Shown: positions 1-64,000 of the stretch, piece after piece
How positions within the stretch are numbered: position 1 is the stretch's first letter
Layout of the letters: every line of letters begins with the position of its first letter
Assembly: GCF_026242055.1 (NCBI RefSeq)
Contig: NZ_JAPJDL010000031.1
Coordinates: forward strand, 1 to 64,000
Length of the DNA stretch: 64,000 nucleotides
Source: Lentzea sp. NEAU-D7
GTDB lineage: Bacteria; Actinomycetota; Actinomycetes; Mycobacteriales; Pseudonocardiaceae
Direction: 5' to 3'
The notes under the pieces: model-generated
Told to the model about the DNA's origin: nothing
Database searches by the model: none
Seen by the model: the letters and a program-made list of their open reading frames with translations, nothing else
Translations under genes and position numbers: made by a program

Positions 1-12
1 CGACGCCCTGTC

Positions 13-981
13 TCACCCCATGCCCGCCACGTCCAGCAGCGTCGTCACCAGCGCGGACGGGTCGCCGATCTCCGGCGGCAGTCCGCGCGAGGCGAACCAG
101 CCGCAGATGTTGCGGACGTCCCGGTCGAGGAACTCCACGCCGCGGGGGTTCGCGACGAGGTCGACCACCTGCGGCAGGTCGATCACGACCAGCCTGCCGT
201 CGTGCACCATCAGGTTGTACGCCGAGAGGTCGCCGTGCGTGATGCCCGCCTCGGCGAGCGTCATCAGCGTCGAGACCAGCTGACGCCACAGGTCGAGCAG
301 CTCGTCCTCGTCGGGACGGGTCTGCGCGAGCCGCGGTGCCGCGTTGCCCTCGGCGTCGCCGATGAACTCCAGCAGCAGCTCGGTGCCGCTGCGCTGCACC
401 GGATACGGCACCGGGGCGCCGATCTGCCACAGCCTGGAGAGCGCGGCGAACTCCGCGACCGTCCACTGCTCCGCGATCAGGTTGCGCCCGAACGCGGTGC
501 GGTTCGCGATCGCCCGCGTCTCGCGGGACTTCTTCATGCGACGACCCTCGAGGTACCCCGCGTCGCGGTGGAACATCCGGTGGTCGTTGCTGCGGTAGCG
601 CTTGGCGGCGAGCAGGCACGACCTGTCGCCCATCGCGCGTTCCAGCAGGAAGACGTCCGCCTCCTTACCGGTCTTCACGATGCCCAGCTCGCGGTCGACC
701 GCGGCGAGTTCCGTGATGAGCCAGTCCGGGTGCGGTTTCGGCCCCTGGTCGGCGTCACCCCAGGTGGACCAGCGATCGCCGTCCTCGGGGGTGTCCGCCG
801 AGCTGAGCTGGTCCTCGCGCACTCGTGCGACGCGCAGCTTCTCTTCTTCGGTCATGCGGCCGCGACGCGTGGGTTCCGCGTCGTCGGCCCTGCGGTTGGT
901 GCGCTTTCCCTTGCGCCGCATGGTGTCGTCGGCGCCGTCGAAAGCAGATTCGTAACGTTCGAAAAGATCGTGCTCGCGCAC
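13..981 (-). CDS. RIO-type serine/threonine protein kinase
   Basis: Predicted atypical RIO-family kinase/ATPase of about 322 residues, cytoplasmic. The first ~75 residues are basic and charged (a KGKRTNRR stretch) and probably disordered. The kinase fold follows: nucleotide-binding loop GKEADVFLL near residue 105, AAKRYR carrying the ATP-contacting lysine, the catalytic loop HGDLSAYNLMV near residue 250, and VIDLPQ as the metal-binding equivalent of DFG, all diagnostic of RIO kinases. I chose GTG at 981 because GGGAG lies 7 nt upstream; a TTG at 996 would add five residues and has no such site. Bacterial RIO proteins have no settled substrate. It is the first gene in the window and reads out toward position 1. 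Confidence 0.85.
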   Translation of the reverse strand: MREHDLFERYESAFDGADDTMRRKGKRTNRRADDAEPTRRGRMTEEEKLRVARVREDQLSSADTPEDGDRWSTWGDADQGPKPHPDWLITELAAVDRELGIVKTGKEADVFLLERAMGDRSCLLAAKRYRSNDHRMFHRDAGYLEGRRMKKSRETRAIANRTAFGRNLIAEQWTVAEFAALSRLWQIGAPVPYPVQRSGTELLLEFIGDAEGNAAPRLAQTRPDEDELLDLWRQLVSTLMTLAEAGITHGDLSAYNLMVHDGRLVVIDLPQVVDLVANPRGVEFLDRDVRNICGWFASRGLPPEIGDPSALVTTLLDVAGMG

Positions 982-1189
982 GGTGGGGTCTCCCAAGAGA
1001 TGAAGGTGACCGCCCTACTGGCGCTCTGCGATCAAACGGTGCTGATCAGGCGCGAAGGGCGGCTGGACGGGTCGCGAGTGCGGTGCCGCGCCCAAAGACA
1101 GGCTCTGACATGTCGCACCTCCTCGATCCAGCTCCGTTGTCACGCTTCGGGGAGAAGCTTGCCGCGCGCGTTTCGTGCGCGCAACCGAA

Positions 1190-1918
1190 TTAACCGGTGA
1201 TCAGGTCCGCAGTCTTCTCGCCGGTCGGCACCATCGTGAGCCCGGCCTTGCGCGCGAGCTTGACCAGGCCTTTCAGGTCCGCGGGCTCCGCGCTGGACTT
1301 CGCGATGGCCCGTGCGAGCAGACCCTTGTGCGCCTTGTTGAAGTGGCTGACGACCTTGCCCTCGCTCGTGACCACCCGGACGACGACGGCGTGCGGCATC
1401 CGCGCGAGGCTCGAATAGGCGCCGGAACGCAGGTCGACGACGAACTCGTCGGCCTCCTCGAGCACCGGCTCCAGCGCCGGCTTCCACACCGTGCGGAGGC
1501 TGCCGTGGGACGGCAGCGTGCTGCCGCCGGACAACCGGTACGCGGGCACCGGGTCACCACCGCGGACCGCGCCGAACAGCGCCGAGGCGACCGCGAGCCG
1601 CTCGTAGGCGCGTTCCTTCTCGGCCTTCTTGAGCGACGGGAAGTCCAGGTTGTCGTAGAGCACGCCGGTGTAGCGCAACAGCGCCGGTGTGGTCTCCGAC
1701 GTGCGCAGCGACGCGTTGCGGTGCACCTCGTCGACCTGGCGTTCGGAGATGTCGAGCGCCTTGAGGCTCGCCGGGACGTCCTTCGCGAGATCGGCCAGCG
1801 CGGACACCAGCTTGTCGCGCACCGGGTTGAGCTCGGGGAACGACAGCGCGTCGAGGTCGAGCGGCGCGCCCTCGCCGCCGATCGCCTTGGTCTCCGACGG
1901 GGGAAGCAGCACCAGCAC
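1190..1918 (-). CDS. yaaA: YaaA family (UPF0246/DUF328) peroxide-stress protein
   Basis: 242-residue cytoplasmic protein of the YaaA family, known in E. coli to limit intracellular free iron under peroxide stress and to have a DNA-binding fold. The N terminus MLVLLPPSETK is the family signature; other family features are the VLYDNLDF segment, the LFGAVRGGDPVPAYRL segment, and HFNKAHKG near the C terminus. Length is typical for actinobacterial members. The GTG start at 1918 directly opens the signature. A TACCCT hexamer seven bases upstream (1926-1931, minus strand) suggests a leaderless transcript. It is a monocistronic gene; 365 bp without a gene separate it from the methyltransferase upstream. 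Confidence 0.88.
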   Translation of the reverse strand: MLVLLPPSETKAIGGEGAPLDLDALSFPELNPVRDKLVSALADLAKDVPASLKALDISERQVDEVHRNASLRTSETTPALLRYTGVLYDNLDFPSLKKAEKERAYERLAVASALFGAVRGGDPVPAYRLSGGSTLPSHGSLRTVWKPALEPVLEEADEFVVDLRSGAYSSLARMPHAVVVRVVTSEGKVVSHFNKAHKGLLARAIAKSSAEPADLKGLVKLARKAGLTMVPTGEKTADLITG

Positions 1919-2096
1919 GGGTCAAAGGGTAGGGCAGTGGACGGAAACCGCTGGACCTGCGTGGTCTTCGGCGCGACGTGGACGCGCTCGGCCGTCCGCG
2001 TCGCTCGCCCATGATGCCTGGCTGCGTCCTGAGGGCGTCGTGGGCGAGCGTTGAGGCGTGCCAGCCGGAGCTGCTGTGCCGGCCGTGCCGCGTGGG

Positions 2097-2200
2097 CTGC
2101 GCGGTGGTTGGGCTGCGCGGTGGTTGGGCTGCGCGGTGGTTGGGCTGCGCGGTGGTTGGGCTGCGCGGTGGTTGGGCTGCGCGGTGGTTGGGCTGCGCGG
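2097..2200. repeat. 16-bp tandem repeat, six perfect copies plus half
   Basis: The unit CTGCGCGGTGGTTGGG occurs six times in a row without mismatch (2097-2192), then eight bases of a seventh copy. The unit length is not a multiple of three, so a translation cycles with a 48-bp period; this argues against a coding role. It is a candidate variable-number repeat. Confidence 0.95.
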
Positions 2201-2240
2201 ACCGCGCAAGCCGCGGGTCACGCCGTGCAGGGGTCGCGCG

Positions 2241-2269
2241 GCGCCTGCGTCGCGGAGCGCCTGCGTCGC
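2241..2269. repeat. Two-copy direct repeat with 16-bp period
   Basis: GCGCCTGCGTCGC occurs at 2241-2253 and again at 2257-2269 with GGA between, so the period is again 16 bp although the sequence differs from the larger array 40 bp away. Confidence 0.85.
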
Positions 2270-2283
2270 CCAGGCCGCGGTCT

Positions 2284-3039
2284 CTAGGGCGCCAGCAGCG
2301 TCAGGTAGGCGAGGCCCATCGTTCCGCGCCATCCCCGCAACCGGTAGTTGCGGGCCTTGTCGGCCTTGGCCCTGATCTCCGCGACGTGCTCGGAGTCCGG
2401 GTTGTCGCGCAGCCAGCGTTCCCAGGCGAGGCCGTGGCCGTTCTCGAACACGTCCCACTCGTCGAGGCTCGCCTGTTCCGCGGCTAGCAAGCGGAAGCCG
2501 TGGGCTTGCGCCAGGTCCACGAGGTCGGCCAGCGAGCCGTACTGGTCTCGCGGGACCGGCATGACGGCGAGCTGGGCCTCGGTGGGTTCGCGTTCCCAGA
2601 AGCCCTCGCCGAGCAGGAGCCGGCCGCGCGGAGCGAGCAGTTTCCTGGCCTCGGTGAGTGCGTTCACCGTGTGCTGCAACGGGTCTCCGCCCCACACGTG
2701 GGTCGCGCCGTTGACGATGACCACGTCGGCCGGCCTGGTCGGGCGCCATTCGGCTACGTCGGCCACCTGCAGGCTGACGCGGTCGCTCAGGCCTCGGGCG
2801 TCGGCGTTGGCTTGGGCTCGCGCGATGTCCGTGGCGTTCCGGTCCACGCCGGTGCCGCTGGCCGTGGGGGCGGCCTCCAGGGTGCGCAGGAGGAACTCCG
2901 CCCAGCCGCAGCCGAGGTCGAGCACGTGGGCGCCGTCCAGCGGCATGAGCGAACGGATGAGGCGGGCCGCTCTTTCCTCGGACAGGGGCCCGTGGAACGT
3001 CACGTCCTCGTACAGCGGTGTGATCTCTGGAGATGTCAT
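2284..3039 (-). CDS. Class I SAM-dependent methyltransferase
   Basis: 251-residue methyltransferase of the Rossmann-like class. Motif I is VLDLGCGWAEFLL near residue 40, the acidic end of strand 2 is GTGVDRNA, and later parts are VADVAEW and VIVNGATHVWGG (motif IV region). The substrate cannot be named; the C-terminal half (residues 150-251, including GWRGTMGLAYLTLLAP) resembles small-molecule methyltransferases rather than RNA or DNA enzymes. ATG at 3037-3039 is the natural start, and the gene is divergent from the GNAT gene that begins at 3126, so both promoters lie in an 86-bp space. Confidence 0.85.
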   Translation of the reverse strand: MTSPEITPLYEDVTFHGPLSEERAARLIRSLMPLDGAHVLDLGCGWAEFLLRTLEAAPTASGTGVDRNATDIARAQANADARGLSDRVSLQVADVAEWRPTRPADVVIVNGATHVWGGDPLQHTVNALTEARKLLAPRGRLLLGEGFWEREPTEAQLAVMPVPRDQYGSLADLVDLAQAHGFRLLAAEQASLDEWDVFENGHGLAWERWLRDNPDSEHVAEIRAKADKARNYRLRGWRGTMGLAYLTLLAP

Positions 3040-3125
3040 CGCACGCAGGATGGCGCTGGCGGCACGTCTCGGGCAACGCGTTATTCGGTTGTTGGGTCCG
3101 TCTCCTTTCCGTAGCGTCGATCGAC

Positions 3126-4086
3126 GTGGAACTCGTGTGGCGCCCGCTCACGATGGCGGACATCCCGGCGGTGGCCGCGCTCTACAACGCGGCCGAGGCG
3201 GTCGACGACACCGGCGAACTGTTGTCCGAAGAGGACTTCGCCCAGTCGTTCGGCGACTCCGACCTGCCCGGTGGTTCGCTGGCGGTGCTCGCGGACGGAC
3301 GGCTCGTGGCCTACGGGCTGGTCGCGTTGCGCGACAACCCCGTGGGCACGCACCGCGTCCGGCTCGACGGGATGGTGCACCCCGAGCACCGGCGTGCGGG
3401 CATCGGGCTGCGGCTCCTGCCCCGCCTCGCGGCACTCGCGCGCGACCTCCACGTCGCACGGCACCCGGCTCTGCCTCTAGCGGTGTGCACGATGGTCGAG
3501 AGCCGGTCCGAGGGGCACGTCGCACTGGTCGAGAAGCTCGGCTTCGGCGCCGACCGCCACTTCTACGAGCTGGAGGTGGCACTGGGCGAGTCACTCGCCC
3601 AGGTCCCGGTCCCGGCCGGCTACGAGATCGTGCCGTTCTCCGCGGCCCGTGACGAAGAGGTCCGCCTGGTCAGCAACGCGGCGTTCGCGCAGCACTGGGG
3701 GGTCGGTCGAACGCAGCCCCGAGGAATGGGCGGCGTCGTTCACCAACAGCTTGCGGTTCGTTCCAGAATCCTCCTTCCTGGCGTTGTCGGAGGACGACGC
3801 GGTGGTCGGGTTCGTGCTCGCGCGGCACTACCCGGTCGTCGAGGAGATGACCGGCGTCCGCGAGCTGTGGATCGGTGACGTCGGCACCCTGGAGGAGCAC
3901 CGCGGGCGCGGTGTGGCCTCCGCCCTGCTGAGCTGGACGCTGGCTCAGGCCAGGGCGAAGGGCTACCACCGAGCGGGGCTCTCCGTGGACTCGGCCAACT
4001 CGACCCGTGCGCTCGGCGTGTACGAGCGCGCCGGGTTCGAGGTGGCGCGGACCTGGATCGACTACGGGCGGGCGGAAGAGCTCTAG
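3126..4086 (+). pseudogene. Double-domain GNAT acetyltransferase interrupted by a +1 frameshift
   Basis: The gene encodes two GNAT folds in tandem, about 319 residues if intact, resembling MshD-like or other two-domain actinobacterial acetyltransferases. The first frame, from GTG 3126, carries the N-terminal domain (GMVHPEHRRAGIGLRLL) and continues to 3878 in nonsense sequence. The C-terminal domain (DVGTLEEHRGRGVASALL and VDSANSTRALGVYERAGF) is in another frame ending at 4086. The switch falls on a run of six G at 3697-3702: with five G the reading becomes QHWGSVERSPEEW and stays open. Either a sequencing error or a recent inactivation. The stop overlaps that of the convergent VOC gene (CTAG at 4083-4086). 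Confidence 0.75.
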
Positions 4087-4442
4087 AGCTCCTCGCCCGA
4101 CTGGCCGACGCAGAACTGGTTGCCGTCCGGGTCGGCGAGCACCGACCACACGAGGCCGGGAACGCTGTGCACCGCGACCTCCGCGGCGCCGAGCTCGACC
4201 AGGCGGGCGACCTCCGCCAGGCGGTCCGGCACGTGCGAGTCGAAGTGGAGTCTGTTCTTGCCCGGCGTCGCGTCCGGCACCTGCTGGAAGGCGAGCGCCG
4301 GACCGGACTCGGTCGACGGAGCGAGCACGATGAACTCACCCCAGTCGTTCTGGATCGTGGTGCCCAGGGCAGCCGTCCAGAACTCCGCGAGCTTGCGCGC
4401 GTCGCCCGTGTCGATGGTGATCATGTCAATGGTCAGCGGCAT
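4083..4442 (-). CDS. VOC/glyoxalase-like domain protein
   Basis: 119-residue protein with a single vicinal-oxygen-chelate (glyoxalase/bleomycin-resistance) fold: MITIDTGDARKLAEFW at the N terminus, LHFDSHV in the middle, and the C-terminal VWSVLADPDGNQFCV signature. Such stand-alone proteins bind metal or small molecules and have many activities, so no substrate is assigned. ATG at 4440-4442 is preferred; a TTG thirty bases upstream has no support. TAGCGT ends seven bases before the ATG (4450-4455, minus strand), a likely -10 element giving a leaderless message. Confidence 0.8.
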   Translation of the reverse strand: MPLTIDMITIDTGDARKLAEFWTAALGTTIQNDWGEFIVLAPSTESGPALAFQQVPDATPGKNRLHFDSHVPDRLAEVARLVELGAAEVAVHSVPGLVWSVLADPDGNQFCVGQSGEEL

Positions 4443-4577
4443 GGGACGGACGCTACTCAGGGGGTCTGACAATTGCGGTCACCGCAGGTCAGGGCCGGAC
4501 CGGAGCACCGCGCGCGATTTCGGGGAACGTCCAACCAGTACGCTGCTACAACTGCCCGTGAACGAGGAGCACCCACC

Positions 4578-6320
4578 GTGATCACCAGGATGTCGTCGCT
4601 GTTCCTGCGCACCCTTCGCGAGGATCCGGCGGACGCCGAAGTGCCCAGCCACAAGCTGCTGGTGCGCGCCGGCTACGTCCGCCGCGTCGCGCCGGGCGGG
4701 TACACCTGGCTGCCGCTGGGCCTCAAGGTCCTGCGCAACATCGAGGCCGTCGTCCGCGAGGAGATGGACGCCTTCGGCGCGCAGGAGATCCAGTTCCCCG
4801 CGCTGCTGCCCAAGGAGCCCTACGAGGCGACGAACCGGTGGGAGGAGTACGGCCCCAACCTGTTCCGCCTCAAGGACCGCAAGGGTGCCGACTACCTGCT
4901 CGGCCCCACGCACGAGGAGATGTTCACCCTCACCGTGAAGGGTGAGTACAGCTCCTACAAGGACTACCCGGTCACGCTGTACCAGATCCAGACCAAGTAC
5001 CGCGACGAGGCGCGTCCCCGCGCGGGCATCCTGCGCGGCCGCGAGTTCCTGATGAAGGACTCGTACTCGTTCGACCTCACCGACGAGGGCCTGAGCGAGT
5101 CGTACAAGAACCACCGCGACGCCTACATCCGCATCTTCGACCGGCTCGGCCTGGAGTACGTGATCGTCTCCGCCACGTCCGGCGCGATGGGCGGCTCGGC
5201 GTCCGAGGAGTTCCTCGCCGTCGCCGAGACGGGCGAGGACACGTTCGTGCGCAGCACCGAGTCGGGTTACGCGGCGAACGTCGAGGCCGTCGCCACGCCC
5301 GCGCCCGCCGAGCAGCCGATCGACGACAAGCCCGCCGCGCAGGTGCACCACACGCCGAACACCCCCACCATCGAGACGCTGGTGGACTTCCTCAACGCCA
5401 ACACCGACCGCAAGTTCACCGCGGCCGACACGTTGAAGAACGTCCTCGTGAAGGTCAAGCAGCCCGGCAAGGACTGGGAGCTGCTCGCGGTGGCCGTCCC
5501 CGGCGACCGCGAGGTGGACTTCAAGCGCCTCGAAGCGGCCGTGGAACCCGCCGAGGTCGCGATGGTCGACGAGGCCGACTTCGCCAAGAACTCGTTCCTG
5601 GTCAAGGGGTACATCGGTCCGGGGGCCATCCAGTCCAACGGCATCCGCTTCCTCGCCGACCCCCGCGTCGTCAAGGGGACCGCGTGGGTCACCGGCGCCG
5701 ACAAGGCCGACCACCACGTCGTCGACCTGGTGGTGGGCCGCGACTTCACGCCCGACGGCGTCATCGACGTCGCCGAGGTCCGCGAGGGCGACGCCTCCCC
5801 GGACGGCAAGGGCGTGCTGGTCGCCGCGCGCGGCATCGAGATCGGCCACATCTTCCAGCTCGGCCGCAAGTACGCCGACGCGTTCTCGCTCGACGCCCTC
5901 GGCCCGGACTCCAAGCCCGTCCGCATCACCATGGGCTCGTACGGCGTCGGCGTCTCGCGTCTCGTCGCGGCCATCGCGGAGCAGTCGCACGACGACCGCG
6001 GCCTGATCTGGCCCCGCAACGTCGCGCCCGCCGACGTCCACGTCGTGGTCGCCGGCAAGGACGAGACGCTGATGAGCGCCGGTGAGGACTTCGCGAAGCA
6101 GCTCAGCGCCAAGGGCCTCAAGGTGCTGCTGGACGACCGCAAGGCGAGCCCCGGCGTGAAGTTCGCGGACGCCGAGCTCGTCGGCATCCCGACGATCCTG
6201 GTGGTCGGCCGCGGCCTGAAGGACGGCACGGTCGAGGTCAAGGACCGCCGCTCCGGCGAGCGCGTCGAGGTGCCGGTCGCCGAGGCCGTCGAGCACCTGG
6301 TGCAGGTCGTCACCAGCTGA
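4578..6320 (+). CDS. proS: Prolyl-tRNA synthetase (bacterial type with editing domain)
   Basis: Class II aminoacyl-tRNA synthetase that charges tRNA-Pro, about 580 residues, cytoplasmic. The N-terminal catalytic part has motif 2, [20 protein letters not shown], near residue 150, preceded by the [11 protein letters not shown] segment. A YbaK-like editing insertion, which deacylates Ala-tRNA-Pro, occupies roughly residues 230-395 ([26 protein letters not shown]). Motif 3 is [17 protein letters not shown], followed by the anticodon-binding domain ([28 protein letters not shown]). The start is GTG 4578 with GAGGAG ten bases upstream. It is a single-gene unit followed by strong hairpins. Confidence 0.97.
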
Positions 6321-6330
6321 AGCAGGAACT

Positions 6331-6375
6331 GAACGCCGGGCACCGCGCTGGAAGTGGGCGCGGGGCCCGGCGTTC
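6331..6375 (+). terminator. proS transcription terminator hairpin
   Basis: Perfect 11-bp stem GAACGCCGGGC / GCCCGGCGTTC starting 10 bp after the proS stop, with an inner CCGCGC/GCGCGG stem. There is no long T tract, as is usual in actinobacteria. Confidence 0.75.
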
Positions 6376-6408
6376 GGCGTTGTGCGGAAAGAGCGCCGAG
6401 TTGTGTCC

Positions 6409-6429
6409 GCGTTCGGCAAGGCCGAACGC
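6409..6429. terminator. Second hairpin downstream of proS
   Basis: Perfect 9-bp stem GCGTTCGGC / GCCGAACGC with a 3-nt loop (AAG). It may back up the proS terminator; a processing or antisense role is not excluded. Confidence 0.45.
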
Positions 6430-6616
6430 CTGCTGAGCCTCGCGCGAGGAACCCGCGGGGATCCGGCCAGGCCTCGTGAAGTTGGTGTCGCGGAGCGGGA
6501 GTGGTCCGCGGACGTCATCCCGTGCGGGCACTGGTGAAGTGCCAGGAACGTCTGCGCGACGCGATCACGTTGTCGCGGCAGCTGTCATGTCGAACAGCGG
6601 CGAGCGGCGGAGTGCC

Positions 6617-6643
6617 CGCCGCCGTCCACATCGGACGGCGGCG
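6617..6643 (-). terminator. Terminator of the Gly/Gln-rich membrane protein gene
   Basis: Perfect 11-bp stem CGCCGCCGTCC / GGACGGCGGCG with a 5-nt loop, 10 bp beyond the stop of the minus-strand gene at 6653. Confidence 0.7.
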
Positions 6644-6652
6644 CGGCAGGTC

Positions 6653-7633
6653 CTACGAGGTCGGCACCAGCGAGTCGACCATCTTCTGCAGGTCGGACTC
6701 CTTGGGCAGCGGCGGGGTGGCGCCGCCACCGCCACCCTCCAGGTCGCCGTTCACGGCCAGCACGTGCAGCTTGTTGGTGCCGTTGAGGACCACGACCTTC
6801 ACCATGCCCTTGCTCGCCAGGCACTTGTTGCCGGTCTGCGTGACGGTGGCGTCGACCTGCACACCCTCGATGGTGACCTTCTTGCCGTCCTTCTGGGTGT
6901 GCTGGATCTTCACCGGCTTCGGCGTCGTCGTCGTGACCTTCGGGTCGCCGCCCGACGAGTAGTACTGCGTGGCGAGGGCCTTGGTGAACTCGGTGGCCGT
7001 GGTGTTGATGTCGCTCTTCGGGAGCAGCGTGCCGCCGTTGGTGCCCTTGGTGAACGACTTGCCCTCGCAGGTGTAGTCGCCGTAGGTGGTGACGCCGGAC
7101 AGCGAGATGCCCGCGAAGCCCTCCACCGGGATCTTGGCGTCGGCGATGATGTCCCAGTTCTTCGGGACCTCGTAGTTGAAGCCGAGCGCCGTCTCGACGC
7201 ACTGCCGGGCCTCGTCCTTCGGGCAGGCGGCGTCGGTCGGCTGCGCGGAGGTGCTGGGCGACGGGGACGGGTCGGTCGTCGCCGTCGTGCTGTCCTGGCG
7301 CGAGAGCAGGAACCAGGTGAGGCCGCCGCCGACGAGCAGCACCAGGACCACGGTGCCGAGCACCAGCCAGAGCGTCTTCTTGCCCTTCTTCGGCGGCTCG
7401 TCGTCGAAGCCGCCGTACACGCCCAGGCCGCCGTACCCGCCGTAACCCTGCTGCGGGAACTGGCCCTGGTCCCCGAATCCGCCCTGCTGGGGGAAACCGC
7501 CGGTCTGCGGGTACCCGCCGGTCTGGTAGCCGCCCGTCTGGTACCCACCGCTCTGGTGGTCACCCTGTTGCTGCTGGCCCCAGCCCTGCTGGTCGTTCCA
7601 GCCGCCCTGTCCGCCGCCACCTGGGTAAGTCAC
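6653..7633 (-). CDS. Gly/Gln-rich single-pass membrane protein with extracytoplasmic domain
   Basis: 326 residues, function unknown. The first ~80 residues are low-complexity, rich in Gly, Gln and Tyr with repeated GGYQTGGY units, presumably cytoplasmic and disordered. A basic GKK patch precedes a single membrane helix (TLWLVLGTVVLVLLVGGGL, about residues 86-105). Outside are a Ser/Thr/Pro linker and a ~180-residue domain with paired cysteines (AACPKDEARQCVE, DYTCEGKS, NKCLASKG). This architecture is common in actinobacterial surface proteins of unknown role. The start is GTG at 7631-7633. It is divergent from the next gene. Confidence 0.75.
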   Translation of the reverse strand: MTYPGGGGQGGWNDQQGWGQQQQGDHQSGGYQTGGYQTGGYPQTGGFPQQGGFGDQGQFPQQGYGGYGGLGVYGGFDDEPPKKGKKTLWLVLGTVVLVLLVGGGLTWFLLSRQDSTTATTDPSPSPSTSAQPTDAACPKDEARQCVETALGFNYEVPKNWDIIADAKIPVEGFAGISLSGVTTYGDYTCEGKSFTKGTNGGTLLPKSDINTTATEFTKALATQYYSSGGDPKVTTTTPKPVKIQHTQKDGKKVTIEGVQVDATVTQTGNKCLASKGMVKVVVLNGTNKLHVLAVNGDLEGGGGGATPPLPKESDLQKMVDSLVPTS

Positions 7634-7681
7634 GGGGAAACGGTACCTGGTGGGTCTGACAGCGACTTAATTCATCGCGCG

Positions 7682-7711
7682 TTGACTTCTGTGACGACCG
7701 GGGCGTAGCGT
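7682..7711 (+). promoter_or_regulatory. Sigma-70-type promoter for the 7752 gene
   Basis: TTGACT at 7682-7687 and TAGCGT at 7706-7711 with an 18-bp spacer, about 40 bp before the ATG at 7752, which has AAGGGG as ribosome binding site. Confidence 0.55.
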
Positions 7712-7751
7712 GCCCACTAAATTCAACGCTTGATGAACTAAGGGGTCGACG

Positions 7752-8729
7752 ATGCGCACCGTGCTGATCACCGCCGTCGCAGGTGCTGGGGTGGCGTTCC
7801 TGCTGGGGCTGCTGACGTTCGGCGTGCAGGCCACAGTGCACCCGCACGACGTCCCGCTCGCCGTGGTGGCGCCTCCGCCGATGGCGGAACGCGTCGCGAG
7901 AGCCGACTCGGCCGAGATCGACATCAGGGTCGTGTCCGCGGACGAGGCCCGGAACCTCCTGCGGGACAAGGAGGTCTACGGGGTGCTGGAGATCGCGCCC
8001 GGCCAGGCGACGATCCGGCTGAACCCGGCGGTCAACCCGTCCGGCACGCAGGTCGCCCAGCAGGTGCTGACCGGCGTCGCGCAGGGCGCCGGACTGCCGG
8101 TCGAGGTCGAGGCCGTCACGCCGACCGCCGCCGAACGCACCGCGCCGCTCGCCGCGTCCGCGCTGCTGTGGGTCGGCGGGATGATCGCCGGGCTGCTGTT
8201 CGTGGTCCTGAAGGGCGGGAGGCTGAGGTGGCTGTCGGCGGTGACCGCAGCCGTCCTCGTCACCGGTTCGACCGCGGGGCTGCTGGCGTGGTGGGGCGTC
8301 ACGTTCAGCGCGCAGGCGCTCGCGTTCCTGCTCGCCGTCGCGGTGTCGTTCGCGCTGCTGCAGGCCGGACTGTTCAAGCACCTCGGCGTCCGCGCGATGG
8401 GCGTCCTCGGCGTCCTCTACCTGATGGCGCCGGCGGTCGCGGGCCAGGTGCCCGAGCTGCTCAACCCCGTCTACAGGGCGGTCCTGTGGTCGTGGACGCC
8501 GTTCCGGTTCTCGGCGGAAGGCCTGCGCAGCCTCATGTACGGCGGCTCCGTCGGCACCGAGTGGTGGGTGTTCGGCGGGGTCGCGCTCATCGGGCTCGTG
8601 TTGCTGGCCGTGAAGAAGGCCGGGCTAGCCGGCGAGAAAGCTCAGGCGGACCGTGCGGACGGGATTGTCGACGTTGGTGTCCACCAGGCAGATGGACTGC
8701 CAGGTGCCGAGCGTCAGCACACCGCCTAG
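7752..8729 (+). CDS. Polytopic membrane protein, ABC-2/YhgE-like
   Basis: 325 residues. An N-terminal membrane helix (VLITAVAGAGVAFLLGLLTF) is followed by a ~100-residue extracytoplasmic segment (DIRVVSADEARNLLRDKEVY, GVLEIAPGQATIRLNP) and about five further helices from residue 130. The arrangement of one helix, an external domain and a helical bundle resembles YhgE/Pip-like or ABC-2 permease proteins, but no ATPase partner is adjacent. The last ~33 residues lie antisense to the end of yjbQ and look like read-through sequence, so the natural C terminus may be nearer 8630. ATG 7752 follows AAGGGG and a good promoter. Confidence 0.65.
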   Translation: MRTVLITAVAGAGVAFLLGLLTFGVQATVHPHDVPLAVVAPPPMAERVARADSAEIDIRVVSADEARNLLRDKEVYGVLEIAPGQATIRLNPAVNPSGTQVAQQVLTGVAQGAGLPVEVEAVTPTAAERTAPLAASALLWVGGMIAGLLFVVLKGGRLRWLSAVTAAVLVTGSTAGLLAWWGVTFSAQALAFLLAVAVSFALLQAGLFKHLGVRAMGVLGVLYLMAPAVAGQVPELLNPVYRAVLWSWTPFRFSAEGLRSLMYGGSVGTEWWVFGGVALIGLVLLAVKKAGLAGEKAQADRADGIVDVGVHQADGLPGAERQHTA

Positions 8730-9032
8730 AACGGGGATCGTCGCGTAGGGCGGCACCAGAGCGGGCATCACGTGGTCACGGCCGTGGCCGGGGGTGCCGT
8801 GCCGGTGCCGCCACTTCACGTCACGGGGCAGGATGCGCTCCAGCGCGGTCAGCAGGTCGTCGTCGCTGCCCGCGCCCGTCTCGATGATGGCGATGCCCGC
8901 CGTCGCGTGGGGCACCCACACGTGCAGCAGGCCGTCGCCGCTCTCGCTGTCGAGGAATCGCTGGCACTCCCGCGTCAGGTCGTGGACGACCTCGTCGGCA
9001 CCGGTGCGGATCTGGATCTCCTCGCTGCGCAT
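8625..9032 (-). CDS. yjbQ: YjbQ family (UPF0047) protein
   Basis: 135-residue protein of the YjbQ/UPF0047 family, sometimes called secondary thiamine-phosphate synthase because overexpression rescues E. coli thiE mutants weakly; the real role is uncertain. Family marks are LHVWVPHATAGIAIIE with the metal-binding histidine region, then a KWRHRHGTPGHGRDHVMPAL segment and LGTWQSICLVD. ATG at 9030-9032 is preferred over an upstream in-frame ATG that lies inside the neighbour. Only 4 bp separate it from the stop of the upstream acetyltransferase, so the two are cotranscribed. Its 3' end overlaps the convergent membrane gene by 105 bp. Confidence 0.85.
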   Translation of the reverse strand: MRSEEIQIRTGADEVVHDLTRECQRFLDSESGDGLLHVWVPHATAGIAIIETGAGSDDDLLTALERILPRDVKWRHRHGTPGHGRDHVMPALVPPYATIPVLGGVLTLGTWQSICLVDTNVDNPVRTVRLSFLAG

Positions 9033-9036
9033 GACC

Positions 9037-9594
9037 TCAGATCTTACGAACCACCCGTGCGGGGTTGCCGACCGCAAGCACGTGAGCAGGCAAATCGCGC
9101 GTCACGACACTGCCCGCGCCGACCACCGTGTTGTTGCCGATGGTGACACCGGGGCACACGATCACACCGCCGCCGAACCACACCCTGTCCCCGATGACGA
9201 TCGGCGCGGTCGTCTCCCAGCCCTCGATGCGCGCGTCGTGGTCCTCGACGGGGTGCAACGCCGTCAGCAGCTGCACGCGCGGGCCCATCATCACGTGGTC
9301 GCCGATGGTCACCGGGCCGCAGTCGAGGATGATCCCGTCGTAGTTCATGAACGTGTTCGCGCCGATGCGGGTGTTGTAGCCGTACTCGATCTGCAGGCGC
9401 GGGAGGAACGTCGAGTTCTCGCCGATCTCCGCCACGAACCCCTTGAGGATGCTGTACATCCCGCCGAGGTCCTCGGGGTCGTGCGCGTTGAACCGGGCCA
9501 TCTCGCGCCATCCGCGGCGCCGGTCCGCGTCCAGTTCGGGGTCCGCCGGGAGATAGGGCTCGCCGTTGATCATCTTCTCGCGGTTGGTTCCCAT
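9037..9594 (-). CDS. Sugar O-acetyltransferase (maltose/galactoside type, hexapeptide repeat)
   Basis: 185-residue acetyl-CoA-dependent O-acetyltransferase of the LacA/Maa group. The N-terminal helical cap (MINGEPYLPADPELDADRR) is the Mac-domain signature, and the left-handed beta helix shows hexapeptide repeats: IEYGYNTRIGANTFMN, ILDCGPVTIGDHVMMGP, and VIVCPGVTIGNNTVVGAGS. The conserved catalytic histidine is in TALHPVEDHDA. These enzymes acetylate free sugars, probably as detoxification. The ATG at 9592-9594 is unambiguous. It is the first gene of a two-gene unit with yjbQ and divergent from a glycosyltransferase gene. Confidence 0.9.
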   Translation of the reverse strand: MGTNREKMINGEPYLPADPELDADRRRGWREMARFNAHDPEDLGGMYSILKGFVAEIGENSTFLPRLQIEYGYNTRIGANTFMNYDGIILDCGPVTIGDHVMMGPRVQLLTALHPVEDHDARIEGWETTAPIVIGDRVWFGGGVIVCPGVTIGNNTVVGAGSVVTRDLPAHVLAVGNPARVVRKI

Positions 9595-9604
9595 GAGGAC
9601 TCAG

Positions 9605-9610
9605 TATCGT
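9605..9610 (+). promoter_or_regulatory. Probable -10 element (leaderless) for the glycosyltransferase
   Basis: TATCGT ends six bases before the ATG at 9617 and no Shine-Dalgarno sequence is present. Confidence 0.4.
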
Positions 9611-9616
9611 CACGGC

Positions 9617-10570
9617 ATGCGCGTGCTCTTCGCCAGCATGGCCACCCCGGGCCACACGTACCCGTTGATCCCGCTGGCGCAGGCCCTGCGCAAAGCCGGG
9701 CACGAGGTGCACTACGCGGTCGGCGAGGAGATGCACCCGGTGCTCGGCAAGCTCGGCTTGCGGCCGTTCCGGCCGGGGCTGGTGTTCGGCGAGATCTACG
9801 CCGAGGACATCGCGCAGGAGCTGGAGCGGTTGCTGCCCGATCTCGTGATCGGCGGGTGGGCGGTGCCCGAGGTCGTCTCCGAGGCCCGGCGCCGCGGGTT
9901 TCCCGCGCTGTGGCACGGGTTCGGGCGGATGTTCCCGGACGGGATCGGCCTCGTGCGGCCCACCGGCGGCCGGCACCTCGACATCTGCCCGCCCTCGTTG
10001 CAGGACGCGGACTTCTTGACCGAGGAGCGGATCCCGTTGCGGCCGGTGCCGTTCTCGCCGCCCGGTGACGTGCCGGTGCGCACCGCCGGGAAGCTGGTCT
10101 ACCTCACGCTCGGCACCGCGTTCGGCACGCGGGAACTGCTCGCCGAGGCCGTCGTGGGGCTCGGCAAGATCCGCGAGGCGCAGGTGGTCGTGGCCGCCCC
10201 GCACGTCTCGCTCGACCGCCTGCCGCCGAACGTGACGGTCCACCCGTGGTTGCCGCAGGCCGAGGTGCTCCGGTACGCGGACGTCGCCGTGCACCACGGA
10301 GGCAGCGGCACGATGCTGGGCGCGCTCGCCGCCGGCGTGCCCCAGGTCGTACTGCCGCAGGGAGCCGACCAGTTCGGCAACGCGGACGCGCTCGTCGCGG
10401 CCGGTGCGGCGCTGCGGCCGGGCGCGTTCAGCGCCGGGCCGATCGCGGACTGCGTGCGGCGGCTGTTCGCTGACTCGTCCTACCGGGAAGCCGCTGGTCA
10501 GATAGCTCGGGAGATACGTCACACGCCCTCGCCGGAGGAAGTTGCGGACAGTCTGGCGGACGTTGTGTAA
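9617..10570 (+). CDS. GT1-family glycosyltransferase (UGT/MGT-like), short form
   Basis: 317 residues, related to the macrolide and UDP-glycosyl transferases (GT-B fold). The N terminus RVLFASMATPGHTYPLIPLA is the classic first strand and loop; the C-terminal domain has LVYLTLGTAFG and the donor-binding segment HHGGSGTMLGALAAGVPQVV followed by PQGADQFGNA. Typical relatives are 380-420 residues long, and the shortage is in the N-terminal acceptor domain between residues 60 and 110, so the acceptor site is reduced. Substrate unknown. No polyketide or other natural-product genes are adjacent. ATG 9617 begins the conserved strand. Confidence 0.82.
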   Translation: MRVLFASMATPGHTYPLIPLAQALRKAGHEVHYAVGEEMHPVLGKLGLRPFRPGLVFGEIYAEDIAQELERLLPDLVIGGWAVPEVVSEARRRGFPALWHGFGRMFPDGIGLVRPTGGRHLDICPPSLQDADFLTEERIPLRPVPFSPPGDVPVRTAGKLVYLTLGTAFGTRELLAEAVVGLGKIREAQVVVAAPHVSLDRLPPNVTVHPWLPQAEVLRYADVAVHHGGSGTMLGALAAGVPQVVLPQGADQFGNADALVAAGAALRPGAFSAGPIADCVRRLFADSSYREAAGQIAREIRHTPSPEEVADSLADVV

Positions 10571-10581
10571 CACTGTTTTTT

Positions 10582-11046
10582 ATGAAGGCAAGCCGCCTGC
10601 GCTTCGGGATGAACCTGTGGCCGCCGTTCCTGTTCGCCGGCATCCGCGTCGTGGAGATCTCGCCGGACTACCGGTACGCGCGGGTGCGGATGCGCCTGCG
10701 CCCGTGGAACCGCAACTTCTTCGGCACCCACTTCGGCGGATCGCTCTTCGCGATGACCGACCCGTTCTGGGTGTTGCTGCTGTTCAACCAGCTCAAGGGC
10801 GAGCACGTCGTGTGGGACCGGGCCGGTGAGATCGAGTTCGTCGCGCCCGGCCGCGGCACCGTGCACGCCGAGTTCCGGCTGACCGACGAGCACGTCGCCG
10901 AGGTCCTGGACCGGACCAGGGACGGCGACAAGGCGCTGATCTGGTTCGAGACGGACGTCGTCGGGCAGGATGGGGCCGTGATCGCACGGGTGAAGAAGCA
11001 GGTCTACGCGCGCCGCAAGCGCGACAAGCAGCTCGCACATGCGTGA
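10582..11046 (+). CDS. DUF4442 hotdog-fold thioesterase-like protein
   Basis: 154 residues, DUF4442 family, a hotdog fold close to the PaaI-type acyl-CoA thioesterases. The segment RNFFGTHFGGSLFAMTDP matches the family core, in which the helix after the HFGG turn carries the catalytic acidic residue, and YARVRMRLRPWNRN is the preceding strand. Probably a cytoplasmic thioesterase of unknown substrate. ATG 10582 lies 11 bp after the glycosyltransferase stop, and the next gene overlaps its end by 8 bp, so the three genes 9617-11992 likely form one transcription unit. Confidence 0.8.
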   Translation: MKASRLRFGMNLWPPFLFAGIRVVEISPDYRYARVRMRLRPWNRNFFGTHFGGSLFAMTDPFWVLLLFNQLKGEHVVWDRAGEIEFVAPGRGTVHAEFRLTDEHVAEVLDRTRDGDKALIWFETDVVGQDGAVIARVKKQVYARRKRDKQLAHA

Positions 11047-11992
11047 GGCCTTCGGAGCGGTCTTCGACGTCGAGCCCGGTTACCTGAACACGGCGTCCAT
11101 CGGCGTGCCGCCCCGGCACGTCGCCGACGCGGTGGCGGCCTCCCATGAACGGTGGCGGCGCGGCCAGGACACGTCGTCCACGTTCAACGAGGTCGTCGAG
11201 ACCTCGCGAGCGGCGTTCGGGCAGCTGGTCGGGGTGCCCGCGGAGTCGGTCGCCTGCGGCGCGACGGTGTCGCAGTTCGTGTCCCTCGTCGCGCAGTCCC
11301 TGCCGGCCGGCTCGAAGGTCTTCGGCGACCCCGGCGAGTTCACCAGCGTCACGCTGCCGTTCGTCGCGGCCGGTCACGAGATCGTGTCCACGGTGGAGGA
11401 AGCCGATCTCGTCGCCGTGAGCGTGGTCCAGTCGGCCGACGGGAAGATCGCGGACCTCGATGCCTTGCGCGCCTCGGGCAAACCCGTGCTGCTCGACGTG
11501 TCGCAGGCCGCCGGCTGGCGTCCGTTGTCGTTGGAGTGGGCCGATTTCGTCGTCGGCGTGGCCTACAAGTGGCTGATGGCACCGCGCGGCGCGGCCTGGA
11601 TGGCGGTGCGTCCCGACCGGATGGCGTCTCTCAAGCCGTTGGCGGCCAACTGGTACAGCACCGGCGAGAACTACGGCACCGAGCTCGTGCTCCGTTCGGA
11701 CGCACGGCGGTTCGACCTCTCGCCGACGTGGTTCTCGCACGTCGGTGCGGCGGTTGCGCTGCCGTGGGTGGCTTCTCTTGACCTCGAAGCCGTGCGCGCG
11801 CACTGCGTGAGCCTGACGGACCGCCTTCTGACCGGTCTGGGGCTGCCGCCCAACGGCTCGGCGATCGTCTCAGTCGGCCGTCCACCCGTTCAGGGGGTCG
11901 TGTCCTCGGTTCGTGCAGGTCGCACGCGGTATGCGTGTCACCTGTACAACACGATCGAGGACGTTGACCGGGTGCTCGAAGCGCTCGCGTGA
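11039..11992 (+). CDS. Class V aminotransferase (cysteine desulfurase-like), PLP-dependent
   Basis: 317 residues. PLP enzyme of fold type I, class V: substrate/phosphate loop GYLNTASIGVPP at the N terminus, VSQFVSL after the cofactor phosphate site, LLDVSQAAGWRP carrying the pyridine-nitrogen aspartate, and the Schiff-base lysine K177 in VAYKWLMAPRG. The active-site cysteine loop of true NifS/IscS desulfurases is not evident, so it is more likely an aminotransferase or lyase such as the isopenicillin-N epimerase-like group. It is slightly short for the class (350-400). Start ATG 11039 overlaps the thioesterase gene by 8 bp, implying coupling. Confidence 0.82.
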   Translation: MREAFGAVFDVEPGYLNTASIGVPPRHVADAVAASHERWRRGQDTSSTFNEVVETSRAAFGQLVGVPAESVACGATVSQFVSLVAQSLPAGSKVFGDPGEFTSVTLPFVAAGHEIVSTVEEADLVAVSVVQSADGKIADLDALRASGKPVLLDVSQAAGWRPLSLEWADFVVGVAYKWLMAPRGAAWMAVRPDRMASLKPLAANWYSTGENYGTELVLRSDARRFDLSPTWFSHVGAAVALPWVASLDLEAVRAHCVSLTDRLLTGLGLPPNGSAIVSVGRPPVQGVVSSVRAGRTRYACHLYNTIEDVDRVLEALA

Positions 11993-12003
11993 CTGCCGTC
12001 CGT

Positions 12004-12009
12004 TACCGT
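12004..12009 (+). promoter_or_regulatory. Probable -10 element for the 12018 gene
   Basis: TACCGT ends eight bases before the GTG at 12018; no ribosome binding site is visible. Confidence 0.3.
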
Positions 12010-12017
12010 GGGTCCTT

Positions 12018-12776
12018 GTGTCGGAACCACGCCAGTCACCTGAAGAGGTGACCCAGAACCTGCCTCGCTTCCCACCGAGGCCCACCGACACCGCGCCGTT
12101 GTACCCGGCCGACGAGCTCGTGAAGCTGCAGTCGATCATGGACAACCGCCAGGGGCAGCTGCCCCCGCCGCCGCCTCCGCCCCAGCGCAAGTCGACGTGG
12201 GTGGGCAAGGCGCTGGCGCTCGTCGGCGTCGCGGTGGTGTCGGGGTTCGTGTGGTGGGTGTTGCAGCCGTCGGACCCGGTCGACCAGCCGGTCGCCAAAC
12301 CGCAGAAGACCGCGGGGGAGTACGAGTTCACCACCGTGCCGGAGCTGCCGGAACCGGTGAAGGACAGCGACTGCGCCGCCCACTCGACGAGCCAGACGCA
12401 GGCGTTCTTCAAGACCACGCCGTGCCTGCAGCTGACGCGGGCCTTCTACACGGCCAAGCTGCCCGACGGGCGCACCGTGTACTCGTCGGTGTCGGTCGTG
12501 AAGATGAAGACGGCCGACGAGGCGCGGCAGCTGCGGGAGCTCACCCAGAAGGACGGCACCGGCAACGTCAAGGACCTGGTGCTCGACAAGGCCATCAGCG
12601 TGCCGCCGCTGACCACGCTGGCCAACGGCGGGTACGCCTCCGAGCAACGCGACCAGCTGGTCGTGATCGTCGAGTCCGACTCGCCGACCAGGGGAGCCGA
12701 CGCGCTCGCGCACAACAAGGACATGAAGAAGGTCTCCAACGACGCGATCAGACTCGCGTCGTCGTTCGGCGGCTAG
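12018..12776 (+). CDS. Proline-rich single-pass membrane protein
   Basis: 252 residues, function unknown. A Pro-rich cytoplasmic N terminus (LPRFPPRPTD, a run of seven prolines near residue 55) leads to one membrane helix (GKALALVGVAVVSGFVWWVL, about residues 68-88). The external part of ~160 residues contains two cysteines (DSDCAAHS, TTPCLQL) that could pair, and ends in HNKDMKKVSNDAIRLASSF. A homologous layout is common next to rimP in related genomes, but I cannot name a family. Start GTG 12018 opens the open frame after the upstream stop. Convergent with the DUF4439 gene, 2 bp apart. Confidence 0.7.
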   Translation: MSEPRQSPEEVTQNLPRFPPRPTDTAPLYPADELVKLQSIMDNRQGQLPPPPPPPQRKSTWVGKALALVGVAVVSGFVWWVLQPSDPVDQPVAKPQKTAGEYEFTTVPELPEPVKDSDCAAHSTSQTQAFFKTTPCLQLTRAFYTAKLPDGRTVYSSVSVVKMKTADEARQLRELTQKDGTGNVKDLVLDKAISVPPLTTLANGGYASEQRDQLVVIVESDSPTRGADALAHNKDMKKVSNDAIRLASSFGG

Positions 12777-12778
12777 CG

Positions 12779-13207
12779 TCAGCCCGAGGCGACACCCGGC
12801 ATCGTGATCGATGCCGGGGTGGACCCCGCGGCCTTGCGCCAGCGCGTCGCCCGCACCGCCGCCGTCGTCAGCGCCTCCAGCGCCGACGTCCGCAGACCGG
12901 AATCGTCTGTCCGCTCCAGCACACCGCGCCACGCGGCGCAGGTGTCCTGCTCGACCGCCACGAGCGCGGCCAGCGCGGAGGGCCCGTCCGACACCGGTGA
13001 GGGCGGCAGGTAGGCCGCCGCGGGCGGGTTCGGGGTCGCGCCGTGGTCACGCAGCCACCGCTCGGTCGTGTCCCGGCGCGCGCGGTGCAGGTTCGAGCCC
13101 TCCGCGACGGCGGCCGCCTGGTCGCTCAGGAACGCCGACACCATGCCGTAGGTCCACAACGCCGCGTGCTCGGTCCCGAGCGCGGTCTGCACCGCCTCCA
13201 CGCTCAT
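12779..13207 (-). CDS. DUF4439 ferritin-like protein
   Basis: 142 residues, DUF4439, a predicted ferritin-like four-helix bundle seen in actinobacteria beside the rimP-nusA operon. The first helix, [19 protein letters not shown], carries the EH pair of the ferritin-like pattern, and the third helix has [18 protein letters not shown]. Iron binding is not shown. ATG at 13205-13207 overlaps the stop of the upstream lipoprotein gene by 4 bp (ATGA), so the two are translationally coupled and likely act together at the envelope or on its substrate. Confidence 0.8.
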
Positions 13208-13656
13208 GCGAGCACCTCCCGCAGCGACGCGCAGCCGGCGGCCACCGAGCCGACGAGACCGGCGCGGTAGGAGGGCAGCGAGGCGACGGTGGCCGAGGCC
13301 TCGCGGACGGCCTCGTCGAGCGCGGTGCGCAACGCGGCCAGCGGGTCCGGCGGCGTGGGCGGCGCGGTGGGGGCGGGCGGCGCGGTGGACGACAGCGGCG
13401 GGCGCTCGCGGTCGACCTCGGCCTGCAGCAGCGAGGCGTGCGTCTCACGGGCCTTGGCGATCTCCGCGGCCGCGGGCACCGTCGTCAGCGACTGGGCCAG
13501 CTTGGCGTCCGCGCGGGCCTGCGCCGCGAGGGCCGAGAGCGGGTCCGGCGGCGGTGGCGGCGGCGGTTCTGCGGTGCACGCGACGGCGAGCGGCGCGGCG
13601 GCCACCGCGAACAGCACCCGGCGGCGGCTGACCGTTTCGGAGATCACGCGACCCAT
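13204..13656 (-). CDS. Lipoprotein with Tat-like signal, partner of DUF4439 protein
   Basis: 150 residues. ATG at 13654-13656 gives a signal peptide with SRRRVLF (twin-arginine-like) and a lipobox LAVAC at about residue 27, so it should be a lipid-anchored envelope protein. A Pro-rich segment follows (seven prolines after the lipobox), and the mature part is Ala-rich and mostly helical, with a second Pro/Ala linker. The annotated frame stays open further upstream, but only this start yields an export signal. Function unknown; coupled to the downstream DUF4439 gene. Confidence 0.75.
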
Positions 13657-13774
13657 GTTGCCAGCAGCCGTGCGGCGCGGTGGGAGCCGGGCGAACGAGA
13701 TAGTCTGGTCGTCCACGGCCGCCGAAACACCGTCGGCCGGGGTTTTCATGCGTTCGAACTGAAGGAGACACCAC

Positions 13775-14299
13775 GTGTCCAGCCCGCCGCGCGGAGAGCT
13801 TTCCGCGCAGCTAGCACCCGTTGTGCGGGAAGCTCTCGAAGCCGCGGGCTTCGACCTCGACGCGCTCGACGTGAATCAGGCTGGGCGCCGCCGTCTGGTC
13901 AAGGTGGTCGTGGACGGCGAAGACGGAATCGGGCTCGACGAGGTCGCCGAGGCGAGCCGTGTGGTCTCCGCCGCACTCGACGAGCACGACCACATCATCA
14001 ACGGGCCGTACACCCTCGAGGTCACCTCGCCGGGTGTCGACCGGCCCCTGACGCGCCCGCGCCACTGGAAGCGCGCTCACCTGCGTCTCGTGAAGATCAA
14101 GCAGCCCGATCAGCCCGAGTGGTTCGGCCGGGTCGGCGAGTGCGACGAGACCGGGGTCGAGCTGCTGCACAAGGACGAGCTGCGACGCGTGGAGTACCGA
14201 CACATCGAACGCGCGGTCATGGAGATCGAGTTCAAGCAGCCGCCGGTCGAGGAACTGGCTCGGCTCACTCGGAAAGCACCGAAGGAGGAGCCGAGGTGA
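13775..14299 (+). CDS. rimP: Ribosome maturation factor RimP
   Basis: 174 residues. RimP assists 30S subunit maturation. The N-terminal domain shows [16 protein letters not shown] and the [24 protein letters not shown] segment; then [20 protein letters not shown], the most conserved part of the family, leads into the C-terminal Sm-like domain. The start GTG 13775 is preceded by GAAGGAGA. It is the first gene of the rimP-nusA-ylxR-infB operon, with its stop overlapping the nusA start (GTGA). Confidence 0.95.
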
Positions 14300-15309
14300 A
14301 CGTCGACATCGCCGCCCTGAGGGCGATCGAACGTGAAAAGGACATCCCCTTCGAGACGGTCCTGGAGGCGATCGAGTCAGCACTGCTGACCGCCTACAAG
14401 CACACCGAAGGGCATGCCACGCATTCGAAGGTGGAGATCGACCGCAAGACCGGTGTCGTGCGCGTGATCGCGCAGGACCTGGCGCCGGACGGTGCGGTTC
14501 GGGAGGAGTGGGACGACACTCCGGAAGGCTTCGGCCGCATCGCGGCCACGACGGCGCGCCAGGTCATCCTGCAGCGCCTGCGCGACGCCGAGCACGAGCG
14601 CACGTTCGGTGAGTTCGCCGCCAAGGAGGGCGAGATCATCGCGGGTGTCGTCCAGCGCGACGCCCGCGCGAACGCCCGCGGCATGGTCGTCGTGCAGGTC
14701 GGCGACACCGAGGGTGTGCTCCCGCCGGCCGAGCAGGTGCCGGGCGAGCAGTACAACCACGGCGAGCGCATCAAGTGCTACGTCGTGAGCGTGTCGCGCG
14801 GTGCCCGTGGGCCGCAGATCGCTCTCTCGCGCACCCACCCGAACCTCGTGCGGCGGCTGTTCGCCCTCGAGGTCCCGGAGATCGCGGACGGCACCGTGGA
14901 GATCCCCGCGGTGGCACGTGAGGCAGGTCACCGTTCGAAGATCGCGGTGAAATCAACCGTTGCCGGAGTGAACGCCAAGGGCGCTTGCATTGGCCCCATG
15001 GGTGCCCGTGTGCGCAACGTCATGCACGAGCTCGGTGGCGAGAAGATCGACATCATCGACCACTCGGACGACCCGGCCACGTTCGTCGGGAATGCCTTGT
15101 CCCCGGCCAAGGTTGTGTCCGTGCGGGTGCTCGACGAGCGTGCCAAGACGGCGCGTGTCGTGGTGCCGGACTTCCAGCTCTCGCTGGCGATCGGCAAGGA
15201 GGGCCAGAACGCCCGCTTGGCCGCCCGCCTGACCGGCTGGCGCATCGACATCCGCAGTGACGCGGAGGCTCCGGCCGCCGGTGCGGTCACATCCGGTTCG
15301 GCTGAATGA
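14296..15309 (+). CDS. nusA: Transcription termination/antitermination factor NusA
   Basis: 337 residues. NusA binds RNA polymerase and controls pausing, termination and antitermination. Order of domains: N-terminal RNAP-binding domain ([21 protein letters not shown], residues 1-105), S1 domain ([18 protein letters not shown], about 110-180), KH1 ([19 protein letters not shown] onward) and KH2 ([20 protein letters not shown], containing the IGKxGxN motif). The acidic C-terminal repeats of E. coli NusA are absent, as normal in actinobacteria. GTG 14296 overlaps the rimP stop by 4 bp with GGAGGAG upstream. It continues in the same frame into ylxR after a single TGA. Confidence 0.96.
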
Positions 15310-15324
15310 GCTCCAGGGGATAGA

Positions 15325-15675
15325 ATTATCAACGGTTCAACGTCGGGAGCGGTTTCCCAGCACATCGGCCCTGTTCGTACGTGTATCGGATGCCGCACAC
15401 GGACGTTGCCCTCTGAGCTGCTGCGAGTGGTCGCGGTGGACGGTTCGGTGGTTCCGGACGTCCATCGGCGGCTTCCGGGTCGGGGTGCTTGGTTGCATTT
15501 CGATCTCGAATGTCTCCGCAACGCCGAGCGGCGACGGGCGTTCTCGCGGGCCCTACGGGTCCAGGGAGCACTCGACGTCGCTTCGCTGCGCGAGCACTTC
15601 GAGCGGCAAGGGAAACAGGTCTCGGGACAGCCCCGCGGCCAGCAGGAAACAAGGAAGCAGGTCGACCCGTCATGA
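15325..15675 (+). CDS. ylxR: YlxR family (DUF448) RNA-binding protein, non-canonical start
   Basis: YlxR/RnpM, a small cytoplasmic nucleic-acid-binding protein of the nusA-infB operon, linked in Firmicutes to RNase P regulation. The conserved PVRTCIGCRTRTLPSELLRV begins at 15370, followed by GRGAWLHFDLECLRNAERR. No ATG, GTG or TTG exists in frame between the nusA stop (15307-15309) and this motif; the first TTG (15406) would delete the signature. AGGGG at 15315-15319 precedes ATT 15325 by 5 nt and ATC 15328 by 8 nt, so I place the start at ATT 15325 with low certainty on the exact codon. Confidence 0.75.
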   Translation: MINGSTSGAVSQHIGPVRTCIGCRTRTLPSELLRVVAVDGSVVPDVHRRLPGRGAWLHFDLECLRNAERRRAFSRALRVQGALDVASLREHFERQGKQVSGQPRGQQETRKQVDPS

Positions 15676-15762
15676 GTCAGCCGTGAAGCTGAAGACATGA
15701 ACGCGCGACGTTAAGACGAGGTCGATGGGACTTGCCCGCCGGCCTCACGACCTAGGAGAGCA

Positions 15763-18700
15763 GTGGCAGGCAAGGCCCGCGTGCACGAGCTCGCAAAAGA
15801 GCTTGGTGTTACGAGCAAGGAAGTTCTCAACAAGCTCGCCGAACAGGGCGAGTACGTGAAGTCCGCGTCCTCGACCGTCGAGGCCCCCGTGGCCCGGCGG
15901 CTTCGTGACGCCTACGAAGCCAAGTCCTCGAAGCCGGCTCCCAAGCCGTCCGCTCCGAAGCCGAAGGCACCCGCACCCGCTGCCGCCGCAGCACCCGCCG
16001 CACCGGCGGACGCCAAGCCGGCGGCCGACAACAACAAGCCCGCTGCGCCCAAGGGCATGCCCGGACCTCGTCCGGCCGCCCCGCGCCCGCCGGCCCCGAA
16101 GCCCGCTCCGGCAGCTCCTGCCGCGCAGGCCCCGGCTCCCGCGGCGCCCGCACCGGCACCCGTCCAGTCCGAGGCTCCGGCACCGGCGGCGCAGGCTCCC
16201 GCCGCGCCCAAGGCCGCCCCGGCTCCCGGCTCCAAGCCCGGCAGCGGTCCGCGTCCGGGCCCGCGCCCGGCTCCGCAGCAGCCTCAACAGCCCCAGCAGC
16301 CCGAGGCTCCGGCCGCGGCCGCTGGTGCACAGCCCCAGTCCGTGGTGCCGCCGCGCACGCAGGCTCCCAAGCCCGCGGGCCCGCGTGCCCCGCGTCCGGG
16401 CAACAACCCCTTCGGCGTCGGTGGCGGCAACGCTCCGTCGCCGCGTCCCGGACCTCGTCCCGGCCCGCGTCCCGAGCAGGGCGGCGACCGCCCCGCAGGT
16501 GGCCCGAAGCCCGGCGACCCGCGTCCGGCGAACCCCCGTCCGAGCGGTGCGCCCGGTCAGGGTGGTCAGCGTCCGGCCGCCGCGCAGGGTGGCGGTCGTC
16601 CCGGCCCCGGCCAGGGCGGTCCTCGTCCCGGCGGTCCCGGTCAGGGCGGTCCCCGTCCGAACCCGGGCAACATGCCCCCGCGGCCGAACCCCGGCATGAT
16701 GCCGGGCAACCGCCCGGCCGGTAACCGTCCTGGTCCCGGCGGTGGCGGCGGTGGCCGTCCCGGTGGTGGCGGCGGTGGCGGCGGTCGTCCCGGTGGGGGC
16801 GGTGGCGGTGGCGGCGGCTTCCGCGGAGGCGGCGGTGGCGGTGGCGGCGGTGGCGGCTTCCGTCCCGGTGGCGGCGGTGGCGGTGGCGGTGGCTTCCGTC
16901 CCGGTGGCGGCGGTGGCGGTGGCGGTGGCTTCCGTCCCGGCGGTGGCGGCGGCGCAGGCGGCGGTGCCCCTGCCGGTGGCGGCGGCGGTTTCCGCGGTCG
17001 TCCCGGTGGCGGTGGCGGCGCTGGTCGCGGCGGTACCGCTGGTGCCTTCGGTCGTCCGGGTGGTCCGGCGCGCCGTGGACGCAAGTCCAAGCGGCAGAAG
17101 CGCCAGGAGTACATGGACAACATGCAGGCGCCTTCGGTCGGTGGCGTCCGCCTGCCCAAGGGCAGTGGCGAGACGATCCGCCTGCCGCGCGGTGCCTCGC
17201 TGACCGACTTCGCCGACAAGATCAACGCCAACCCGGCGTCGCTCGTGCAGGTGCTCTTCCACCTGGGCGAGATGGTCACGGCGACCCAGTCGGTGTCCGA
17301 CGAGATCTTGGAGCTGCTCGGCACCGAGATGAACTACGTCGTGCAGGTCGTGTCCCCCGAGGAGGAGGACCGCGAGCTGCTCGAGACGTTCGACATCACC
17401 TACGGCGAGGACGCCGGTGACGAGGACGACCTGCAGGTCCGCCCGCCGGTCGTGACCGTCATGGGTCACGTCGACCACGGTAAGACGCGACTCCTCGACA
17501 CCATCCGCAAGGCGAAGGTGCACGAGGGCGAGGCCGGTGGCATCACGCAGCACATCGGTGCGTACCAGGTGCAGACCGAGCTCGAGGGCAACCCGCGGCT
17601 CATCACCTTCATCGACACCCCCGGTCACGAGGCGTTCACCGCCATGCGTGCCCGTGGTGCGAACGCGACCGACATCGCGGTCATCGTCGTCGCCGCTGAC
17701 GACGGCGTGATGCCGCAGACGGTGGAAGCGATCAACCACGCGCAGGCCGCTCAGGCGCCGATCGTGGTCGCGGTCAACAAGATCGACAAGGAGGGTGCGA
17801 ACCCCTCCAAGATCCGTCAGCAGCTGACCGAGTACGGCCTCGTCGCCGAGGAGTACGGCGGCGACACGATGTTCGTCGACATCTCGGCGAAGCAGGGCAT
17901 CAACATCGACAACCTCCTCGAGGCCATCCTGTTGACCGCCGACGCTTCGCTGGACCTCCGGGCCAACCCGGACATGGAGGCCCAGGGTGTCGCGATCGAG
18001 GCGCACCTCGACCGCGGTCGTGGTCCCGTCGCCACCGTGCTGGTCCAGCGCGGATCGCTGCGCGTCGGCTCCTCGATCGTCGCGGGTGACGCGTACGGTC
18101 GCGTCCGCCGCATGGTCGACGAGCACGGCGATGACGTCACCGTCGCGACCCCGTCGCGTCCGGTGCAGGTCATCGGTCTGACCTCGGTGCCGCGCGCCGG
18201 TGACTCGTTCCTCGTCGTCGACGAGGACCGCGTCGCCCGCCAGATCGCCGAGCGTCGTCAGGCCCGCACCCGCAACGCCGCCAACGCGGCGAAGCGCAAG
18301 CGCGTCAGCCTGGAAGACCTGGATGCGGCGCTCAAGGAAACCAGCGCTCTCACCTTGATCATCAAGGGTGACAACTCGGGTACCGTCGAGGCCCTCGAGG
18401 ACGCGCTCATGAAGATCGAGGTCGGCGACGACGTCGAGCTGCGCGTGATCCACCGCGGTGTCGGTGGCATCACCGAAGGCGACATCAACCTCGCCGTGGC
18501 CGGTTCCGCCATCGTCCTGGGCTTCAACGTCCGGGCCGAGGGCAAGGCGACCGAACTCGCGAACCGCGAGGGCGTCGACGTGCGCTACTACACGGTCATC
18601 TACCAGGCGATCGACGAGATCGAGGCGGCCCTCAAGGGTCTCCTCAAGCCGGAGTACGAAGAGGTCCAGCTCGGCCGCGCCGAGGTCCGCGACGTCTTCA

Positions 18701-18957
18701 AGTCCTCCAAGGTCGGCACGATCGCGGGTTGCATGGTCCTGTCGGGCGAGATCCGTCGCAACGCCAGGGCTCGCCTGCTCCGCGACGGCAAGGTGATCGC
18801 GGAGAACCTCCCGATCAGCTCGCTCAAGCGGTTCAAGGACGACGCCACCGAGGTCCGCGAAGGTTTCGAGTGTGGTCTCACGCTCGGCAACTACAGCGAC
18901 CTCAAGCTGGAAGACATCATCGAGACCTTCGAGATGCGCGAGAAGCCGCGCGCCTAG
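15763..18957 (+). CDS. infB: Translation initiation factor IF-2
   Basis: 1064 residues. IF2 is the GTPase that brings fMet-tRNA to the 30S subunit and joins the 50S. An IF2_N domain ([20 protein letters not shown]) is followed by a long Ala/Pro linker (about 56-320) and an extreme Gly-rich tract (about 325-425). A second N domain ([20 protein letters not shown]) precedes the G domain: G1 GHVDHGKT at 568-575, G3 DTPGH near 618, G4 NKID near 671. Domains II-IV follow, ending [20 protein letters not shown] 15763 after AGGAGAG. Longer than E. coli IF2 (890) because of the linker. Confidence 0.97.
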
Positions 18958-18969
18958 TCGGTAGGTGAG

Positions 18970-19013
18970 GGGTGCGGAGCCGTTTAACCGGTGGCTCCGC
19001 ACCCTTTTCTTCT
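18970..19013 (+). terminator. infB intrinsic terminator
   Basis: Perfect 12-bp stem GGGTGCGGAGCC / GGCTCCGCACCC (18970-18981, 18993-19004), an 11-nt loop, then CTTTTCTTCT. It directly abuts the GGAGG ribosome binding site of the next gene, so read-through past it sets DUF503 expression. Confidence 0.88.
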
Positions 19014-19027
19014 GGAGGATCTTGCCC

Positions 19028-19324
19028 ATGTACGTGGGTGCTCTGGAACTGGACTTGCTTCTCGGCGACGTCCACTCGTTGAAGGAGAAGCGCTCGGTCG
19101 TCCGGCCCGTCGTGGCCGAACTGCGCAAGCGCTTCGAGGTCGCTGTCTCCGAGGCCGGTCATCTGGACCTGCATCGGCGCAGCTTGATCGGGGTGGCGGC
19201 CGTCGCCGCCGACCTGGAGCACGTCAGGGACGTTCTCGCCGGCTGTGAAAGGCTGGTCGCGGGACGGCCCGAACTCGAACTGCTCTCCGCCCGGACTCGA
19301 TTCGTCGGGCCGGAGGACGACTAG
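19028..19324 (+). CDS. DUF503 family protein (YlxP-like)
   Basis: 98 residues, DUF503/YlxP family, a small alpha/beta protein found between infB and rbfA across bacteria. [25 protein letters not shown] is shortened here to its key part, the HSLKEKR motif at about residue 16, followed by [20 protein letters not shown]. Function is unknown, probably linked to ribosome or RNA metabolism by its fixed neighbours. ATG 19028 has GGAGG 10 nt upstream. It lies beyond the infB terminator and 13 bp before rbfA. Confidence 0.9.
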
Positions 19325-19337
19325 GAAGGGGAGGCTC

Positions 19338-19787
19338 GTGGCCGACACGGCACGTGCCCGCAAGCTCGCCAAGCGGATCTCGCAGATCGTCGCTTCGGCT
19401 TTGGAGCACGAAGTCAAGGACCCGCGGCTGGCCCGGGTCACGATCACCGACACCAAGGTGACCGGGGACCTGCACGACGCGACCGTGTACTACACCGTTC
19501 TCGGTGAGCGGCTGGACGTCGAACCCGACTTCGCCGGGGCCGCGCTGGCCCTGGAGAAGGCCAAGGGTGTGCTGCGCTCCATGGTCGGAGCTCAGACGGG
19601 GGTTCGTTTCACGCCCACGCTGACGTTCATGACCGACACCGTGCCGGACGAGGCGCGGAAGATGGAAGAGCTGCTGGCCAAGGCTCAGGCTGCCGACGCC
19701 GAAGTGGCGCGGCGGTCCGTGGGGGCGACTCCCGCCGGGGAGGCCGACCCGTACAAGGCGCCTCGTGAGGACGACGACGAGGACTGA
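19338..19787 (+). CDS. rbfA: 30S ribosome-binding factor RbfA
   Basis: 149 residues. RbfA is a KH-fold cold-shock factor needed for 16S rRNA 5' end processing and 30S maturation. Signature segments are [20 protein letters not shown] at the N terminus, [20 protein letters not shown], and [19 protein letters not shown], which ends the fold. An acidic tail (REDDDED) is added. GTG 19338 follows AGGGGAGG. The gene ends the block that starts with rimP and is closed by a very long hairpin. Confidence 0.95.
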
Positions 19788-19810
19788 GTCCTCGACGGAC
19801 TTCACGCAAG

Positions 19811-19852
19811 ACCACAGGGCGGACACGATCATCGTGTCCGCCCTGTGGTTTT
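19811..19852 (+). terminator. rbfA terminator, 19-bp perfect inverted repeat
   Basis: ACCACAGGGCGGACACGAT is followed after one base by its exact reverse complement (19831-19849) and then TTT. An unusually long perfect stem, and nearly symmetrical, so it could act on both strands. Confidence 0.85.
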
Positions 19853-19906
19853 CGCCGCCGAAACTGGATGGAAACTGTCTTGTCCGAGGGTGCCGCACAG
19901 CACATC

Positions 19907-19930
19907 GAGACGGTTAGCAGCTAACGTCTC
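19907..19930 (+). promoter_or_regulatory. Near-perfect palindrome over the nrnA -10 element
   Basis: GAGAC-G-GTTAGC-A-GCTAAC-GTCTC: 11 paired bases per arm with one bulge. It covers TAACGT (19922-19927), which ends six bases before the nrnA GTG at 19934. A candidate operator on a leaderless promoter. Confidence 0.4.
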
Positions 19931-19933
19931 CCT

Positions 19934-20920
19934 GTGGCAGACGACCTGAGCACGACCATTGCCGAGGCCGCGCGGTTACTGGCCGGCGCCCGCGATGTGA
20001 CCCTGCTGAGTCACATCAACCCCGACGCCGACACGCTCGGGAGCGCCTTGGCGGTGGGGCTCGCGCTGCACCGGCGCGGTGTGGCGGTGCGGGTGGCCTT
20101 CGGCGACCCGGAGTCCGTGCCCGAGAGCCTGAAGGCGCTGGACACGGCCGGGTTGCTCGTCCACCGCGACGAGGTGCCCGAAGCGCCGGAGCTGCTGGTC
20201 GTCATGGACACGGGCAGCCTGGAACGGCTCGGGCCCCTGAAGAACCGCGTCGCGAACTGCCGCGGGCCCGTCATCGTCGTCGACCACCACGTGTCGAACA
20301 CGCGGTACGGGACGGTGCACTGCATCGACGACCGCGCGGAGGCCACGGCGCTCATCGCCCTCAAGCTGCTCGACGAGATGGACGCCGAGGTCGACGAGCC
20401 GATCGCGCGCTGCATCTACGCCGGGCTCGTGACCGACACCGGCGGCTTCCGCAAGGCCGGGCCCCAGGCGCACCACACGGCCGCGCGGCTGCTGGAGACC
20501 GGTGTGGACGCGTATGCCGTCACGCGACCGTTGATGGACGCACATCCGTTCGCGTATCTCGGCATGTTGTCGCGCGTGCTGGCCAAAGCGGAGCTTGACC
20601 AGAAAGCCGCGCACGGCATGGGGCTCGCCCACGCGGTCGTGAGCCTTGAGGACGCTCAAGGGGTGCGCAGCGAAGAGGTGGAGAGCGTGATCGACGTGGT
20701 GCGCTCCACCGCCGAGGCCGAGGTCGCGGCCGTGTTGAAGGAGCTCAAGCCGGGGTACTGGTCCGTGTCGCTGCGGGCCGTGAGCGAGGTCGACGTTCGT
20801 GAGGTGGCGCAGGTCCTCGGAGGCGGCGGGCATCGGCTGGCGGCCGGGTTCACCTTTGAGGGCCCCGCGGAGCAGGTCGTCGCCGCGCTGAAGGGCGCGT
20901 TGGAGCGGGTGGGGTCATGA
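19934..20920 (+). CDS. nrnA: DHH/DHHA1 phosphoesterase, NrnA-type oligoribonuclease/pAp phosphatase
   Basis: 328 residues. Mn-dependent phosphoesterase that degrades nanoRNA and 3'-phosphoadenosine 5'-phosphate (Rv2837c-type enzymes also hydrolyse cyclic dinucleotides). Motifs: SHINPDADTLGSALA (motif I), VVMDTGSLERLG (II), VVDHHVSNTRYG with the DHH triad (III), and LVTDTGGFRKAG (IV). The C-terminal DHHA1 domain ends with GGGGHRLAAGF. GTG 19934 is the start. Leu15 is encoded by TTA, a rare codon here. Its stop overlaps the start of the ROK gene by 4 bp. Confidence 0.93.
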   Translation: MADDLSTTIAEAARLLAGARDVTLLSHINPDADTLGSALAVGLALHRRGVAVRVAFGDPESVPESLKALDTAGLLVHRDEVPEAPELLVVMDTGSLERLGPLKNRVANCRGPVIVVDHHVSNTRYGTVHCIDDRAEATALIALKLLDEMDAEVDEPIARCIYAGLVTDTGGFRKAGPQAHHTAARLLETGVDAYAVTRPLMDAHPFAYLGMLSRVLAKAELDQKAAHGMGLAHAVVSLEDAQGVRSEEVESVIDVVRSTAEAEVAAVLKELKPGYWSVSLRAVSEVDVREVAQVLGGGGHRLAAGFTFEGPAEQVVAALKGALERVGS

Positions 20921-22050
20921 CACGGACAGGAAGCCCGCGGCTGCTGCGGGAGATCAACGACCGGGCCGCGATCGAGACGTTGCTGGCCAGCGGGGCGATG
21001 ACGCGCGCGGAGCTGGAAGAGGTCATCGGACTCTCCAAGCCCGCCACGGCGCAGCTGCTGGCGCGGCTCGAAGAGGACGGCATGGTCGTCCGCACCGGGC
21101 TGCGCGGCGGCGGCCGCGGGCCCCGGGCGCAGATGTGGGCCGTCAACGGAGGTGTCGGGTACGTCGCGGCGGTGGCGCTGACGGCCGAGCTGATCGACGT
21201 GGCCATCGCGGACATCACCGGGTCGTTGCTGGCCGAGCACAGCGCGCCGATGCCGAAGGAGAACTCGCTCCAGGTCTTCCGCGAGACGGTGCAGAAGACG
21301 GCGGTGCTGGCCGGGCTGTCGCTCGACGCGTTGTCGCACGTCGTCGTCGGCACGCCGGGCGCGGTCGATCCGTCCACCGGCCACCTCGGGTTCGCGCCGC
21401 ACCTGCCGGGCCTGGTGGACGTCGACCTGCCGTCGACGCTGCGCGAGCTGCTCGGCACTTCGGTGTCGATCGAGAACGACATCAACCTCGCCGCCTTGGA
21501 GGAGATGAGCTCCGGCAAGGCGGTCGGCGTGCGGAACTTCGTGCTGTTCTGGCCCGCGGACGAGATCGGCTCGGCGGTCGTGGTCAACGGCGTGCTGCTG
21601 CGCGGCGTCACGGGCGGTGCGGGTGAGATCGACTCGATGCAGGTGCCCGGCGGGCGCTACGGCGACCAGGTCGACAACGAGGCGATCATCGCGCTGGCGG
21701 CCGAGCACGGCATCAACGAGTCGTCCGGCCTGGAGGCCGTGGCGCACGCGCTGAACGCCGGGACTGAGGGCCGTGCGTTCCTCACGGCACTGGCGCACCG
21801 GATCGCGCTCGGCCTGGCGAACGTCGTGTGCGTGCTCGACCCCGAACTGGTGCTGCTGTCCGGCGGGGTGGCGCACGCGGGCGGCGAGACGTTGTGCGAC
21901 CTGGTGGCGTCGGAGCTGCTGAAGCTCGTCGTGCCGCGCACGCCGGTGCACCTCGCGCAGATCACCGCGAACCCGGTGCGGTCGGGCGCGTTGCACTCGG
22001 CCCTGGCCGTGGCGCGCGAGCAGGTGTTCGGGTTGCCGCAACGGTCGTGA
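20917..22050 (+). CDS. ROK-family transcriptional regulator
   Basis: 377 residues. An N-terminal winged helix (GAMTRAELEEVIGLSKPATAQLLARLEEDG, residues 28-58 in outline) is joined to a ROK sugar-kinase-like domain: VVGTPGAVDPSTGHLGFAPH, SIENDINLAALEEM, and VTGGAGEIDSM. The Cys-rich zinc motif usual in active ROK kinases and in NagC-type repressors is missing, as is a clear phosphate-binding DxGxT, so it is probably a sensor only. Ligand unknown. ATG 20917 overlaps nrnA, unusual company because nrnA is normally followed by dinF, which here comes next. Confidence 0.87.
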   Translation: MTRTGSPRLLREINDRAAIETLLASGAMTRAELEEVIGLSKPATAQLLARLEEDGMVVRTGLRGGGRGPRAQMWAVNGGVGYVAAVALTAELIDVAIADITGSLLAEHSAPMPKENSLQVFRETVQKTAVLAGLSLDALSHVVVGTPGAVDPSTGHLGFAPHLPGLVDVDLPSTLRELLGTSVSIENDINLAALEEMSSGKAVGVRNFVLFWPADEIGSAVVVNGVLLRGVTGGAGEIDSMQVPGGRYGDQVDNEAIIALAAEHGINESSGLEAVAHALNAGTEGRAFLTALAHRIALGLANVVCVLDPELVLLSGGVAHAGGETLCDLVASELLKLVVPRTPVHLAQITANPVRSGALHSALAVAREQVFGLPQRS

Positions 22051-22071
22051 GTGGCCGCCGTCACCGGACGC

Positions 22072-22089
22072 AGGCGCCCGCGGGCGCCT
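22072..22089. terminator. 18-bp perfect palindrome after the ROK gene
   Basis: AGGCGCCCG / CGGGCGCCT with no spacer, 22 bp after the ROK stop. It abuts TAAGTT (22089-22094), the likely -10 of the MATE gene, whose GTG starts six bases later. Terminator or operator; the sequence does not decide. Confidence 0.45.
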
Positions 22090-22094
22090 AAGTT
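22089..22094 (+). promoter_or_regulatory. Probable -10 element (leaderless) of the MATE gene
   Basis: TAAGTT ends six bases before GTG 22101. Confidence 0.4.
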
Positions 22095-22100
22095 CGTCTG

Positions 22101-23402
22101 GTGGAGGATCGGGTTCCCGCACGGCGGGTGATCGGGCTGGCGGTGCCCGCCCTGGGGGTGCTGGCGGCGGAGCCGTTGTACGTGCTCGTCGACACGGCGG
22201 TCGTGGGGCACCTGGGGGCGTTACCGCTCGCTGGCCTGGCTCTCGGCGGTGTGCTGCTCACGCAGGTGTCGACGCAGCTGACGTTTCTCTCGTACGGCAC
22301 GACGGCGCGCACGGCTCGGTTGCACGGGGCTGGGCGGCGTCAGGAGGCCGTCGAGGAGGGCGTGCAGGCGACGTGGCTGGCGTTGGCAGCCGGCGTGCTC
22401 GTGGTGGTCCTGGGACAGCTGTTCGCGCGGCCTCTGGCGGAGCTGCTCGCCGGGCCCGGCGCGGTGGCGGACGCGGCGGTGGAGTGGGTGCGCATCGCGT
22501 TGTTCGGTGCGCCGTTCATCCTCGTCACGATGGCCGGCAACGGGTGGATGCGCGGTGTTCAGGACACCAAGCGGCCCCTGAAGTACATCCTGATCGGCAA
22601 CGGCATCAGCGCGGTGTTGTGTCCCGCGCTCGTCTACGGCGCGGGCTGGGGGCTCGAGGGCTCGGCCATCGCGAACGTCGTGGCGCAGCTGCTCTCGGCC
22701 GGTCTCTTCTTCAAGGCGTTGTTCGCGGAACAGGTGTCGTTGAAGCCGCATTGGGCCTCCATGCGCGCGCAGCTCGGCATGGGGCGCGACCTGGTGTTGC
22801 GGAGCCTGGCGTTCCAGGCGTGCTTCATCAGCGCGGCCTCTGTGGCGGCACGGACGTCCGTCGGGGCGTTGGGCGCGCATCAGGTCGTGTTGCAGCTGTG
22901 GACGTTCCTCGCGCTCGTGCTCGACTCGCTGGCGATCGCGGCGCAGTCGCTCGTCGGCGCGGCTTTGGGGGCGTCGAGGCGCGGGCAGGCGCAGAAGCTC
23001 GCCTGGCAGATCACGCGGTACGGGCTGGTGTTCGGCATCGGCCTCGGGCTCGTGTTCGCAGCGCTGTTCACCGTGCTGCCGCGGGCGTTCACGACGGACG
23101 CCGGCGTGCTGGCCGAGATCCCGAACGCGTGGTGGTTCTTCGTCGCACTGCAACCGATCGCGGGTGTGGTGTTCGCGTTGGACGGCGTGCTGCTGGGCGC
23201 GGGCGACGTGAAGTTCATGCGGACGGCGACGCTCGGGTCCGCGGTGATCGGGTTCCTGCCGCTCGTGTGGGCCTCGTACGCGTTCGGCTGGGGGCTCGCC
23301 GGCATCTGGACGGGGCTGTCGGCGTTCATGGTGCTGCGGCTCGTGGCCGTGGTGTGGCGCGCGCGGTCGGGGGAGTGGGCGGTCGAGGGGGCGGTCCGTT
23401 AG
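22101..23402 (+). CDS. dinF: MATE-family efflux transporter, DinF type
   Basis: 433 residues, inner-membrane multidrug/toxin antiporter of the MATE superfamily, DinF branch. About twelve helices; the first contains PALGVLAAEPLYVLVDTAVVG, characteristic of the family, with the mirrored motif in the second half (ALVLDSLAIAAQSLVGAALGAS). NGWMRGVQDTKRPL is a family loop. Its mycobacterial counterpart (Rv2836c) also lies next to nrnA, so the placement is conserved. Leu41 is a TTA codon. GTG 22101 probably initiates a leaderless message. Confidence 0.92.
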   Translation: MEDRVPARRVIGLAVPALGVLAAEPLYVLVDTAVVGHLGALPLAGLALGGVLLTQVSTQLTFLSYGTTARTARLHGAGRRQEAVEEGVQATWLALAAGVLVVVLGQLFARPLAELLAGPGAVADAAVEWVRIALFGAPFILVTMAGNGWMRGVQDTKRPLKYILIGNGISAVLCPALVYGAGWGLEGSAIANVVAQLLSAGLFFKALFAEQVSLKPHWASMRAQLGMGRDLVLRSLAFQACFISAASVAARTSVGALGAHQVVLQLWTFLALVLDSLAIAAQSLVGAALGASRRGQAQKLAWQITRYGLVFGIGLGLVFAALFTVLPRAFTTDAGVLAEIPNAWWFFVALQPIAGVVFALDGVLLGAGDVKFMRTATLGSAVIGFLPLVWASYAFGWGLAGIWTGLSAFMVLRLVAVVWRARSGEWAVEGAVR

Positions 23403-23498
23403 CGCTGTGTCGGACCTCACGGCATGAAATCGTTACCAAGAAGGTTGTTTAGGCGATGTAACTAATGTCTGCCTACCTCCAGCTTGGGAGAGTGCGCC

Positions 23499-24839
23499 TT
23501 GCCGCCGGTCGGCCAAAATGATTTTGGCAGCGCCACCCGGACCTCGTGGCTGATCTGGACCACCGCCGTCTTCGTCTACTTCGCCGCCCTCTTCCACCGC
23601 ACCACGCTCGGCGTGGCCGGGTTGGAGGCGAGCGAGCGCTTCGGGCTCGGACCCGCTCAGCTCGGTGTGTTCACCGTGCTGCAGATCGGTGTCTACGCCC
23701 TCATGCAGATCCCCACCGGCCTGCTCGTCGACCGCTACGGGCCGCGCCGGGTGCTCACCGTCGCCGCCCTGCTCATGGGCACCGGCCAGGTGCTCTTCGC
23801 CGTCGCCGACTCCTACGGCCTCGGGCTCGCCGCACGGGCCGTGCTGGGCATGGGCGACGCGATGACGTTCATCAGCGTGATCCGCCTCGTCGCGACGCAC
23901 TTCCCGCCGCGGCAGTACTCGCTCGTCGTCGCCGTCACGGCCGCGATCGGCGGTGTCGGCAACCTCGTCGCCACGGTGCCGTTGACGCTCATGCTCGGCT
24001 CGATCGGGTGGACGTGGGCGTTCCTCGTCGCGGGCGGCGTCACCGCGCTCTACTCGGTCGTGGCGTTCCTGCGGGTGCGCGACGTGCCGGCGGGGTTCGT
24101 CGCGCCGAAGCCGGAACCCGTGCCGTTGCGCAAGATCTGGCCGAAGGTGCGGCAGGCGTGGAGCGTGCCCGGCACCCGGCTCGGGTTCTGGGCCCACTTC
24201 AGCACCATGTCGACGCCCGCCGTCATCGGCCTGCTGTGGGGGTACCCGTACCTCGTGCAGGCGCAGGGGATGTCGCCGCGCGCCGCGTCCTCCACGCTCG
24301 GGCTGCTCGTCATCGGCGCGATCGTGGCGAGCCCGATCATCGGCGGGCTGTTCTCGCGCAACCCCGAGTGGCGCATGCCGATCTCGGTCGGGTTCCTGGC
24401 GTTCGCGCTCACCGGCTGGGGCGTGCTGCTGCTGTGGCCCGGCGGGCACGTGCCGACGCCGGTCATCGCCGTGGTGTTCCTCGTGCTCACCGTGGGCGGG
24501 CCGATCTCGGGCGTGGCGTTCGCCCTCGCCCGCGACTACAACCCGTCGCACCGGCAGTCCACGGCCAGCGGCCTGGTCAACGTCGGCGGCTTCCTCGCGG
24601 TGACCGTGACCGCGCTGGGCGTCGGTGTGCTGCTGGACCTCGTCGAGGGCGTGCTCAGCCCGCAGACGGCGTTCCGCGTGGCGCTGAGCTTCTGCGTGCT
24701 GGCGCTGGTCCTGGGCGGCTGGCGGATGCTCGTGTGGTGGCGTCGCGCGCGTGCCGCCGTGTTCGAGGCGGAGGAGCGCGGGGAGACCGTGCCGGTACAG
24801 ATCCGGCGTCGTCGTTGGGACGCGTTGCACGTCGCTTAA
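23499..24839 (+). CDS. Major facilitator superfamily transporter
   Basis: About 446 residues, twelve-helix MFS permease. The loop 2-3 signature is present as GLLVDRYGPRRVL, and helices 1-6 and 7-12 are separated by a basic cytoplasmic loop (KPEPVPLRKIWPKVRQ). The substrate is unknown; the sequence is of the general sugar/nitrate-like or drug-like type. I start it at TTG 23499, because GGGAGAG lies 6 nt upstream; a TTG at 23484 would overlap that site. A short basic C-terminal tail (VQIRRRRWDAL) follows the last helix. The upstream ~95 bp is AT-rich for this genome and probably holds the promoter. Confidence 0.85.
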   Translation: MPPVGQNDFGSATRTSWLIWTTAVFVYFAALFHRTTLGVAGLEASERFGLGPAQLGVFTVLQIGVYALMQIPTGLLVDRYGPRRVLTVAALLMGTGQVLFAVADSYGLGLAARAVLGMGDAMTFISVIRLVATHFPPRQYSLVVAVTAAIGGVGNLVATVPLTLMLGSIGWTWAFLVAGGVTALYSVVAFLRVRDVPAGFVAPKPEPVPLRKIWPKVRQAWSVPGTRLGFWAHFSTMSTPAVIGLLWGYPYLVQAQGMSPRAASSTLGLLVIGAIVASPIIGGLFSRNPEWRMPISVGFLAFALTGWGVLLLWPGGHVPTPVIAVVFLVLTVGGPISGVAFALARDYNPSHRQSTASGLVNVGGFLAVTVTALGVGVLLDLVEGVLSPQTAFRVALSFCVLALVLGGWRMLVWWRRARAAVFEAEERGETVPVQIRRRRWDALHVA

Positions 24840-24850
24840 GCTTCTGCGCC

Positions 24851-25738
24851 GTGAAACCCTCTGTTGCACCGGGCCTGGTCGTCGTCGACAAGCCGGACGG
24901 CATGACCTCGCACGACGTGGTGGCGCGTGTGCGCAGGATTCTCGGCACCCGCAAGGTCGGGCACGCCGGCACGCTGGACCCGATGGCGACCGGCGTGCTC
25001 GTGCTCGGCATCGAGCGGGCGACGAAGCTCCTCGGCCACCTCGCCCTCGACAGCAAGGCCTACCTCGCGACGATCGTGCTCGGCGCGTCCACCACCACGG
25101 ACGACGCCGAGGGCGAGGTGCTGTCCACTGAGGACGCCTCCGGTGTCGCCGACGACGCGATCGCCGCCGAGGTCGCGAAGCTGACCGGCCCGATCCAGCA
25201 GGTGCCGTCGTCCGTCTCCGCCGTGAAGATCGACGGCAAGCGCGCCTACGCCCGTGTGCGCGCCGGTGAGGCCGTCGAGATCCCCGCACGGCCGGTGACC
25301 GTGCACAGGTTCGACGTCCTGTTCTCGCGCCGTGAGGACAAGACCGTGATGCTCGACGTGATGGTCGAGTGCTCGTCCGGCACCTACGTGCGCGCGCTGG
25401 CCCGCGACCTGGGGGCCGCACTGGGCGTCGGCGGGCACCTGGGCGCGTTGCGGCGCACGCGGGTCGGTCCGTTCGACCTCCGCGTGGCCAAGACCTTGGA
25501 GCAGCTGGAGGAGACGCCCGGCCTGTCGCTCGACCTGGACGCCGCGGTCGCCACGGCGTTCCCGCGCCGCGAGATCGACCCGGCCGAGGCGTCGGCGTTG
25601 TCGCACGGGCAGCGGCTGCGAGCCGGCGGGATCGAGGGCACCTACGGGGTGTTCGGGCCGGACGGGCACGTCATCGCGCTCGTCAAGGACGAGGGTGCCG
25701 CCTGCAAGCCCGTCGTGGTGCTGAGCCCCGCGGACTAG
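24851..25738 (+). CDS. truB: tRNA pseudouridine-55 synthase TruB
   Basis: 295 residues. Makes pseudouridine 55 in the T loop of tRNAs. The N terminus GLVVVDKPDGMTSHDVV and VGHAGTLDPMATGVLVLG carry the family motif with the catalytic aspartate (D in GTLDP). VPSSVSAVKIDGKRAY and CSSGTYVRALARDLG are motifs II and III; a C-terminal PUA-like domain ends in CKPVVVL. GTG 24851 starts 11 bases after the MFS stop; TAAGCT (24837-24842), overlapping that stop codon, could act as -10. Confidence 0.95.
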   Translation: MKPSVAPGLVVVDKPDGMTSHDVVARVRRILGTRKVGHAGTLDPMATGVLVLGIERATKLLGHLALDSKAYLATIVLGASTTTDDAEGEVLSTEDASGVADDAIAAEVAKLTGPIQQVPSSVSAVKIDGKRAYARVRAGEAVEIPARPVTVHRFDVLFSRREDKTVMLDVMVECSSGTYVRALARDLGAALGVGGHLGALRRTRVGPFDLRVAKTLEQLEETPGLSLDLDAAVATAFPRREIDPAEASALSHGQRLRAGGIEGTYGVFGPDGHVIALVKDEGAACKPVVVLSPAD

Positions 25739-25808
25739 CTCCCGGCCGCCGCCCGTCCGATCTCCTCACAGGGTGGCGAGGCGGTGCAGCGGAGCACGCG
25801 GGCCGTCG

Positions 25809-25814
25809 TAGGCT
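25809..25814 (+). promoter_or_regulatory. Probable -10 element (leaderless) of ribF
   Basis: TAGGCT ends six bases before GTG 25821, with no ribosome binding site. Confidence 0.4.
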
Positions 25815-25820
25815 GATCAC

Positions 25821-26753
25821 GTGCAACGCTGGCGCGGACTAGACCACCTTCCCGGCGGCTGGGGCCGCTGCGTCGTGACCATCGGCGTGTTCGACGGTGT
25901 CCACAAAGGCCATCAGGCCTTGATCGGGCGCGCCGTCGGACTCGCGGAGCAGCGCGGCCTGCCCGGTGTGCTGATGACCTTCGACCCCCATCCGTCCGAG
26001 GTGGTGCGGCCCGGCAGCCACCCCGCGCAGCTCACGACGCTGCGGCGCAGGGCGGAGCTGGTCGAGGAGCTCGGCGTCGACCACTTCGTGGTGGTGCCGT
26101 TCAGCCTCGAGACCAGCAGGATGCCCGCGGACGAGTTCGTCCACGAGGTGCTCGTCGAGAAGCTGCACGCCGCCGCCGTCGTGGTGGGGGAGAACTTCAC
26201 CTTCGGGCACAAGGCGGCCGGTAACGTCGCGCTGCTGCGTCAGCTGGGGCAGCGGTTCGGATTCGTGACCGAGGGGGCTGATCTGGTGTCCGCAGACGAC
26301 GTGACGTACTCGTCCACCTACATCCGCGCGTGCATCGACGCCGGCGACGTGAAGGCGGCGGCCGAGGCGCTGGGCCGGCCGCACCGGCTGGAGGGGATCG
26401 TCGTCAAGGGCGACGGGCGCGGCAAGGACCTCGGGTTCCCGACGGCCAACCTGTCCACGCCCAAGTTCGCGGCGGTGCCGGCGGACGGCATCTACGCGTG
26501 CTGGTTCACCGACGCCAAGGGCAAGACGCTCAAGGCCGCCGTGTCGGTGGGGACCAACCCGACGTTCTCCGGCCGGGAGCGCCGCGTCGAGGCGTTCGTG
26601 CTCGACGTGGACGAGGACTACTACGGCCAGCGCGTCGCCGTCGACTTCGTCGAGAGGCTGCGCGAGATGGAGAAGTACGACTCCGTCGAAGCCCTGCTCG
26701 AACAAATGCATCGAGATGTAGACCGAACGAGGGAACTGCTGACGGAGTCGTGA
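25821..26753 (+). CDS. ribF: Bifunctional riboflavin kinase/FAD synthetase RibF
   Basis: 310 residues. Converts riboflavin to FMN and then FAD. N-terminal FAD synthetase (nucleotidyltransferase) domain: VVTIGVFDGVHKGHQALI with the HxGH-like motif near residue 28, GENFTFGHKAAGN, and SSTYIRACI. C-terminal flavokinase domain: GRGKDLGFPTANLS near residue 200 with the PTAN motif that binds the ATP phosphates, and VSVGTNPTFSG. GTG 25821. The gene order truB-ribF-rpsO is standard, here with two small genes inserted before rpsO. Confidence 0.95.
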   Translation: MQRWRGLDHLPGGWGRCVVTIGVFDGVHKGHQALIGRAVGLAEQRGLPGVLMTFDPHPSEVVRPGSHPAQLTTLRRRAELVEELGVDHFVVVPFSLETSRMPADEFVHEVLVEKLHAAAVVVGENFTFGHKAAGNVALLRQLGQRFGFVTEGADLVSADDVTYSSTYIRACIDAGDVKAAAEALGRPHRLEGIVVKGDGRGKDLGFPTANLSTPKFAAVPADGIYACWFTDAKGKTLKAAVSVGTNPTFSGRERRVEAFVLDVDEDYYGQRVAVDFVERLREMEKYDSVEALLEQMHRDVDRTRELLTES

Positions 26754-26837
26754 CCGTCAGATTGAGCGAAGCGGGCGTCCGTGCGTCCGCGGCCTGGCAG
26801 GATGCGGGTCGGAGTCAGGGCTACCGGAGAGGCCAAG

Positions 26838-27320
26838 GTGGAGGACCACAAGATCGTTCAGCGCAACCTCGCCCTGCAACGGGAGTGGTACGGGGAACCG
26901 CTGGGTGACCGCGTGCGGCGGTTGGTCGTGGCCTTCAACGTCTCCCAGGCGCAGCTCGCGGACGTGCTGGGGATCAGCGCGCCGATGCTCAGCCAGGTGA
27001 TGAGCGGCCGCCGTGCCAAGATCGGCAACCCCTCCGTGCTCGCCCGGATGATCATGCTGGAGCGCAAGGTCCTCACGCCGGACGTCGCGACGGGGGCACC
27101 GGAGGCGTTGCAGCGCGCGCTCGACGACGTGCGCGAGTCCAAGCCGACGGTGTCGCGCGACTCGTTGCCGGTCAACGGGGACGAGAGCGTCGCGTACCCG
27201 GTGCTGCGCAGCGTCGCCGGCCGGGTCGAGCTCCAGCAGGCCGCCGACCTCCTGCACGAGGACTTCCCGGCGATCGCCGAACTGTTCCGCCGGGCCATCC
27301 GGGCCGCGAACAGAGGGTGA
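26838..27320 (+). CDS. Helix-turn-helix (Xre-like) DNA-binding protein
   Basis: 160 residues. After a short N-terminal segment (DHKIVQRNLALQREWYGEPL) comes a helix-turn-helix, VSQAQLADVLGISAPMLSQV, followed by MSGRRAKIGNPSV and a helical tail, so it is a small Xre-type regulator. The C-terminal part (YPVLRSVAGRVELQQAADLL) is unlike known ligand-binding domains. GTG 26838 has GGAGAGG just upstream. It overlaps the following phosphodiesterase gene by 4 bp (GTGA), so they are coupled; target unknown. Confidence 0.82.
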   Translation: MEDHKIVQRNLALQREWYGEPLGDRVRRLVVAFNVSQAQLADVLGISAPMLSQVMSGRRAKIGNPSVLARMIMLERKVLTPDVATGAPEALQRALDDVRESKPTVSRDSLPVNGDESVAYPVLRSVAGRVELQQAADLLHEDFPAIAELFRRAIRAANRG

Positions 27321-27763
27321 AGTTCTTCACGGCGCTGTACCCGCCCCGGCACGTGGTCGACGAGCTCGACGAGGTGCTGGACCGACGTCTCGACCTGGAG
27401 TGGACCAAGCCGGAGAAGTGGCACATCACGTTGTGCTTCCACGGCGAAACCGCAGATGAGGAACGCTTCAGGGCTCTTGAGGGCCACGAGGTCCCGCCAC
27501 TGCGGCTGAGGAACTTCGGCGACTTCCGGGGCAAGGTGCTGTGGGCCGGAATAGACGGGGACTTAAATCGGTTGGCAAGAGCGGCGGGTGCGAACGACAA
27601 TTGGTTCGCGCACCTGACGGTGGCTTACGGGTACAAGGGGCAGGCGATGCCGGAGTTCCTGAGCAGCCCGTGGCAGCCGTCCGAAGCCGTGCTCGTGAGC
27701 AGCGCAGACGGCGTGCACACACCCGTGGACCGGGTGGGGTTGCGCACGTCAGCGCGCCGCTGA
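27317..27763 (+). CDS. thpR: RNA 2',3'-cyclic phosphodiesterase (LigT/ThpR, 2H family)
   Basis: 148 residues. Member of the 2H phosphoesterases, which open 2',3'-cyclic phosphates on RNA ends. Both HxT motifs are present: H36-I-T38 in KWHITLCFHG and H99-L-T101 in WFAHLTVAYG. The protein is about 30 residues shorter than typical (180), mainly in the region between and after the motifs. GTG 27317 overlaps the upstream HTH gene. Leu83 is a TTA codon next to an AAT, both rare in this genome. Confidence 0.88.
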   Translation: MKFFTALYPPRHVVDELDEVLDRRLDLEWTKPEKWHITLCFHGETADEERFRALEGHEVPPLRLRNFGDFRGKVLWAGIDGDLNRLARAAGANDNWFAHLTVAYGYKGQAMPEFLSSPWQPSEAVLVSSADGVHTPVDRVGLRTSARR

Positions 27764-27888
27764 GCAGTGTGCCTGATAGCCTTCGCAGTTGGGTCTGGCT
27801 GCGGTCCGTGGCGGCCAGTACCGGCTACCCCGGCCAGCAATTCGGCGGACGGGGCCGCACGGACCTGAACAAGTAGGAGAACCACCCA

Positions 27889-28158
27889 GTGGCACTGTCC
27901 ACGGATCAGAAGAAGTCCATCCTCGGTGAGTACGGTCTGCACGACTCGGACACCGGCTCCACCGAGGCGCAGGTCGCCCTGCTGAGCAAGCGCATCGCTG
28001 ACCTCACGGAGCACCTGAAGCAGCACAAGCACGACCACCACTCCCGCCGTGGTCTTCTGCTGATGGTCGGCCGTCGCCGCCGTCTGCTGAACTACCTGAC
28101 CAAGGTGGACATCAACCGCTACCGCGCGCTGATCCAGCGCCTCGGTCTGCGCAGGTGA
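27889..28158 (+). CDS. rpsO: 30S ribosomal protein S15
   Basis: 89 residues, complete. S15 binds the 16S rRNA central domain and forms inter-subunit bridge B4. Signature: [36 protein letters not shown], and [17 protein letters not shown] 27889 is preceded by AGGAGAA. An AT-containing leader of about 100 bases lies upstream, where S15 autoregulation operates in other bacteria. The gene is followed by a perfect palindrome and then pnp, the widely conserved rpsO-pnp order. Confidence 0.97.
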
Positions 28159-28164
28159 TACTTG

Positions 28165-28200
28165 CCGAGGGGGAGTGACCGGCCGGTCACTCCCCCTCGG
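28165..28200 (+). terminator. 36-bp perfect palindrome in the rpsO-pnp space
   Basis: CCGAGGGGGAGTGACCGG is followed immediately by its exact reverse complement. RNA would fold with a ~16-bp stem; no T tract follows. In E. coli and Streptomyces the rpsO-pnp hairpin is an RNase III processing site used in pnp autoregulation, which fits as well as termination. Confidence 0.8.
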
Positions 28201-28393
28201 CGTACAACCGGGTGTATACAGACCCCTGGTTGTAAAGAGGAACGAAACATCAGGGCCCGCGACGCGCGAAGCAGTTTCCGCGCCGGTCCTCGGTAGTGGC
28301 CTCCTGGTGGAAACGCCCCAGGGGACTTCGATCGAAGACCGGCCTCGTCAAAATCGCGTGAGCGGCGTCCAAAAGACGAGGAGTAACAAGTAA

Positions 28394-30636
28394 ATGACGG
28401 ACATCGAGGTCCACGAGGCGACTGCCGTTATCGACAACGGCAAGTTCGGCTCGCGCTCCATCCGCTTCGAGACCGGGCGCCTCGCGCGTCAGGCCGCCGG
28501 CAGCGTGGTGGCGTACCTGGACGACGAGACCATGCTTCTGAGCGCCACGACGGCGTCGAAGCACCCCAAGGAGCACTTCGACTTCTTCCCCCTCACGGTG
28601 GACGTCGAGGAGCGCATGTACGCCGCGGGCCGCATCCCCGGCTCGTTCTTCCGGCGTGAGGGCCGTCCCAGCACGGACGCCATCCTCACCTGCCGCCTGA
28701 TCGACCGTCCGCTGCGCCCGTCCTTCGTGGACGGCCTGCGCAACGAGATCCAGGTCGTCATCACGGTGATGAGCCTGAACCCGAAGGACCTGTACGACGT
28801 CGTGGCGATCAACGCCGCGTCCGCGTCGACGCAGCTCGCGGGTCTGCCCTTCTCCGGCCCGATCGGTGGCGTCCGCGTCGCTCTGATCGAGGGCCAGTGG
28901 GTGGCGTTCCCGACCTACGAGCAGCTCGAGAAGGCCGTGTTCGACATGGTCGTCGCGGGCCGCGTGGTCGACTCCGGTGACGTCGCGATCATGATGGTCG
29001 AGGCCGAGGCCACCGACAACGTGATCGACATGATCGCCGAGGGCGCCACCGCCCCGACCGAAGAGGTCGTGGCCGCGGGCCTCGAGGCCGCCAAGCCGTT
29101 CATCAAGGTCCTCTGCGAGGCCCAGGCGCAGCTCGCCCAGGTCGCCGCGAAGGCCACCGGCGAGTACCCGACGTACCCGGCCTACCAGGCCGACGCGTTC
29201 GAGTCCGTCGAGCAGTCCGCTTCGGCCGAGCTGGCCCAGGCGCTGACGATCGCGGGCAAGGCCGAGCGCGAGAGCAAGCTCGACGAGATCAAGGCGGCGA
29301 CGCTGGAGAAGCTCGCCGAGCAGTTCGAGGGCCGCGAGAAGGAGATCGGCGCGGCGTTCCGCTCGCTGACCAAGAAGCTCGTGCGCCAGCGCATCCTGCG
29401 CGACAAGGTCCGCATCGACGGCCGTGGCCTCACGGACATCCGCGACCTCGGTGCCGAGGTGGCCGTGATCCCGAGGACGCACGGCTCGGCGCTGTTCGAG
29501 CGCGGCGAGACCCAGATCCTGGGTGTCACCACGCTGAACATGCTGCGCATGGAGCAGCAGATCGACTCGCTCGCCCCGGAGACGCACAAGCGCTACCTGC
29601 ACCACTACAACTTCCCGCCCTACTCGACCGGTGAGACCGGCCGCGTGGGCTCGCCGAAGCGCCGCGAGATCGGCCACGGCGCGCTGGCCGAGCGGGCGAT
29701 CATGCCCGTGCTGCCCAAGCGCGAGGAGTTCCCCTACGCGATCCGCCAGGTGTCCGAGGCGCTGAGCTCCAACGGCTCGACGTCCATGGGCTCCGTCTGC
29801 GCGTCGACCCTGTCGCTGCTCAACGCGGGTGTCCCGCTGAAGGCGCCGGTTTCCGGCATCGCGATGGGTCTCGTCTCCGACGAGGTCGACGGTGAGACCC
29901 GCTACGTGGCGCTGACCGACATCCTCGGTGCCGAGGACGCGTTCGGCGACATGGACTTCAAGGTCGCGGGCACCAAGGAGTTCGTGACGGCGCTGCAGCT
30001 CGACACGAAGCTCGACGGCATCCCGTCCGAGGTGCTGGCGGCGGCGCTGGGCCAGGCCCGCGACGCGCGCTACACCATCCTGGAGGTCATGGCCGAGGCC
30101 ATCTCCGACCCGGACGAGATGAGCGCCTTCGCTCCGCGCGTGACGTCGGTCAAGATCCCGACCGACAAGATCGGCGAGGTCATCGGCCCGAAGGGCAAGA
30201 TGATCAACTCGATCACCGAGCAGACCGGTGCCGACATCTCCATCGAGGACGACGGCACGATCTACGTCGGTGCGGCGGACGGCCCCTCGGCCGAGGCCGC
30301 GATCGGCATGATCAACGCGATCGCGAACCCGCAGCTGCCGAAGGTCGGCGAGCGCTTCCTGGGCACCGTGGTGAAGACGGCCGCGTTCGGCGCGTTCGTC
30401 TCGCTGCTGCCCGGCAAGGACGGCCTCGTCCACATCTCGAAGCTGGGCAACGGCAAGCGCATCGCGAAGGTCGAGGACGTCGTCAAGGTCGGCGACAAGC
30501 TCCGCGTCGAGATCGCCGACATCGACCAGCGCGGCAAGATCAGCCTCGTCGTCGTGAACGAGGACGACGCCGCGAAGCCGGCTGACGCCCCGGAGGCCGT
30601 CGAGGCCACCGAGGCCACTGAGGCGGCTCCCGCGCA

Positions 30637-30640
<4 letters not shown>
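28394..30640 (+). CDS. pnp: Polyribonucleotide nucleotidyltransferase (PNPase/GpsI)
   Basis: 748 residues. Phosphorolytic 3'-5' exoribonuclease; actinobacterial forms also make ppGpp-like products weakly. Two RNase PH domains: the first with [20 protein letters not shown], the second catalytic with [31 protein letters not shown] and [16 protein letters not shown] helical linker separates them (about 260-340). KH domain: [20 protein letters not shown] near residue 597; S1 domain: [20 protein letters not shown]; Ala/Glu-rich tail. ATG 28394 lies after a 190-bp leader; GTGA overlap with the protease gene. Confidence 0.97.
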
Positions 30641-33208
<2,568 letters not shown>

Positions 33209-33211
33209 ACG

Positions 33212-33240
33212 AGACCCCGGGGCGCCGCCCCGGGGTCTTT
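33212..33240. terminator. Terminator after the pnp-dapB operon
   Basis: Perfect 11-bp stem AGACCCCGGGG / CCCCGGGGTCT with a 5-nt loop, then TT. It lies 4 bp past the plus-strand stop and 3 bp from the convergent gene end, so it probably serves both. Confidence 0.82.
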
Positions 33241-33242
33241 CG

Positions 33243-34448
33243 CTATCCGTTGAGCACCGCCGCGATCAGCTCCGCCGCCAGGTCGCCCTTCTGCACCACC
33301 AGCACGTCCTCCAGCCCGAGCCAGTCGGCCATGTGCCGCAGCTCCGCGGCGAGCTCCGCCGCCACGCGAGGCCGGTCCACGCCCTCCTCGGCCCACGCCG
33401 ACTGCACCCGCAGCACCCCGGCCGCGCGGTCGGCCTTGATGTCCACGCGCGCCACGAGCTCACCGTCCAGCAGGAACGGGAACACGTAGTACCCGTGCAC
33501 CCGGCGAGGCTCCGGAACGTAGATCTCGATGCGGTACCGGAAGCCGAAGATGCGCTCGGTCCGCGCCCGCTCCCAGATCAACGGGTCGAACGGGCACAGC
33601 AACGCGCGCCCGGCCACGCGGCGCGGGGCCTTCGCCTCGACGTGCCGGTAGCCGACGGCCTTCCAGCCCTCGACCGCCACGGGCTCCAGGACGCCGTCCT
33701 CCACCAGCGACGCCACCGCGGCCTGGGAGCGGCGCGGGTCGAGCCGGTAGTAGTCGCGCAGGTCGGGTTCGGTCGCCACGCCGAGAGCCACCGCCGAACG
33801 CAGGACCAGCTCGCGCGCACCGGAGTCGGCGGTCCACCTCTGGGCCAAGACGTCGGGCGGGATGACGCGCTCGGTCAGGTCGTAGAGGCGCTCGAACGAA
33901 CGCCGGGTGCCGGTCGTCAGGACGCCCACGCCGAAGAGGACCTCGCAGATGCGCTTGACCTCGGACCAGTCCCACCACGGGCCCTTCGCACGGCCCCGGT
34001 CGCCCATGAGGGCCTTCTCCAGGGCTCCGGCGCCGATCGGGCCCAGTTCCTTCACGGCGGCGAGCACGTCGTCGACCAGCTGCGGCGAGCGTTCGAGGAT
34101 CGTCTGGTAGTTCTGCCACCAGCCGCGCTTCTTGGCTCCGGAGTGGAACAGCGGCCAGTCCGCCACCGGCACCAGGGACGCCTCGTGCGCCCACGTCTCC
34201 ACGAGCATGCGGGGCTTGCGTGCGGAATGGGTCCAGGCCGCCTCGTCCAGCAGCGAGGGCTCGTACGAGCCGAGGCGGGAGAACAGCGGCATGTAGTGCG
34301 CGCGCACGGCCACGTTCACCGAGTCGATCTGCAGCAGCTGCACGCGGGACAGGACGCGCTGCAGGTGCCTGCGGGTGGCCGCGGACGGCCGCGGGTCGGT
34401 GAAGCCCTGAGCACCCAGCGCGATTCGACGGGCCACGTCCGCACTCAT
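33243..34448 (-). CDS. YcaQ/AlkX-type DNA glycosylase (HTH_42 winged-helix family)
   Basis: 401 residues. Belongs to the YcaQ (AlkX)/AlkZ superfamily, DNA glycosylases built from winged helices that unhook interstrand crosslinks and remove bulky alkylated bases. The catalytic motif QID is at 40-42 in LLQIDSVNVAVRAHY, the QxD form typical of YcaQ/AlkX rather than the QxQ of AlkZ. Other family parts: ETWAHEASLVP, GWWQNY, FDPLIWERARTERIFGF, and GYYVFPFLLDGELVARVDIK. ATG at 34446-34448 is preferred; upstream in-frame sequence overlaps the divergent GNAT gene. AlkX enzymes have low lesion specificity, so a general repair role is likely. Confidence 0.85.
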   Translation of the reverse strand: MSADVARRIALGAQGFTDPRPSAATRRHLQRVLSRVQLLQIDSVNVAVRAHYMPLFSRLGSYEPSLLDEAAWTHSARKPRMLVETWAHEASLVPVADWPLFHSGAKKRGWWQNYQTILERSPQLVDDVLAAVKELGPIGAGALEKALMGDRGRAKGPWWDWSEVKRICEVLFGVGVLTTGTRRSFERLYDLTERVIPPDVLAQRWTADSGARELVLRSAVALGVATEPDLRDYYRLDPRRSQAAVASLVEDGVLEPVAVEGWKAVGYRHVEAKAPRRVAGRALLCPFDPLIWERARTERIFGFRYRIEIYVPEPRRVHGYYVFPFLLDGELVARVDIKADRAAGVLRVQSAWAEEGVDRPRVAAELAAELRHMADWLGLEDVLVVQKGDLAAELIAAVLNG

Positions 34449-34506
34449 CCTCTGCACGTCGCCGATGGTGCCACGCACCCCTGACAATTCCGCGACACGG
34501 CGTCGA

Positions 34507-34512
34507 TAAGCT
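34507..34512 (+). promoter_or_regulatory. Probable -10 element of the GNAT gene
   Basis: TAAGCT (or overlapping GATAAG, 34505-34510) ends six to eight bases before ATG 34519; CTGACA at 34481-34486 may be the -35. Confidence 0.45.
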
Positions 34513-34518
34513 GCGTTT

Positions 34519-35061
34519 ATGGCCGACGCCGGCGTGCACACCGCCACCGCTGCTGATCTTTCGGAGATCGTCCGCATCCACCGGGAGACGTGGCGGCTCG
34601 CCTACGCCGAACTGCTGCCGCCCGAAGTCCTCGACGCGCTCGACACCGACGAGGCCTGGGCGCTGGCCGTCCAGAGCGGCGCGGTGCTCAAGGCGACCGA
34701 GGGCGAGTGGGTCGTGGGCTTCGTCGTGGCGAGCAAGGCCCCGGACGAGGAAGTCGCCAGGGCGGACGGTTCGCTGCCGGAGGACGCCGGCACCACCGCG
34801 CTGCTCAGCGTCCTCGTCGAACCGCGCTGGGGCCGCCGCGGGCACGGCACGCGGCTCGTCGCGGAGGCGGTGAGGCGGCTCCGCGACACGGGCGCCACGC
34901 GAGGGATCGCCTGGGTGCCCGAGGCCGACAAGGCGTCGCGGAACTTCTACGAACGACTGGGCTGGACGGGTGACGGCACGGTGCGCACGCTGGACGCGGG
35001 CGGGCGTCCGTTGCGCGAGGTCCGGGTGTCCGGTCCGCTCGAGATCCGACTCGCCGACTGA
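34519..35061 (+). CDS. GNAT N-acetyltransferase
   Basis: 180 residues, one GNAT domain. The acetyl-CoA-binding motif A is VEPRWGRRGHGTRLVAEAVR near residue 112, followed by motif B NFYERLGWTGDG. The N-terminal IVRIHRETWRLAYAELLP is a common substrate-site segment in small-molecule acetyltransferases. Substrate not predictable. ATG 34519 with a likely leaderless promoter, divergent from the glycosylase gene. Confidence 0.88.
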   Translation: MADAGVHTATAADLSEIVRIHRETWRLAYAELLPPEVLDALDTDEAWALAVQSGAVLKATEGEWVVGFVVASKAPDEEVARADGSLPEDAGTTALLSVLVEPRWGRRGHGTRLVAEAVRRLRDTGATRGIAWVPEADKASRNFYERLGWTGDGTVRTLDAGGRPLREVRVSGPLEIRLAD

Positions 35062-35069
35062 GATCTGTG

Positions 35070-35075
35070 TAACCT
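35070..35075 (+). promoter_or_regulatory. Probable -10 element of the 35083 gene
   Basis: TAACCT ends seven bases before GTG 35083, just after the GNAT stop. Confidence 0.35.
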
Positions 35076-35082
35076 CGGCCGG

Positions 35083-35589
35083 GTGCTAGCCCTGGTTGGC
35101 CTCACCTTCGGGGTCGCGCTCGGCTCAGCCGTGGTTCCCCTGATCAGCATCGAGATGTTCGTCCTGGGACTCTGCGCGCGCTGGCCGGACGTCTCGTTCT
35201 GGATCGTCGGCCTCGCCGTGGCCGTCGGCCAGGTGCTGGGCAAGCTGCTGTACTTCTACGCGGCGCGCGGCGACATCCACCTGCCGAAGTTCCTGCACCG
35301 CAAGCCGAGCGGCAAGCCCTCGAAGCTCAGCCGCTGGTTCGGCCCCGGCACGCGCATCCACCGCTGGGGCGACTGGATCCACGTGAAGTGCAAGGCGCAC
35401 CCGAACTGGATGGCCGGCACGCACGGGGTGAGCGCGCTGGTCGGCGTGCCGCCGTTCATGGCGACGAGCGTGCTCGCCGGGCTCGCGGGCATGTCCACGA
35501 CCATGTTCGTCGTGACCGGCATGGTGGGCCGCTTCGCGAGGTTCAGCTTCCTCGCGGCCTCGCCGGCCGTGGTCATGGCGTGGTTCTAG
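35083..35589 (+). CDS. Small VTT/DedA-like membrane protein
   Basis: 168 residues with four hydrophobic segments: GLTFGVALGSAVVPLISIEMF, FWIVGLAVAVGQVLGKLLYF, a middle amphipathic stretch around HPNWMAGTHGV, and the paired end helices VPPFMATSVLAGLAG and FVVTGMVGRFARFSFLAA. The pattern G-x-x-x-G-K-x-x-Y and the R-F-A-R-F end segment recall VTT (DedA/SNARE-associated) proteins of small size, but the assignment is by pattern only. GTG 35083. Confidence 0.65.
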   Translation: MLALVGLTFGVALGSAVVPLISIEMFVLGLCARWPDVSFWIVGLAVAVGQVLGKLLYFYAARGDIHLPKFLHRKPSGKPSKLSRWFGPGTRIHRWGDWIHVKCKAHPNWMAGTHGVSALVGVPPFMATSVLAGLAGMSTTMFVVTGMVGRFARFSFLAASPAVVMAWF

Positions 35590-35666
35590 TAGCTGAACAA
35601 GATCGACGCCGTCACGGAGAAGGCGATCAGGACTGCGGCGACGGTGATGCGCGCTGACTCAAGCAC
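35586..35666 (-). CDS. Possible 26-residue membrane peptide
   Basis: GTG at 35664-35666 opens a 26-codon frame reading VLESARITVAAVLIAF then SVTASILFSY, a single hydrophobic helix with a charged N terminus. It lies in the 170 bp between two converging genes and its stop overlaps the stop of the VTT-like gene. CGGGG about 9 nt upstream is a weak ribosome site. All third positions but a few are G or C. No family is recognised; it could be chance. Confidence 0.35.
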   Translation of the reverse strand: MLESARITVAAVLIAFSVTASILFSY

Positions 35667-35711
35667 GGCCCCGAATTTATCGAGGCTCCGCCGACGAATG
35701 CCAGGCGCAAC

Positions 35712-35744
35712 CGGGTGAGAGCCGAATGATTTGGCTCTCACCCG
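35712..35744. terminator. Terminator between converging genes
   Basis: 12-bp perfect stem CGGGTGAGAGCC / GGCTCTCACCCG with a 9-nt AT-rich loop, 17 bp past the end of the AHSA1 gene. It can act on either strand. Confidence 0.8.
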
Positions 35745-35760
35745 CCCGTTTCACGCCCGT

Positions 35761-36627
35761 TTATTCAAGAACGAGGACACCATCGGGCAAACCCGGGATG
35801 TCGTACGAGTGCCACATCGGGCGCCAGTCCGGCAGCTCCAGCATCCGGCGCAGGTCCGCGAACCCGGACAGCCAGCCCATCCACGGCCCCCGCGGCGGGC
35901 TCGCCGGGTCGAACCCGCTCTGCACGAACGTCAGCCGCGTCCTGCCCTCCGAGCCCTTCAGCTCCCAGGACGTCACCATCCCGCCGGGGAACTCCAGTGC
36001 GAGGTTCTCCTCGTCCAGCGCGACGACCTTCGCGGGGTTCGGCTCGTCCGCCAGGCTCCCCATCGACCAGCGGCCGCCGACGTGCGGTTCGATCTCCATC
36101 CGGGCGCCGAACCACCGCGCGAACACGTCGGGGTCGGTCAGCGCGTCGATGATGGCCGCAGGCGTCGCCGCGATGTCGAACTCGAACCGCTGCTCGGGTG
36201 TCGTGAAGTCGCAGAACCCGAGCACGGGCCGGCCCTCGACGTGCTCGACCAGGTTCCCGAGCACCAGCGGCCAGAACGTCTGGAGGACCTCGTCCCGGTC
36301 TTCTCCCAGGCCCCACTTCGGGTAGGGCGACTGCGTCGCCGCGATGAGCGTCTCGCCGTCACGCTGCTCCACGGCGAGCTCGACCACGTACTCGGTGCCG
36401 TACAGGGACCACGAGTAGCGCACCGACCTGTCGTCGAAGCCCAGCAGCTTCTGCCGGTGGCGTTCGCCCTCCGGCGTGTAGCGCCCCCAGTACTCGAACT
36501 CCCCGCCTTCGAGGTCCACGTGCGCGTGCTCCGCCAGCCACACCCGCAGGTCGTCGGCGGTGGTGAGCGCCTGGTAGACGCGGGCGGGGGTGGCGGACGT
36601 GCGAACGCGGACCGTTCCGGTGCTCAT
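35761..36627 (-). CDS. Tandem AHSA1/SRPBCC-domain protein
   Basis: 288 residues containing two START-like SRPBCC (AHSA1) domains: the first from VRVRTSATPARVYQALTTAD to about residue 125, the second from FEFDIAATPAAIIDALTD to the end with GGRWSMGS and LELPDWRPMW. Such proteins bind hydrophobic ligands in a helix-grip pocket. ATG at 36625-36627 follows AAAGGAGA; the open frame goes on upstream only through the overlapping regulator. The start overlaps the ArsR-type regulator stop by 4 bp; ArsR plus AHSA1 is a recurrent pair in actinobacteria. Confidence 0.9.
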   Translation of the reverse strand: MSTGTVRVRTSATPARVYQALTTADDLRVWLAEHAHVDLEGGEFEYWGRYTPEGERHRQKLLGFDDRSVRYSWSLYGTEYVVELAVEQRDGETLIAATQSPYPKWGLGEDRDEVLQTFWPLVLGNLVEHVEGRPVLGFCDFTTPEQRFEFDIAATPAAIIDALTDPDVFARWFGARMEIEPHVGGRWSMGSLADEPNPAKVVALDEENLALEFPGGMVTSWELKGSEGRTRLTFVQSGFDPASPPRGPWMGWLSGFADLRRMLELPDWRPMWHSYDIPGLPDGVLVLE

Positions 36628-37166
36628 CGATCGTCTCCTTTGGGGTAGCAGGCGAGCGCGATGCGGAACGCATCCCCTTCCGCGCCGCCATAACGGGTGA
36701 AGAGCTCTTGCAACGTCGTCTGCAGCTCGGCCAGGAACCGCTGCCGTTCCTCCGGTGGCACCCGGATCTCGCCGGACACGCCGACGGACGGCAGCTCGCT
36801 CGACCGGTCCAGTGCCGCCACGTCGACCTGGATCTGCTCGGCGAGGTCGACGAGGTGGCCCAGCGCCAGCTCGTCGCGTGACCCGATCCGGCCGACCAGG
36901 CGCGGTGACAGCCAGTACGACCGCGCCACCGCCTGGTAGAGGCCTTCCTGGACGCCGCGCACCCTGCGCTCGGACACCTGGGCCGCCAGACCGGCCTTGA
37001 CCAGCTGTTTGACGTGGTAGTGCACGCGTTGCGGCGTCTGGTCGAGCACCTCGGCGACCTCGGTGCACGACCGCGGCGCGGCGAGCTGCCGCAGCACCTC
37101 CACGCGCTGCGGCTTGAGCAGGGTCTCGGCCTGCTCCATCCGGTCCAGATAGATCACGTCTCTCAT
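36624..37166 (-). CDS. ArsR-family winged-helix regulator
   Basis: 180 residues. N-terminal winged helix with LKPQRVEVLRQLAAPRSCTE and recognition region VLDQTPQRVHYHVKQLVKAG, as in HTH_20-type ArsR regulators; no cysteine metal site is visible. The C-terminal ~90 residues are a helical sensor segment. ATG at 37164-37166. A promoter (TTGACA, 17 bp, CAAAGT) precedes it and a 14-bp palindrome overlaps the -10, so autorepression is likely. It is the first gene of the operon with the AHSA1 protein. Confidence 0.87.
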   Translation of the reverse strand: MRDVIYLDRMEQAETLLKPQRVEVLRQLAAPRSCTEVAEVLDQTPQRVHYHVKQLVKAGLAAQVSERRVRGVQEGLYQAVARSYWLSPRLVGRIGSRDELALGHLVDLAEQIQVDVAALDRSSELPSVGVSGEIRVPPEERQRFLAELQTTLQELFTRYGGAEGDAFRIALACYPKGDDR

Positions 37167-37176
37167 CGCAAAAAAG

Positions 37177-37205
37177 ACTTTGAACGTTCAAAACATATTT
37201 GTCAA
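37177..37205 (-). promoter_or_regulatory. Promoter of the ArsR/AHSA1 operon
   Basis: On the minus strand TTGACA (37200-37205) and CAAAGT (37177-37182) with a 17-bp spacer, ending 10 bp before the ATG of the regulator. Confidence 0.65.
37179..37192. promoter_or_regulatory. Palindromic operator TTTGAACGTTCAAA
   Basis: 14-bp perfect palindrome covering the -10 and spacer of the promoter above; the likely binding site of the ArsR-type protein encoded 13 bp away. Confidence 0.65.
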
Positions 37206-37224
37206 TCGGGCGGACAACAATGGA

Positions 37225-37248
37225 CTGACAGATATTGAAATCTGTCAG
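37225..37248. promoter_or_regulatory. 24-bp operator-like inverted repeat upstream of the aldo-keto reductase
   Basis: CTGACAGAT, six bases, ATCTGTCAG. It ends 45 bp before the reductase start and is AT-richer than its surroundings; a likely site for the TetR protein encoded after the reductase. Confidence 0.6.
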
Positions 37249-37293
37249 CTGATGCGGCAGGCTGGAAACATCGAAGAGACGAAGGGGTTCGAA

Positions 37294-38277
37294 ATGCAGA
37301 AGCGTCAGCTCGGAGCCACCGGCCCGGTCGTGTCCGCCATCGGGCTGGGCTGCATGGGCATGTCCAACGCCTACGGCCCGGCAGACCGGGACGAGAGCAT
37401 CGCGACGGTTCAGGCCGCCCTCGACGCGGGCGTCACCCTGCTCGACACCGGTGACTTCTACGGTCAGGGCCACAACGAGATGCTCATCGCCGAGGCGATC
37501 AAGGGCCGTCGCGACGAGGTGCAGCTCAGCGTCAAGTTCGGCGGCATGCGGGACGCCGACGGCGCGTTCCTCGGGTTCGACACGAGGCCGATCGCGGTCG
37601 CCAACTCGCTTGCGTACTCGCTGCAACGCCTCGGCACCGATCACGTCGACATCTACCGGCCCGCCCGGCTCGACCCGAACGTGCCGATCGAGGACACCGT
37701 CGGCGCCATCGCCGAGCAGATCGACAAGGGCCGCGTCCGGCACATCGGCCTGAGCGAGGTCGGGCCCGAGACCATCCGCCGCGCCCACGCCGTGCACCCG
37801 ATCGCGGACCTGCAGATCGAGTACGGCCTGCTCGAGCGCGGTGTCGAGCGGGAGATCCTGCAGGTCACCCGCGAGCTCGGCATCAGCATCACCGCGTACG
37901 GCGTGCTGTCGCGCGGACTGATCTCCTCCACTCCGCTGACCCTCGACGCCGGCGACTGGCGTGGCCACGCGCCGCGGTTCCAGGGCGACAACCTGACCCG
38001 CAACGCCGCCCTCGTCGAGAAGCTCGGCGAGATCGCCGCGGACAAGGGCGTCACGGTCGCGCAGCTCGCGATCGCCTGGGTCGCGGCACGCGGTGAGGAC
38101 GTGGTGCCTCTCGTCGGCACGACGAAGCGTGCGAGGCTGAACGAGGCGATCGGTGCCGTCGGCGTGACGTTCTCCGAGCAGGAGTTGCAGGAGATCGACG
38201 CCGTCGTTCCCGTCGGGGCCGCCGCGGGCACGCGCTACGCGGCCGCGCAGATGGCGATGCTGGACAGCGAGAGGTGA
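37294..38277 (+). CDS. Aldo/keto reductase, catalytic His replaced
   Basis: 327-residue TIM-barrel NADPH-dependent oxidoreductase of the AKR superfamily. The tetrad is D51 and Y56 in LLDTGDFYGQGH, K81 in SVKFGG, but the position of the catalytic histidine is Ala124 in IYRPARLDPNVP (usually YYQHRVDP). The rest of the family pattern, including VPLVGTTKRARLNEAIG for the cofactor phosphate, is intact. ATG 37294 follows GAAGGGG. Divergent from the ArsR operon; a TetR gene follows by 6 bp. Confidence 0.9.
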   Translation: MQKRQLGATGPVVSAIGLGCMGMSNAYGPADRDESIATVQAALDAGVTLLDTGDFYGQGHNEMLIAEAIKGRRDEVQLSVKFGGMRDADGAFLGFDTRPIAVANSLAYSLQRLGTDHVDIYRPARLDPNVPIEDTVGAIAEQIDKGRVRHIGLSEVGPETIRRAHAVHPIADLQIEYGLLERGVEREILQVTRELGISITAYGVLSRGLISSTPLTLDAGDWRGHAPRFQGDNLTRNAALVEKLGEIAADKGVTVAQLAIAWVAARGEDVVPLVGTTKRARLNEAIGAVGVTFSEQELQEIDAVVPVGAAAGTRYAAAQMAMLDSER

Positions 38278-38283
38278 GATGAC

Positions 38284-38892
38284 GTGGCGGAGGCGTTGAC
38301 CGGCGAGGCGATCCTCGTGGCGACCGAAGAGGTGCTGCGCAGGTACGGCCCGGCCAAGGCGACGGTCGTCGACGTCGCCAAGGCACTCGGGGTCAGCCAC
38401 GGCAGCGTCTACCGCCACTTCCCGACGAAGGCCGCGCTGCGCGAGGCCGTGACGCGGCGCTGGCTCGACGCGATCCACGCCGAGATGGAGTCGGTCCTCG
38501 ACACCGGGGCGAGCGCGGCCGACAACCTGAGGGCCTGGCTGCAGCACCTGTTCGACCGCAAGCGGCTCTCACACGTCGACGAGCCCGAGCTGTTCGCGAC
38601 GTTCAAGGTGCTGGTGAGCGAGAGCCCCGCGATCGTCGAGTACCACCTCGGCCACCTCGTGGGGCACCTCACGCGCATCATTTCGTCCGGAGTGGAAACC
38701 CACGAGTTCGTGACCGACGACATCCAGAGGACGGCACAGGCGGTCTGGGACGCGACGCAGATCTTCCACCACCCGGCTCACGCCCAGGAGTGGGGGAATC
38801 CTCACCTTCAGGACGCGTTCGACGCCGTCGTCTCACTGGTCGTCGCCGGACTGCGGTACAACCGAATCCCTAGTGCCACAGGCGATGCTTGA
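38284..38892 (+). CDS. TetR-family transcriptional repressor
   Basis: 202 residues. N-terminal TetR helix-turn-helix: ATVVDVAKALGVSHGSVYRH followed by FPTKAALREAV, with the C-terminal ligand-binding helices after residue 70 (WLQHLFDRKRLSHVDEPELF, a TetR_C domain of the AefR-like type). GTG 38284 is 6 bp from the reductase stop, so the pair is cotranscribed and this protein probably controls the operon through the inverted repeat at 37225-37248. Inducer unknown. Confidence 0.9.
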   Translation: MAEALTGEAILVATEEVLRRYGPAKATVVDVAKALGVSHGSVYRHFPTKAALREAVTRRWLDAIHAEMESVLDTGASAADNLRAWLQHLFDRKRLSHVDEPELFATFKVLVSESPAIVEYHLGHLVGHLTRIISSGVETHEFVTDDIQRTAQAVWDATQIFHHPAHAQEWGNPHLQDAFDAVVSLVVAGLRYNRIPSATGDA

Positions 38893-38910
38893 GGGTCACG
38901 GAGGTGAACG

Positions 38911-39405
38911 GTGCCGCCTGACGAGTGGATCGACCTGCTGGGAGCGCCTGAACGGCGTCCTGACCCCGTTGACTGGGACGCGGTCAAGGGACGGGTGGGC
39001 ACCGCGCTGCCCAGTGATTTCGTGCATCTCGCCGATGCCTATCCACCACTCATAGTCGGCGGTTACGTCCGCATCCTGCACCCAACGGCACGTGCAGGTT
39101 TCATGAACTGGATGTCAACGGCGCCCAAGATGATGCGGGCACTGCGGCGCCAGCCGGGCCTGCGGGTGCACCCGGACTCGCCCGGCCTGCTGCCCTGGGG
39201 CATGACGGTGAACGGCGACCACTGCCTCTGGTACACCGGCGGTGAACCGGACGAGTGGACCGTGATGATCACGGACCTGCGGCAGAAGTGGTCCTACGAC
39301 GGCAGCTTCTCCAGTTTCATCAGGAAGTTCCTGACCGGTGAGCTGCGCTGCCCGCTGTTCCCGGACGACGTCCCCGGCGGCTCCAAACCGTTCCAGGAGC
39401 CCTAG
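38911..39405 (+). CDS. SMI1/KNR4 (SUKH) family protein
   Basis: 164 residues. SUKH-fold signature: DWDAVKGRVGTALPSDFVHL with the ADAYPPLIVGGYVRIL strand, LLPWGMTVNGDHCLWYTGG, and the end strand WSYDGSFSSFIRKFL. SUKH proteins are often immunity proteins of contact-dependent or polymorphic toxins, but no toxin gene is near and many actinobacterial copies stand alone. GTG 38911 preceded by GGAGGTG. Located 18 bp after the TetR gene. Confidence 0.85.
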   Translation: MPPDEWIDLLGAPERRPDPVDWDAVKGRVGTALPSDFVHLADAYPPLIVGGYVRILHPTARAGFMNWMSTAPKMMRALRRQPGLRVHPDSPGLLPWGMTVNGDHCLWYTGGEPDEWTVMITDLRQKWSYDGSFSSFIRKFLTGELRCPLFPDDVPGGSKPFQEP

Positions 39406-39435
39406 CCGGGGACGTGTCCTCTCCCGACCCCCCGG

Positions 39436-40338
39436 TCAGTTCGAAGCGGCGGTCACCAGTGCGTTGCCGCTGCCCGTGCGGCCCGTGACCGTCAGGGCGG
39501 CGTCACCCAGCGGCTCGGACGAGACGTCGAAGTCGCTGCGCGCGGTGCCGGACGTGGACACCAGGTCGATCCGGGCGAGCGTGCCCTGCCGGATGCCGAC
39601 GCGGATGTGTCCCGAGCCGGTGCCGAGCTGGATCTCGCCGGAGGCCGCGTCGGCCACGGTCAGGTCGCCGCTGCCGGTGCGGACCTGGACGTTGCCCTGC
39701 ACCGCGCCGAGCCACACGTCGCCGGTCCCGGTGATCAGCGTGCTCGTGCCCCCGACCGACGACACCTCGACGTCGCCGCTGCCCGTCTTGGCCTTCAGCG
39801 ACGAGAGCATCGTCCCCAGGCGCACGGTGCCGGCGCCCGAGTTGACCTTGGCTTCGCCTGTCGCGCGGTCCGCGGACACGCTGCCCGTGCCGGTGTTCAG
39901 GTCCAGGCGCCCCGCACCGCCCGTCACGACGACGTCAGCCGCGCCGGTCCGTGATGACACGTGCGACCCCACGGGAGCCGTCACCACCACTGACAGGGGC
40001 ACGGCGCGCAACGGCAACGCCTTGGACGACTCGATGCGCAAACGGTTGCCCAGCAGTTCGACGCGTGCGTCGCGCACGGCCTCCTCCGGACCTGCCGACG
40101 GCGCGGTCTTGTCCGGGCCGAACTGGCCGCTGACCCAGCTCAGCACGCTGGACAGGCCCTCGGTCCACGAGTTGCCCGCGTTCGGGTCGTGCCGCACCTC
40201 GACGTGCACGCCGGGGCCGTCGACCAGCTGCACCTGCACCCGGCCGCTGAGCAGGGAGATGTCGATCTCGGCGATGCCCGCGAACTCGAAGCTCTGCTGG
40301 CGCACCACGCCGGACGGTTCGGAAGTCGGTTCGCTCAT
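39436..40338 (-). CDS. DUF4097 beta-helix-like protein
   Basis: 300 residues. Repeating short strands rich in Gly, Thr and Ser (NTGTGSVSADRATGEAKV, LKAKTGSGDVEVSSVGG, VRTGSGDLTVADAASGEI) mark the DUF4097 fold, a right-handed beta helix-like adhesin-type domain. No signal peptide or membrane segment is visible, so it is probably cytoplasmic. ATG at 40336-40338 begins after the stop of the upstream ribbon-helix-helix gene by 5 bp, and the pair RHH plus DUF4097 is common in actinobacteria. Function unknown. Confidence 0.82.
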   Translation of the reverse strand: MSEPTSEPSGVVRQQSFEFAGIAEIDISLLSGRVQVQLVDGPGVHVEVRHDPNAGNSWTEGLSSVLSWVSGQFGPDKTAPSAGPEEAVRDARVELLGNRLRIESSKALPLRAVPLSVVVTAPVGSHVSSRTGAADVVVTGGAGRLDLNTGTGSVSADRATGEAKVNSGAGTVRLGTMLSSLKAKTGSGDVEVSSVGGTSTLITGTGDVWLGAVQGNVQVRTGSGDLTVADAASGEIQLGTGSGHIRVGIRQGTLARIDLVSTSGTARSDFDVSSEPLGDAALTVTGRTGSGNALVTAASN

Positions 40339-40343
40339 CCCGC

Positions 40344-40856
40344 TCACCCCTGCACCCATCCGCGGACGCGCGAGCCCGAGCCGGCGTTTCCGCTCCACCC
40401 CTTGTGCTGATGCTTGTGCTTGCCGTGCACCGCGCCACCCACGGCCTGCTGGATGAACGAGTTCAGCGACACGCCCTGAGCCGCCGCGGCGGCCTCGGCC
40501 TTCGACTTGAGCTCGTTGATCATGCGCAGCGTGATGCGGCTGATGTCACCCGTGGCGTCACCCATGCCGAAGTTCGGCATCTCCTGACGCGGAGCGGGCT
40601 CCGGCTCCGGTTCCGCCGATCCCGTGACGACCACCTGGACGTCACGACCGGACAGGCGAACGTCCACGACCTGGCCGTCCAGGGAGGCGGTGACCTCCGC
40701 GGCCAGGTCGGACAGTGCGTTCATGATCGCCAGTCGCGCGGCTGGCTCGAGCGCTGCGGACAGTGCGGCGGCCGTTCGACGGGTGTTGTCGTCCCCCGCG
40801 GAGGCGGCCGTCGCCAGGTCCTCGCGCAGTGACGCGATGTACGGCGACAGATCCAT
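40344..40856 (-). CDS. HicB-like ribbon-helix-helix protein
   Basis: 170 residues. The C-terminal part (ISRITLRMINELKSKAEAAA followed by AQGVSLNSFIQQAVGGAV) is a ribbon-helix-helix DNA-binding unit like that of HicB/Arc antitoxins. The N-terminal 90 residues (SDLAAEVTASLDGQVVDVRL, GRDVQVVVTG) are a small alpha/beta module; no HicA toxin is adjacent. Predicted promoter TTGCAC, 17 bp, CATAGT ends six bases before the ATG at 40854-40856, so the message may be leaderless. Probably autoregulates and controls the DUF4097 gene. Confidence 0.8.
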   Translation of the reverse strand: MDLSPYIASLREDLATAASAGDDNTRRTAAALSAALEPAARLAIMNALSDLAAEVTASLDGQVVDVRLSGRDVQVVVTGSAEPEPEPAPRQEMPNFGMGDATGDISRITLRMINELKSKAEAAAAAQGVSLNSFIQQAVGGAVHGKHKHQHKGWSGNAGSGSRVRGWVQG

Positions 40857-40911
40857 GACACCACTATGACGTCACTTCCGACATCGTGCAACCACCGCAT
40901 GATGTCAGGGC

Positions 40912-40917
40912 TAATGT
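40912..40917 (+). promoter_or_regulatory. Probable -10 element (leaderless) of thyX
   Basis: TAATGT ends seven bases before ATG 40925. Inverted GACATC/GATGTC words (40880-40885, 40901-40906) flank the divergent promoters and may be operator half-sites for the RHH protein. Confidence 0.45.
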
Positions 40918-40924
40918 CGGCTCC

Positions 40925-41629
40925 ATGCCGAGAGTGCGTTTGGTGGCTAAGACCGAGTTCATCGCGCCGGACGACGTGCCGTGGACGACCGACGCGGACG
41001 GCGGCGCGGCGCTCGTCGAGTTCGCCGGCCGGGCCTGTTACCAGTCGTGGGACCGCTCGAACCCCATGACGAACACCAACGCGACGTTCCTGCACCACCT
41101 GCTCGACGTCGGGCACCTCGCCGCGTTCGAGCACGGCAGCGCCTCGCTCTACCTGACCGAGCTGCCGCGCTCGCTCACCCACGAGCTGATCCGGCACCGG
41201 CACTTCTCGTACTCGCAGCTCTCCCAGCGCACCGACCCGACCGACGTCGTGGAGCCGGACCTGATCGCGCGGGACCCCGAGCTGCACGCGCGGTTCGTCG
41301 CCGCGACCGAGGCGAGTCTCAAGGCGTACGAGGACCTGGTGCAGAGCCTGGAGAAGACCGTGAACGGCCGGCGTGCGCGGCAGATCGCACGGTCGGTGCT
41401 GCCCAACGCCACGGGCACCGAAATCGTCGTGACGGGCAACTACCGCTCGTGGCGGCACTTCATCGCGATGCGCGCGACCGAGCACATCAACGTCGAGCTG
41501 CGCGAGCTCGCCGTCGCGTGCCTGCGGGAGCTGACGAAGGCGGCGCCCAACGCGTTCGCGGACTTCGTCATCTCGACACTCCCGGACGGCACAGAAGTTG
41601 CCTCCAGCCCACTGGTGGTTGAAGGCTGA
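40925..41629 (+). CDS. thyX: Flavin-dependent thymidylate synthase ThyX
   Basis: 234 residues. Makes dTMP from dUMP with methylene-THF and FAD, without folate oxidation to DHF. The ThyX motif RHRx7S is at residues 90-100 in [16 protein letters not shown], and [16 protein letters not shown] and [13 protein letters not shown] are further conserved FAD/dUMP segments. ATG 40925 gives the conserved N terminus VRLVAKTEF; the more distal GTG is not supported. It precedes dapA in mycobacteria also; here an ACT protein, kinase and lipoprotein intervene. Confidence 0.96.
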
Positions 41630-41633
41630 CGCC

Positions 41634-42035
41634 ATGAAGCGGCTCATCGTGGACGTCCGGCCCGGCGAATACGCGGTCACGCGCCTGGCGCCGGACGCTC
41701 CCGTTCCCAGCGGGCTGCTCGACCTCACCGGCGTCCTGGTCTCCGTGACGAGGACCCCGGCCGAGCTGTCGATCATCGCGCCCGCATCGTTCGCAGTGGA
41801 CTCCGACACGGCGGAGAAGGGCTGGCGGTTGCTGACCGTGCGGGGACCCCTGGAGTTCACGCTCACCGGCATCATGGCCGCTCTGGCGGGTGAACTGGCG
41901 GCAGCGGGCGTCTCGTTGTTCGCGCTGTCCACTTACGACACCGACCACCTGCTGGTGAAGCACACCGATCTGGGACGTGCCGTGCTCGCGTTGCGTGCCG
42001 CAGGTCACGAACTGGTTGTAGCGCCGGAAGCCTAG
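41634..42035 (+). CDS. ACT-domain protein (CASTOR/ACT_7 type)
   Basis: 133 residues. Two small alpha/beta parts: the N-terminal strand-rich segment (RLIVDVRPGEYAVTRL) and a C-terminal ACT-like unit (LTGIMAALAGELAAAGVSLF with STYDTDHLLVKHTDLGRAV). Such proteins bind amino acids and are known as regulatory modules. ATG 41634 follows the thyX stop by 4 bp, so it is cotranscribed. A role in nucleotide or amino acid sensing is conjecture. Confidence 0.78.
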   Translation: MKRLIVDVRPGEYAVTRLAPDAPVPSGLLDLTGVLVSVTRTPAELSIIAPASFAVDSDTAEKGWRLLTVRGPLEFTLTGIMAALAGELAAAGVSLFALSTYDTDHLLVKHTDLGRAVLALRAAGHELVVAPEA

Positions 42036-42108
42036 GAACCGATCCTGCGTGTGGCGGGTCTCAAGTACCGTCAACGCCCCCGGTTTCCGAGGTTCGTAGG
42101 AGCGCACG

Positions 42109-43551
42109 TTGCACGGACAGGCTGTCGAACCACGTGTCATCGCGGGCAGGTACGCCCTGCTCGCGGAGCTCGGCCGTGGCGGCATGGGCATCGTCTGGCG
42201 TGCCCAGGACCGCCACATCGGACGCTTCGTCGCGATCAAGGAACTGCACCTGCCGGACGGCATCGCGCACGAAGAACGCCGTGTGCTCGAAGAGCGCGCT
42301 CTGCGTGAGGCGCGCACCGCCGGCAAGCTCAACGACCCCGCCGTCGTGACGGTCTACGACGCGATCAACGAGAACGGCCTGACCTACATCATCATGGAGC
42401 TGGTCGACGCGGCGACGCTGTCGACGTTGATCAGCACGCACGGCCCGATGCCGCCGAACCAGGTCGTGTCGATCGCGCTGCAGGCGTTGTCGGCGCTCGA
42501 GACCGCGCACCAGGCCGGGATCGTGCACCGCGACGTGAAGCCCGGCAACCTGATGGTGCGCCCGGACGGCAAGCTCAAGCTCACCGACTTCGGCATCGCC
42601 CAGGCCGTCGACGACCCGCGGCTGACGACCAGCGGCAGCCTCATCGGCTCTCCCGCCTACATGGCGCCGGAACGCATCCACGGCCACGAGGCCGGTCCCG
42701 CGTCCGACCTGTGGGCGCTGGGCGCGACCCTCTGCTACGCCGTCGAGGGCTGGAGCCCGTTCGAGCGCTCCTCCACGGCCTCGACGCTGCACGCGATCAT
42801 GAGCGAGACCCCGCGCCTGACCCGTGCCACGGGCGTGCTCGGCGCCGTCATCACCGGTCTGCTGATCGCCGACCCGAACGCCCGGCTGTCCGGCCCGCAG
42901 GCCCGCGCGATGCTCGCCAGCATCGGCAACCAGCCGACGCCGCCCACCGGGATCGCGCCGGCGCAGACCCAGCAGTACCGGCAGACCCCCGCCGCCGACC
43001 CGGCGAAGAAGAAGCGCAACCGCATTCTCGCGCTGGTCGGCGCCGTGGCCATCGCCGCGGCGGCGTTCACCGGCGGCATCTTCGTGCACAAGGCCTTCAC
43101 GACGCCCGGCGCCAGCACCGGCAGCCAGGCGCTCACCTACGGCGAGGGCGCCGAGATCCCGGTATTCGGTCTCTACGAGAACACCTGCGGCATCGGTGAG
43201 GTCGCGCCGACCAAGCTCCTCAACTCCGACACCCGCGAGGAGTGCGACAAGCCGCACGACTTCGAGGTGTTCGACGTGATCGACACGTTGCCGCTCCAGT
43301 CGAACCTCCCCGACGCCGCGTATCCGGGCGTCGACTCGCTGAAGAGCCTCGGCGTCTCCCGCTGCGAGATGACGCTGAACTCGGGGTGGGTCAAGGACGG
43401 TGAGAAGCTCAAGCTGACGACCTTGATCCCGAGCGAGAGCGCGTGGACCAAGGACAAGGACGGCAACGCGGAGCGCAAGATCTGGTGCCTCGCCGGCGCC
43501 AAGGACGGCAGCAAACTCGACGGCACCATCAGCGCGAAGAAGGACAACTGA
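42109..43551 (+). CDS. Transmembrane Ser/Thr protein kinase (PknB-like kinase domain)
   Basis: 480 residues, eukaryotic-type kinase. Kinase domain: LGRGGMGIVWRAQD (21-34), lysine K44 in VAIKEL, HRDVKPGN at 140-147, DFG at 160-162, and the APE segment YMAPERI. A membrane helix is at about 304-327, then an extracellular domain with paired cysteines (NTCGIGEVAPT, REECDKPHDFEVF, SRCEMTL, KIWCLAG) related to the septum-formation type of lipoproteins rather than PASTA repeats. TTG 42109 follows GTAGGAG by 5 nt, a good site. The next lipoprotein gene is 2 bp downstream. Confidence 0.92.
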   Translation: MHGQAVEPRVIAGRYALLAELGRGGMGIVWRAQDRHIGRFVAIKELHLPDGIAHEERRVLEERALREARTAGKLNDPAVVTVYDAINENGLTYIIMELVDAATLSTLISTHGPMPPNQVVSIALQALSALETAHQAGIVHRDVKPGNLMVRPDGKLKLTDFGIAQAVDDPRLTTSGSLIGSPAYMAPERIHGHEAGPASDLWALGATLCYAVEGWSPFERSSTASTLHAIMSETPRLTRATGVLGAVITGLLIADPNARLSGPQARAMLASIGNQPTPPTGIAPAQTQQYRQTPAADPAKKKRNRILALVGAVAIAAAAFTGGIFVHKAFTTPGASTGSQALTYGEGAEIPVFGLYENTCGIGEVAPTKLLNSDTREECDKPHDFEVFDVIDTLPLQSNLPDAAYPGVDSLKSLGVSRCEMTLNSGWVKDGEKLKLTTLIPSESAWTKDKDGNAERKIWCLAGAKDGSKLDGTISAKKDN

Positions 43552-43553
43552 AC

Positions 43554-43967
43554 GTGAAGAGTCGGATCGTTCCCGCCCTCCTGGCCCTCGGCTGCGCGGC
43601 GGCCCTGACGGCCTGCGGCAACAACGAGGACAAGTTCGTCTCCGAGCTCAAGGCCGCCGGGTTCAGCAACCCCGGTGAGCCCAGCACGGAGAAGGAGAAG
43701 AAGTCCAAGAAGATCGGCAAGCGCACGGTCAAGTCCTCGGAGAAGACGATCGAGGTCGTGGTGCGGGTGAAGGGCTGCGACCTGGAGTTCGCCAAGATCT
43801 CGGGCCAGTCCGGCTACTGGCTCGACGAGCTGCACGTCAACGGGCAGGAACCGGACTGGCCCGGCTACCCGGAGAACCTGAACCGCGACCAGGTGGTCAA
43901 GCTCCTCGGCGACAACTCGGCCAAGCCGGACGGCTTCAAGAGCTGCTATAAGCCGAACGAGGCCTGA
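43554..43967 (+). CDS. Small lipoprotein cotranscribed with the kinase
   Basis: 137 residues. The N terminus VKSRIVPALLALGCAAALTA followed by the lipobox cysteine (TACGN) is a Lsp-type signal. The mature part is basic (KEKKSKKIGKRTVK) and carries a cysteine pair (VKGCDLEF, KSCYKPNE). It may be a partner of the extracellular part of the kinase, given the 2-bp gap, but this is inference. GTG 43554. Confidence 0.75.
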   Translation: MKSRIVPALLALGCAAALTACGNNEDKFVSELKAAGFSNPGEPSTEKEKKSKKIGKRTVKSSEKTIEVVVRVKGCDLEFAKISGQSGYWLDELHVNGQEPDWPGYPENLNRDQVVKLLGDNSAKPDGFKSCYKPNEA

Positions 43968-43992
43968 GGTCGGGTTGTGGTGCAATGGGGGT

Positions 43993-44604
43993 GTGAGCCT
44001 CGCCCGTGACGAGCGCAAAGCGCTGGTCGAACTGATGACCGAGCTCGGCCCCGACGCGCCGACGTTGTGCGGGACCTGGCGGACGAAGGACCTGGCCGCG
44101 CACCTCGCGATCCGCGAGCGCCGCCCCGACACCGCCCCCGGCATCGTGCTGCCGGTGTTCGCGAAGTGGACGGAGAAGGTCCAGGAGGACTACACGCACA
44201 AGGCGTGGAGCGAGCTCCTGGACCTGGTGCGCACGCCGCCGTTCTGGATCCAGCCGATCGACGAGCTCATGAACACCGGCGAGTACTTCGTGCACCACGA
44301 GGACGTGCGCCGCGCACAGGCCGGCTGGGAGCCACGTCCGTACGACGCCCGGCGCGAGGCGACGCTGTGGAAGCTGCTGCCGTTCACCGCGCGCATGACG
44401 TACAAGTCGTCGCCCGTGGGCGTGACGCTGGTGCGCCCCGACGGTGAGCACGTCGTCGCCAAGCAGGGCGCGAACGGAGTGGTGATCACCGGCGAGGTGG
44501 CCGAGCTGGTGATGCTGGCGTTCGGGCGCGACGAGGCCCGAGTGGAATACAGCGGCGACGCCGACGCGGTGCAACGTGTGCGGTCGTTGAACCGAAGCGT
44601 GTGA
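43993..44604 (+). CDS. TIGR03085 family protein (mycothiol maleylpyruvate isomerase-like)
   Basis: 203 residues of the DinB/MDMPI-like superfamily, family TIGR03085, found in mycothiol-producing actinobacteria. N-terminal LMTELGPDAPTLCGTWRTKD with DLAAHLAIRERRPDTAPG is the four-helix bundle with the usual metal-site histidine, and YFVHHEDVRRAQAGW carries the second histidine pair. Metal binding is probable; substrate unknown. GTG 43993. It sits between the lipoprotein and dapA. Confidence 0.85.
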   Translation: MSLARDERKALVELMTELGPDAPTLCGTWRTKDLAAHLAIRERRPDTAPGIVLPVFAKWTEKVQEDYTHKAWSELLDLVRTPPFWIQPIDELMNTGEYFVHHEDVRRAQAGWEPRPYDARREATLWKLLPFTARMTYKSSPVGVTLVRPDGEHVVAKQGANGVVITGEVAELVMLAFGRDEARVEYSGDADAVQRVRSLNRSV

Positions 44605-44611
44605 ACTCGGG

Positions 44612-47196
<2,585 letters not shown>

Positions 47197-47220
47197 ACGT
47201 GACCCTGCTGTGATCTGCGT

Positions 47221-47265
47221 CCCCCTCGTCCGATAAGGTTTGATCCCAGACCATGGACGAGGGGG
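47221..47265 (+). promoter_or_regulatory. Hairpin that would sequester the ribosome site of the orphan atpB
   Basis: CCCCCTCGTCC (47221-47231) pairs perfectly with GGACGAGGGGG (47255-47265); the right arm contains the GAGGGGG that precedes ATG 47274. A GATAAG at 47232 could be a -10 that starts transcripts lacking the left arm. Confidence 0.5.
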
Positions 47266-47273
47266 TTCGCCCA

Positions 47274-48077
47274 ATGGCCGGTAACGACGTTTTCAGCCCA
47301 CCGGGCAAAGACGACATTCTTCTCCCGCCGATTTTCACCTGGCACGAGCCGCTGGGCCTGCCGTTCGACTTCTCGGTGACCAAACCGCAGGCCCTGCTGG
47401 TGCTGTCGGTGGCGATCATCATGACGTTCTTCCTGGTCACGACCAGGAGCATGAAGATCGTGCCGACCCGCTGGCAGTTCGCCGCCGAGTCGCTCTACGA
47501 CTTCGGCCGCAACACCATCGCGCGCGAGCAGATCGGCGCCAAGGAATTCGCGCCGTACGTGCCGCTGATCGTCAGCATCTTCTGCTTCGTGCTCGTGAAC
47601 AACGTCTACGGGCTGATCCCGTTCATCCAGTTCCCGACGTTCACGCACAGCGGGTTCCCGGCGGCCGTCGCGCTGCTGATCATCTTTCCGCTCTACCACT
47701 ACGTGGGCATCCGCAAGTTCGGCCTCAAGGGCTACCTGCGCAACCAGTTCATCATCAAGGACGTGCCGAAGCCCGTGCTGTGGGGGCTGCTGATCCCGAC
47801 CGAGGTCATCCTCAAGTTCTTCTTCGACCCGGTGAACCTCGCGATCCGGGTGTTCGCGGCGATGTTCGCCGGGCACCTGCTGATCCTGGTGTTCACGCTC
47901 GGCAGCGAGTTCCTGCTGTTCAACGCGCCGATCTACCTCAAGCCGGTGTCGGTGCTGGGCTTCGCGCTCGCCATTGCGCTGTTCTTCCTGGAGGCGCTGG
48001 TGCAGGTGCTGCAGGCGTACATCTTCGCTCTGCTGTCGGCGCACTTCATCGGTCGCGCGCTGGCTGAACAGCACTGA
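47274..48077 (+). CDS. Orphan ATP synthase F0 subunit a (AtpB) paralogue
   Basis: 267 residues, polytopic membrane protein of the ATP synthase a-subunit family. The essential stator arginine is R192 in VNLAIRVFAAMFAGH (canonical LRLFGNMFAGH), and the last helix has LEALVQVLQAYIFALL, as in true subunit a. The GNM triplet is changed to AAM. No other atp genes surround it, so it is not the operon copy. ATG 47274 has GAGGGGG at the right spacing; ATG 47253 is weaker. Its stop overlaps the start of the next reading frame (TGATG). Energy-coupled role unknown. Confidence 0.85.
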   Translation: MAGNDVFSPPGKDDILLPPIFTWHEPLGLPFDFSVTKPQALLVLSVAIIMTFFLVTTRSMKIVPTRWQFAAESLYDFGRNTIAREQIGAKEFAPYVPLIVSIFCFVLVNNVYGLIPFIQFPTFTHSGFPAAVALLIIFPLYHYVGIRKFGLKGYLRNQFIIKDVPKPVLWGLLIPTEVILKFFFDPVNLAIRVFAAMFAGHLLILVFTLGSEFLLFNAPIYLKPVSVLGFALAIALFFLEALVQVLQAYIFALLSAHFIGRALAEQH

Positions 48078-48372
48078 TGGGGATGTACGTCGGCGTGCGC
48101 GGTTCTACCGCGGCGACATCCGCGAGCAGTCCGTCGACTGGCTGCGCGCGCAGGTCGCCGAACTGGCGCGGCTGGTGGACGCCGACGGAGACCGGCCGGT
48201 CGGGTTCTTCCTGCTGACCGGCGAACGGCAGGAGGCGACCGCGTGGACCGTGCGGGACGGCGACGTGCACGAGGGTGCGGCACCCGCCGGGTCCGCGGGT
48301 TCGCCCGCTAGGGGCGCTGGCACACCAGGTGCAGCGACTCCTCGGGCATGGCGCCGGGGTAGGACGGGGTGA
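48077..48372 (+). pseudogene. Small frameshifted gene coupled to the orphan atpB
   Basis: The ATG at 48077 overlaps the atpB stop (TGATG) and begins MGMYVGVRG, but this frame closes after about 46 codons. A second frame from about 48100 continues as FYRGDIREQSVDWL and RAQVAELARLVDADG with typical GC-rich third positions. One extra base near 48100-48104 would join them. The product would be a ~95-residue soluble protein of unknown function. Its end runs into the convergent methyltransferase gene, so the true stop is unclear. Confidence 0.5.
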
Positions 48373-48922
48373 AGACCGGCCGGCTCCGGCGCACGACCCG
48401 CAGGCCGACCTCGGCCAGGTGCGCCTCGAAGTTGGCCTCGGAGAACGACGACACCTCGATCTCCTGGCCCATCCAGGGCAGGGTGACCTGTTCGACGTCG
48501 ACGGCCACGGTGGCGAGGAAGAAGTGACCGCCGGGCCGCAGCCAGGTCGAGATCTGGCCGAGGGTCGCGATGATCTCGGCCTGGGTCATCTGCAGCAGCG
48601 AGAAGACGGCGCAGATGACGTCCCACGAGCCAGGGGGTGACTCGAAGTCGCGAATGTCGATCTTGTGGAAGGTCGCCTCGGGGACCTGGGCCGACGCGAT
48701 GTCGACCATGACGGGGGAGACGTCGAGGCCGGTGACCTTCATGCCCGCCTTGGCCAGGGTGCGTGCGACGGGAACGCCCGTGCCGCAGCCGATGTCCAGC
48801 ACGCGCGAGCCCGAGGGCTGCGTCGCGGCGAACCAGGCGAGGGTGCCGTGCAGTGCCGGCTGGTGCGACCAAGCGCGTTGGTATTCCAGCCCGAGCGTGT
48901 CGAATACCTCGGCCGCGTTCAT
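48308..48922 (-). CDS. SAM-dependent methyltransferase
   Basis: 204 residues, class I methyltransferase of the UbiE/Methyltransf_25 type. Motif I VLDIGCGTGVPVARTLAKAG near residue 45, motif post-I GLDVSPVMVDIA, then VICAVFSLLQM and LRPGGHFFLATVAV (motif III region). ATG at 48920-48922 follows GAGGGGCGGGG, the best ribosome site; the upstream in-frame sequence lies in the divergent promoter and regulator gene. Substrate unknown. Confidence 0.85.
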   Translation of the reverse strand: MNAAEVFDTLGLEYQRAWSHQPALHGTLAWFAATQPSGSRVLDIGCGTGVPVARTLAKAGMKVTGLDVSPVMVDIASAQVPEATFHKIDIRDFESPPGSWDVICAVFSLLQMTQAEIIATLGQISTWLRPGGHFFLATVAVDVEQVTLPWMGQEIEVSSFSEANFEAHLAEVGLRVVRRSRPVFTPSYPGAMPEESLHLVCQRP

Positions 48923-49016
48923 TTCCCCGCCCCTCATTTCGACCCAATCCACCTGAGTGAAGTGTGGAGAAGCTCTCTGCACGCCTTCTGGATGGCTTCT
49001 GGACGAAAACTGACGG

Positions 49017-49022
49017 TAGGTT
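49017..49022 (+). promoter_or_regulatory. Probable -10 element (leaderless) of the AfsR-like gene
   Basis: TAGGTT ends five bases before GTG 49028. Confidence 0.35.
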
Positions 49023-49027
49023 GCTAG

Positions 49028-51832
49028 GTGAACGCGGACAGCGACGAAGTGAGAACACAGGTGCAGAACGAGTTGCGCGTCAGCTTGCTGGGCGCGCTCG
49101 CGGCCACGGTGGACGGCGAGGAGCTCACGCTCGGTCCGCCGCGGCAGAGGGCTGTGCTCGCGGTGCTCGCGTTGCGCGCCAACCACGTCGTGTCTCGCAG
49201 TGAGCTCATCGACGCCGTGTGGGGCGACGATCCGCCCGCGAGTGCCGACAACGGCATCCACACCTACGTCGCCGGGCTGCGCAGGCTTTTCGAGCCGGAC
49301 AGGGCGTCGCGGGCGCCGAGTTCCGTGCTGCTCTCCACGGACGCTGGATATTTGCTGAGACTACCGTCGGGCAGCTCCGACGCCGCCGTGTTCCGCTCCC
49401 ACCTCGACGAGGCCGGGCGGTTGCGGGACAAGCCCGTCGAGGCCGTCGCCGCTTTCGACGCCGCGCTGGGGCTGTGGCGGGGGATCGCCCTGGAGGGCGT
49501 GCCGGGCCCGTTCGCGGCGGTGGAGCGCGCGCGTCTGGCCGAGCTGCGGCTCACGGCCGTGGAGCAGCGTGCGGCGCTGATGCTGACGGTCGGGCGTGAG
49601 GCCGAGGTGGCGGCGGAGCTGACGACGCTGGTCAGTGCGCATCCGTTGCGCGAGAGGCTGCACGGTCTGCTGATGTCCGCGCTGTACCGCGGTGGCAGGC
49701 AGGCGGAGGCGCTGGCCGTCTACGCGGATCTGCGCCGGCTGCTGATCGAGGAGCTCGGCATCGAGCCCGGTCCCGAACTGCGCCAGCTGCACGAACAGCT
49801 GCTCGTGGGCCGGCCCGACCCGCAGCCGGAACCGGTGGCGCCCGCGCTGGTGCCCGTCCAGCTGCCGCACGAGATCCGCGACTTCACCGGCCGCGAGAAG
49901 GAGCTGGCGAAGCTCGCCGAGGTGGTCCCGCACGACCACTCGCCGGTGCTCGTCGCGATCACCGGCACCGGCGGCGTCGGCAAGACGGCCCTGGCCGTGC
50001 GGTTCGCGCACCAGGTGGCCTCGCGGTTCCCGGACGGCCAGCTGCACGTCGACCTGCGCGGGTTCGACTCGTCGGCACCGCCAGTGCAGCCCGGCGCCGC
50101 GCTGCACCAGCTGTTGCAGAGCCTCGGCGTGCCGTCCGAACGCATCCCGGAGGACCTGCCGGCGAAGTCCGCGCTGTACCGCAGCGTCCTCGCGGGCAAG
50201 CGGGTCCTGGTGCTGCTCGACAACGCGCGGCTGGCCGAGCAGGTCCGTTTGCTGCTGCCGGGCCGGTCGACGTCGATGGTGCTCGTGACGTCGCGCAACC
50301 ACCTCGGCGGGCTCGTCGCCCGCGACGGCGCGCACTCGATGACGTTGTCGACCCTCACCCGCGACGAGGGCCTGGCGCTGCTGACGGCCGCGGTGGGCTC
50401 GGACCGGGTCGCCGCCGAGCCCGGCGCCGCCGCGAAGCTCGTCGAACTGTGCGGGCACCTGCCGCTGGCGGTGCGGATCGCGGCCGAACGCGTGGTGACG
50501 CGGCCGCACCTCACGCTGGCCGACCTCGCGAGCGATCTCGCCGACGAGCACGACCGGTTGAACGTGCTGGCCACGGGCGACGACGAGGACACGGCCGTGC
50601 GCGCCGCCTTCTCGTGGTCCTACCTCGCCCTGAAACCCGACGCGGCCAGGACGTTCCGGCTGATCGGCCTGCACCCCGGCGCCGAGATCAGCCTGAACGC
50701 CGTGGCGGCGCTCGCGGGTGTGCCGGTGTCGCGGGCCCGGACGCTGGTGGACGTGCTGGCGGGCGGGCACATGCTGGAGGAGGTCGCGCGCGGCCGGTTC
50801 CGGATGCACGACCTGCTTCGCCTGTACGCCACCGAACTCAGCGCCACCGAGGAGTCGTCGGACGGCCGCGGCGAGGCCGTGGCGCGCATGCTGGGCTGGT
50901 ACTTCGACACCGCGAACGCCGCCGGCACCGTCATCGCGCCGCCGGACCACCCGGCGTTCCTGCTCCCACCACTGTCCACTCAGGACTTCATCTCGCACGA
51001 CGACGCCTTCACCTGGTGCCGCACGGAGTCCGCGAACCTGCTGGCCGTGGCGAGACTCGCCGAGGAACAGCACTCGCCGACGGCGTGGCAGATCCCGGTG
51101 GCGCTGTGGAACTACTTCGTCGTGTCGAGCGCGCTGGACGAGTGGACGCGCACGTACCGCGTCGCCGAACGCGCCGCGGCCCGTGACGGCAACCAGGCGG
51201 CCCGCGCGTGGGCGGTGCACGGCCAGGGGCTGTCGGCGTTCCGCGGGCAGCGGTTCGCGGACGCGCTGGAGCTCTTCGACCGCGCGCTCGCCATCCGGCA
51301 CGAGATCGGCGACGCCGTCGGTGCCGCCTGGAGCCTCACGGGCCTGGGCATGGCGTACGGCGGCCTGCGCCAGTTCGACCTCGCCGTCGACAGGTTCGGC
51401 GAGGCGCTGAGAAGGCACGCCGAGGCCGGCTCGTGGTTCGGCGAGGGCGGCACGAGGCTGTTCCTGAGCGACATCCTGCGCTCGGCGGGCCAGTTCGAGG
51501 CGTCGCTGGTGTCGGCGCGGACGGCGTTCGAGCTGATGGACGCGCACGACGCGGTGCACGGCAAGGCGATGGCGCTCGTCAGCATCGGCTGGGCGCAGGC
51601 GAAGCTGGGCAGCCGGGGCGAGGCGCGGGAGTCGTTCCGGCGCGCGATCGAGTTCCTGCGGGTGCTCGGCGACCGCAAGAGCCTCGCGGAGGCGTTGCAC
51701 GGCCTGGGGGAGACGAGCACGGGGCAGCCCGAGGTGGCGCGGACGCACCTGCTGGAAGCGTTGACGATCTACGAGGACTACGACCACCCGCTCACGCCGG
51801 AGATCCACACGAGGCTGCACGAACTCGCCTAG
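49028..51832 (+). CDS. AfsR/SARP-type transcriptional regulator with NB-ARC and TPR domains
   Basis: 934 residues. N-terminal OmpR-like winged helix (LSLLGALAATVDGEEL region; ANHVVSRSELIDAVWG, about 20-100), bacterial transcriptional activation domain (about 105-255, YADLRRLLIEELGIEPGPEL), STAND ATPase with P-loop GTGGVGKTALAV near 313 and VLLDNARLAEQVRLLLPG, then TPR repeats from about 720 to the end (SLTGLGMAYGGLRQFDLAVD). Such proteins activate secondary metabolism or stress genes. It is not next to a recognisable biosynthetic cluster; the TOMM cluster is 5 kb away. Confidence 0.93.
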   Translation: MNADSDEVRTQVQNELRVSLLGALAATVDGEELTLGPPRQRAVLAVLALRANHVVSRSELIDAVWGDDPPASADNGIHTYVAGLRRLFEPDRASRAPSSVLLSTDAGYLLRLPSGSSDAAVFRSHLDEAGRLRDKPVEAVAAFDAALGLWRGIALEGVPGPFAAVERARLAELRLTAVEQRAALMLTVGREAEVAAELTTLVSAHPLRERLHGLLMSALYRGGRQAEALAVYADLRRLLIEELGIEPGPELRQLHEQLLVGRPDPQPEPVAPALVPVQLPHEIRDFTGREKELAKLAEVVPHDHSPVLVAITGTGGVGKTALAVRFAHQVASRFPDGQLHVDLRGFDSSAPPVQPGAALHQLLQSLGVPSERIPEDLPAKSALYRSVLAGKRVLVLLDNARLAEQVRLLLPGRSTSMVLVTSRNHLGGLVARDGAHSMTLSTLTRDEGLALLTAAVGSDRVAAEPGAAAKLVELCGHLPLAVRIAAERVVTRPHLTLADLASDLADEHDRLNVLATGDDEDTAVRAAFSWSYLALKPDAARTFRLIGLHPGAEISLNAVAALAGVPVSRARTLVDVLAGGHMLEEVARGRFRMHDLLRLYATELSATEESSDGRGEAVARMLGWYFDTANAAGTVIAPPDHPAFLLPPLSTQDFISHDDAFTWCRTESANLLAVARLAEEQHSPTAWQIPVALWNYFVVSSALDEWTRTYRVAERAAARDGNQAARAWAVHGQGLSAFRGQRFADALELFDRALAIRHEIGDAVGAAWSLTGLGMAYGGLRQFDLAVDRFGEALRRHAEAGSWFGEGGTRLFLSDILRSAGQFEASLVSARTAFELMDAHDAVHGKAMALVSIGWAQAKLGSRGEARESFRRAIEFLRVLGDRKSLAEALHGLGETSTGQPEVARTHLLEALTIYEDYDHPLTPEIHTRLHELA

Positions 51833-51880
51833 GGGAGATCCCTGATGTGCGCGGCCTGATGCGTAGGCAAACTACATGTC

Positions 51881-52561
51881 ATGCAGAAGCGCGCTCGGAC
51901 CCTGTTGGTGTGGCTGCACGTCGTCACGTCCGTGGGCTGGCTCAGCCAGGCCGTGGCGTTGCTCGCGCTGGTGCTCTACGGCATGAAGACGGGCGACCTC
52001 AACGCGTTCAAGATGGCGCGCTACCTCGACCACGAGGTGCTGGCTATCATGGCCAACACCAGTGCGTTCAGCGGGTTCATGCTCAGCGCCACGACGCCGT
52101 GGGGGTACTTCCGGCACTGGTGGGTGCTCGCCAAGTTCGTGATCACCGTCAGCCAGCTCTACATCGGCGTCTTCATCCTGAGCGGCAACCTCCAAGAGGC
52201 CGTGGACGGGCACGTGACGGCCTGGATGCCCGTCGGCACGGCGCTCATGATCAGCGCGATCGCGTTCCAGGCGTGGCTCAGCGTCGCGAAGCCGTGGGGC
52301 CGCACGCCGTGGACGGACCCCAAGGTCAAGCTGCCCACGGCGAGCACGGCCACGTTCGTCGCGGCGCTGGTCGTCCCGGTGATCGACTTCGCGATCAGCC
52401 TGTGGCGGGGCAACCCGATGCCCCTGCTCATGCTGATCACGGTGATCGCCTACTCGATCAGGCGGGCCGCCAGGGCGAGACGCCGGTCGTCGGCCGCGTC
52501 GGGTCGTGGAAGCGCGGCAGGTCCGGCTCGTCGAGGCGCAACGGCGCCAAGCCCTCGGTGA
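51881..52561 (+). CDS. DUF2269-like integral membrane protein
   Basis: 226 residues. Four to five helices: TLLVWLHVVTSVGWLSQAVA with the family's HxxxxxGW pattern, FSGFMLSATTPWGYF, WWVLAKFVITVSQLYIGVFI, and FVAALVVPVIDFAISLW. Similar small permease-like proteins are annotated DUF2269 or 'CopD-like'. The last ~30 residues are antisense to the end of the acyltransferase gene and are basic, low-complexity, probably read-through. ATG 51881. Function unknown. Confidence 0.7.
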   Translation: MQKRARTLLVWLHVVTSVGWLSQAVALLALVLYGMKTGDLNAFKMARYLDHEVLAIMANTSAFSGFMLSATTPWGYFRHWWVLAKFVITVSQLYIGVFILSGNLQEAVDGHVTAWMPVGTALMISAIAFQAWLSVAKPWGRTPWTDPKVKLPTASTATFVAALVVPVIDFAISLWRGNPMPLLMLITVIAYSIRRAARARRRSSAASGRGSAAGPARRGATAPSPR

Positions 52562-53231
52562 TCGCGATCATGATCCGCTCGTGCGCGCGCCGGGCGTCGC
52601 CCATCGTCTCCGCCTTCAGGTCGGACAGCTCGACCGGCTTGCCGAAGTGGACCTTGAACGTCGGCCGCTTGCGCACCGCGCGCAGCCACGACGTCAGGTA
52701 CGGCAGGAAGTCCCTCCAGCCGCTGACGTGCAGGTTGCCCCAGTACACGGCCTCGTGCGCGCCCCACTGGCTGATGGGGATCACCGGGATGCCGCCGCCC
52801 AAAGCCATGCGGGCGACACCGGTCTTGCCCCGCTCCGGCCACAGGCCGGGGTCGAGGCTGATCTTGCCCTCGGGGTAGACGGCGATCGGGTCGCCGCCCT
52901 TCTGCAGCGCCGCGACGGCGCGGTGCATGGCCTCGCCCGCGTTCGCCGACCGCCGGTCGACGCGCAGGTGACCGCAGGCCTTCAGGGCCGGGCCCATGAT
53001 CGGCGCGTCGAGCAGGCCGCCCGCGAGCATGAAGCGCGGGTTGACGCCGATCTTGCGGCAGGCCGCGATGAGCACCATCGGGTCGAGGTTGCCGATGTGG
53101 TTGGAGGCGAGCAGCAACGGCTTGCCGAGCAGCTCCGGCGGGATGTCGCCCGATACCTCGAGCTTGCCAGTCAGCGCGATCAGGCCCCGGTCGACCACCA
53201 TGAGCACGCGCCAGAAAAGCGGTGTGGACAC
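52458..53231 (-). CDS. 1-acyl-sn-glycerol-3-phosphate acyltransferase (PlsC-like)
   Basis: About 257 residues, membrane-associated lysophospholipid acyltransferase. The HX4D motif is in ASNHIGNLDPMVLI, with GHLRVDRRSANAGEAMHRA, the EGK motif in AVYPEGKISLDP, and GVARMALGGGIPVIPI as block IV. GTG at 53229-53231 is the most plausible start; an ATG at 53285 in frame would add 18 residues. The 3' end overlaps the convergent DUF2269-like gene by about 104 bp. Confidence 0.88.
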   Translation of the reverse strand: MSTPLFWRVLMVVDRGLIALTGKLEVSGDIPPELLGKPLLLASNHIGNLDPMVLIAACRKIGVNPRFMLAGGLLDAPIMGPALKACGHLRVDRRSANAGEAMHRAVAALQKGGDPIAVYPEGKISLDPGLWPERGKTGVARMALGGGIPVIPISQWGAHEAVYWGNLHVSGWRDFLPYLTSWLRAVRKRPTFKVHFGKPVELSDLKAETMGDARRAHERIMIAITEGLAPLRLDEPDLPRFHDPTRPTTGVSPWRPA

Positions 53232-53337
53232 GCGGGGCAGCGTACGGCGTGTCGGAACGACTCCGTGCCCGAACGGGTGAACCATGAGGTTTCGCACGCG
53301 TCCCAGTTGCAGACGTGGCTGGTGAGGCACGAGGGAC

Positions 53338-53343
53338 TACCTT
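53338..53343 (+). promoter_or_regulatory. Probable -10 element (leaderless) of ftsK
   Basis: TACCTT ends six bases before ATG 53350, no ribosome site. Confidence 0.35.
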
Positions 53344-53349
53344 GTAGAC

Positions 53350-55728
53350 ATGGCCGGGCGCACAGGGACTTCGAGAAAGACCACGTCACGCGGCAAAGCA
53401 CCAGCCAAGCCGCGGGCGCGGTCCAGCGCGTCCAGAAAACCCGCACCGCGCAAGAAGAGCGGCGGTGCTATCAGCGCCGTGTGGGGTGCTTTGGGCCGTG
53501 GCGTCGGCAGTCTCGTGCGCACCGTCAGCCGTACCAAGGACCTTGATCCCGAACACCGCCGTGACGGCCTGGGCCTGCTGCTGATCGCTCTCGCGGTCAT
53601 CACCGGCGCCGGGGTGTGGTGGCAGGCCGGTGGACCGGTCGGGCAGTGGGTCGACGTCGCCGTGCGCAGCTCCGTCGGGTTCCCGGCGGTGATCGTGCCG
53701 GTCGTGCTGCTCGGCATCGGCGTCACGCTGATGCGCACCGACCCGAAGCCCGACGCGCGCCCGCGGCTGATCATCGGCTCGCTGCTGATGATGATCGGCG
53801 TGCTCGGCATGTTCCACCTCATCGGCGGCCTGCCGATGGACCCGCTGGAACGCCGCAGCGCCGGCGGTGCGCTGGGATACCTGGCCGGAGGGTTCCTCGC
53901 CCAGGGCCTGACGCCGTGGGTCGCCGGGCCGTTGCTGTTCCTGATCTTCGGCTACGGCCTGCTGGTCGTGACGCACACGCCGATCCGCCAGGCGCCCGAA
54001 CGCATCCGCTCGTTGCTGCACCCCGGCACGCCGGCGAACGACGAGTCGCCGGAGGAGGAGCCGGTCGAGGAGCCGAAGCCGGTCCGCCTGCGCCGCCCGT
54101 CCCGCCGGCGCCAGGCCGTCGAGCCGGTCGAGGAGGAGCCGCAGGCCGAGCTCCCGCTGGAGGAGCCCGCGGAGCCCGCCCCGAAGCCCGCGAAGGAGAA
54201 GAAGGCCGCCGCTCCCGCGATGGTCGTGCGCGCGGTCGAGGGCGAGTACCAGCTGCCGCCGCCGGACGTGCTGAAGGACGGCGACGCGCCGAAGACCCGC
54301 AGCAAGGCGAACGACCTCATGATCGAGGCGATCTCCGGCGTGCTGGACCAGTTCTCGATCGACGCCCAGGTCACCGGCTTCACCCGCGGCCCGACGGTCA
54401 CGCGCTACGAGGTCGAGCTCGGCCCCGGCGTGAAGGTCGAGAAGATCACCGCGCTGACCAAGAACATCGCGTACGCCGTGGCGACCGACAACGTCCGCCT
54501 GCTGGCCCCGATCCCCGGCAAGTCCGCGGTCGGCATCGAGGTGCCCAACAGCGACCGCGAGATGGTGCGGCTGGGCGACGTGCTGCGCGCGCCGTCCACG
54601 GTCAAGGACACGCATCCGATGGTGATCGGCCTCGGCAAGGACATCGAGGGCCACATGGTCACCGCGAACCTGACGAAGATGCCGCACCTGCTGGTGGCGG
54701 GCTCCACGGGTTCCGGCAAGTCGTCGTTCGTGAACTCGATGCTGGTGTCGCTGCTGGCCCGCGCGACGCCCGACGAGGTCCGGATGATCCTCATCGACCC
54801 GAAGATGGTCGAGCTGACGCCGTACGAGGGCATCCCGCACCTGATCACGCCGATCATCACGCAGCCCAAGAAGGCGGCGGCGGCCCTGGCCTGGCTCGTC
54901 GAGGAGATGGAGCAGCGCTACCAGGACATGCAGGTCAACCGGGTGCGCCACGTCGACGACTTCAACCGCAAGGTGAAGTCCGGCGAGATCACCGCGCCGC
55001 CCGGTTCCGAGCGCGTCTACCGGCCCTACCCGTACATCATGGCGATCGTCGACGAGCTCGCCGACCTGATGATGACCGCGCCGCGCGACGTCGAGGACGC
55101 CATCGTCCGCATCACGCAGAAGGCCCGTGCGGCGGGCATCCACCTCGTGCTGGCGACGCAGCGGCCGTCCGTCGACGTCGTCACCGGCCTGATCAAGACG
55201 AACGTGCCGTCGAGGCTGGCGTTCGCGACCTCCTCGCTGACCGACTCGCGGGTCATCCTGGACCAGCCCGGAGCCGAGAAGCTGATCGGCATGGGCGACG
55301 CCCTGTACCTGCCGATGGGCGCCTCGAAGCCGGTGCGCATCCAGGGCGCGTTCGTGGGCGACGAGGAGATCTCGTCGATCGTCGAGTTCACCAAGAACCA
55401 GGCGCAGCCGGAGTACACCGACGGCGTCACCGCGCAGAAGGCCGGCGAGAAGAAGGAGATCGACGCCGACATCGGCGACGACCTCGAACTGCTGGTGCAG
55501 GCGACCGAGCTGATCGTGACGTCGCAGTTCGGCTCGACGTCGATGCTGCAGCGCAAGCTGCGCGTCGGGTTCGCCAAGGCGGGGCGCCTCATGGACCTGC
55601 TGGAGACCCGCGGCGTCGTCGGCCCGTCCGAGGGCTCGAAGGCACGCGAGGTGCTGATCAAGCCGGACGAGCTGGAGTCCGTGATCTACCTGATGCGCGG
55701 AGGCGGCCCCGCCGACGACGAGGACTAG
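53350..55728 (+). CDS. ftsK: DNA translocase FtsK/SpoIIIE
   Basis: 792 residues. Septum-anchored ATPase that pumps chromosomal DNA at division. A basic N terminus is followed by four membrane helices (about 73-205), a Pro/Glu linker (230-310), the alpha domain (SIDAQVTGFTRGPTVTRYEV), and the beta motor with Walker A G451-STGSGKSS and Walker B IVDELADLMM; the C-terminal gamma winged helix (TSQFGSTSMLQRKLRVGFAKAG) reads KOPS-type signals. It is normally followed closely by argA in actinobacteria; here 5.4 kb of accessory genes intervene. Confidence 0.96.
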   Translation: MAGRTGTSRKTTSRGKAPAKPRARSSASRKPAPRKKSGGAISAVWGALGRGVGSLVRTVSRTKDLDPEHRRDGLGLLLIALAVITGAGVWWQAGGPVGQWVDVAVRSSVGFPAVIVPVVLLGIGVTLMRTDPKPDARPRLIIGSLLMMIGVLGMFHLIGGLPMDPLERRSAGGALGYLAGGFLAQGLTPWVAGPLLFLIFGYGLLVVTHTPIRQAPERIRSLLHPGTPANDESPEEEPVEEPKPVRLRRPSRRRQAVEPVEEEPQAELPLEEPAEPAPKPAKEKKAAAPAMVVRAVEGEYQLPPPDVLKDGDAPKTRSKANDLMIEAISGVLDQFSIDAQVTGFTRGPTVTRYEVELGPGVKVEKITALTKNIAYAVATDNVRLLAPIPGKSAVGIEVPNSDREMVRLGDVLRAPSTVKDTHPMVIGLGKDIEGHMVTANLTKMPHLLVAGSTGSGKSSFVNSMLVSLLARATPDEVRMILIDPKMVELTPYEGIPHLITPIITQPKKAAAALAWLVEEMEQRYQDMQVNRVRHVDDFNRKVKSGEITAPPGSERVYRPYPYIMAIVDELADLMMTAPRDVEDAIVRITQKARAAGIHLVLATQRPSVDVVTGLIKTNVPSRLAFATSSLTDSRVILDQPGAEKLIGMGDALYLPMGASKPVRIQGAFVGDEEISSIVEFTKNQAQPEYTDGVTAQKAGEKKEIDADIGDDLELLVQATELIVTSQFGSTSMLQRKLRVGFAKAGRLMDLLETRGVVGPSEGSKAREVLIKPDELESVIYLMRGGGPADDED

Positions 55729-56477
55729 TCGGTGTTCACCTTGATCGGGTGACGGACGTCGCCAGGGCACACCCAGACGTTCAGCGCGCCGTCCGAGAAG
55801 TCCCAGCCGACAGGCCTGGCCTCGGGTTCGAAGCAGAACTCCGGCTCGGCGCGTTCGTACGTGTGCAACGCCAGCAGCAGCTCGCGGCGGGCGCCGCACT
55901 CAGGGCACTCCATGTCGCCTGGTCCGCTCGCGTACCAGAACGCCCAGCCTCCGACCTTGGTGGACACCGCGACCTCCGCCCAGCCGTCGCGGGAGACGCC
56001 CTCCGGGGTCTCGTGCGGCGTCGGGTGTTCCACACGCCGGCAAGGGCTGAGCACGCACGGCCGGGCGCGGTGGATCGGCTCGGACAGCGCGGGCTCCGGC
56101 GGGGCGGCGAGCACGTCCGCGACCGCTCTCGAGTCGCGCCACACCAGGCGGACGTCCGGCCAGAAGGTGTCGGCGTCCGGTTCGTGGAACAGCGGGCAGA
56201 GCAGGAGCTGGAACAGATCGGTGCCGTCCGGGAACGGCAGCTCCGGGAAGTCCCTGCGGTAGAGCTGCACCGGTGCGGTGAAGGCGTTGTGCACGCCCCG
56301 GCCGTCTCCGACGTCGAAGCCATGGTCGGTGTGGGTGGATCCGTCGCAGTACGGCCACGGTTCGTCCCGCGGCCAGAGCACCGGACCACCGATGTGGCTG
56401 TCGGTCACAGACGGTGCTCCGGGCCGCGGGTGCAGGCGCACCGAAGGCCTTGCCCAGGCGTCGGTTCTCGTGGTCAT
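55725..56477 (-). CDS. DUF1963-like protein
   Basis: 250 residues. The N-terminal HIGGPVLWPRDEPWPYCDG and later LFQLLLCPLFHEPD resemble the YwqG/DUF1963 fold, and a CxxC pair in GDMECPECGARRELLL looks like a zinc ribbon near the C terminus. Often associated with stress or SUKH-like systems, no function established. ATG at 56475-56477. Its stop overlaps the ftsK stop by 4 bp. It is preceded by a hairpin that belongs to the phospholipase gene. Confidence 0.72.
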   Translation of the reverse strand: MTTRTDAWARPSVRLHPRPGAPSVTDSHIGGPVLWPRDEPWPYCDGSTHTDHGFDVGDGRGVHNAFTAPVQLYRRDFPELPFPDGTDLFQLLLCPLFHEPDADTFWPDVRLVWRDSRAVADVLAAPPEPALSEPIHRARPCVLSPCRRVEHPTPHETPEGVSRDGWAEVAVSTKVGGWAFWYASGPGDMECPECGARRELLLALHTYERAEPEFCFEPEARPVGWDFSDGALNVWVCPGDVRHPIKVNTD

Positions 56478-56496
56478 TCGTCGTCCCCCCGTGCTG

Positions 56497-56531
56497 ACGC
56501 AGGGGTCCCCCTGAGCTGGGAACCCCTGCGT
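56497..56531 (-). terminator. Terminator of the phospholipase A2 gene
   Basis: Perfect 10-bp stem ACGCAGGGGT / ACCCCTGCGT with a 15-nt loop, beginning 38 bp after the phospholipase stop. Confidence 0.65.
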
Positions 56532-56568
56532 TTCAACGTACTCGGGAGGTCTGACAGTGCGTGGCGAT

Positions 56569-57039
56569 CTACTTCAGGCCGGCGTTCTGGATGCTGGTGG
56601 CCGTGGAGCTGGCGCTGCCGCCGAACTCCCGCACCGCCGCGTAGTACAGGTCGGCGGTGCGCTTGCAGGCCCAGTTGGAGCCGCACTGCTGGTACATGTC
56701 GGACTTGAAGTTGTTGTCGATGCGCAGGCGGTTCGTCTCGTTCCACCGGCCCTGCCGCTTGTAGTTGCGGTAGCCGAAGTCGTGCCGGTGACAGGTCGGC
56801 AGGAACTTGAAGCCGAAGGGGTTGTCGGGCGAGTACGAGCAGCCGTCGGACGACCAGTCGAGCTGACCCGCGTAGGGCTGCTGCGCGCGCAGTGTTGTGA
56901 ACTGGCCGATGGTCTTCGAGTAGAGGTAGTCGTCGGTCACCGCGACGATGTCCACGGCGTGTGCCGGGGTGCCCGTGAAGATCAGGGCGATGGAGGCGGT
57001 GGCACCCACGAATGCCGAGCGCAGGGTCTTCGTCGACAT
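56569..57039 (-). CDS. Secreted prokaryotic phospholipase A2
   Basis: 156 residues. Sec signal peptide (residues 1-28, ending THA-like APAHA, cleavage after A28). The mature part is the Streptomyces-type PLA2: Ca-loop and first cysteine in DWSSDGCSYSPDNP, catalytic H86-D87 in CHRHDFGYRNYK, and the second aspartate D108 in RLRIDNNFKSDM. Cys67/83 and Cys119/125 should form disulphides. Hydrolyses the sn-2 ester of phospholipids outside the cell. ATG at 57037-57039 has GAGGAG upstream. It lies 84 bp after the TOMM cluster on the same strand and may have its own promoter. Confidence 0.92.
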   Translation of the reverse strand: MSTKTLRSAFVGATASIALIFTGTPAHAVDIVAVTDDYLYSKTIGQFTTLRAQQPYAGQLDWSSDGCSYSPDNPFGFKFLPTCHRHDFGYRNYKRQGRWNETNRLRIDNNFKSDMYQQCGSNWACKRTADLYYAAVREFGGSASSTATSIQNAGLK

Positions 57040-57122
57040 GGCGAGCTCCTCGGAGTGTGAGCAGGGTCTCGCCAGTTGTAGCGGGTGATCGACTGTCCTC
57101 GGTAGACACGATCTGGTGAACG

Positions 57123-57785
57123 TCAGGTGATCATGTGCCCGCACGCGATCGCGGTGGCCACGCGGAGGTCTCGGGGCAGGCCCAGCGCGTGGAGCATTTC
57201 GTTGTCCGCTACGCCGCCCAGCAGGTAGCCGCCGAGCTTCTGCTCCGCCAAACGGAGGCAGATGCTCTGCGCGGCGGCTCCCGCTTCGATCAGGCCGAAG
57301 CGGCCCGCGCGTTCGCCGTACTTCTCGAACGAGTCCCTGTCCATCAGCATTAGGACGATCGTCAGCGGCGGCACCTCCGGCGTGCCGAGGATTTCGGCGA
57401 GGTTCGCCGGTGCCTGGCCGATGTCCTGCAACGCGTGGCGGCGGATGTCGTAGCGGACCGCCCGGTCGTGCACGAACGCGTAACAGCGCAACGGGTTGAG
57501 GCCACCCGCGGAGGGACAGCTGTTGTCGGACAGGGCGCCCAGCACCGTGCCGAGCTGCTTGTCGGTCAGCGGCCTGTCTGAGAACTCGCGCGTGCTTCTG
57601 CGCGCCCGGAACAGCTTCTGCAAGCGGTCGTTCGGACGGGGGAGCGGGAGCGGCGCCGCGGGCAGCTCCAGCGGGTCGATCAGCTCCGGCTGAGGCCGGA
57701 AGTCCCGCAGCCGGTCGCCGAGTCTGCGCTGGTGCAGTGGCGAGTACCGGCTCGCGGCCCAGAAGTCGTCGAACATCGGTGTCAC
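57123..57785 (-). CDS. SagB-type FMN-dependent azoline dehydrogenase
   Basis: 220 residues, nitroreductase fold. In TOMM pathways SagB-type enzymes oxidise azolines made by YcaO to azoles using FMN. Marks: LFRARRSTREFSDRPL (FMN-phosphate loop), SAGGLNPLRCYAFV, and EAGAAAQSICLRLAEQKLGG. Short N-terminal part compared with full SagB, so it is the compact form. GTG at 57783-57785 overlaps the YcaO stop (GTGA); ATG 9 bp later is an alternative with GGGGTGA before it. Last gene of the cluster. Confidence 0.85.
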   Translation of the reverse strand: MTPMFDDFWAASRYSPLHQRRLGDRLRDFRPQPELIDPLELPAAPLPLPRPNDRLQKLFRARRSTREFSDRPLTDKQLGTVLGALSDNSCPSAGGLNPLRCYAFVHDRAVRYDIRRHALQDIGQAPANLAEILGTPEVPPLTIVLMLMDRDSFEKYGERAGRFGLIEAGAAAQSICLRLAEQKLGGYLLGGVADNEMLHALGLPRDLRVATAIACGHMIT

Positions 57786-58936
57786 CCCAGCGGATGCGGT
57801 GCGGGATTGGGGAACACGCCGGGTGAGGCGTGCGGGTAGCGCCAGCCGAGTTCGCGGGCGCGGCCGCCGAGGTGCGGCCAGCGGTGGTCCGAGTGCAGCG
57901 GCGCGAGGTCCGGAGACAGGACGCGGACGCAGTGCAGTCCGACGGCCGACAGCTCCGGCGTGGTGAGCTCGCGGTAGGCGAGCCGGACGTCCGCGCGGTC
58001 CAGGGCGTGCACGAGTTCGGTCAGTTCCGCCGCTGTGCCACGGGATTCGGCATCAGGCGGCGGGTCGGTCTCGAAGCCTGCGAACCACGGCAGCGCGTCC
58101 CACTCGTCCGGGCGCGTGGCGTAGTAGACGGCGTGCTCGTCGAAGTCGGTGACGTCCTCGACGGGCCGATCACCGTTGCGCGCGAGCCACACCTCGATGA
58201 AGACCGTGCCCTGGACCCACTCCTCGTAGGCCTTCCGCACGGCCTCGGCGACCGTGGCGCGGCACGCGAGGCCGAGCGTGGGCCTCGGCTTGCCGGCGAT
58301 CGGCAGCGAACCCGCGACGGCGACCACCGGGTGCGGGCTGTAGGCGGGCGTGAGGTCGAACGCCATCGCGCCGTGCGGCAGGTCGGCGGCGAACCGTTGC
58401 GGTGCAACGGAGTGCAGCCAGATCGTGGTGAACGCGTCGCGCTCGACCAGTTCCTGGACGGCGCGCAGCAACGCGCTGGTCGTGGACGGACCGGCCGCCA
58501 GCCCCGAGGACGTCGCGGGCAGCCCGTAGGAGGCGTCCAGGCCGACGAGACCGGCGGGCACGCGGATCGGTTCGTTGCCGGGCAACGTCCACGCCCGCGT
58601 GTACGGGGTGTCGACGTATCCCTTGCGGTAGCGGTAGCCGGGGGCCACCCGCTGCTCGACGGTGTGCAGGCTGAAGTGCTCCAACGGCCAGCACTCGCCG
58701 TCGGTGACGATCTCCAGCGGCGCCCGTGCGGCGGCGTGCCGTTCCAGGGCCTCGGCGATCGCGGCGATCTTGCTCGTACCGCCGGACGTGCCGCCGGTGG
58801 CGAACGGCTCCGGCACCGCGGCCCAGCCCTCGACGTCCACATCGGACAGGCTGTGCGGCACGGGGTGCAGCTGTGACACCACTCCCTGCCGCCAGCCGAC
58901 CGCGCGCTCGGCCAGCGCCTCCGCGACGGTCCTCAC
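57782..58936 (-). CDS. YcaO-domain azoline-forming cyclodehydratase
   Basis: 384 residues. YcaO enzymes use ATP to cyclise Cys/Ser/Thr onto the preceding amide. ATP/Mg ligands lie in SKIAAIAEALERHAA and RAVQELVERDAF (the E-x-x-E-R repeats), with GGTSGGTS before the first and the C-terminal proline-rich tail NPAPHPLG, which is near the active site in TOMM YcaO proteins. GTG at 58934-58936 overlaps the TGA of the poly-Cys gene, with GGGGGAA upstream, and sets the length. The open frame extends further up but only across that gene. Confidence 0.92.
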   Translation of the reverse strand: MRTVAEALAERAVGWRQGVVSQLHPVPHSLSDVDVEGWAAVPEPFATGGTSGGTSKIAAIAEALERHAAARAPLEIVTDGECWPLEHFSLHTVEQRVAPGYRYRKGYVDTPYTRAWTLPGNEPIRVPAGLVGLDASYGLPATSSGLAAGPSTTSALLRAVQELVERDAFTTIWLHSVAPQRFAADLPHGAMAFDLTPAYSPHPVVAVAGSLPIAGKPRPTLGLACRATVAEAVRKAYEEWVQGTVFIEVWLARNGDRPVEDVTDFDEHAVYYATRPDEWDALPWFAGFETDPPPDAESRGTAAELTELVHALDRADVRLAYRELTTPELSAVGLHCVRVLSPDLAPLHSDHRWPHLGGRARELGWRYPHASPGVFPNPAPHPLG

Positions 58937-59466
58937 CGCTTCCCCCGGTAGCGCCGGAAGATCCAGTACCCGAGCCCCAGCGCCCCGCCGACGTAGAGCA
59001 CGCCGGCCACCGCCGCGGCCCCCTCGTCGACGCCGGCGATCGGCCCGAGAGTGAACAGCACAACGAACGGCTCCAGGCACCACAGCACAGCCCAGCCAAG
59101 CAACCGGACCACGCTGCCCACCGGGTTCGGCGACCGGGCGATGAAACCGGAGGCGGTGGCCCACGCGAGCGCCGCCGCGAAACCGCCGAGCCACCAGCCC
59201 CAGTGGACGTCGAAGACCGCGCCCATCGTGGCGAACGGCAGGACGACGACGAGCAACGGGAAGATCGCGGCGGGCAGGACGAGCAGGCTGCGAGGCCGGG
59301 GGAGATCCTTGGTTTCCTCGTACAGCGCCGCCGGGATCTGCACGGCCGCGCCGACCGAGGAGATCGCGCAACAGCAACAACAACAGCAACAGGTGGGTGT
59401 CGCGGCGTTCGCGGCGGCCGCACCGGGTGAGAACTGGTCAGGTAACCGCACTGCCGTCGCGTTCAT
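58933..59466 (-). CDS. Poly-Cys four-helix membrane protein, proposed TOMM precursor
   Basis: 177 residues. The N terminus (about 25 residues, acidic and Ala-rich: AVRLPDQFSPGAAAA) leads to eight consecutive cysteines, C26-C33, preceded by TPT and followed by AISSVGAAV. Four predicted membrane helices follow at 61-80, 89-110, 117-142 and 149-170, and the C terminus is basic. The eight Cys codons are TGT five times and TGC three times. It lies between the leader-binding and YcaO genes with 29-bp and 4-bp overlaps, so it is the natural substrate. Family unknown to me. Confidence 0.75.
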   Translation of the reverse strand: MNATAVRLPDQFSPGAAAANAATPTCCCCCCCCAISSVGAAVQIPAALYEETKDLPRPRSLLVLPAAIFPLLVVVLPFATMGAVFDVHWGWWLGGFAAALAWATASGFIARSPNPVGSVVRLLGWAVLWCLEPFVVLFTLGPIAGVDEGAAAVAGVLYVGGALGLGYWIFRRYRGKR

Positions 59467-60229
59467 GGTCCCCCCAAGGAAGTGACACGCGCCCGAACTC
59501 GACAGTCGGGCAGATCTCGCAGCCGGCCGCGGGCAGCACGCTCTCGCGCGTCGTCGTGAACTCGTCGAGGTTGACGGTCACGACCGTGTCCAGCAGGGCG
59601 AGCGAACCGTTCCGGATGTTCTGAACCGCTTGCAGGGCAAGGGAAATCGGAAACTCGTGGGACATGGCCGCGGGCTGCGGAGGAGGCGGCGGATCCCCCC
59701 ACCGCCGCCCTGCCCGCACCGCGAGGCACGCCAGGCACGCACCGGCACCGGGCACCACGAAGGGCCCGACGGCGGCGGTGTGGTGGTAGGCGAGGTCCAG
59801 CAACAGGTGCGGCACCTCCGTCTCGCGCGCCACCTCGATCAGGTCGGCCAGCGTGCCGGTCGTCCGCACGACGAGCAGGAGGTCCGGATCGTCGTGGTGC
59901 GGCAACAGCTCTGCCAGCCCGGCGGGTGCCTCCCCGACGACGCGCGTGCCGACCCCCATCGGCTTGACGTCCTCGGTGGGCAACCCGGCCGGGCGGAGAG
60001 CGCCCAGGGTCCTCAGCTGGGCCACGTGCCGGCGAACCGGTTCCCCCAACCGGCTCTCGTCGACCGTTCGAGCCACGCCCCTCAACATCGGCTCGAACAG
60101 GCCGGCCAGCGCCACGGCCACCGCCCTGGGCAGGTCTGGAATCAGGTAAATGAGATCGGCTCCCGCGTAGACGACGAGTCCTTCGTCGCGAACTTGGGCG
60201 TGCCAGGCGGGATCAGCGACCAGGCTCAT
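59438..60229 (-). CDS. TOMM leader-binding/E1-like (SagC-type) protein
   Basis: 263 residues. E1-ubiquitin-activating-like partner of YcaO; these contain a leader-recognition winged helix (RRE) at the N terminus, here the region LIPDLPRAVAVALAGL to ARTVDE, and then an inactive ThiF fold. Two CxxC motifs, C165-LA-C168 and C237-EI-C240, form the structural zinc site of the family. Shorter than SagC (350), like other actinobacterial stand-alone versions. ATG at 60227-60229 overlaps the regulator by 17 bp. Confidence 0.82.
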   Translation of the reverse strand: MSLVADPAWHAQVRDEGLVVYAGADLIYLIPDLPRAVAVALAGLFEPMLRGVARTVDESRLGEPVRRHVAQLRTLGALRPAGLPTEDVKPMGVGTRVVGEAPAGLAELLPHHDDPDLLLVVRTTGTLADLIEVARETEVPHLLLDLAYHHTAAVGPFVVPGAGACLACLAVRAGRRWGDPPPPPQPAAMSHEFPISLALQAVQNIRNGSLALLDTVVTVNLDEFTTTRESVLPAAGCEICPTVEFGRVSLPWGDHERDGSAVT

Positions 60230-61064
60230 CCTCGTCCTCCCGTTTCAGGAAGTTCTCGATCTCCTGCTCGCTCGGCAGATCGCCCGCCGGGTCCATGAGG
60301 TTCTCGGCGATCGGCGGCAACGGCTGCTCGGCCCACGCGGGCTGGAAGTCGTCGCTGGGCAGCAATCCGTGCCGTGACGCGAACTCCTCCGCCGCGTCGC
60401 GGATCGACTCCCGCAGCGTCCCCACCACCGCGGTCTCCGCCGTGTACGTCAGCTCGACGAGCAACGCCCGCACGTTCTCCAGCTGGTTCTCGTCACCGGC
60501 CTTGCGGGCCAGCTCCGGCCAGAACTGCTGCTCGAACAACCGCACGAAGTCCGCCGCGATCGCGTCGGTCGCCGTGCGCAGGCGGGTGAAGCTGTCCATC
60601 ACGTCATCGCTGGGCACCCTGAGGCCGGCGAGCCTGCCGCCCGCTTCGAGTGCCCAGCGACGCGTGTGCGGCCAGCCGTACTTCCACCGCACCAAGCCCA
60701 ACCGCATAGCCCGGAGGAGGAGTCGCGGTTGGACGTCTCCTGTCGGAATCAGGTGCTTGATGTCGCGCACCTTGATCCGAACCCAGTCGTCGGGCCCCTC
60801 GGCCTCGCTGAAGCCGAGGACCGCGGCGACCGACTCGCCCTTTTCCCGTGCCGAGATCAGCTCGGCGATCGCGGGCAGCGAGAACCCCCGCTGCTGCAAC
60901 CGCTGCACCAACGTCAACCGCTCGACGTGCGAGGCGTCGTAGTACGCCACGCGCCCCTGCCGTCTCGGCGCGTGCAGCACACCCTTCGTCTGGTACATGC
61001 GAATGGTGCTGCTGGGCAGGCCGATCCGGGCGGCGAGCTCGTCGATGGTGAGCGATTCGGGCAC
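60213..61064 (-). CDS. MerR-family regulator of the TOMM cluster
   Basis: 283 residues. N-terminal MerR winged helix: LTIDELAARIGLPSSTIRMY then QGRVAYYDASHVERLTLVQR, with recognition residues at the RMYQTKG turn. The long C-terminal part (~200 residues) is helical, with RESIRDAAEEFASRHG and an acidic tail (EQEIENFLKREDEDE); it is not a metal-sensor form. GTG at 61062-61064. -35 TTGACT and -10 CAAGAT lie upstream, and a 26-bp palindrome borders the -35. As the first gene, overlapping the next, it is cotranscribed with what it controls. Confidence 0.85.
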   Translation of the reverse strand: MPESLTIDELAARIGLPSSTIRMYQTKGVLHAPRRQGRVAYYDASHVERLTLVQRLQQRGFSLPAIAELISAREKGESVAAVLGFSEAEGPDDWVRIKVRDIKHLIPTGDVQPRLLLRAMRLGLVRWKYGWPHTRRWALEAGGRLAGLRVPSDDVMDSFTRLRTATDAIAADFVRLFEQQFWPELARKAGDENQLENVRALLVELTYTAETAVVGTLRESIRDAAEEFASRHGLLPSDDFQPAWAEQPLPPIAENLMDPAGDLPSEQEIENFLKREDEDEPGR

Positions 61065-61071
61065 GGCTCAG

Positions 61072-61101
61072 ATCTTGGCGCCGCGCCGTTAGTCGAGTCA
61101 A
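61072..61101 (-). promoter_or_regulatory. Promoter of the TOMM operon
   Basis: Minus strand TTGACT (61096-61101), 18-bp spacer, CAAGAT (61072-61077), ending seven bases before the GTG of the regulator, so the transcript is probably leaderless. Confidence 0.65.
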
Positions 61102-61102
61102 G

Positions 61103-61128
61103 ACTCTTCGAGTATTTACTCGAAGAGT
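61103..61128. promoter_or_regulatory. 26-bp perfect palindrome upstream of the TOMM operon
   Basis: ACTCTTCGAGTA, TT, TACTCGAAGAGT: 12-bp arms with a 2-bp spacer, one base upstream of the -35 and directly after the argA stop codon. AT-rich for this genome. Operator of the MerR-type protein is favoured; a terminator for argA is the alternative. Confidence 0.7.
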
Positions 61129-61628
61129 TACAACTCCAGGAGCATCCGGCTGTTGCCGAGCGTGTTCGGCTTCACGTAGCTCAGGTCGAGGAACTCGGCG
61201 ACGCCCTCGTCCACCGATCGCATGATCTCCTCGTAGACCTCGGGGCTCACCGGCGTGCCCTCGATCTCGACGAAGCCGTGCTTGCTGAAGAACTTGGTCT
61301 CGAACGTCAGCACGAAGATCCGCCCGAGCTGCAGCTCCCTGGCGGTGGCGATGAGCTGCGCCACGATCCGGTGCCCCACGCCGCGGCCGAGCGCCATCGG
61401 CGACACGGCGACCGACCTGATCTCGGCCAGGTCCTCCCACATCACGTGCAGGGCGCCGCAGCCCAGCAGCTCGCCGTCCTGCTCGGCCACCCAGAACTCC
61501 TGGACCGCCTCGTACAGCGTGACCAGCGGTTTGGTCAGCAGAACCTTGCCGGCATACCCGTCGATCAACGCCTTCATGGCGCGCACATCGCTGGTGCGGG
61601 CACGCCGCACGACTACCCCACTGGTCAC
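61128..61628 (-). CDS. argA: N-acetylglutamate synthase, GNAT type (ArgA)
   Basis: 166 residues. Short-form amino-acid N-acetyltransferase of arginine biosynthesis, orthologous by position to mycobacterial Rv2747. GNAT core: RRARTSDVRAMKALIDGYAG, EIRSVAVSPMALGRGVGHRI with the acetyl-CoA loop, and LTFETKFFSKHGFVEIEG. GTG at 61626-61628 is used, preceded by CATACT at -8; the frame continues upstream only through the rimO promoter. Divergent from rimO. Confidence 0.9.
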   Translation of the reverse strand: MTSGVVVRRARTSDVRAMKALIDGYAGKVLLTKPLVTLYEAVQEFWVAEQDGELLGCGALHVMWEDLAEIRSVAVSPMALGRGVGHRIVAQLIATARELQLGRIFVLTFETKFFSKHGFVEIEGTPVSPEVYEEIMRSVDEGVAEFLDLSYVKPNTLGNSRMLLEL

Positions 61629-61679
61629 AACCGTCAAGTATGAGGTGGGCACGATTCCGGTCTGACAGCCCGACCCGGT

Positions 61680-61685
61680 TACTCT
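61680..61685 (+). promoter_or_regulatory. Probable -10 element (leaderless) of rimO
   Basis: TACTCT ends seven bases before GTG 61693. Confidence 0.35.
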
Positions 61686-61692
61686 GAGCGCC

Positions 61693-63096
61693 GTGTCTTC
61701 TCCCACCACTCCGCGACGCGTGTCGCTGCTGACCCTGGGCTGTGCCCGCAACGAGGTCGACTCCGAGGAACTCGCCGGGCGCCTCGGCGAGGGCGGCTGG
61801 GAGCTGGTGGACGAGGGCGCCGACGTCGTCGTCGTCAACACGTGCGGCTTCGTCGAGCAGGCGAAGAAGGACTCGGTCGACACGCTGCTCGCCGCCTCCG
61901 ACACCGGCGCCAAGGTCGTCGCGGTCGGATGCATGGCGGAGCGCTACGGCAAGGAGCTCGCGGACAGCCTCCCCGAGGCGGCCGCGGTCCTGGGCTTCGA
62001 CCAGTACAACGACCTGGCCGAGCGCCTGCAGGACGTGCTGCACGGCAAGCCGGTCGAGTCGCACGTGCCCGTGGACCGCCGCACGCTGCTGCCCATCACG
62101 CCGGTCAAGCGCCAGGAGGCCAAGGACGGCGTCCAGGTTCCCGGCCACGGCTGGGGCCCTACCAAGGTCCAGCGCAAGCGGCTCGACGACGCCCCCGTGG
62201 CGCCGCTGAAGATCGCGTCGGGCTGTGACCGGCGCTGCAGCTTCTGCGCCATCCCGAGCTTCCGCGGCGCGTTCGTGTCGCGGCACCCGGACGAGGTCGT
62301 CTCCGAGGCCATGTGGCTCGCCGAGAACGGCGTCAAGGAGCTGTTCCTCGTCAGCGAGAACTCCACCAGCTACGGCAAGGACCTGCCCCGCGAGCAGGGC
62401 GCCCTCGAGCAGCTGCTCCCGCGGCTCGCGTCCATCCCCGGCGTCGAGCGGGTGCGGGTCAGCTACCTGCAGCCGGCCGAGACGAAGCCGTCGCTGGTCG
62501 CCGCGATCGCGAAGACCGAGAAGGTCGCGAACTACTTCGACATGTCGTTCCAGCACTCCAGCGAGAACGTGCTGCGGCGCATGCGCCGGTTCGGCGACAC
62601 GGACAGCTTCCTCAAGCTCGTGTGGCAGATCCGCGAGCACGCGCCCGAGGCCGGCATCCGCAGCAACTTCATCGTCGGCTTCCCCGGCGAGACTGAGGCC
62701 GACCTGCAGGAACTGGAGCGCTTCCTCACCGAGGCGCGCCTCGACGCGGTCGGCATCTTCGGGTACTCCGACGAGGACGGCACCGAGGCCGAGAACCTCG
62801 AGGGCAAGCTCGACGCGGACACCATCGCGGAGCGGGTGCAGCGGATCGGCAACCTCGTCGAGGAGCTGACGAGCCAGCGCGCCGAGGACCGCGTGGGCAC
62901 CGAGGTCGTCGTGCTGATCGAGCACGAGGAGGACGAGGAGAGCGACTGCGTCGGCCGGGCCGAGCACCAGGCGCCCGAGGTCGACGGCGAGTGCATCGTG
63001 CTGGAGGCCGAAGGGCTCAAGCGCGGCGACTTCGTGCGCTGCCGCGTGGTCGACTCCGAGGGCGTGGACCTGATCGTCGAGGTACTCCCGACATGA
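61693..63096 (+). CDS. rimO: Ribosomal protein S12 methylthiotransferase RimO
   Basis: 467 residues. Radical-SAM enzyme that methylthiolates Asp89 of S12. N-terminal UPF0004 domain with [20 protein letters not shown] and [11 protein letters not shown] (first cluster cysteines), radical SAM motif C178-x3-C182-x2-C185 in [17 protein letters not shown], and a C-terminal TRAM domain (about 395-467) acidic in its first part. RimO rather than MiaB from the [12 protein letters not shown] and [14 protein letters not shown] segments. GTG 61693. Overlaps pgsA by 4 bp. Confidence 0.95.
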
Positions 63097-63671
63097 CGGA
63101 AGCCCGGAAGGTCCCGCTGCTCAACGTCGCGAACATCCTCACGATGGCGCGGCTGGCGCTCGTTCCGGTCTTCCTGTTCTCCCTGTTCGAAGCGGGCGGC
63201 TTCGACACGACGTGGCGCCTCATCGCTTTCGGGATCTTCGCCGTCGCGAGCTTCACCGACCACATCGACGGCACGCTCGCGCGCAAGCACGGGCTGATCA
63301 CCGACTTCGGCAAGATCGCCGACCCCATCGCGGACAAGGCCCTGACCGGGTCCGCGCTGGTCGGCCTGAGCATCCTCGACGTGCTGCCGTGGTGGATCAC
63401 GATCACCATCGCCGTGCGCGAGGTCGGCATCACGCTGCTGAGGTTCTGGGTGATCCGCTACGGCGTCATCCCGGCCAGCCGCGGCGGCAAGGCCAAGACG
63501 CTGGCGCAGGTCATCGCGATCGGGCTGTTCGTGCTCCCGCAGAACGACGTGCTGCAGCTCATCGCCTGGGCGATCATGGCCGTGGCGCTCGTGCTCACCA
63601 TCGTCACGGGAATCGATTACGTCATCCGGGCGTTCAAGATGAAGGCAAGAGCAGGCCGGGCCGTGCTGTGA
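63093..63671 (+). CDS. pgsA: CDP-diacylglycerol-glycerol-3-phosphate phosphatidyltransferase
   Basis: 192 residues, membrane enzyme of phosphatidylglycerol synthesis. The CDP-alcohol phosphotransferase motif D-x2-DG-x2-AR-x8-G-x3-D-x3-D reads [12 protein letters not shown] to [11 protein letters not shown]. Six predicted helices, the first [17 protein letters not shown] region. ATG 63093 overlaps the rimO stop and the gene's own stop overlaps cinA (GTGA). The order rimO-pgsA-cinA is conserved in actinobacteria. Confidence 0.94.
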
Positions 63672-64000
63672 CAGACGTCGTCGGACTGCTCAAAGCGAGG
63701 AACCAGACCGTTGCCACGGCCGAGTCGCTCACCGCGGGTCTGCTGTGCGCGACGATCGTCGACACACCGGGGGCGAGTGCCGTGGTCCGCGGTGGGTTGA
63801 TCGTCTACGCGACCGAGCTCAAGCACGAGCTCGCGGGCGTGGATCAGCAGTTGCTCGACGAGCACGGTGCCGTGCACCCCGACGTCGCGATCCAACTGGC
63901 CGAGGGTGCCCGCGAGCGGTGCCGTTCGGACTGGGGGATCGGGCTCACCGGGGTCGCCGGCCCCGATCCGCAGGACGGTGTCGCTCCGGGGACGGTGCAC
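63668..64000 (+). CDS. cinA: CinA C-terminal family protein (nicotinamide-nucleotide amidase), partial
   Basis: First 111 codons of a CinA-type amidohydrolase; the gene runs off the window. GTG 63668 overlaps the pgsA stop. The start [20 protein letters not shown] with SLTAGLL is the classic CinA N terminus, followed by GGLIVYATELKHEL and GIGLTGVAGPDPQDG, the family catalytic and binding loops. It deamidates nicotinamide mononucleotide. This is the stand-alone C-terminal form, as usual downstream of pgsA. Confidence 0.9.
   Translation, partial: MTDVVGLLKARNQTVATAESLTAGLLCATIVDTPGASAVVRGGLIVYATELKHELAGVDQQLLDEHGAVHPDVAIQLAEGARERCRSDWGIGLTGVAGPDPQDGVAPGTVH

Follow-up and report, generated by a model that had tools for sequence, protein, structure and literature searches.

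Introduction

The enzymes of cytolysin TOMMs are separate proteins. Plantazolicin and telomestatin, which are free small peptides, are contiguous polyazole RiPPs, and their adjacent azoles are formed by YcaO-type machinery. In the thioamidation of McrA, the target of the YcaO enzyme is a protein that continues to function afterwards. Here, we describe a gene set on the minus strand of a 64-kb stretch of DNA (the window) from the soil bacterium Lentzea, in which the likely substrate of the YcaO machinery is a membrane protein with a run of cysteines.

The gene set resembles the streptolysin S family of cytolysin TOMMs and the propionisins, as all of them include E1-like, YcaO, and SagB-type enzymes. 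According to two reports on these families, their precursors share with ours a layout in which a variable C-terminal part comes after an uninterrupted heterocyclisable stretch (PMC4603692, PMC4513790). However, the Lentzea-type precursor has a four-helix domain of about 115 residues, whereas the cytolysins have a short tail. In contrast to streptolysin S, no CaaX-type protease or ABC transporter was found at the site in the scanned family loci, and TIGR03602 was not matched by 13 of 14 precursors at E ≤ 1. The available part of another report describes an FXXXB motif in the leaders of streptolysin and microcin B17 (PMC10634744). This motif is absent here: FS[PS]GA was found in 22 of 22 Lentzea leaders, and inspection by eye revealed no V, I, or L at that place in the other 15 copies. 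Its absence counts against the explanation proposed below. Unlike plantazolicin and telomestatin, the run described here is part of a membrane protein and consists almost entirely of Cys.

The mobilisins are also actinobacterial TOMM clusters with B, C, and D proteins only; in the accessible part of the source, their cyclodehydratases are fused, and the candidate precursor is a short peptide with few Cys, Ser, or Thr residues (PMC4603692). In our case, in contrast, the E1-like (C) and YcaO (D) proteins are encoded in the examined clusters by separate genes with the precursor gene between them, and the precursor is a membrane protein with a Cys run. The MNIO systems (bufferins, TIGR04222 membrane proteins) are similar in concept, with a peptide-modifying enzyme proposed to act on a Cys-rich integral membrane protein from Actinomycetota. 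They differ in the enzyme, which is MNIO instead of YcaO and SagB, and in the Cys-rich part, which is C-terminal and extracytoplasmic there, as far as the available text describes it, and N-terminal and predicted to be cytosolic here (PMC12452194). No MNIO (DUF692) enzyme or partner was present among the scanned window proteins, and none of the 14 precursors matched TIGR04222 at E ≤ 1. The locus differs from McrA-type YcaO systems as well, since no thioamidation partner was seen at the window and both SagB and a leader-binding protein are present. In the literature searched, which lay largely outside subscription journals, we found no description of a poly-Cys membrane-protein TOMM family.

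Results

Gene Organization of the Locus

The following features were identified in the window:

60213..61064, minus strand: MerR-family regulator, 283 aa (PF13411, E = 1.5e-20); associated but separable
59438..60229, minus strand: E1-like leader-peptide-binding protein, 263 aa, with two CxxC; discrete, no YcaO fusion (TIGR03882, E = 7.7e-9)
58933..59466, minus strand: precursor, 177 aa; leader 1-25, eight Cys 26-33, linker, predicted four-helix domain at about 61-177
59368..59391, minus strand: eight Cys codons, the proposed core (TGT TGC TGT TGT TGT TGC TGT TGC)
57782..58936, minus strand: YcaO cyclodehydratase, 384 aa, GTG start (PF02624, E = 9.3e-28); C-terminus PNPAPHPLG
57123..57785, minus strand: SagB-type FMN dehydrogenase, 220 aa (PF00881, E = 2.7e-21); Lys-Tyr pair
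56569..57144, minus strand: secreted-type phospholipase A2 (PF09056, E = 4.5e-41); conserved neighbour outside the unit

The first-pass annotation of this DNA had proposed a five-gene operon of ORFs overlapping by 4-29 bp. The overlaps are real and amount to 17, 29, 4, and 4 bp from MerR to SagB. The E1, precursor, YcaO, and SagB genes kept their place in the operon, whereas the MerR gene proved not to be obligate: all 12 fetched genomes without the other four genes still have it at this site. It was also not found in the examined stretches of three distant clusters (in the third, by elimination from match counts). Since the MerR gene is kept without the four genes and was not found in those stretches of the distant clusters, we consider the unit to consist of four genes. 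Six genomes without a precursor match (G034, G047, G111, G146, G173, and G190) had no close MerR homologue; the best matches reached 32% along 173 residues or 44% along 89 residues. The phospholipase A2 gene was excluded from the unit too, as it remains in 12 of 12 fetched loci that lack it.

The order E1-precursor-YcaO-SagB was constant in every cluster examined, and a GTGA or ATGA stop-start overlap was present 3′ of 34 of the 37 precursor genes. The ORF listing contained no other Cys-rich ORF in the Lentzea operon.

The Precursor Protein

The run of consecutive Cys noted at the first reading comprises exactly eight residues (26-33), encoded by mixed TGT and TGC codons. No other Cys run in any of the window's six frames exceeds four residues, and two of exactly four occur. 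All eight Cys are kept in 22 of 22 Lentzea orthologues with silent change at three of the eight codons and no replacement, so the run is no product of chance. Across the intact copies, the run varies from 6 to 9 Cys. Ser, which can be heterocyclised as well, is the sole other residue inside the 37 intact runs (8 Ser in 7 of the 15 runs outside Lentzea).

The leader is kept as well, and the membrane domain diverges. In Lentzea, conservation was 0.95 for the leader, 1.00 for the run, and 0.74 for the membrane domain; the respective values for the diverse set were 0.76, 0.97, and 0.42. The Lentzea leader (residues 1-25) reads RLPDQF...ATPT, and the general pattern is RLPDxF...ATPT.

Two lines of evidence support the four membrane helices of the first-pass annotation: an AlphaFold2 model of low confidence and a distribution of charges in line with the positive-inside rule. 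The model is weak (mean pLDDT 54, pTM 0.38) and contains four long helices. Loop 3 is devoid of K and R in 14 of 14 diverse precursors, and both tails are positive; the script used for the charge pattern was preset to four helices and gives no independent helix count. Every copy that was aligned or printed has the domain, 22 from Lentzea and 15 others. The precursor belongs to no Pfam or NCBIfam family, the 14 diverse precursors had no common family beyond weak scattered matches, and a PDB sequence search returned no useful relative. The first reading had also regarded a core near the N-terminus of a protein composed mostly of membrane domain as the reverse of the usual layout. The C-terminal four-helix domain is indeed unusual, but the core position is ordinary, as a leader of some 25 residues commonly precedes the core in TOMM precursors.

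The Putative Modification Enzymes

The E1-like protein has the two CxxC motifs ascribed to it (CLAC and CEIC), and the four Cys are invariant in 12 of 12 diverse orthologues. With TIGR03882, the window's own copy scored 36.0 bits, 0.9 bit short of the cut-off of 36.9; 12 of 12 diverse orthologues matched at E ≤ 0.001 (best 1.4e-12). Its AlphaFold2 model (pLDDT 33, pTM 0.26) was too weak for assessment of an RRE fold, and no useful relative was obtained in a PDB sequence search.

The YcaO protein matched TIGR03604 (SagD) with E = 1.7e-32 and 112.8 bits, under the cut-off of 219; the query in the YcaO family scans included 7 codons preceding the likely GTG start. The YcaO Glu motifs are present, and all 12 diverse members end in PxPxPHPLG. 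Such a PxPxP C-terminus is tied to azoline-forming YcaOs in the available part of PMC12338566. The PDB sequence search gave a weak relative (best E = 0.0051).

The window copy of the SagB-type protein matched TIGR03605 under the cut-off (E = 2.4e-9), and 12 of 12 diverse members matched this model (best 1e-22). K155-Y156, the Lys-Tyr motif that has a role in SagB-type dehydrogenases, does not vary among the 12 diverse members. The PDB sequence search returned nitroreductases (best 2.2e-8). Thus, the window's own E1, YcaO, and SagB proteins all score under the NCBIfam cut-offs, which counts against the explanation proposed below.

Distribution and Inheritance of the Gene Set

At least 37 intact precursor copies were found in 33 genomes. 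These comprise 22 of the 24 Lentzea genomes, eight from elsewhere in the family, and three from distant actinobacteria. The precursor and the YcaO orthologue occur together in the 22 Lentzea genomes and are both missing from the remaining two. The search of 390 family genomes for the precursor, with the best 9 candidates scored per genome, gave 30 genomes with an intact run. The YcaO search of 376 family genomes, with the best 5 scored, gave 30 positives, and these are the same 30. The searches at order, phylum, class, and family level scored 5-11 candidates per genome; a missing match there does not prove absence, and the true distribution may be wider. A contig scan yielded at least 7 loci among the matches listed, all from Lentzea. 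The first-pass annotation had made its proposal depend on the company that the run keeps in homologues. Relatives retain both the poly-Cys run and the E1, YcaO, and SagB neighbours; no homologue without the run was found beside the same YcaO and SagB genes, and every YcaO-positive family genome (30 of 376) has an intact precursor. Nor did a different small Cys-rich peptide, the other refuting condition of that annotation, turn up within the operon.

Traces of decay were observed in three genomes. Relics of SagB and E1 are present in G437 and G442. In G319, which has the only degenerate run (WCCCRCRC), the YcaO, E1, and SagB genes are truncated or eroded. Judging from these sequences, a decaying unit is lost as a block. 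The YcaO and RimO distances correlate with r = 0.97 over 29 genomes; inheritance of the unit in the family is vertical, at one chromosomal site. Mobile spread was considered and rejected. Among 72,556 plasmid records, there were no YcaO matches at E ≤ 1e-20; 15 pattern matches in viral contigs were not confirmed.

Several matches were left out of the counts: best matches with E of 9e-4 to 8e-3 (G030, G160, G480, G552, and G605), second matches in G018 and G021, and seven weak phylum matches. Nine further genomes of genus g40, which match only profile positions 113-173 (the C-terminal half), were read as carrying a small membrane paralogue instead of a precursor. The poly-Cys stretches of G010 C22 and of G030 were dropped, as they are apparently the wrong frame of another gene.

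Discussion

Proposed Pathway

The best explanation is probably a four-gene azole-forming (TOMM) system with an integral membrane protein as substrate and a membrane-anchored product. That the poly-Cys membrane protein is the substrate is highly likely, its conversion to azol(in)es is likely, and the chances that the product remains on the membrane domain are about even. The gene set and substrate proposed in the first-pass annotation are supported by co-inheritance and joint decay, Ser-only replacement, the PxPxP and Lys-Tyr motifs, gene overlaps with the precursor beside the enzymes, and conservation of the leader and the run. The fast evolution of the membrane domain would be odd if this domain has a precise job, and it counts against the explanation.

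Leader binding, ring formation and its extent, membrane retention, and function are inferred as follows. The discrete E1-like protein would recognise the 25-residue N-terminal leader (RLPDxF...ATPT) and, at the cytosolic face, offer the Cys run to YcaO. With ATP, YcaO would close Cys, and in some species Ser too, to azolines, which the SagB-type flavoprotein would oxidise to thiazoles or oxazoles. The four-helix domain, with both termini inside, would tether the modified string to the inner surface of the membrane. The mature product would most likely be a polyazole protein that is anchored in the membrane and of use to the producer itself. A full octathiazole may be formed from the eight Cys, and the Ser-containing runs would yield mixed thiazole/oxazole strings.

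The shared string and enzymes in related bacteria suggest that ring-modified membrane proteins form a family. The known substrates of azole-forming YcaO systems are small peptides, whereas the likely conserved substrate here is a four-helix membrane protein, and the unit with its substrate is kept at one chromosomal site across an actinobacterial family and is also found in distant lineages. If the proposal is true, the substrate range of azole-forming machinery widens to integral membrane proteins, a natural source of long polythiazoles is at hand, and the question arises whether the polyazole string works as a weapon or as a cofactor that is built into the protein. The natural runs of 6-9 Cys, with and without Ser, offer a ready comparison series.

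Possible Fate of the Product

Retention on the membrane has to be weighed against release. In the streptolysin-like alternative, which we regard as rather unlikely, an unlinked protease frees the polyazole segment as a small membrane-active or antibacterial peptide, and the four-helix domain is an anchor, exporter, or immunity part. The short leader, contiguous Cys/Ser run, and variable C-terminal part recall the cytolysin layout as given in PMC4603692 and PMC4513790. One of the 14 precursors weakly matched TIGR03602 (E = 0.027), the other 13 being unmatched, and tandem precursors are present in G484, G452, G974, and G1217. In the distant cluster of G1217, an ABC exporter gene lies 38 bp upstream of the E1 gene, and that of G953 adjoins a convergent ABC-2 pair, so release or export is possible there. 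In the family, a Peptidase_M1 gene is convergent to SagB in G599, and an MFS transporter gene lies past the phospholipase gene in G528; unlinked host proteases may act as releasing agents. On the other side, neither a CaaX-type protease nor an ABC transporter was detected by Pfam scanning of the window's neighbours or of 20 ORFs at the same site of other family genomes (gap ORFs from loci other than the 21 further Lentzea ones), and the membrane domain accompanies every copy aligned or printed. It is also less usual for weapons to be passed on vertically and kept by 22 of 24 species in one genus. Because neither gene was detected in the scanned family loci and the unit is inherited vertically at one chromosomal site, a retained membrane-anchored polyazole is favoured over a released streptolysin-like peptide.

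For the retained product, we also considered a permanent, genetically encoded oligothiazole prosthetic group. By a rough estimate, eight 2,4-linked thiazoles bonded directly to one another would make a rigid conjugated rod of about 30 Angstrom, approximately the thickness of a bilayer. Such a rod could conduct electrons or metals, or wedge into the membrane, as part of the producer's own physiology. This role is unlikely, and we know of no precedent for an oligothiazole as a protein cofactor.

Other Readings of the Cys Run

Cys clusters bind soft metals, and a MerR-family gene is adjacent, so the run might be an unmodified metal-binding or thiol-redox tail, with another substrate for YcaO and SagB. 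We judge this very unlikely: Ser-only replacement in 37 runs suits heterocyclisation better than metal ligation, the run and the enzymes disappear together, and the constant gene order is found in an operon that encodes no further Cys-rich product.

Formation of thioamides or other backbone changes instead of azoles is even less probable. The 12 diverse YcaOs all match TIGR03266 (McrA-glycine thioamidation) weakly (best 2.6e-10), but all 12 match SagD TIGR03604 with a best E of 3.2e-47 and have the PxPxP end. Moreover, a SagB-type dehydrogenase is encoded in every examined cluster, the run is heterocyclisable, and TfuA was not matched among the window's scanned neighbours.

Finally, a reading artefact of a repeat or of an opposite-strand poly-Gln frame, suggested by the poly-Gln read on the reverse strand and by weakly matching poly-Cys look-alikes (G010, G030), was ruled out with negligible doubt by the mixed codons with silent-only change in 22 species, by the leader and gene overlaps conserved in this frame, and by distant homologues that keep the frame with other codons.

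Organization of the Cluster and Its Site

The cluster belongs to a TOMM family that, judged by sequence comparison, is real and conserved and is apparently undescribed; an integral membrane protein is likely its substrate. The five adjoining genes lie on the minus strand. The first-pass annotation had given overlaps of 4 to 29 bp, and 17, 29, 4 and 4 bp were measured in the order MerR, E1-like protein, precursor, YcaO and SagB. The YcaO query sequences included 7 extra codons ahead of the likely GTG start.

Table. Genes of the cluster and of the adjoining site
61064-60213, minus strand: MerR regulator (MerR_1, E = 1.5e-20)
60229-59438, minus strand: E1-like protein (TIGR03882, E = 7.7e-9, under the NCBI cut-off)
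59466-58933, minus strand: poly-Cys protein, the precursor (from sequence; no family match in Pfam and NCBIfam scans)
58936-57782, minus strand: YcaO (YcaO, E = 9.3e-28; SagD-type TIGR03604, E = 1.7e-32, under the NCBI cut-off)
57785-57123, minus strand: SagB-type dehydrogenase (nitroreductase, E = 2.7e-21; SagB TIGR03605, E = 2.4e-9, under the NCBI cut-off)
56569-57144, minus strand: secreted-type phospholipase A2, PLA2 (Pfam)
55725-56477: 250-aa ORF lying between FtsK and phospholipase (no Pfam match)
53350-55728: FtsK (Pfam)

The next gene starts within a GTGA or ATGA overlap after 34 of 37 precursors (the exceptions are that of genome G953 and both G1217 copies), which suggests that translation of the two genes is coupled. 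The other window neighbours recognized with Pfam were a GNAT acetyltransferase, a radical-SAM/TRAM protein, which we take to be RimO, and a CDP-alcohol phosphatidyltransferase, presumably PgsA. Whether homologues keep the same neighbours had been left as a question; the order FtsK-PLA2-SagB-YcaO-precursor-E1-MerR-GNAT-RimO-PgsA is constant in 21 other Lentzea loci and in seven other loci of the family (G419, G281, G443, G484, G452, G528 and G446). In G599, RimO and PgsA were unmatched within the stretch fetched. The PLA2 gene is kept at the site with or without the azole unit, and of the 21 other Lentzea loci just 2 gave a match to the 250-aa ORF. In G528 (locus stretch L138:12105-13978), the interval between the phospholipase and FtsK contains genes for an RloB-like protein and an AAA_21 ATPase, a type of pairing met in defence islands.

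Distribution of the Precursor

Among 60 relatives searched, 22 of the 24 Lentzea genomes and none of the 36 others had the precursor. Sampling the order (397 genomes) brought in G419 and G281, plus a degenerate copy in G319. No further intact copy was found among the 25 genomes of the G419 genus, and the 2 genomes of the G281 genus yielded G443. In the family search (390 genomes, best 9 candidates per genome scored), 45 genomes matched the precursor at E ≤ 0.01, and 30 of these carried an intact poly-Cys precursor (22 Lentzea, G419, G281, G443, G484, G452, G528, G446 and G599). The remaining 15 comprised G319, nine genomes of genus g40 of the same family, which matched through a small membrane paralogue only and were not taken as precursors, and five weak matches, which were dropped. 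G974 and G953 came from a sample of the phylum (396 genomes), and G1217 from the class to which G974 belongs (296 genomes). The total was 37 intact copies in 33 genomes, with tandem pairs in G484, G452, G974 and G1217.

An 85-residue membrane protein at L055:7312-7569 (minus strand) starts inside the precursor stop codon. It resembles the C-terminal half of the precursor and has neither leader nor Cys run. Similar C-terminal-half matches occur in nine genus-g40 genomes without the precursor and, by coordinates, adjoin MerR in G427, G437, G438 and G440.

Leader, Cysteine Run and Membrane Domain

All eight cysteines are kept in 22 of 22 Lentzea precursors, and Cys/Ser runs are present in the 15 other copies, so homologues do keep the poly-Cys run. 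The mean majority residue in Lentzea (n = 22) was 0.95 for the leader, 1.00 for the run and 0.74 for the membrane part. The run was defined by a script as C or S after TPT, a rule that also sets its end; the sequence around the runs was inspected in separate alignments and listings. The 15 runs outside Lentzea are C8, CSC8, CSC6, CSC5, C6SC, C6, C2SC7, C7, C9 and CSSC7, some recurring; every non-Cys residue inside them is Ser (8 Ser in 7 of the 15 runs; codons TCG, AGC, TCT, AGT and TCA). ATPT directly precedes the run in all 22 Lentzea precursors and in 14 of the 15 other copies (VTPT in one G1217 copy). The decayed run of G319 reads WCCCRCRC.

Counted over the run in the window (59368-59391) and its counterparts at 21 further Lentzea loci, 101 of 176 Cys codons are TGT; for ten genes nearby at these loci the figure is 71 of 614. 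Five positions never vary among the 22 Lentzea copies: 1, 4 and 5 always use TGT, and 2 and 6 always use TGC. This bias may serve to curb slippage or to adjust the pace of translation.

Mean K+R along the Lentzea precursor is 2.9 (N side), 0.05, 3.0, 0.0 and 4.3 (C tail), and loop 3 has no K or R in 14 of 14 diverse members, the four helices having been placed beforehand by script. This pattern fits four predicted helices with both ends cytosolic, an arrangement that would place the run on the side of the ATP-using enzyme. The four helices named earlier also agree with an AlphaFold2 model, which has four long helices at low confidence. All 14 diverse precursors share a Glu in the third helix (E132).

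Enzymes and Proposed Chemistry

The YcaO, SagB and E1-like enzymes look active. The Lys-Tyr pair of SagB, which has a catalytic role in TOMM dehydrogenases, is present in 12 of 12 diverse members. The same holds for the YcaO C-terminal end PxPxPHPLG and for the four cysteines of the E1-like protein, arranged as the two CxxC described before. TIGR03604 (YcaO), TIGR03605 (SagB) and TIGR03882 (E1-like) each matched 12/12. The PxPxP motif is linked to azoline-forming YcaOs in PMC12338566. We propose that the E1-like protein would capture the precursor leader, YcaO would form azolines on the run, and SagB would oxidise them; these three steps form the TOMM pattern described in the micrococcin paper (PMC10634744).

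Inheritance and Extent of the Unit

The 22 Lentzea genomes that have the precursor also have a full-length YcaO orthologue; in the other two of the 24, YcaO matches were partial, with identity of 32% or less. In the family (376 genomes, best 5 candidates per genome), YcaO matched at E ≤ 1e-40 in 30 genomes, the same 30 that have an intact precursor among their best 9 candidates. This co-inheritance supports the earlier naming of the poly-Cys membrane protein as the apparent precursor. YcaO distances followed those of RimO (r = 0.97, 29 genomes; none of 999 permutations reached this value), also within Lentzea alone (r = 0.34; 1/999). MerR and GNAT distances likewise track RimO, and SagB distances do so more weakly within Lentzea (r = 0.23; 21/999). 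Remnants of SagB and E1 were found at the loci without the unit in G437 and G442, and in G319 the matches span only residues 8-96 of YcaO and 1-106 of E1. From the YcaO-RimO agreement, the retained neighbours and the joint decay, we read the unit as old, inherited together with its chromosomal site and frequently lost in one piece.

E1, precursor, YcaO and SagB also make up the distant clusters of G974, G953 and G1217, and MerR was not found near them within the stretches covered (those of G953 and G1217 begin at a contig end). The unit is therefore E1-precursor-YcaO-SagB. These four stand from the five-gene operon first proposed, and MerR is separable: all 12 loci fetched from Lentzea and genus-g40 genomes that lack the unit retain it, together with PLA2 and GNAT. 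Since MerR outlives the azole unit, it probably has a further target.

Fate of the Product

Retention of the modified product on the membrane is favoured because the membrane domain is present in all precursor copies inspected, no ABC transporter or CaaX-type protease gene was found at the scanned sites, and the unit is a vertically inherited, near-core trait of Lentzea. The sites scanned were the window neighbours and 20 ORFs of at least 90 aa between FtsK and RimO in G281, G484, G452, G528, G446 and G599 (a likely false-frame G599 ORF was left out); no such ORFs were listed for G419 and G443. A streptolysin-like route, in which the polyazole segment would be cut off the membrane domain and released, is a less probable but serious alternative, because the membrane domain diverges fast, tandem precursors occur, a convergent M1 peptidase gene adjoins SagB in G599, an MFS transporter gene lies further out in G528, and ABC transporter genes lie near two distant clusters (G953 and G1217). 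A layout with contiguous Cys is also found in streptolysin-type precursors (PMC4513790). No membrane-domain precursor is among the many TOMM classes catalogued in the portions covered of Cox et al. 2015 (PMC4603692). The nearest printed idea found, in PMC12452194, concerns TIGR04222 membrane proteins as possible substrates of another enzyme class, MNIO. We recognized no published description of a poly-Cys membrane precursor in the open literature, mainly titles and abstract openings.

In G599 (L140:9292-11436), M1 peptidase and alpha/beta hydrolase genes lie between SagB and the phospholipase, on the strand opposite SagB. Beyond the end of the cluster in G953 (L142:3685-6296) lie a pair of ABC-2 transporter genes in convergent orientation and a gene for an encapsulin (PF04454, E = 7e-82). 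In G1217 (L148:3-1529), an ABC exporter gene, whose 5′ end may pass the contig edge, precedes the E1-like gene in the same orientation, with 38 bp between them.
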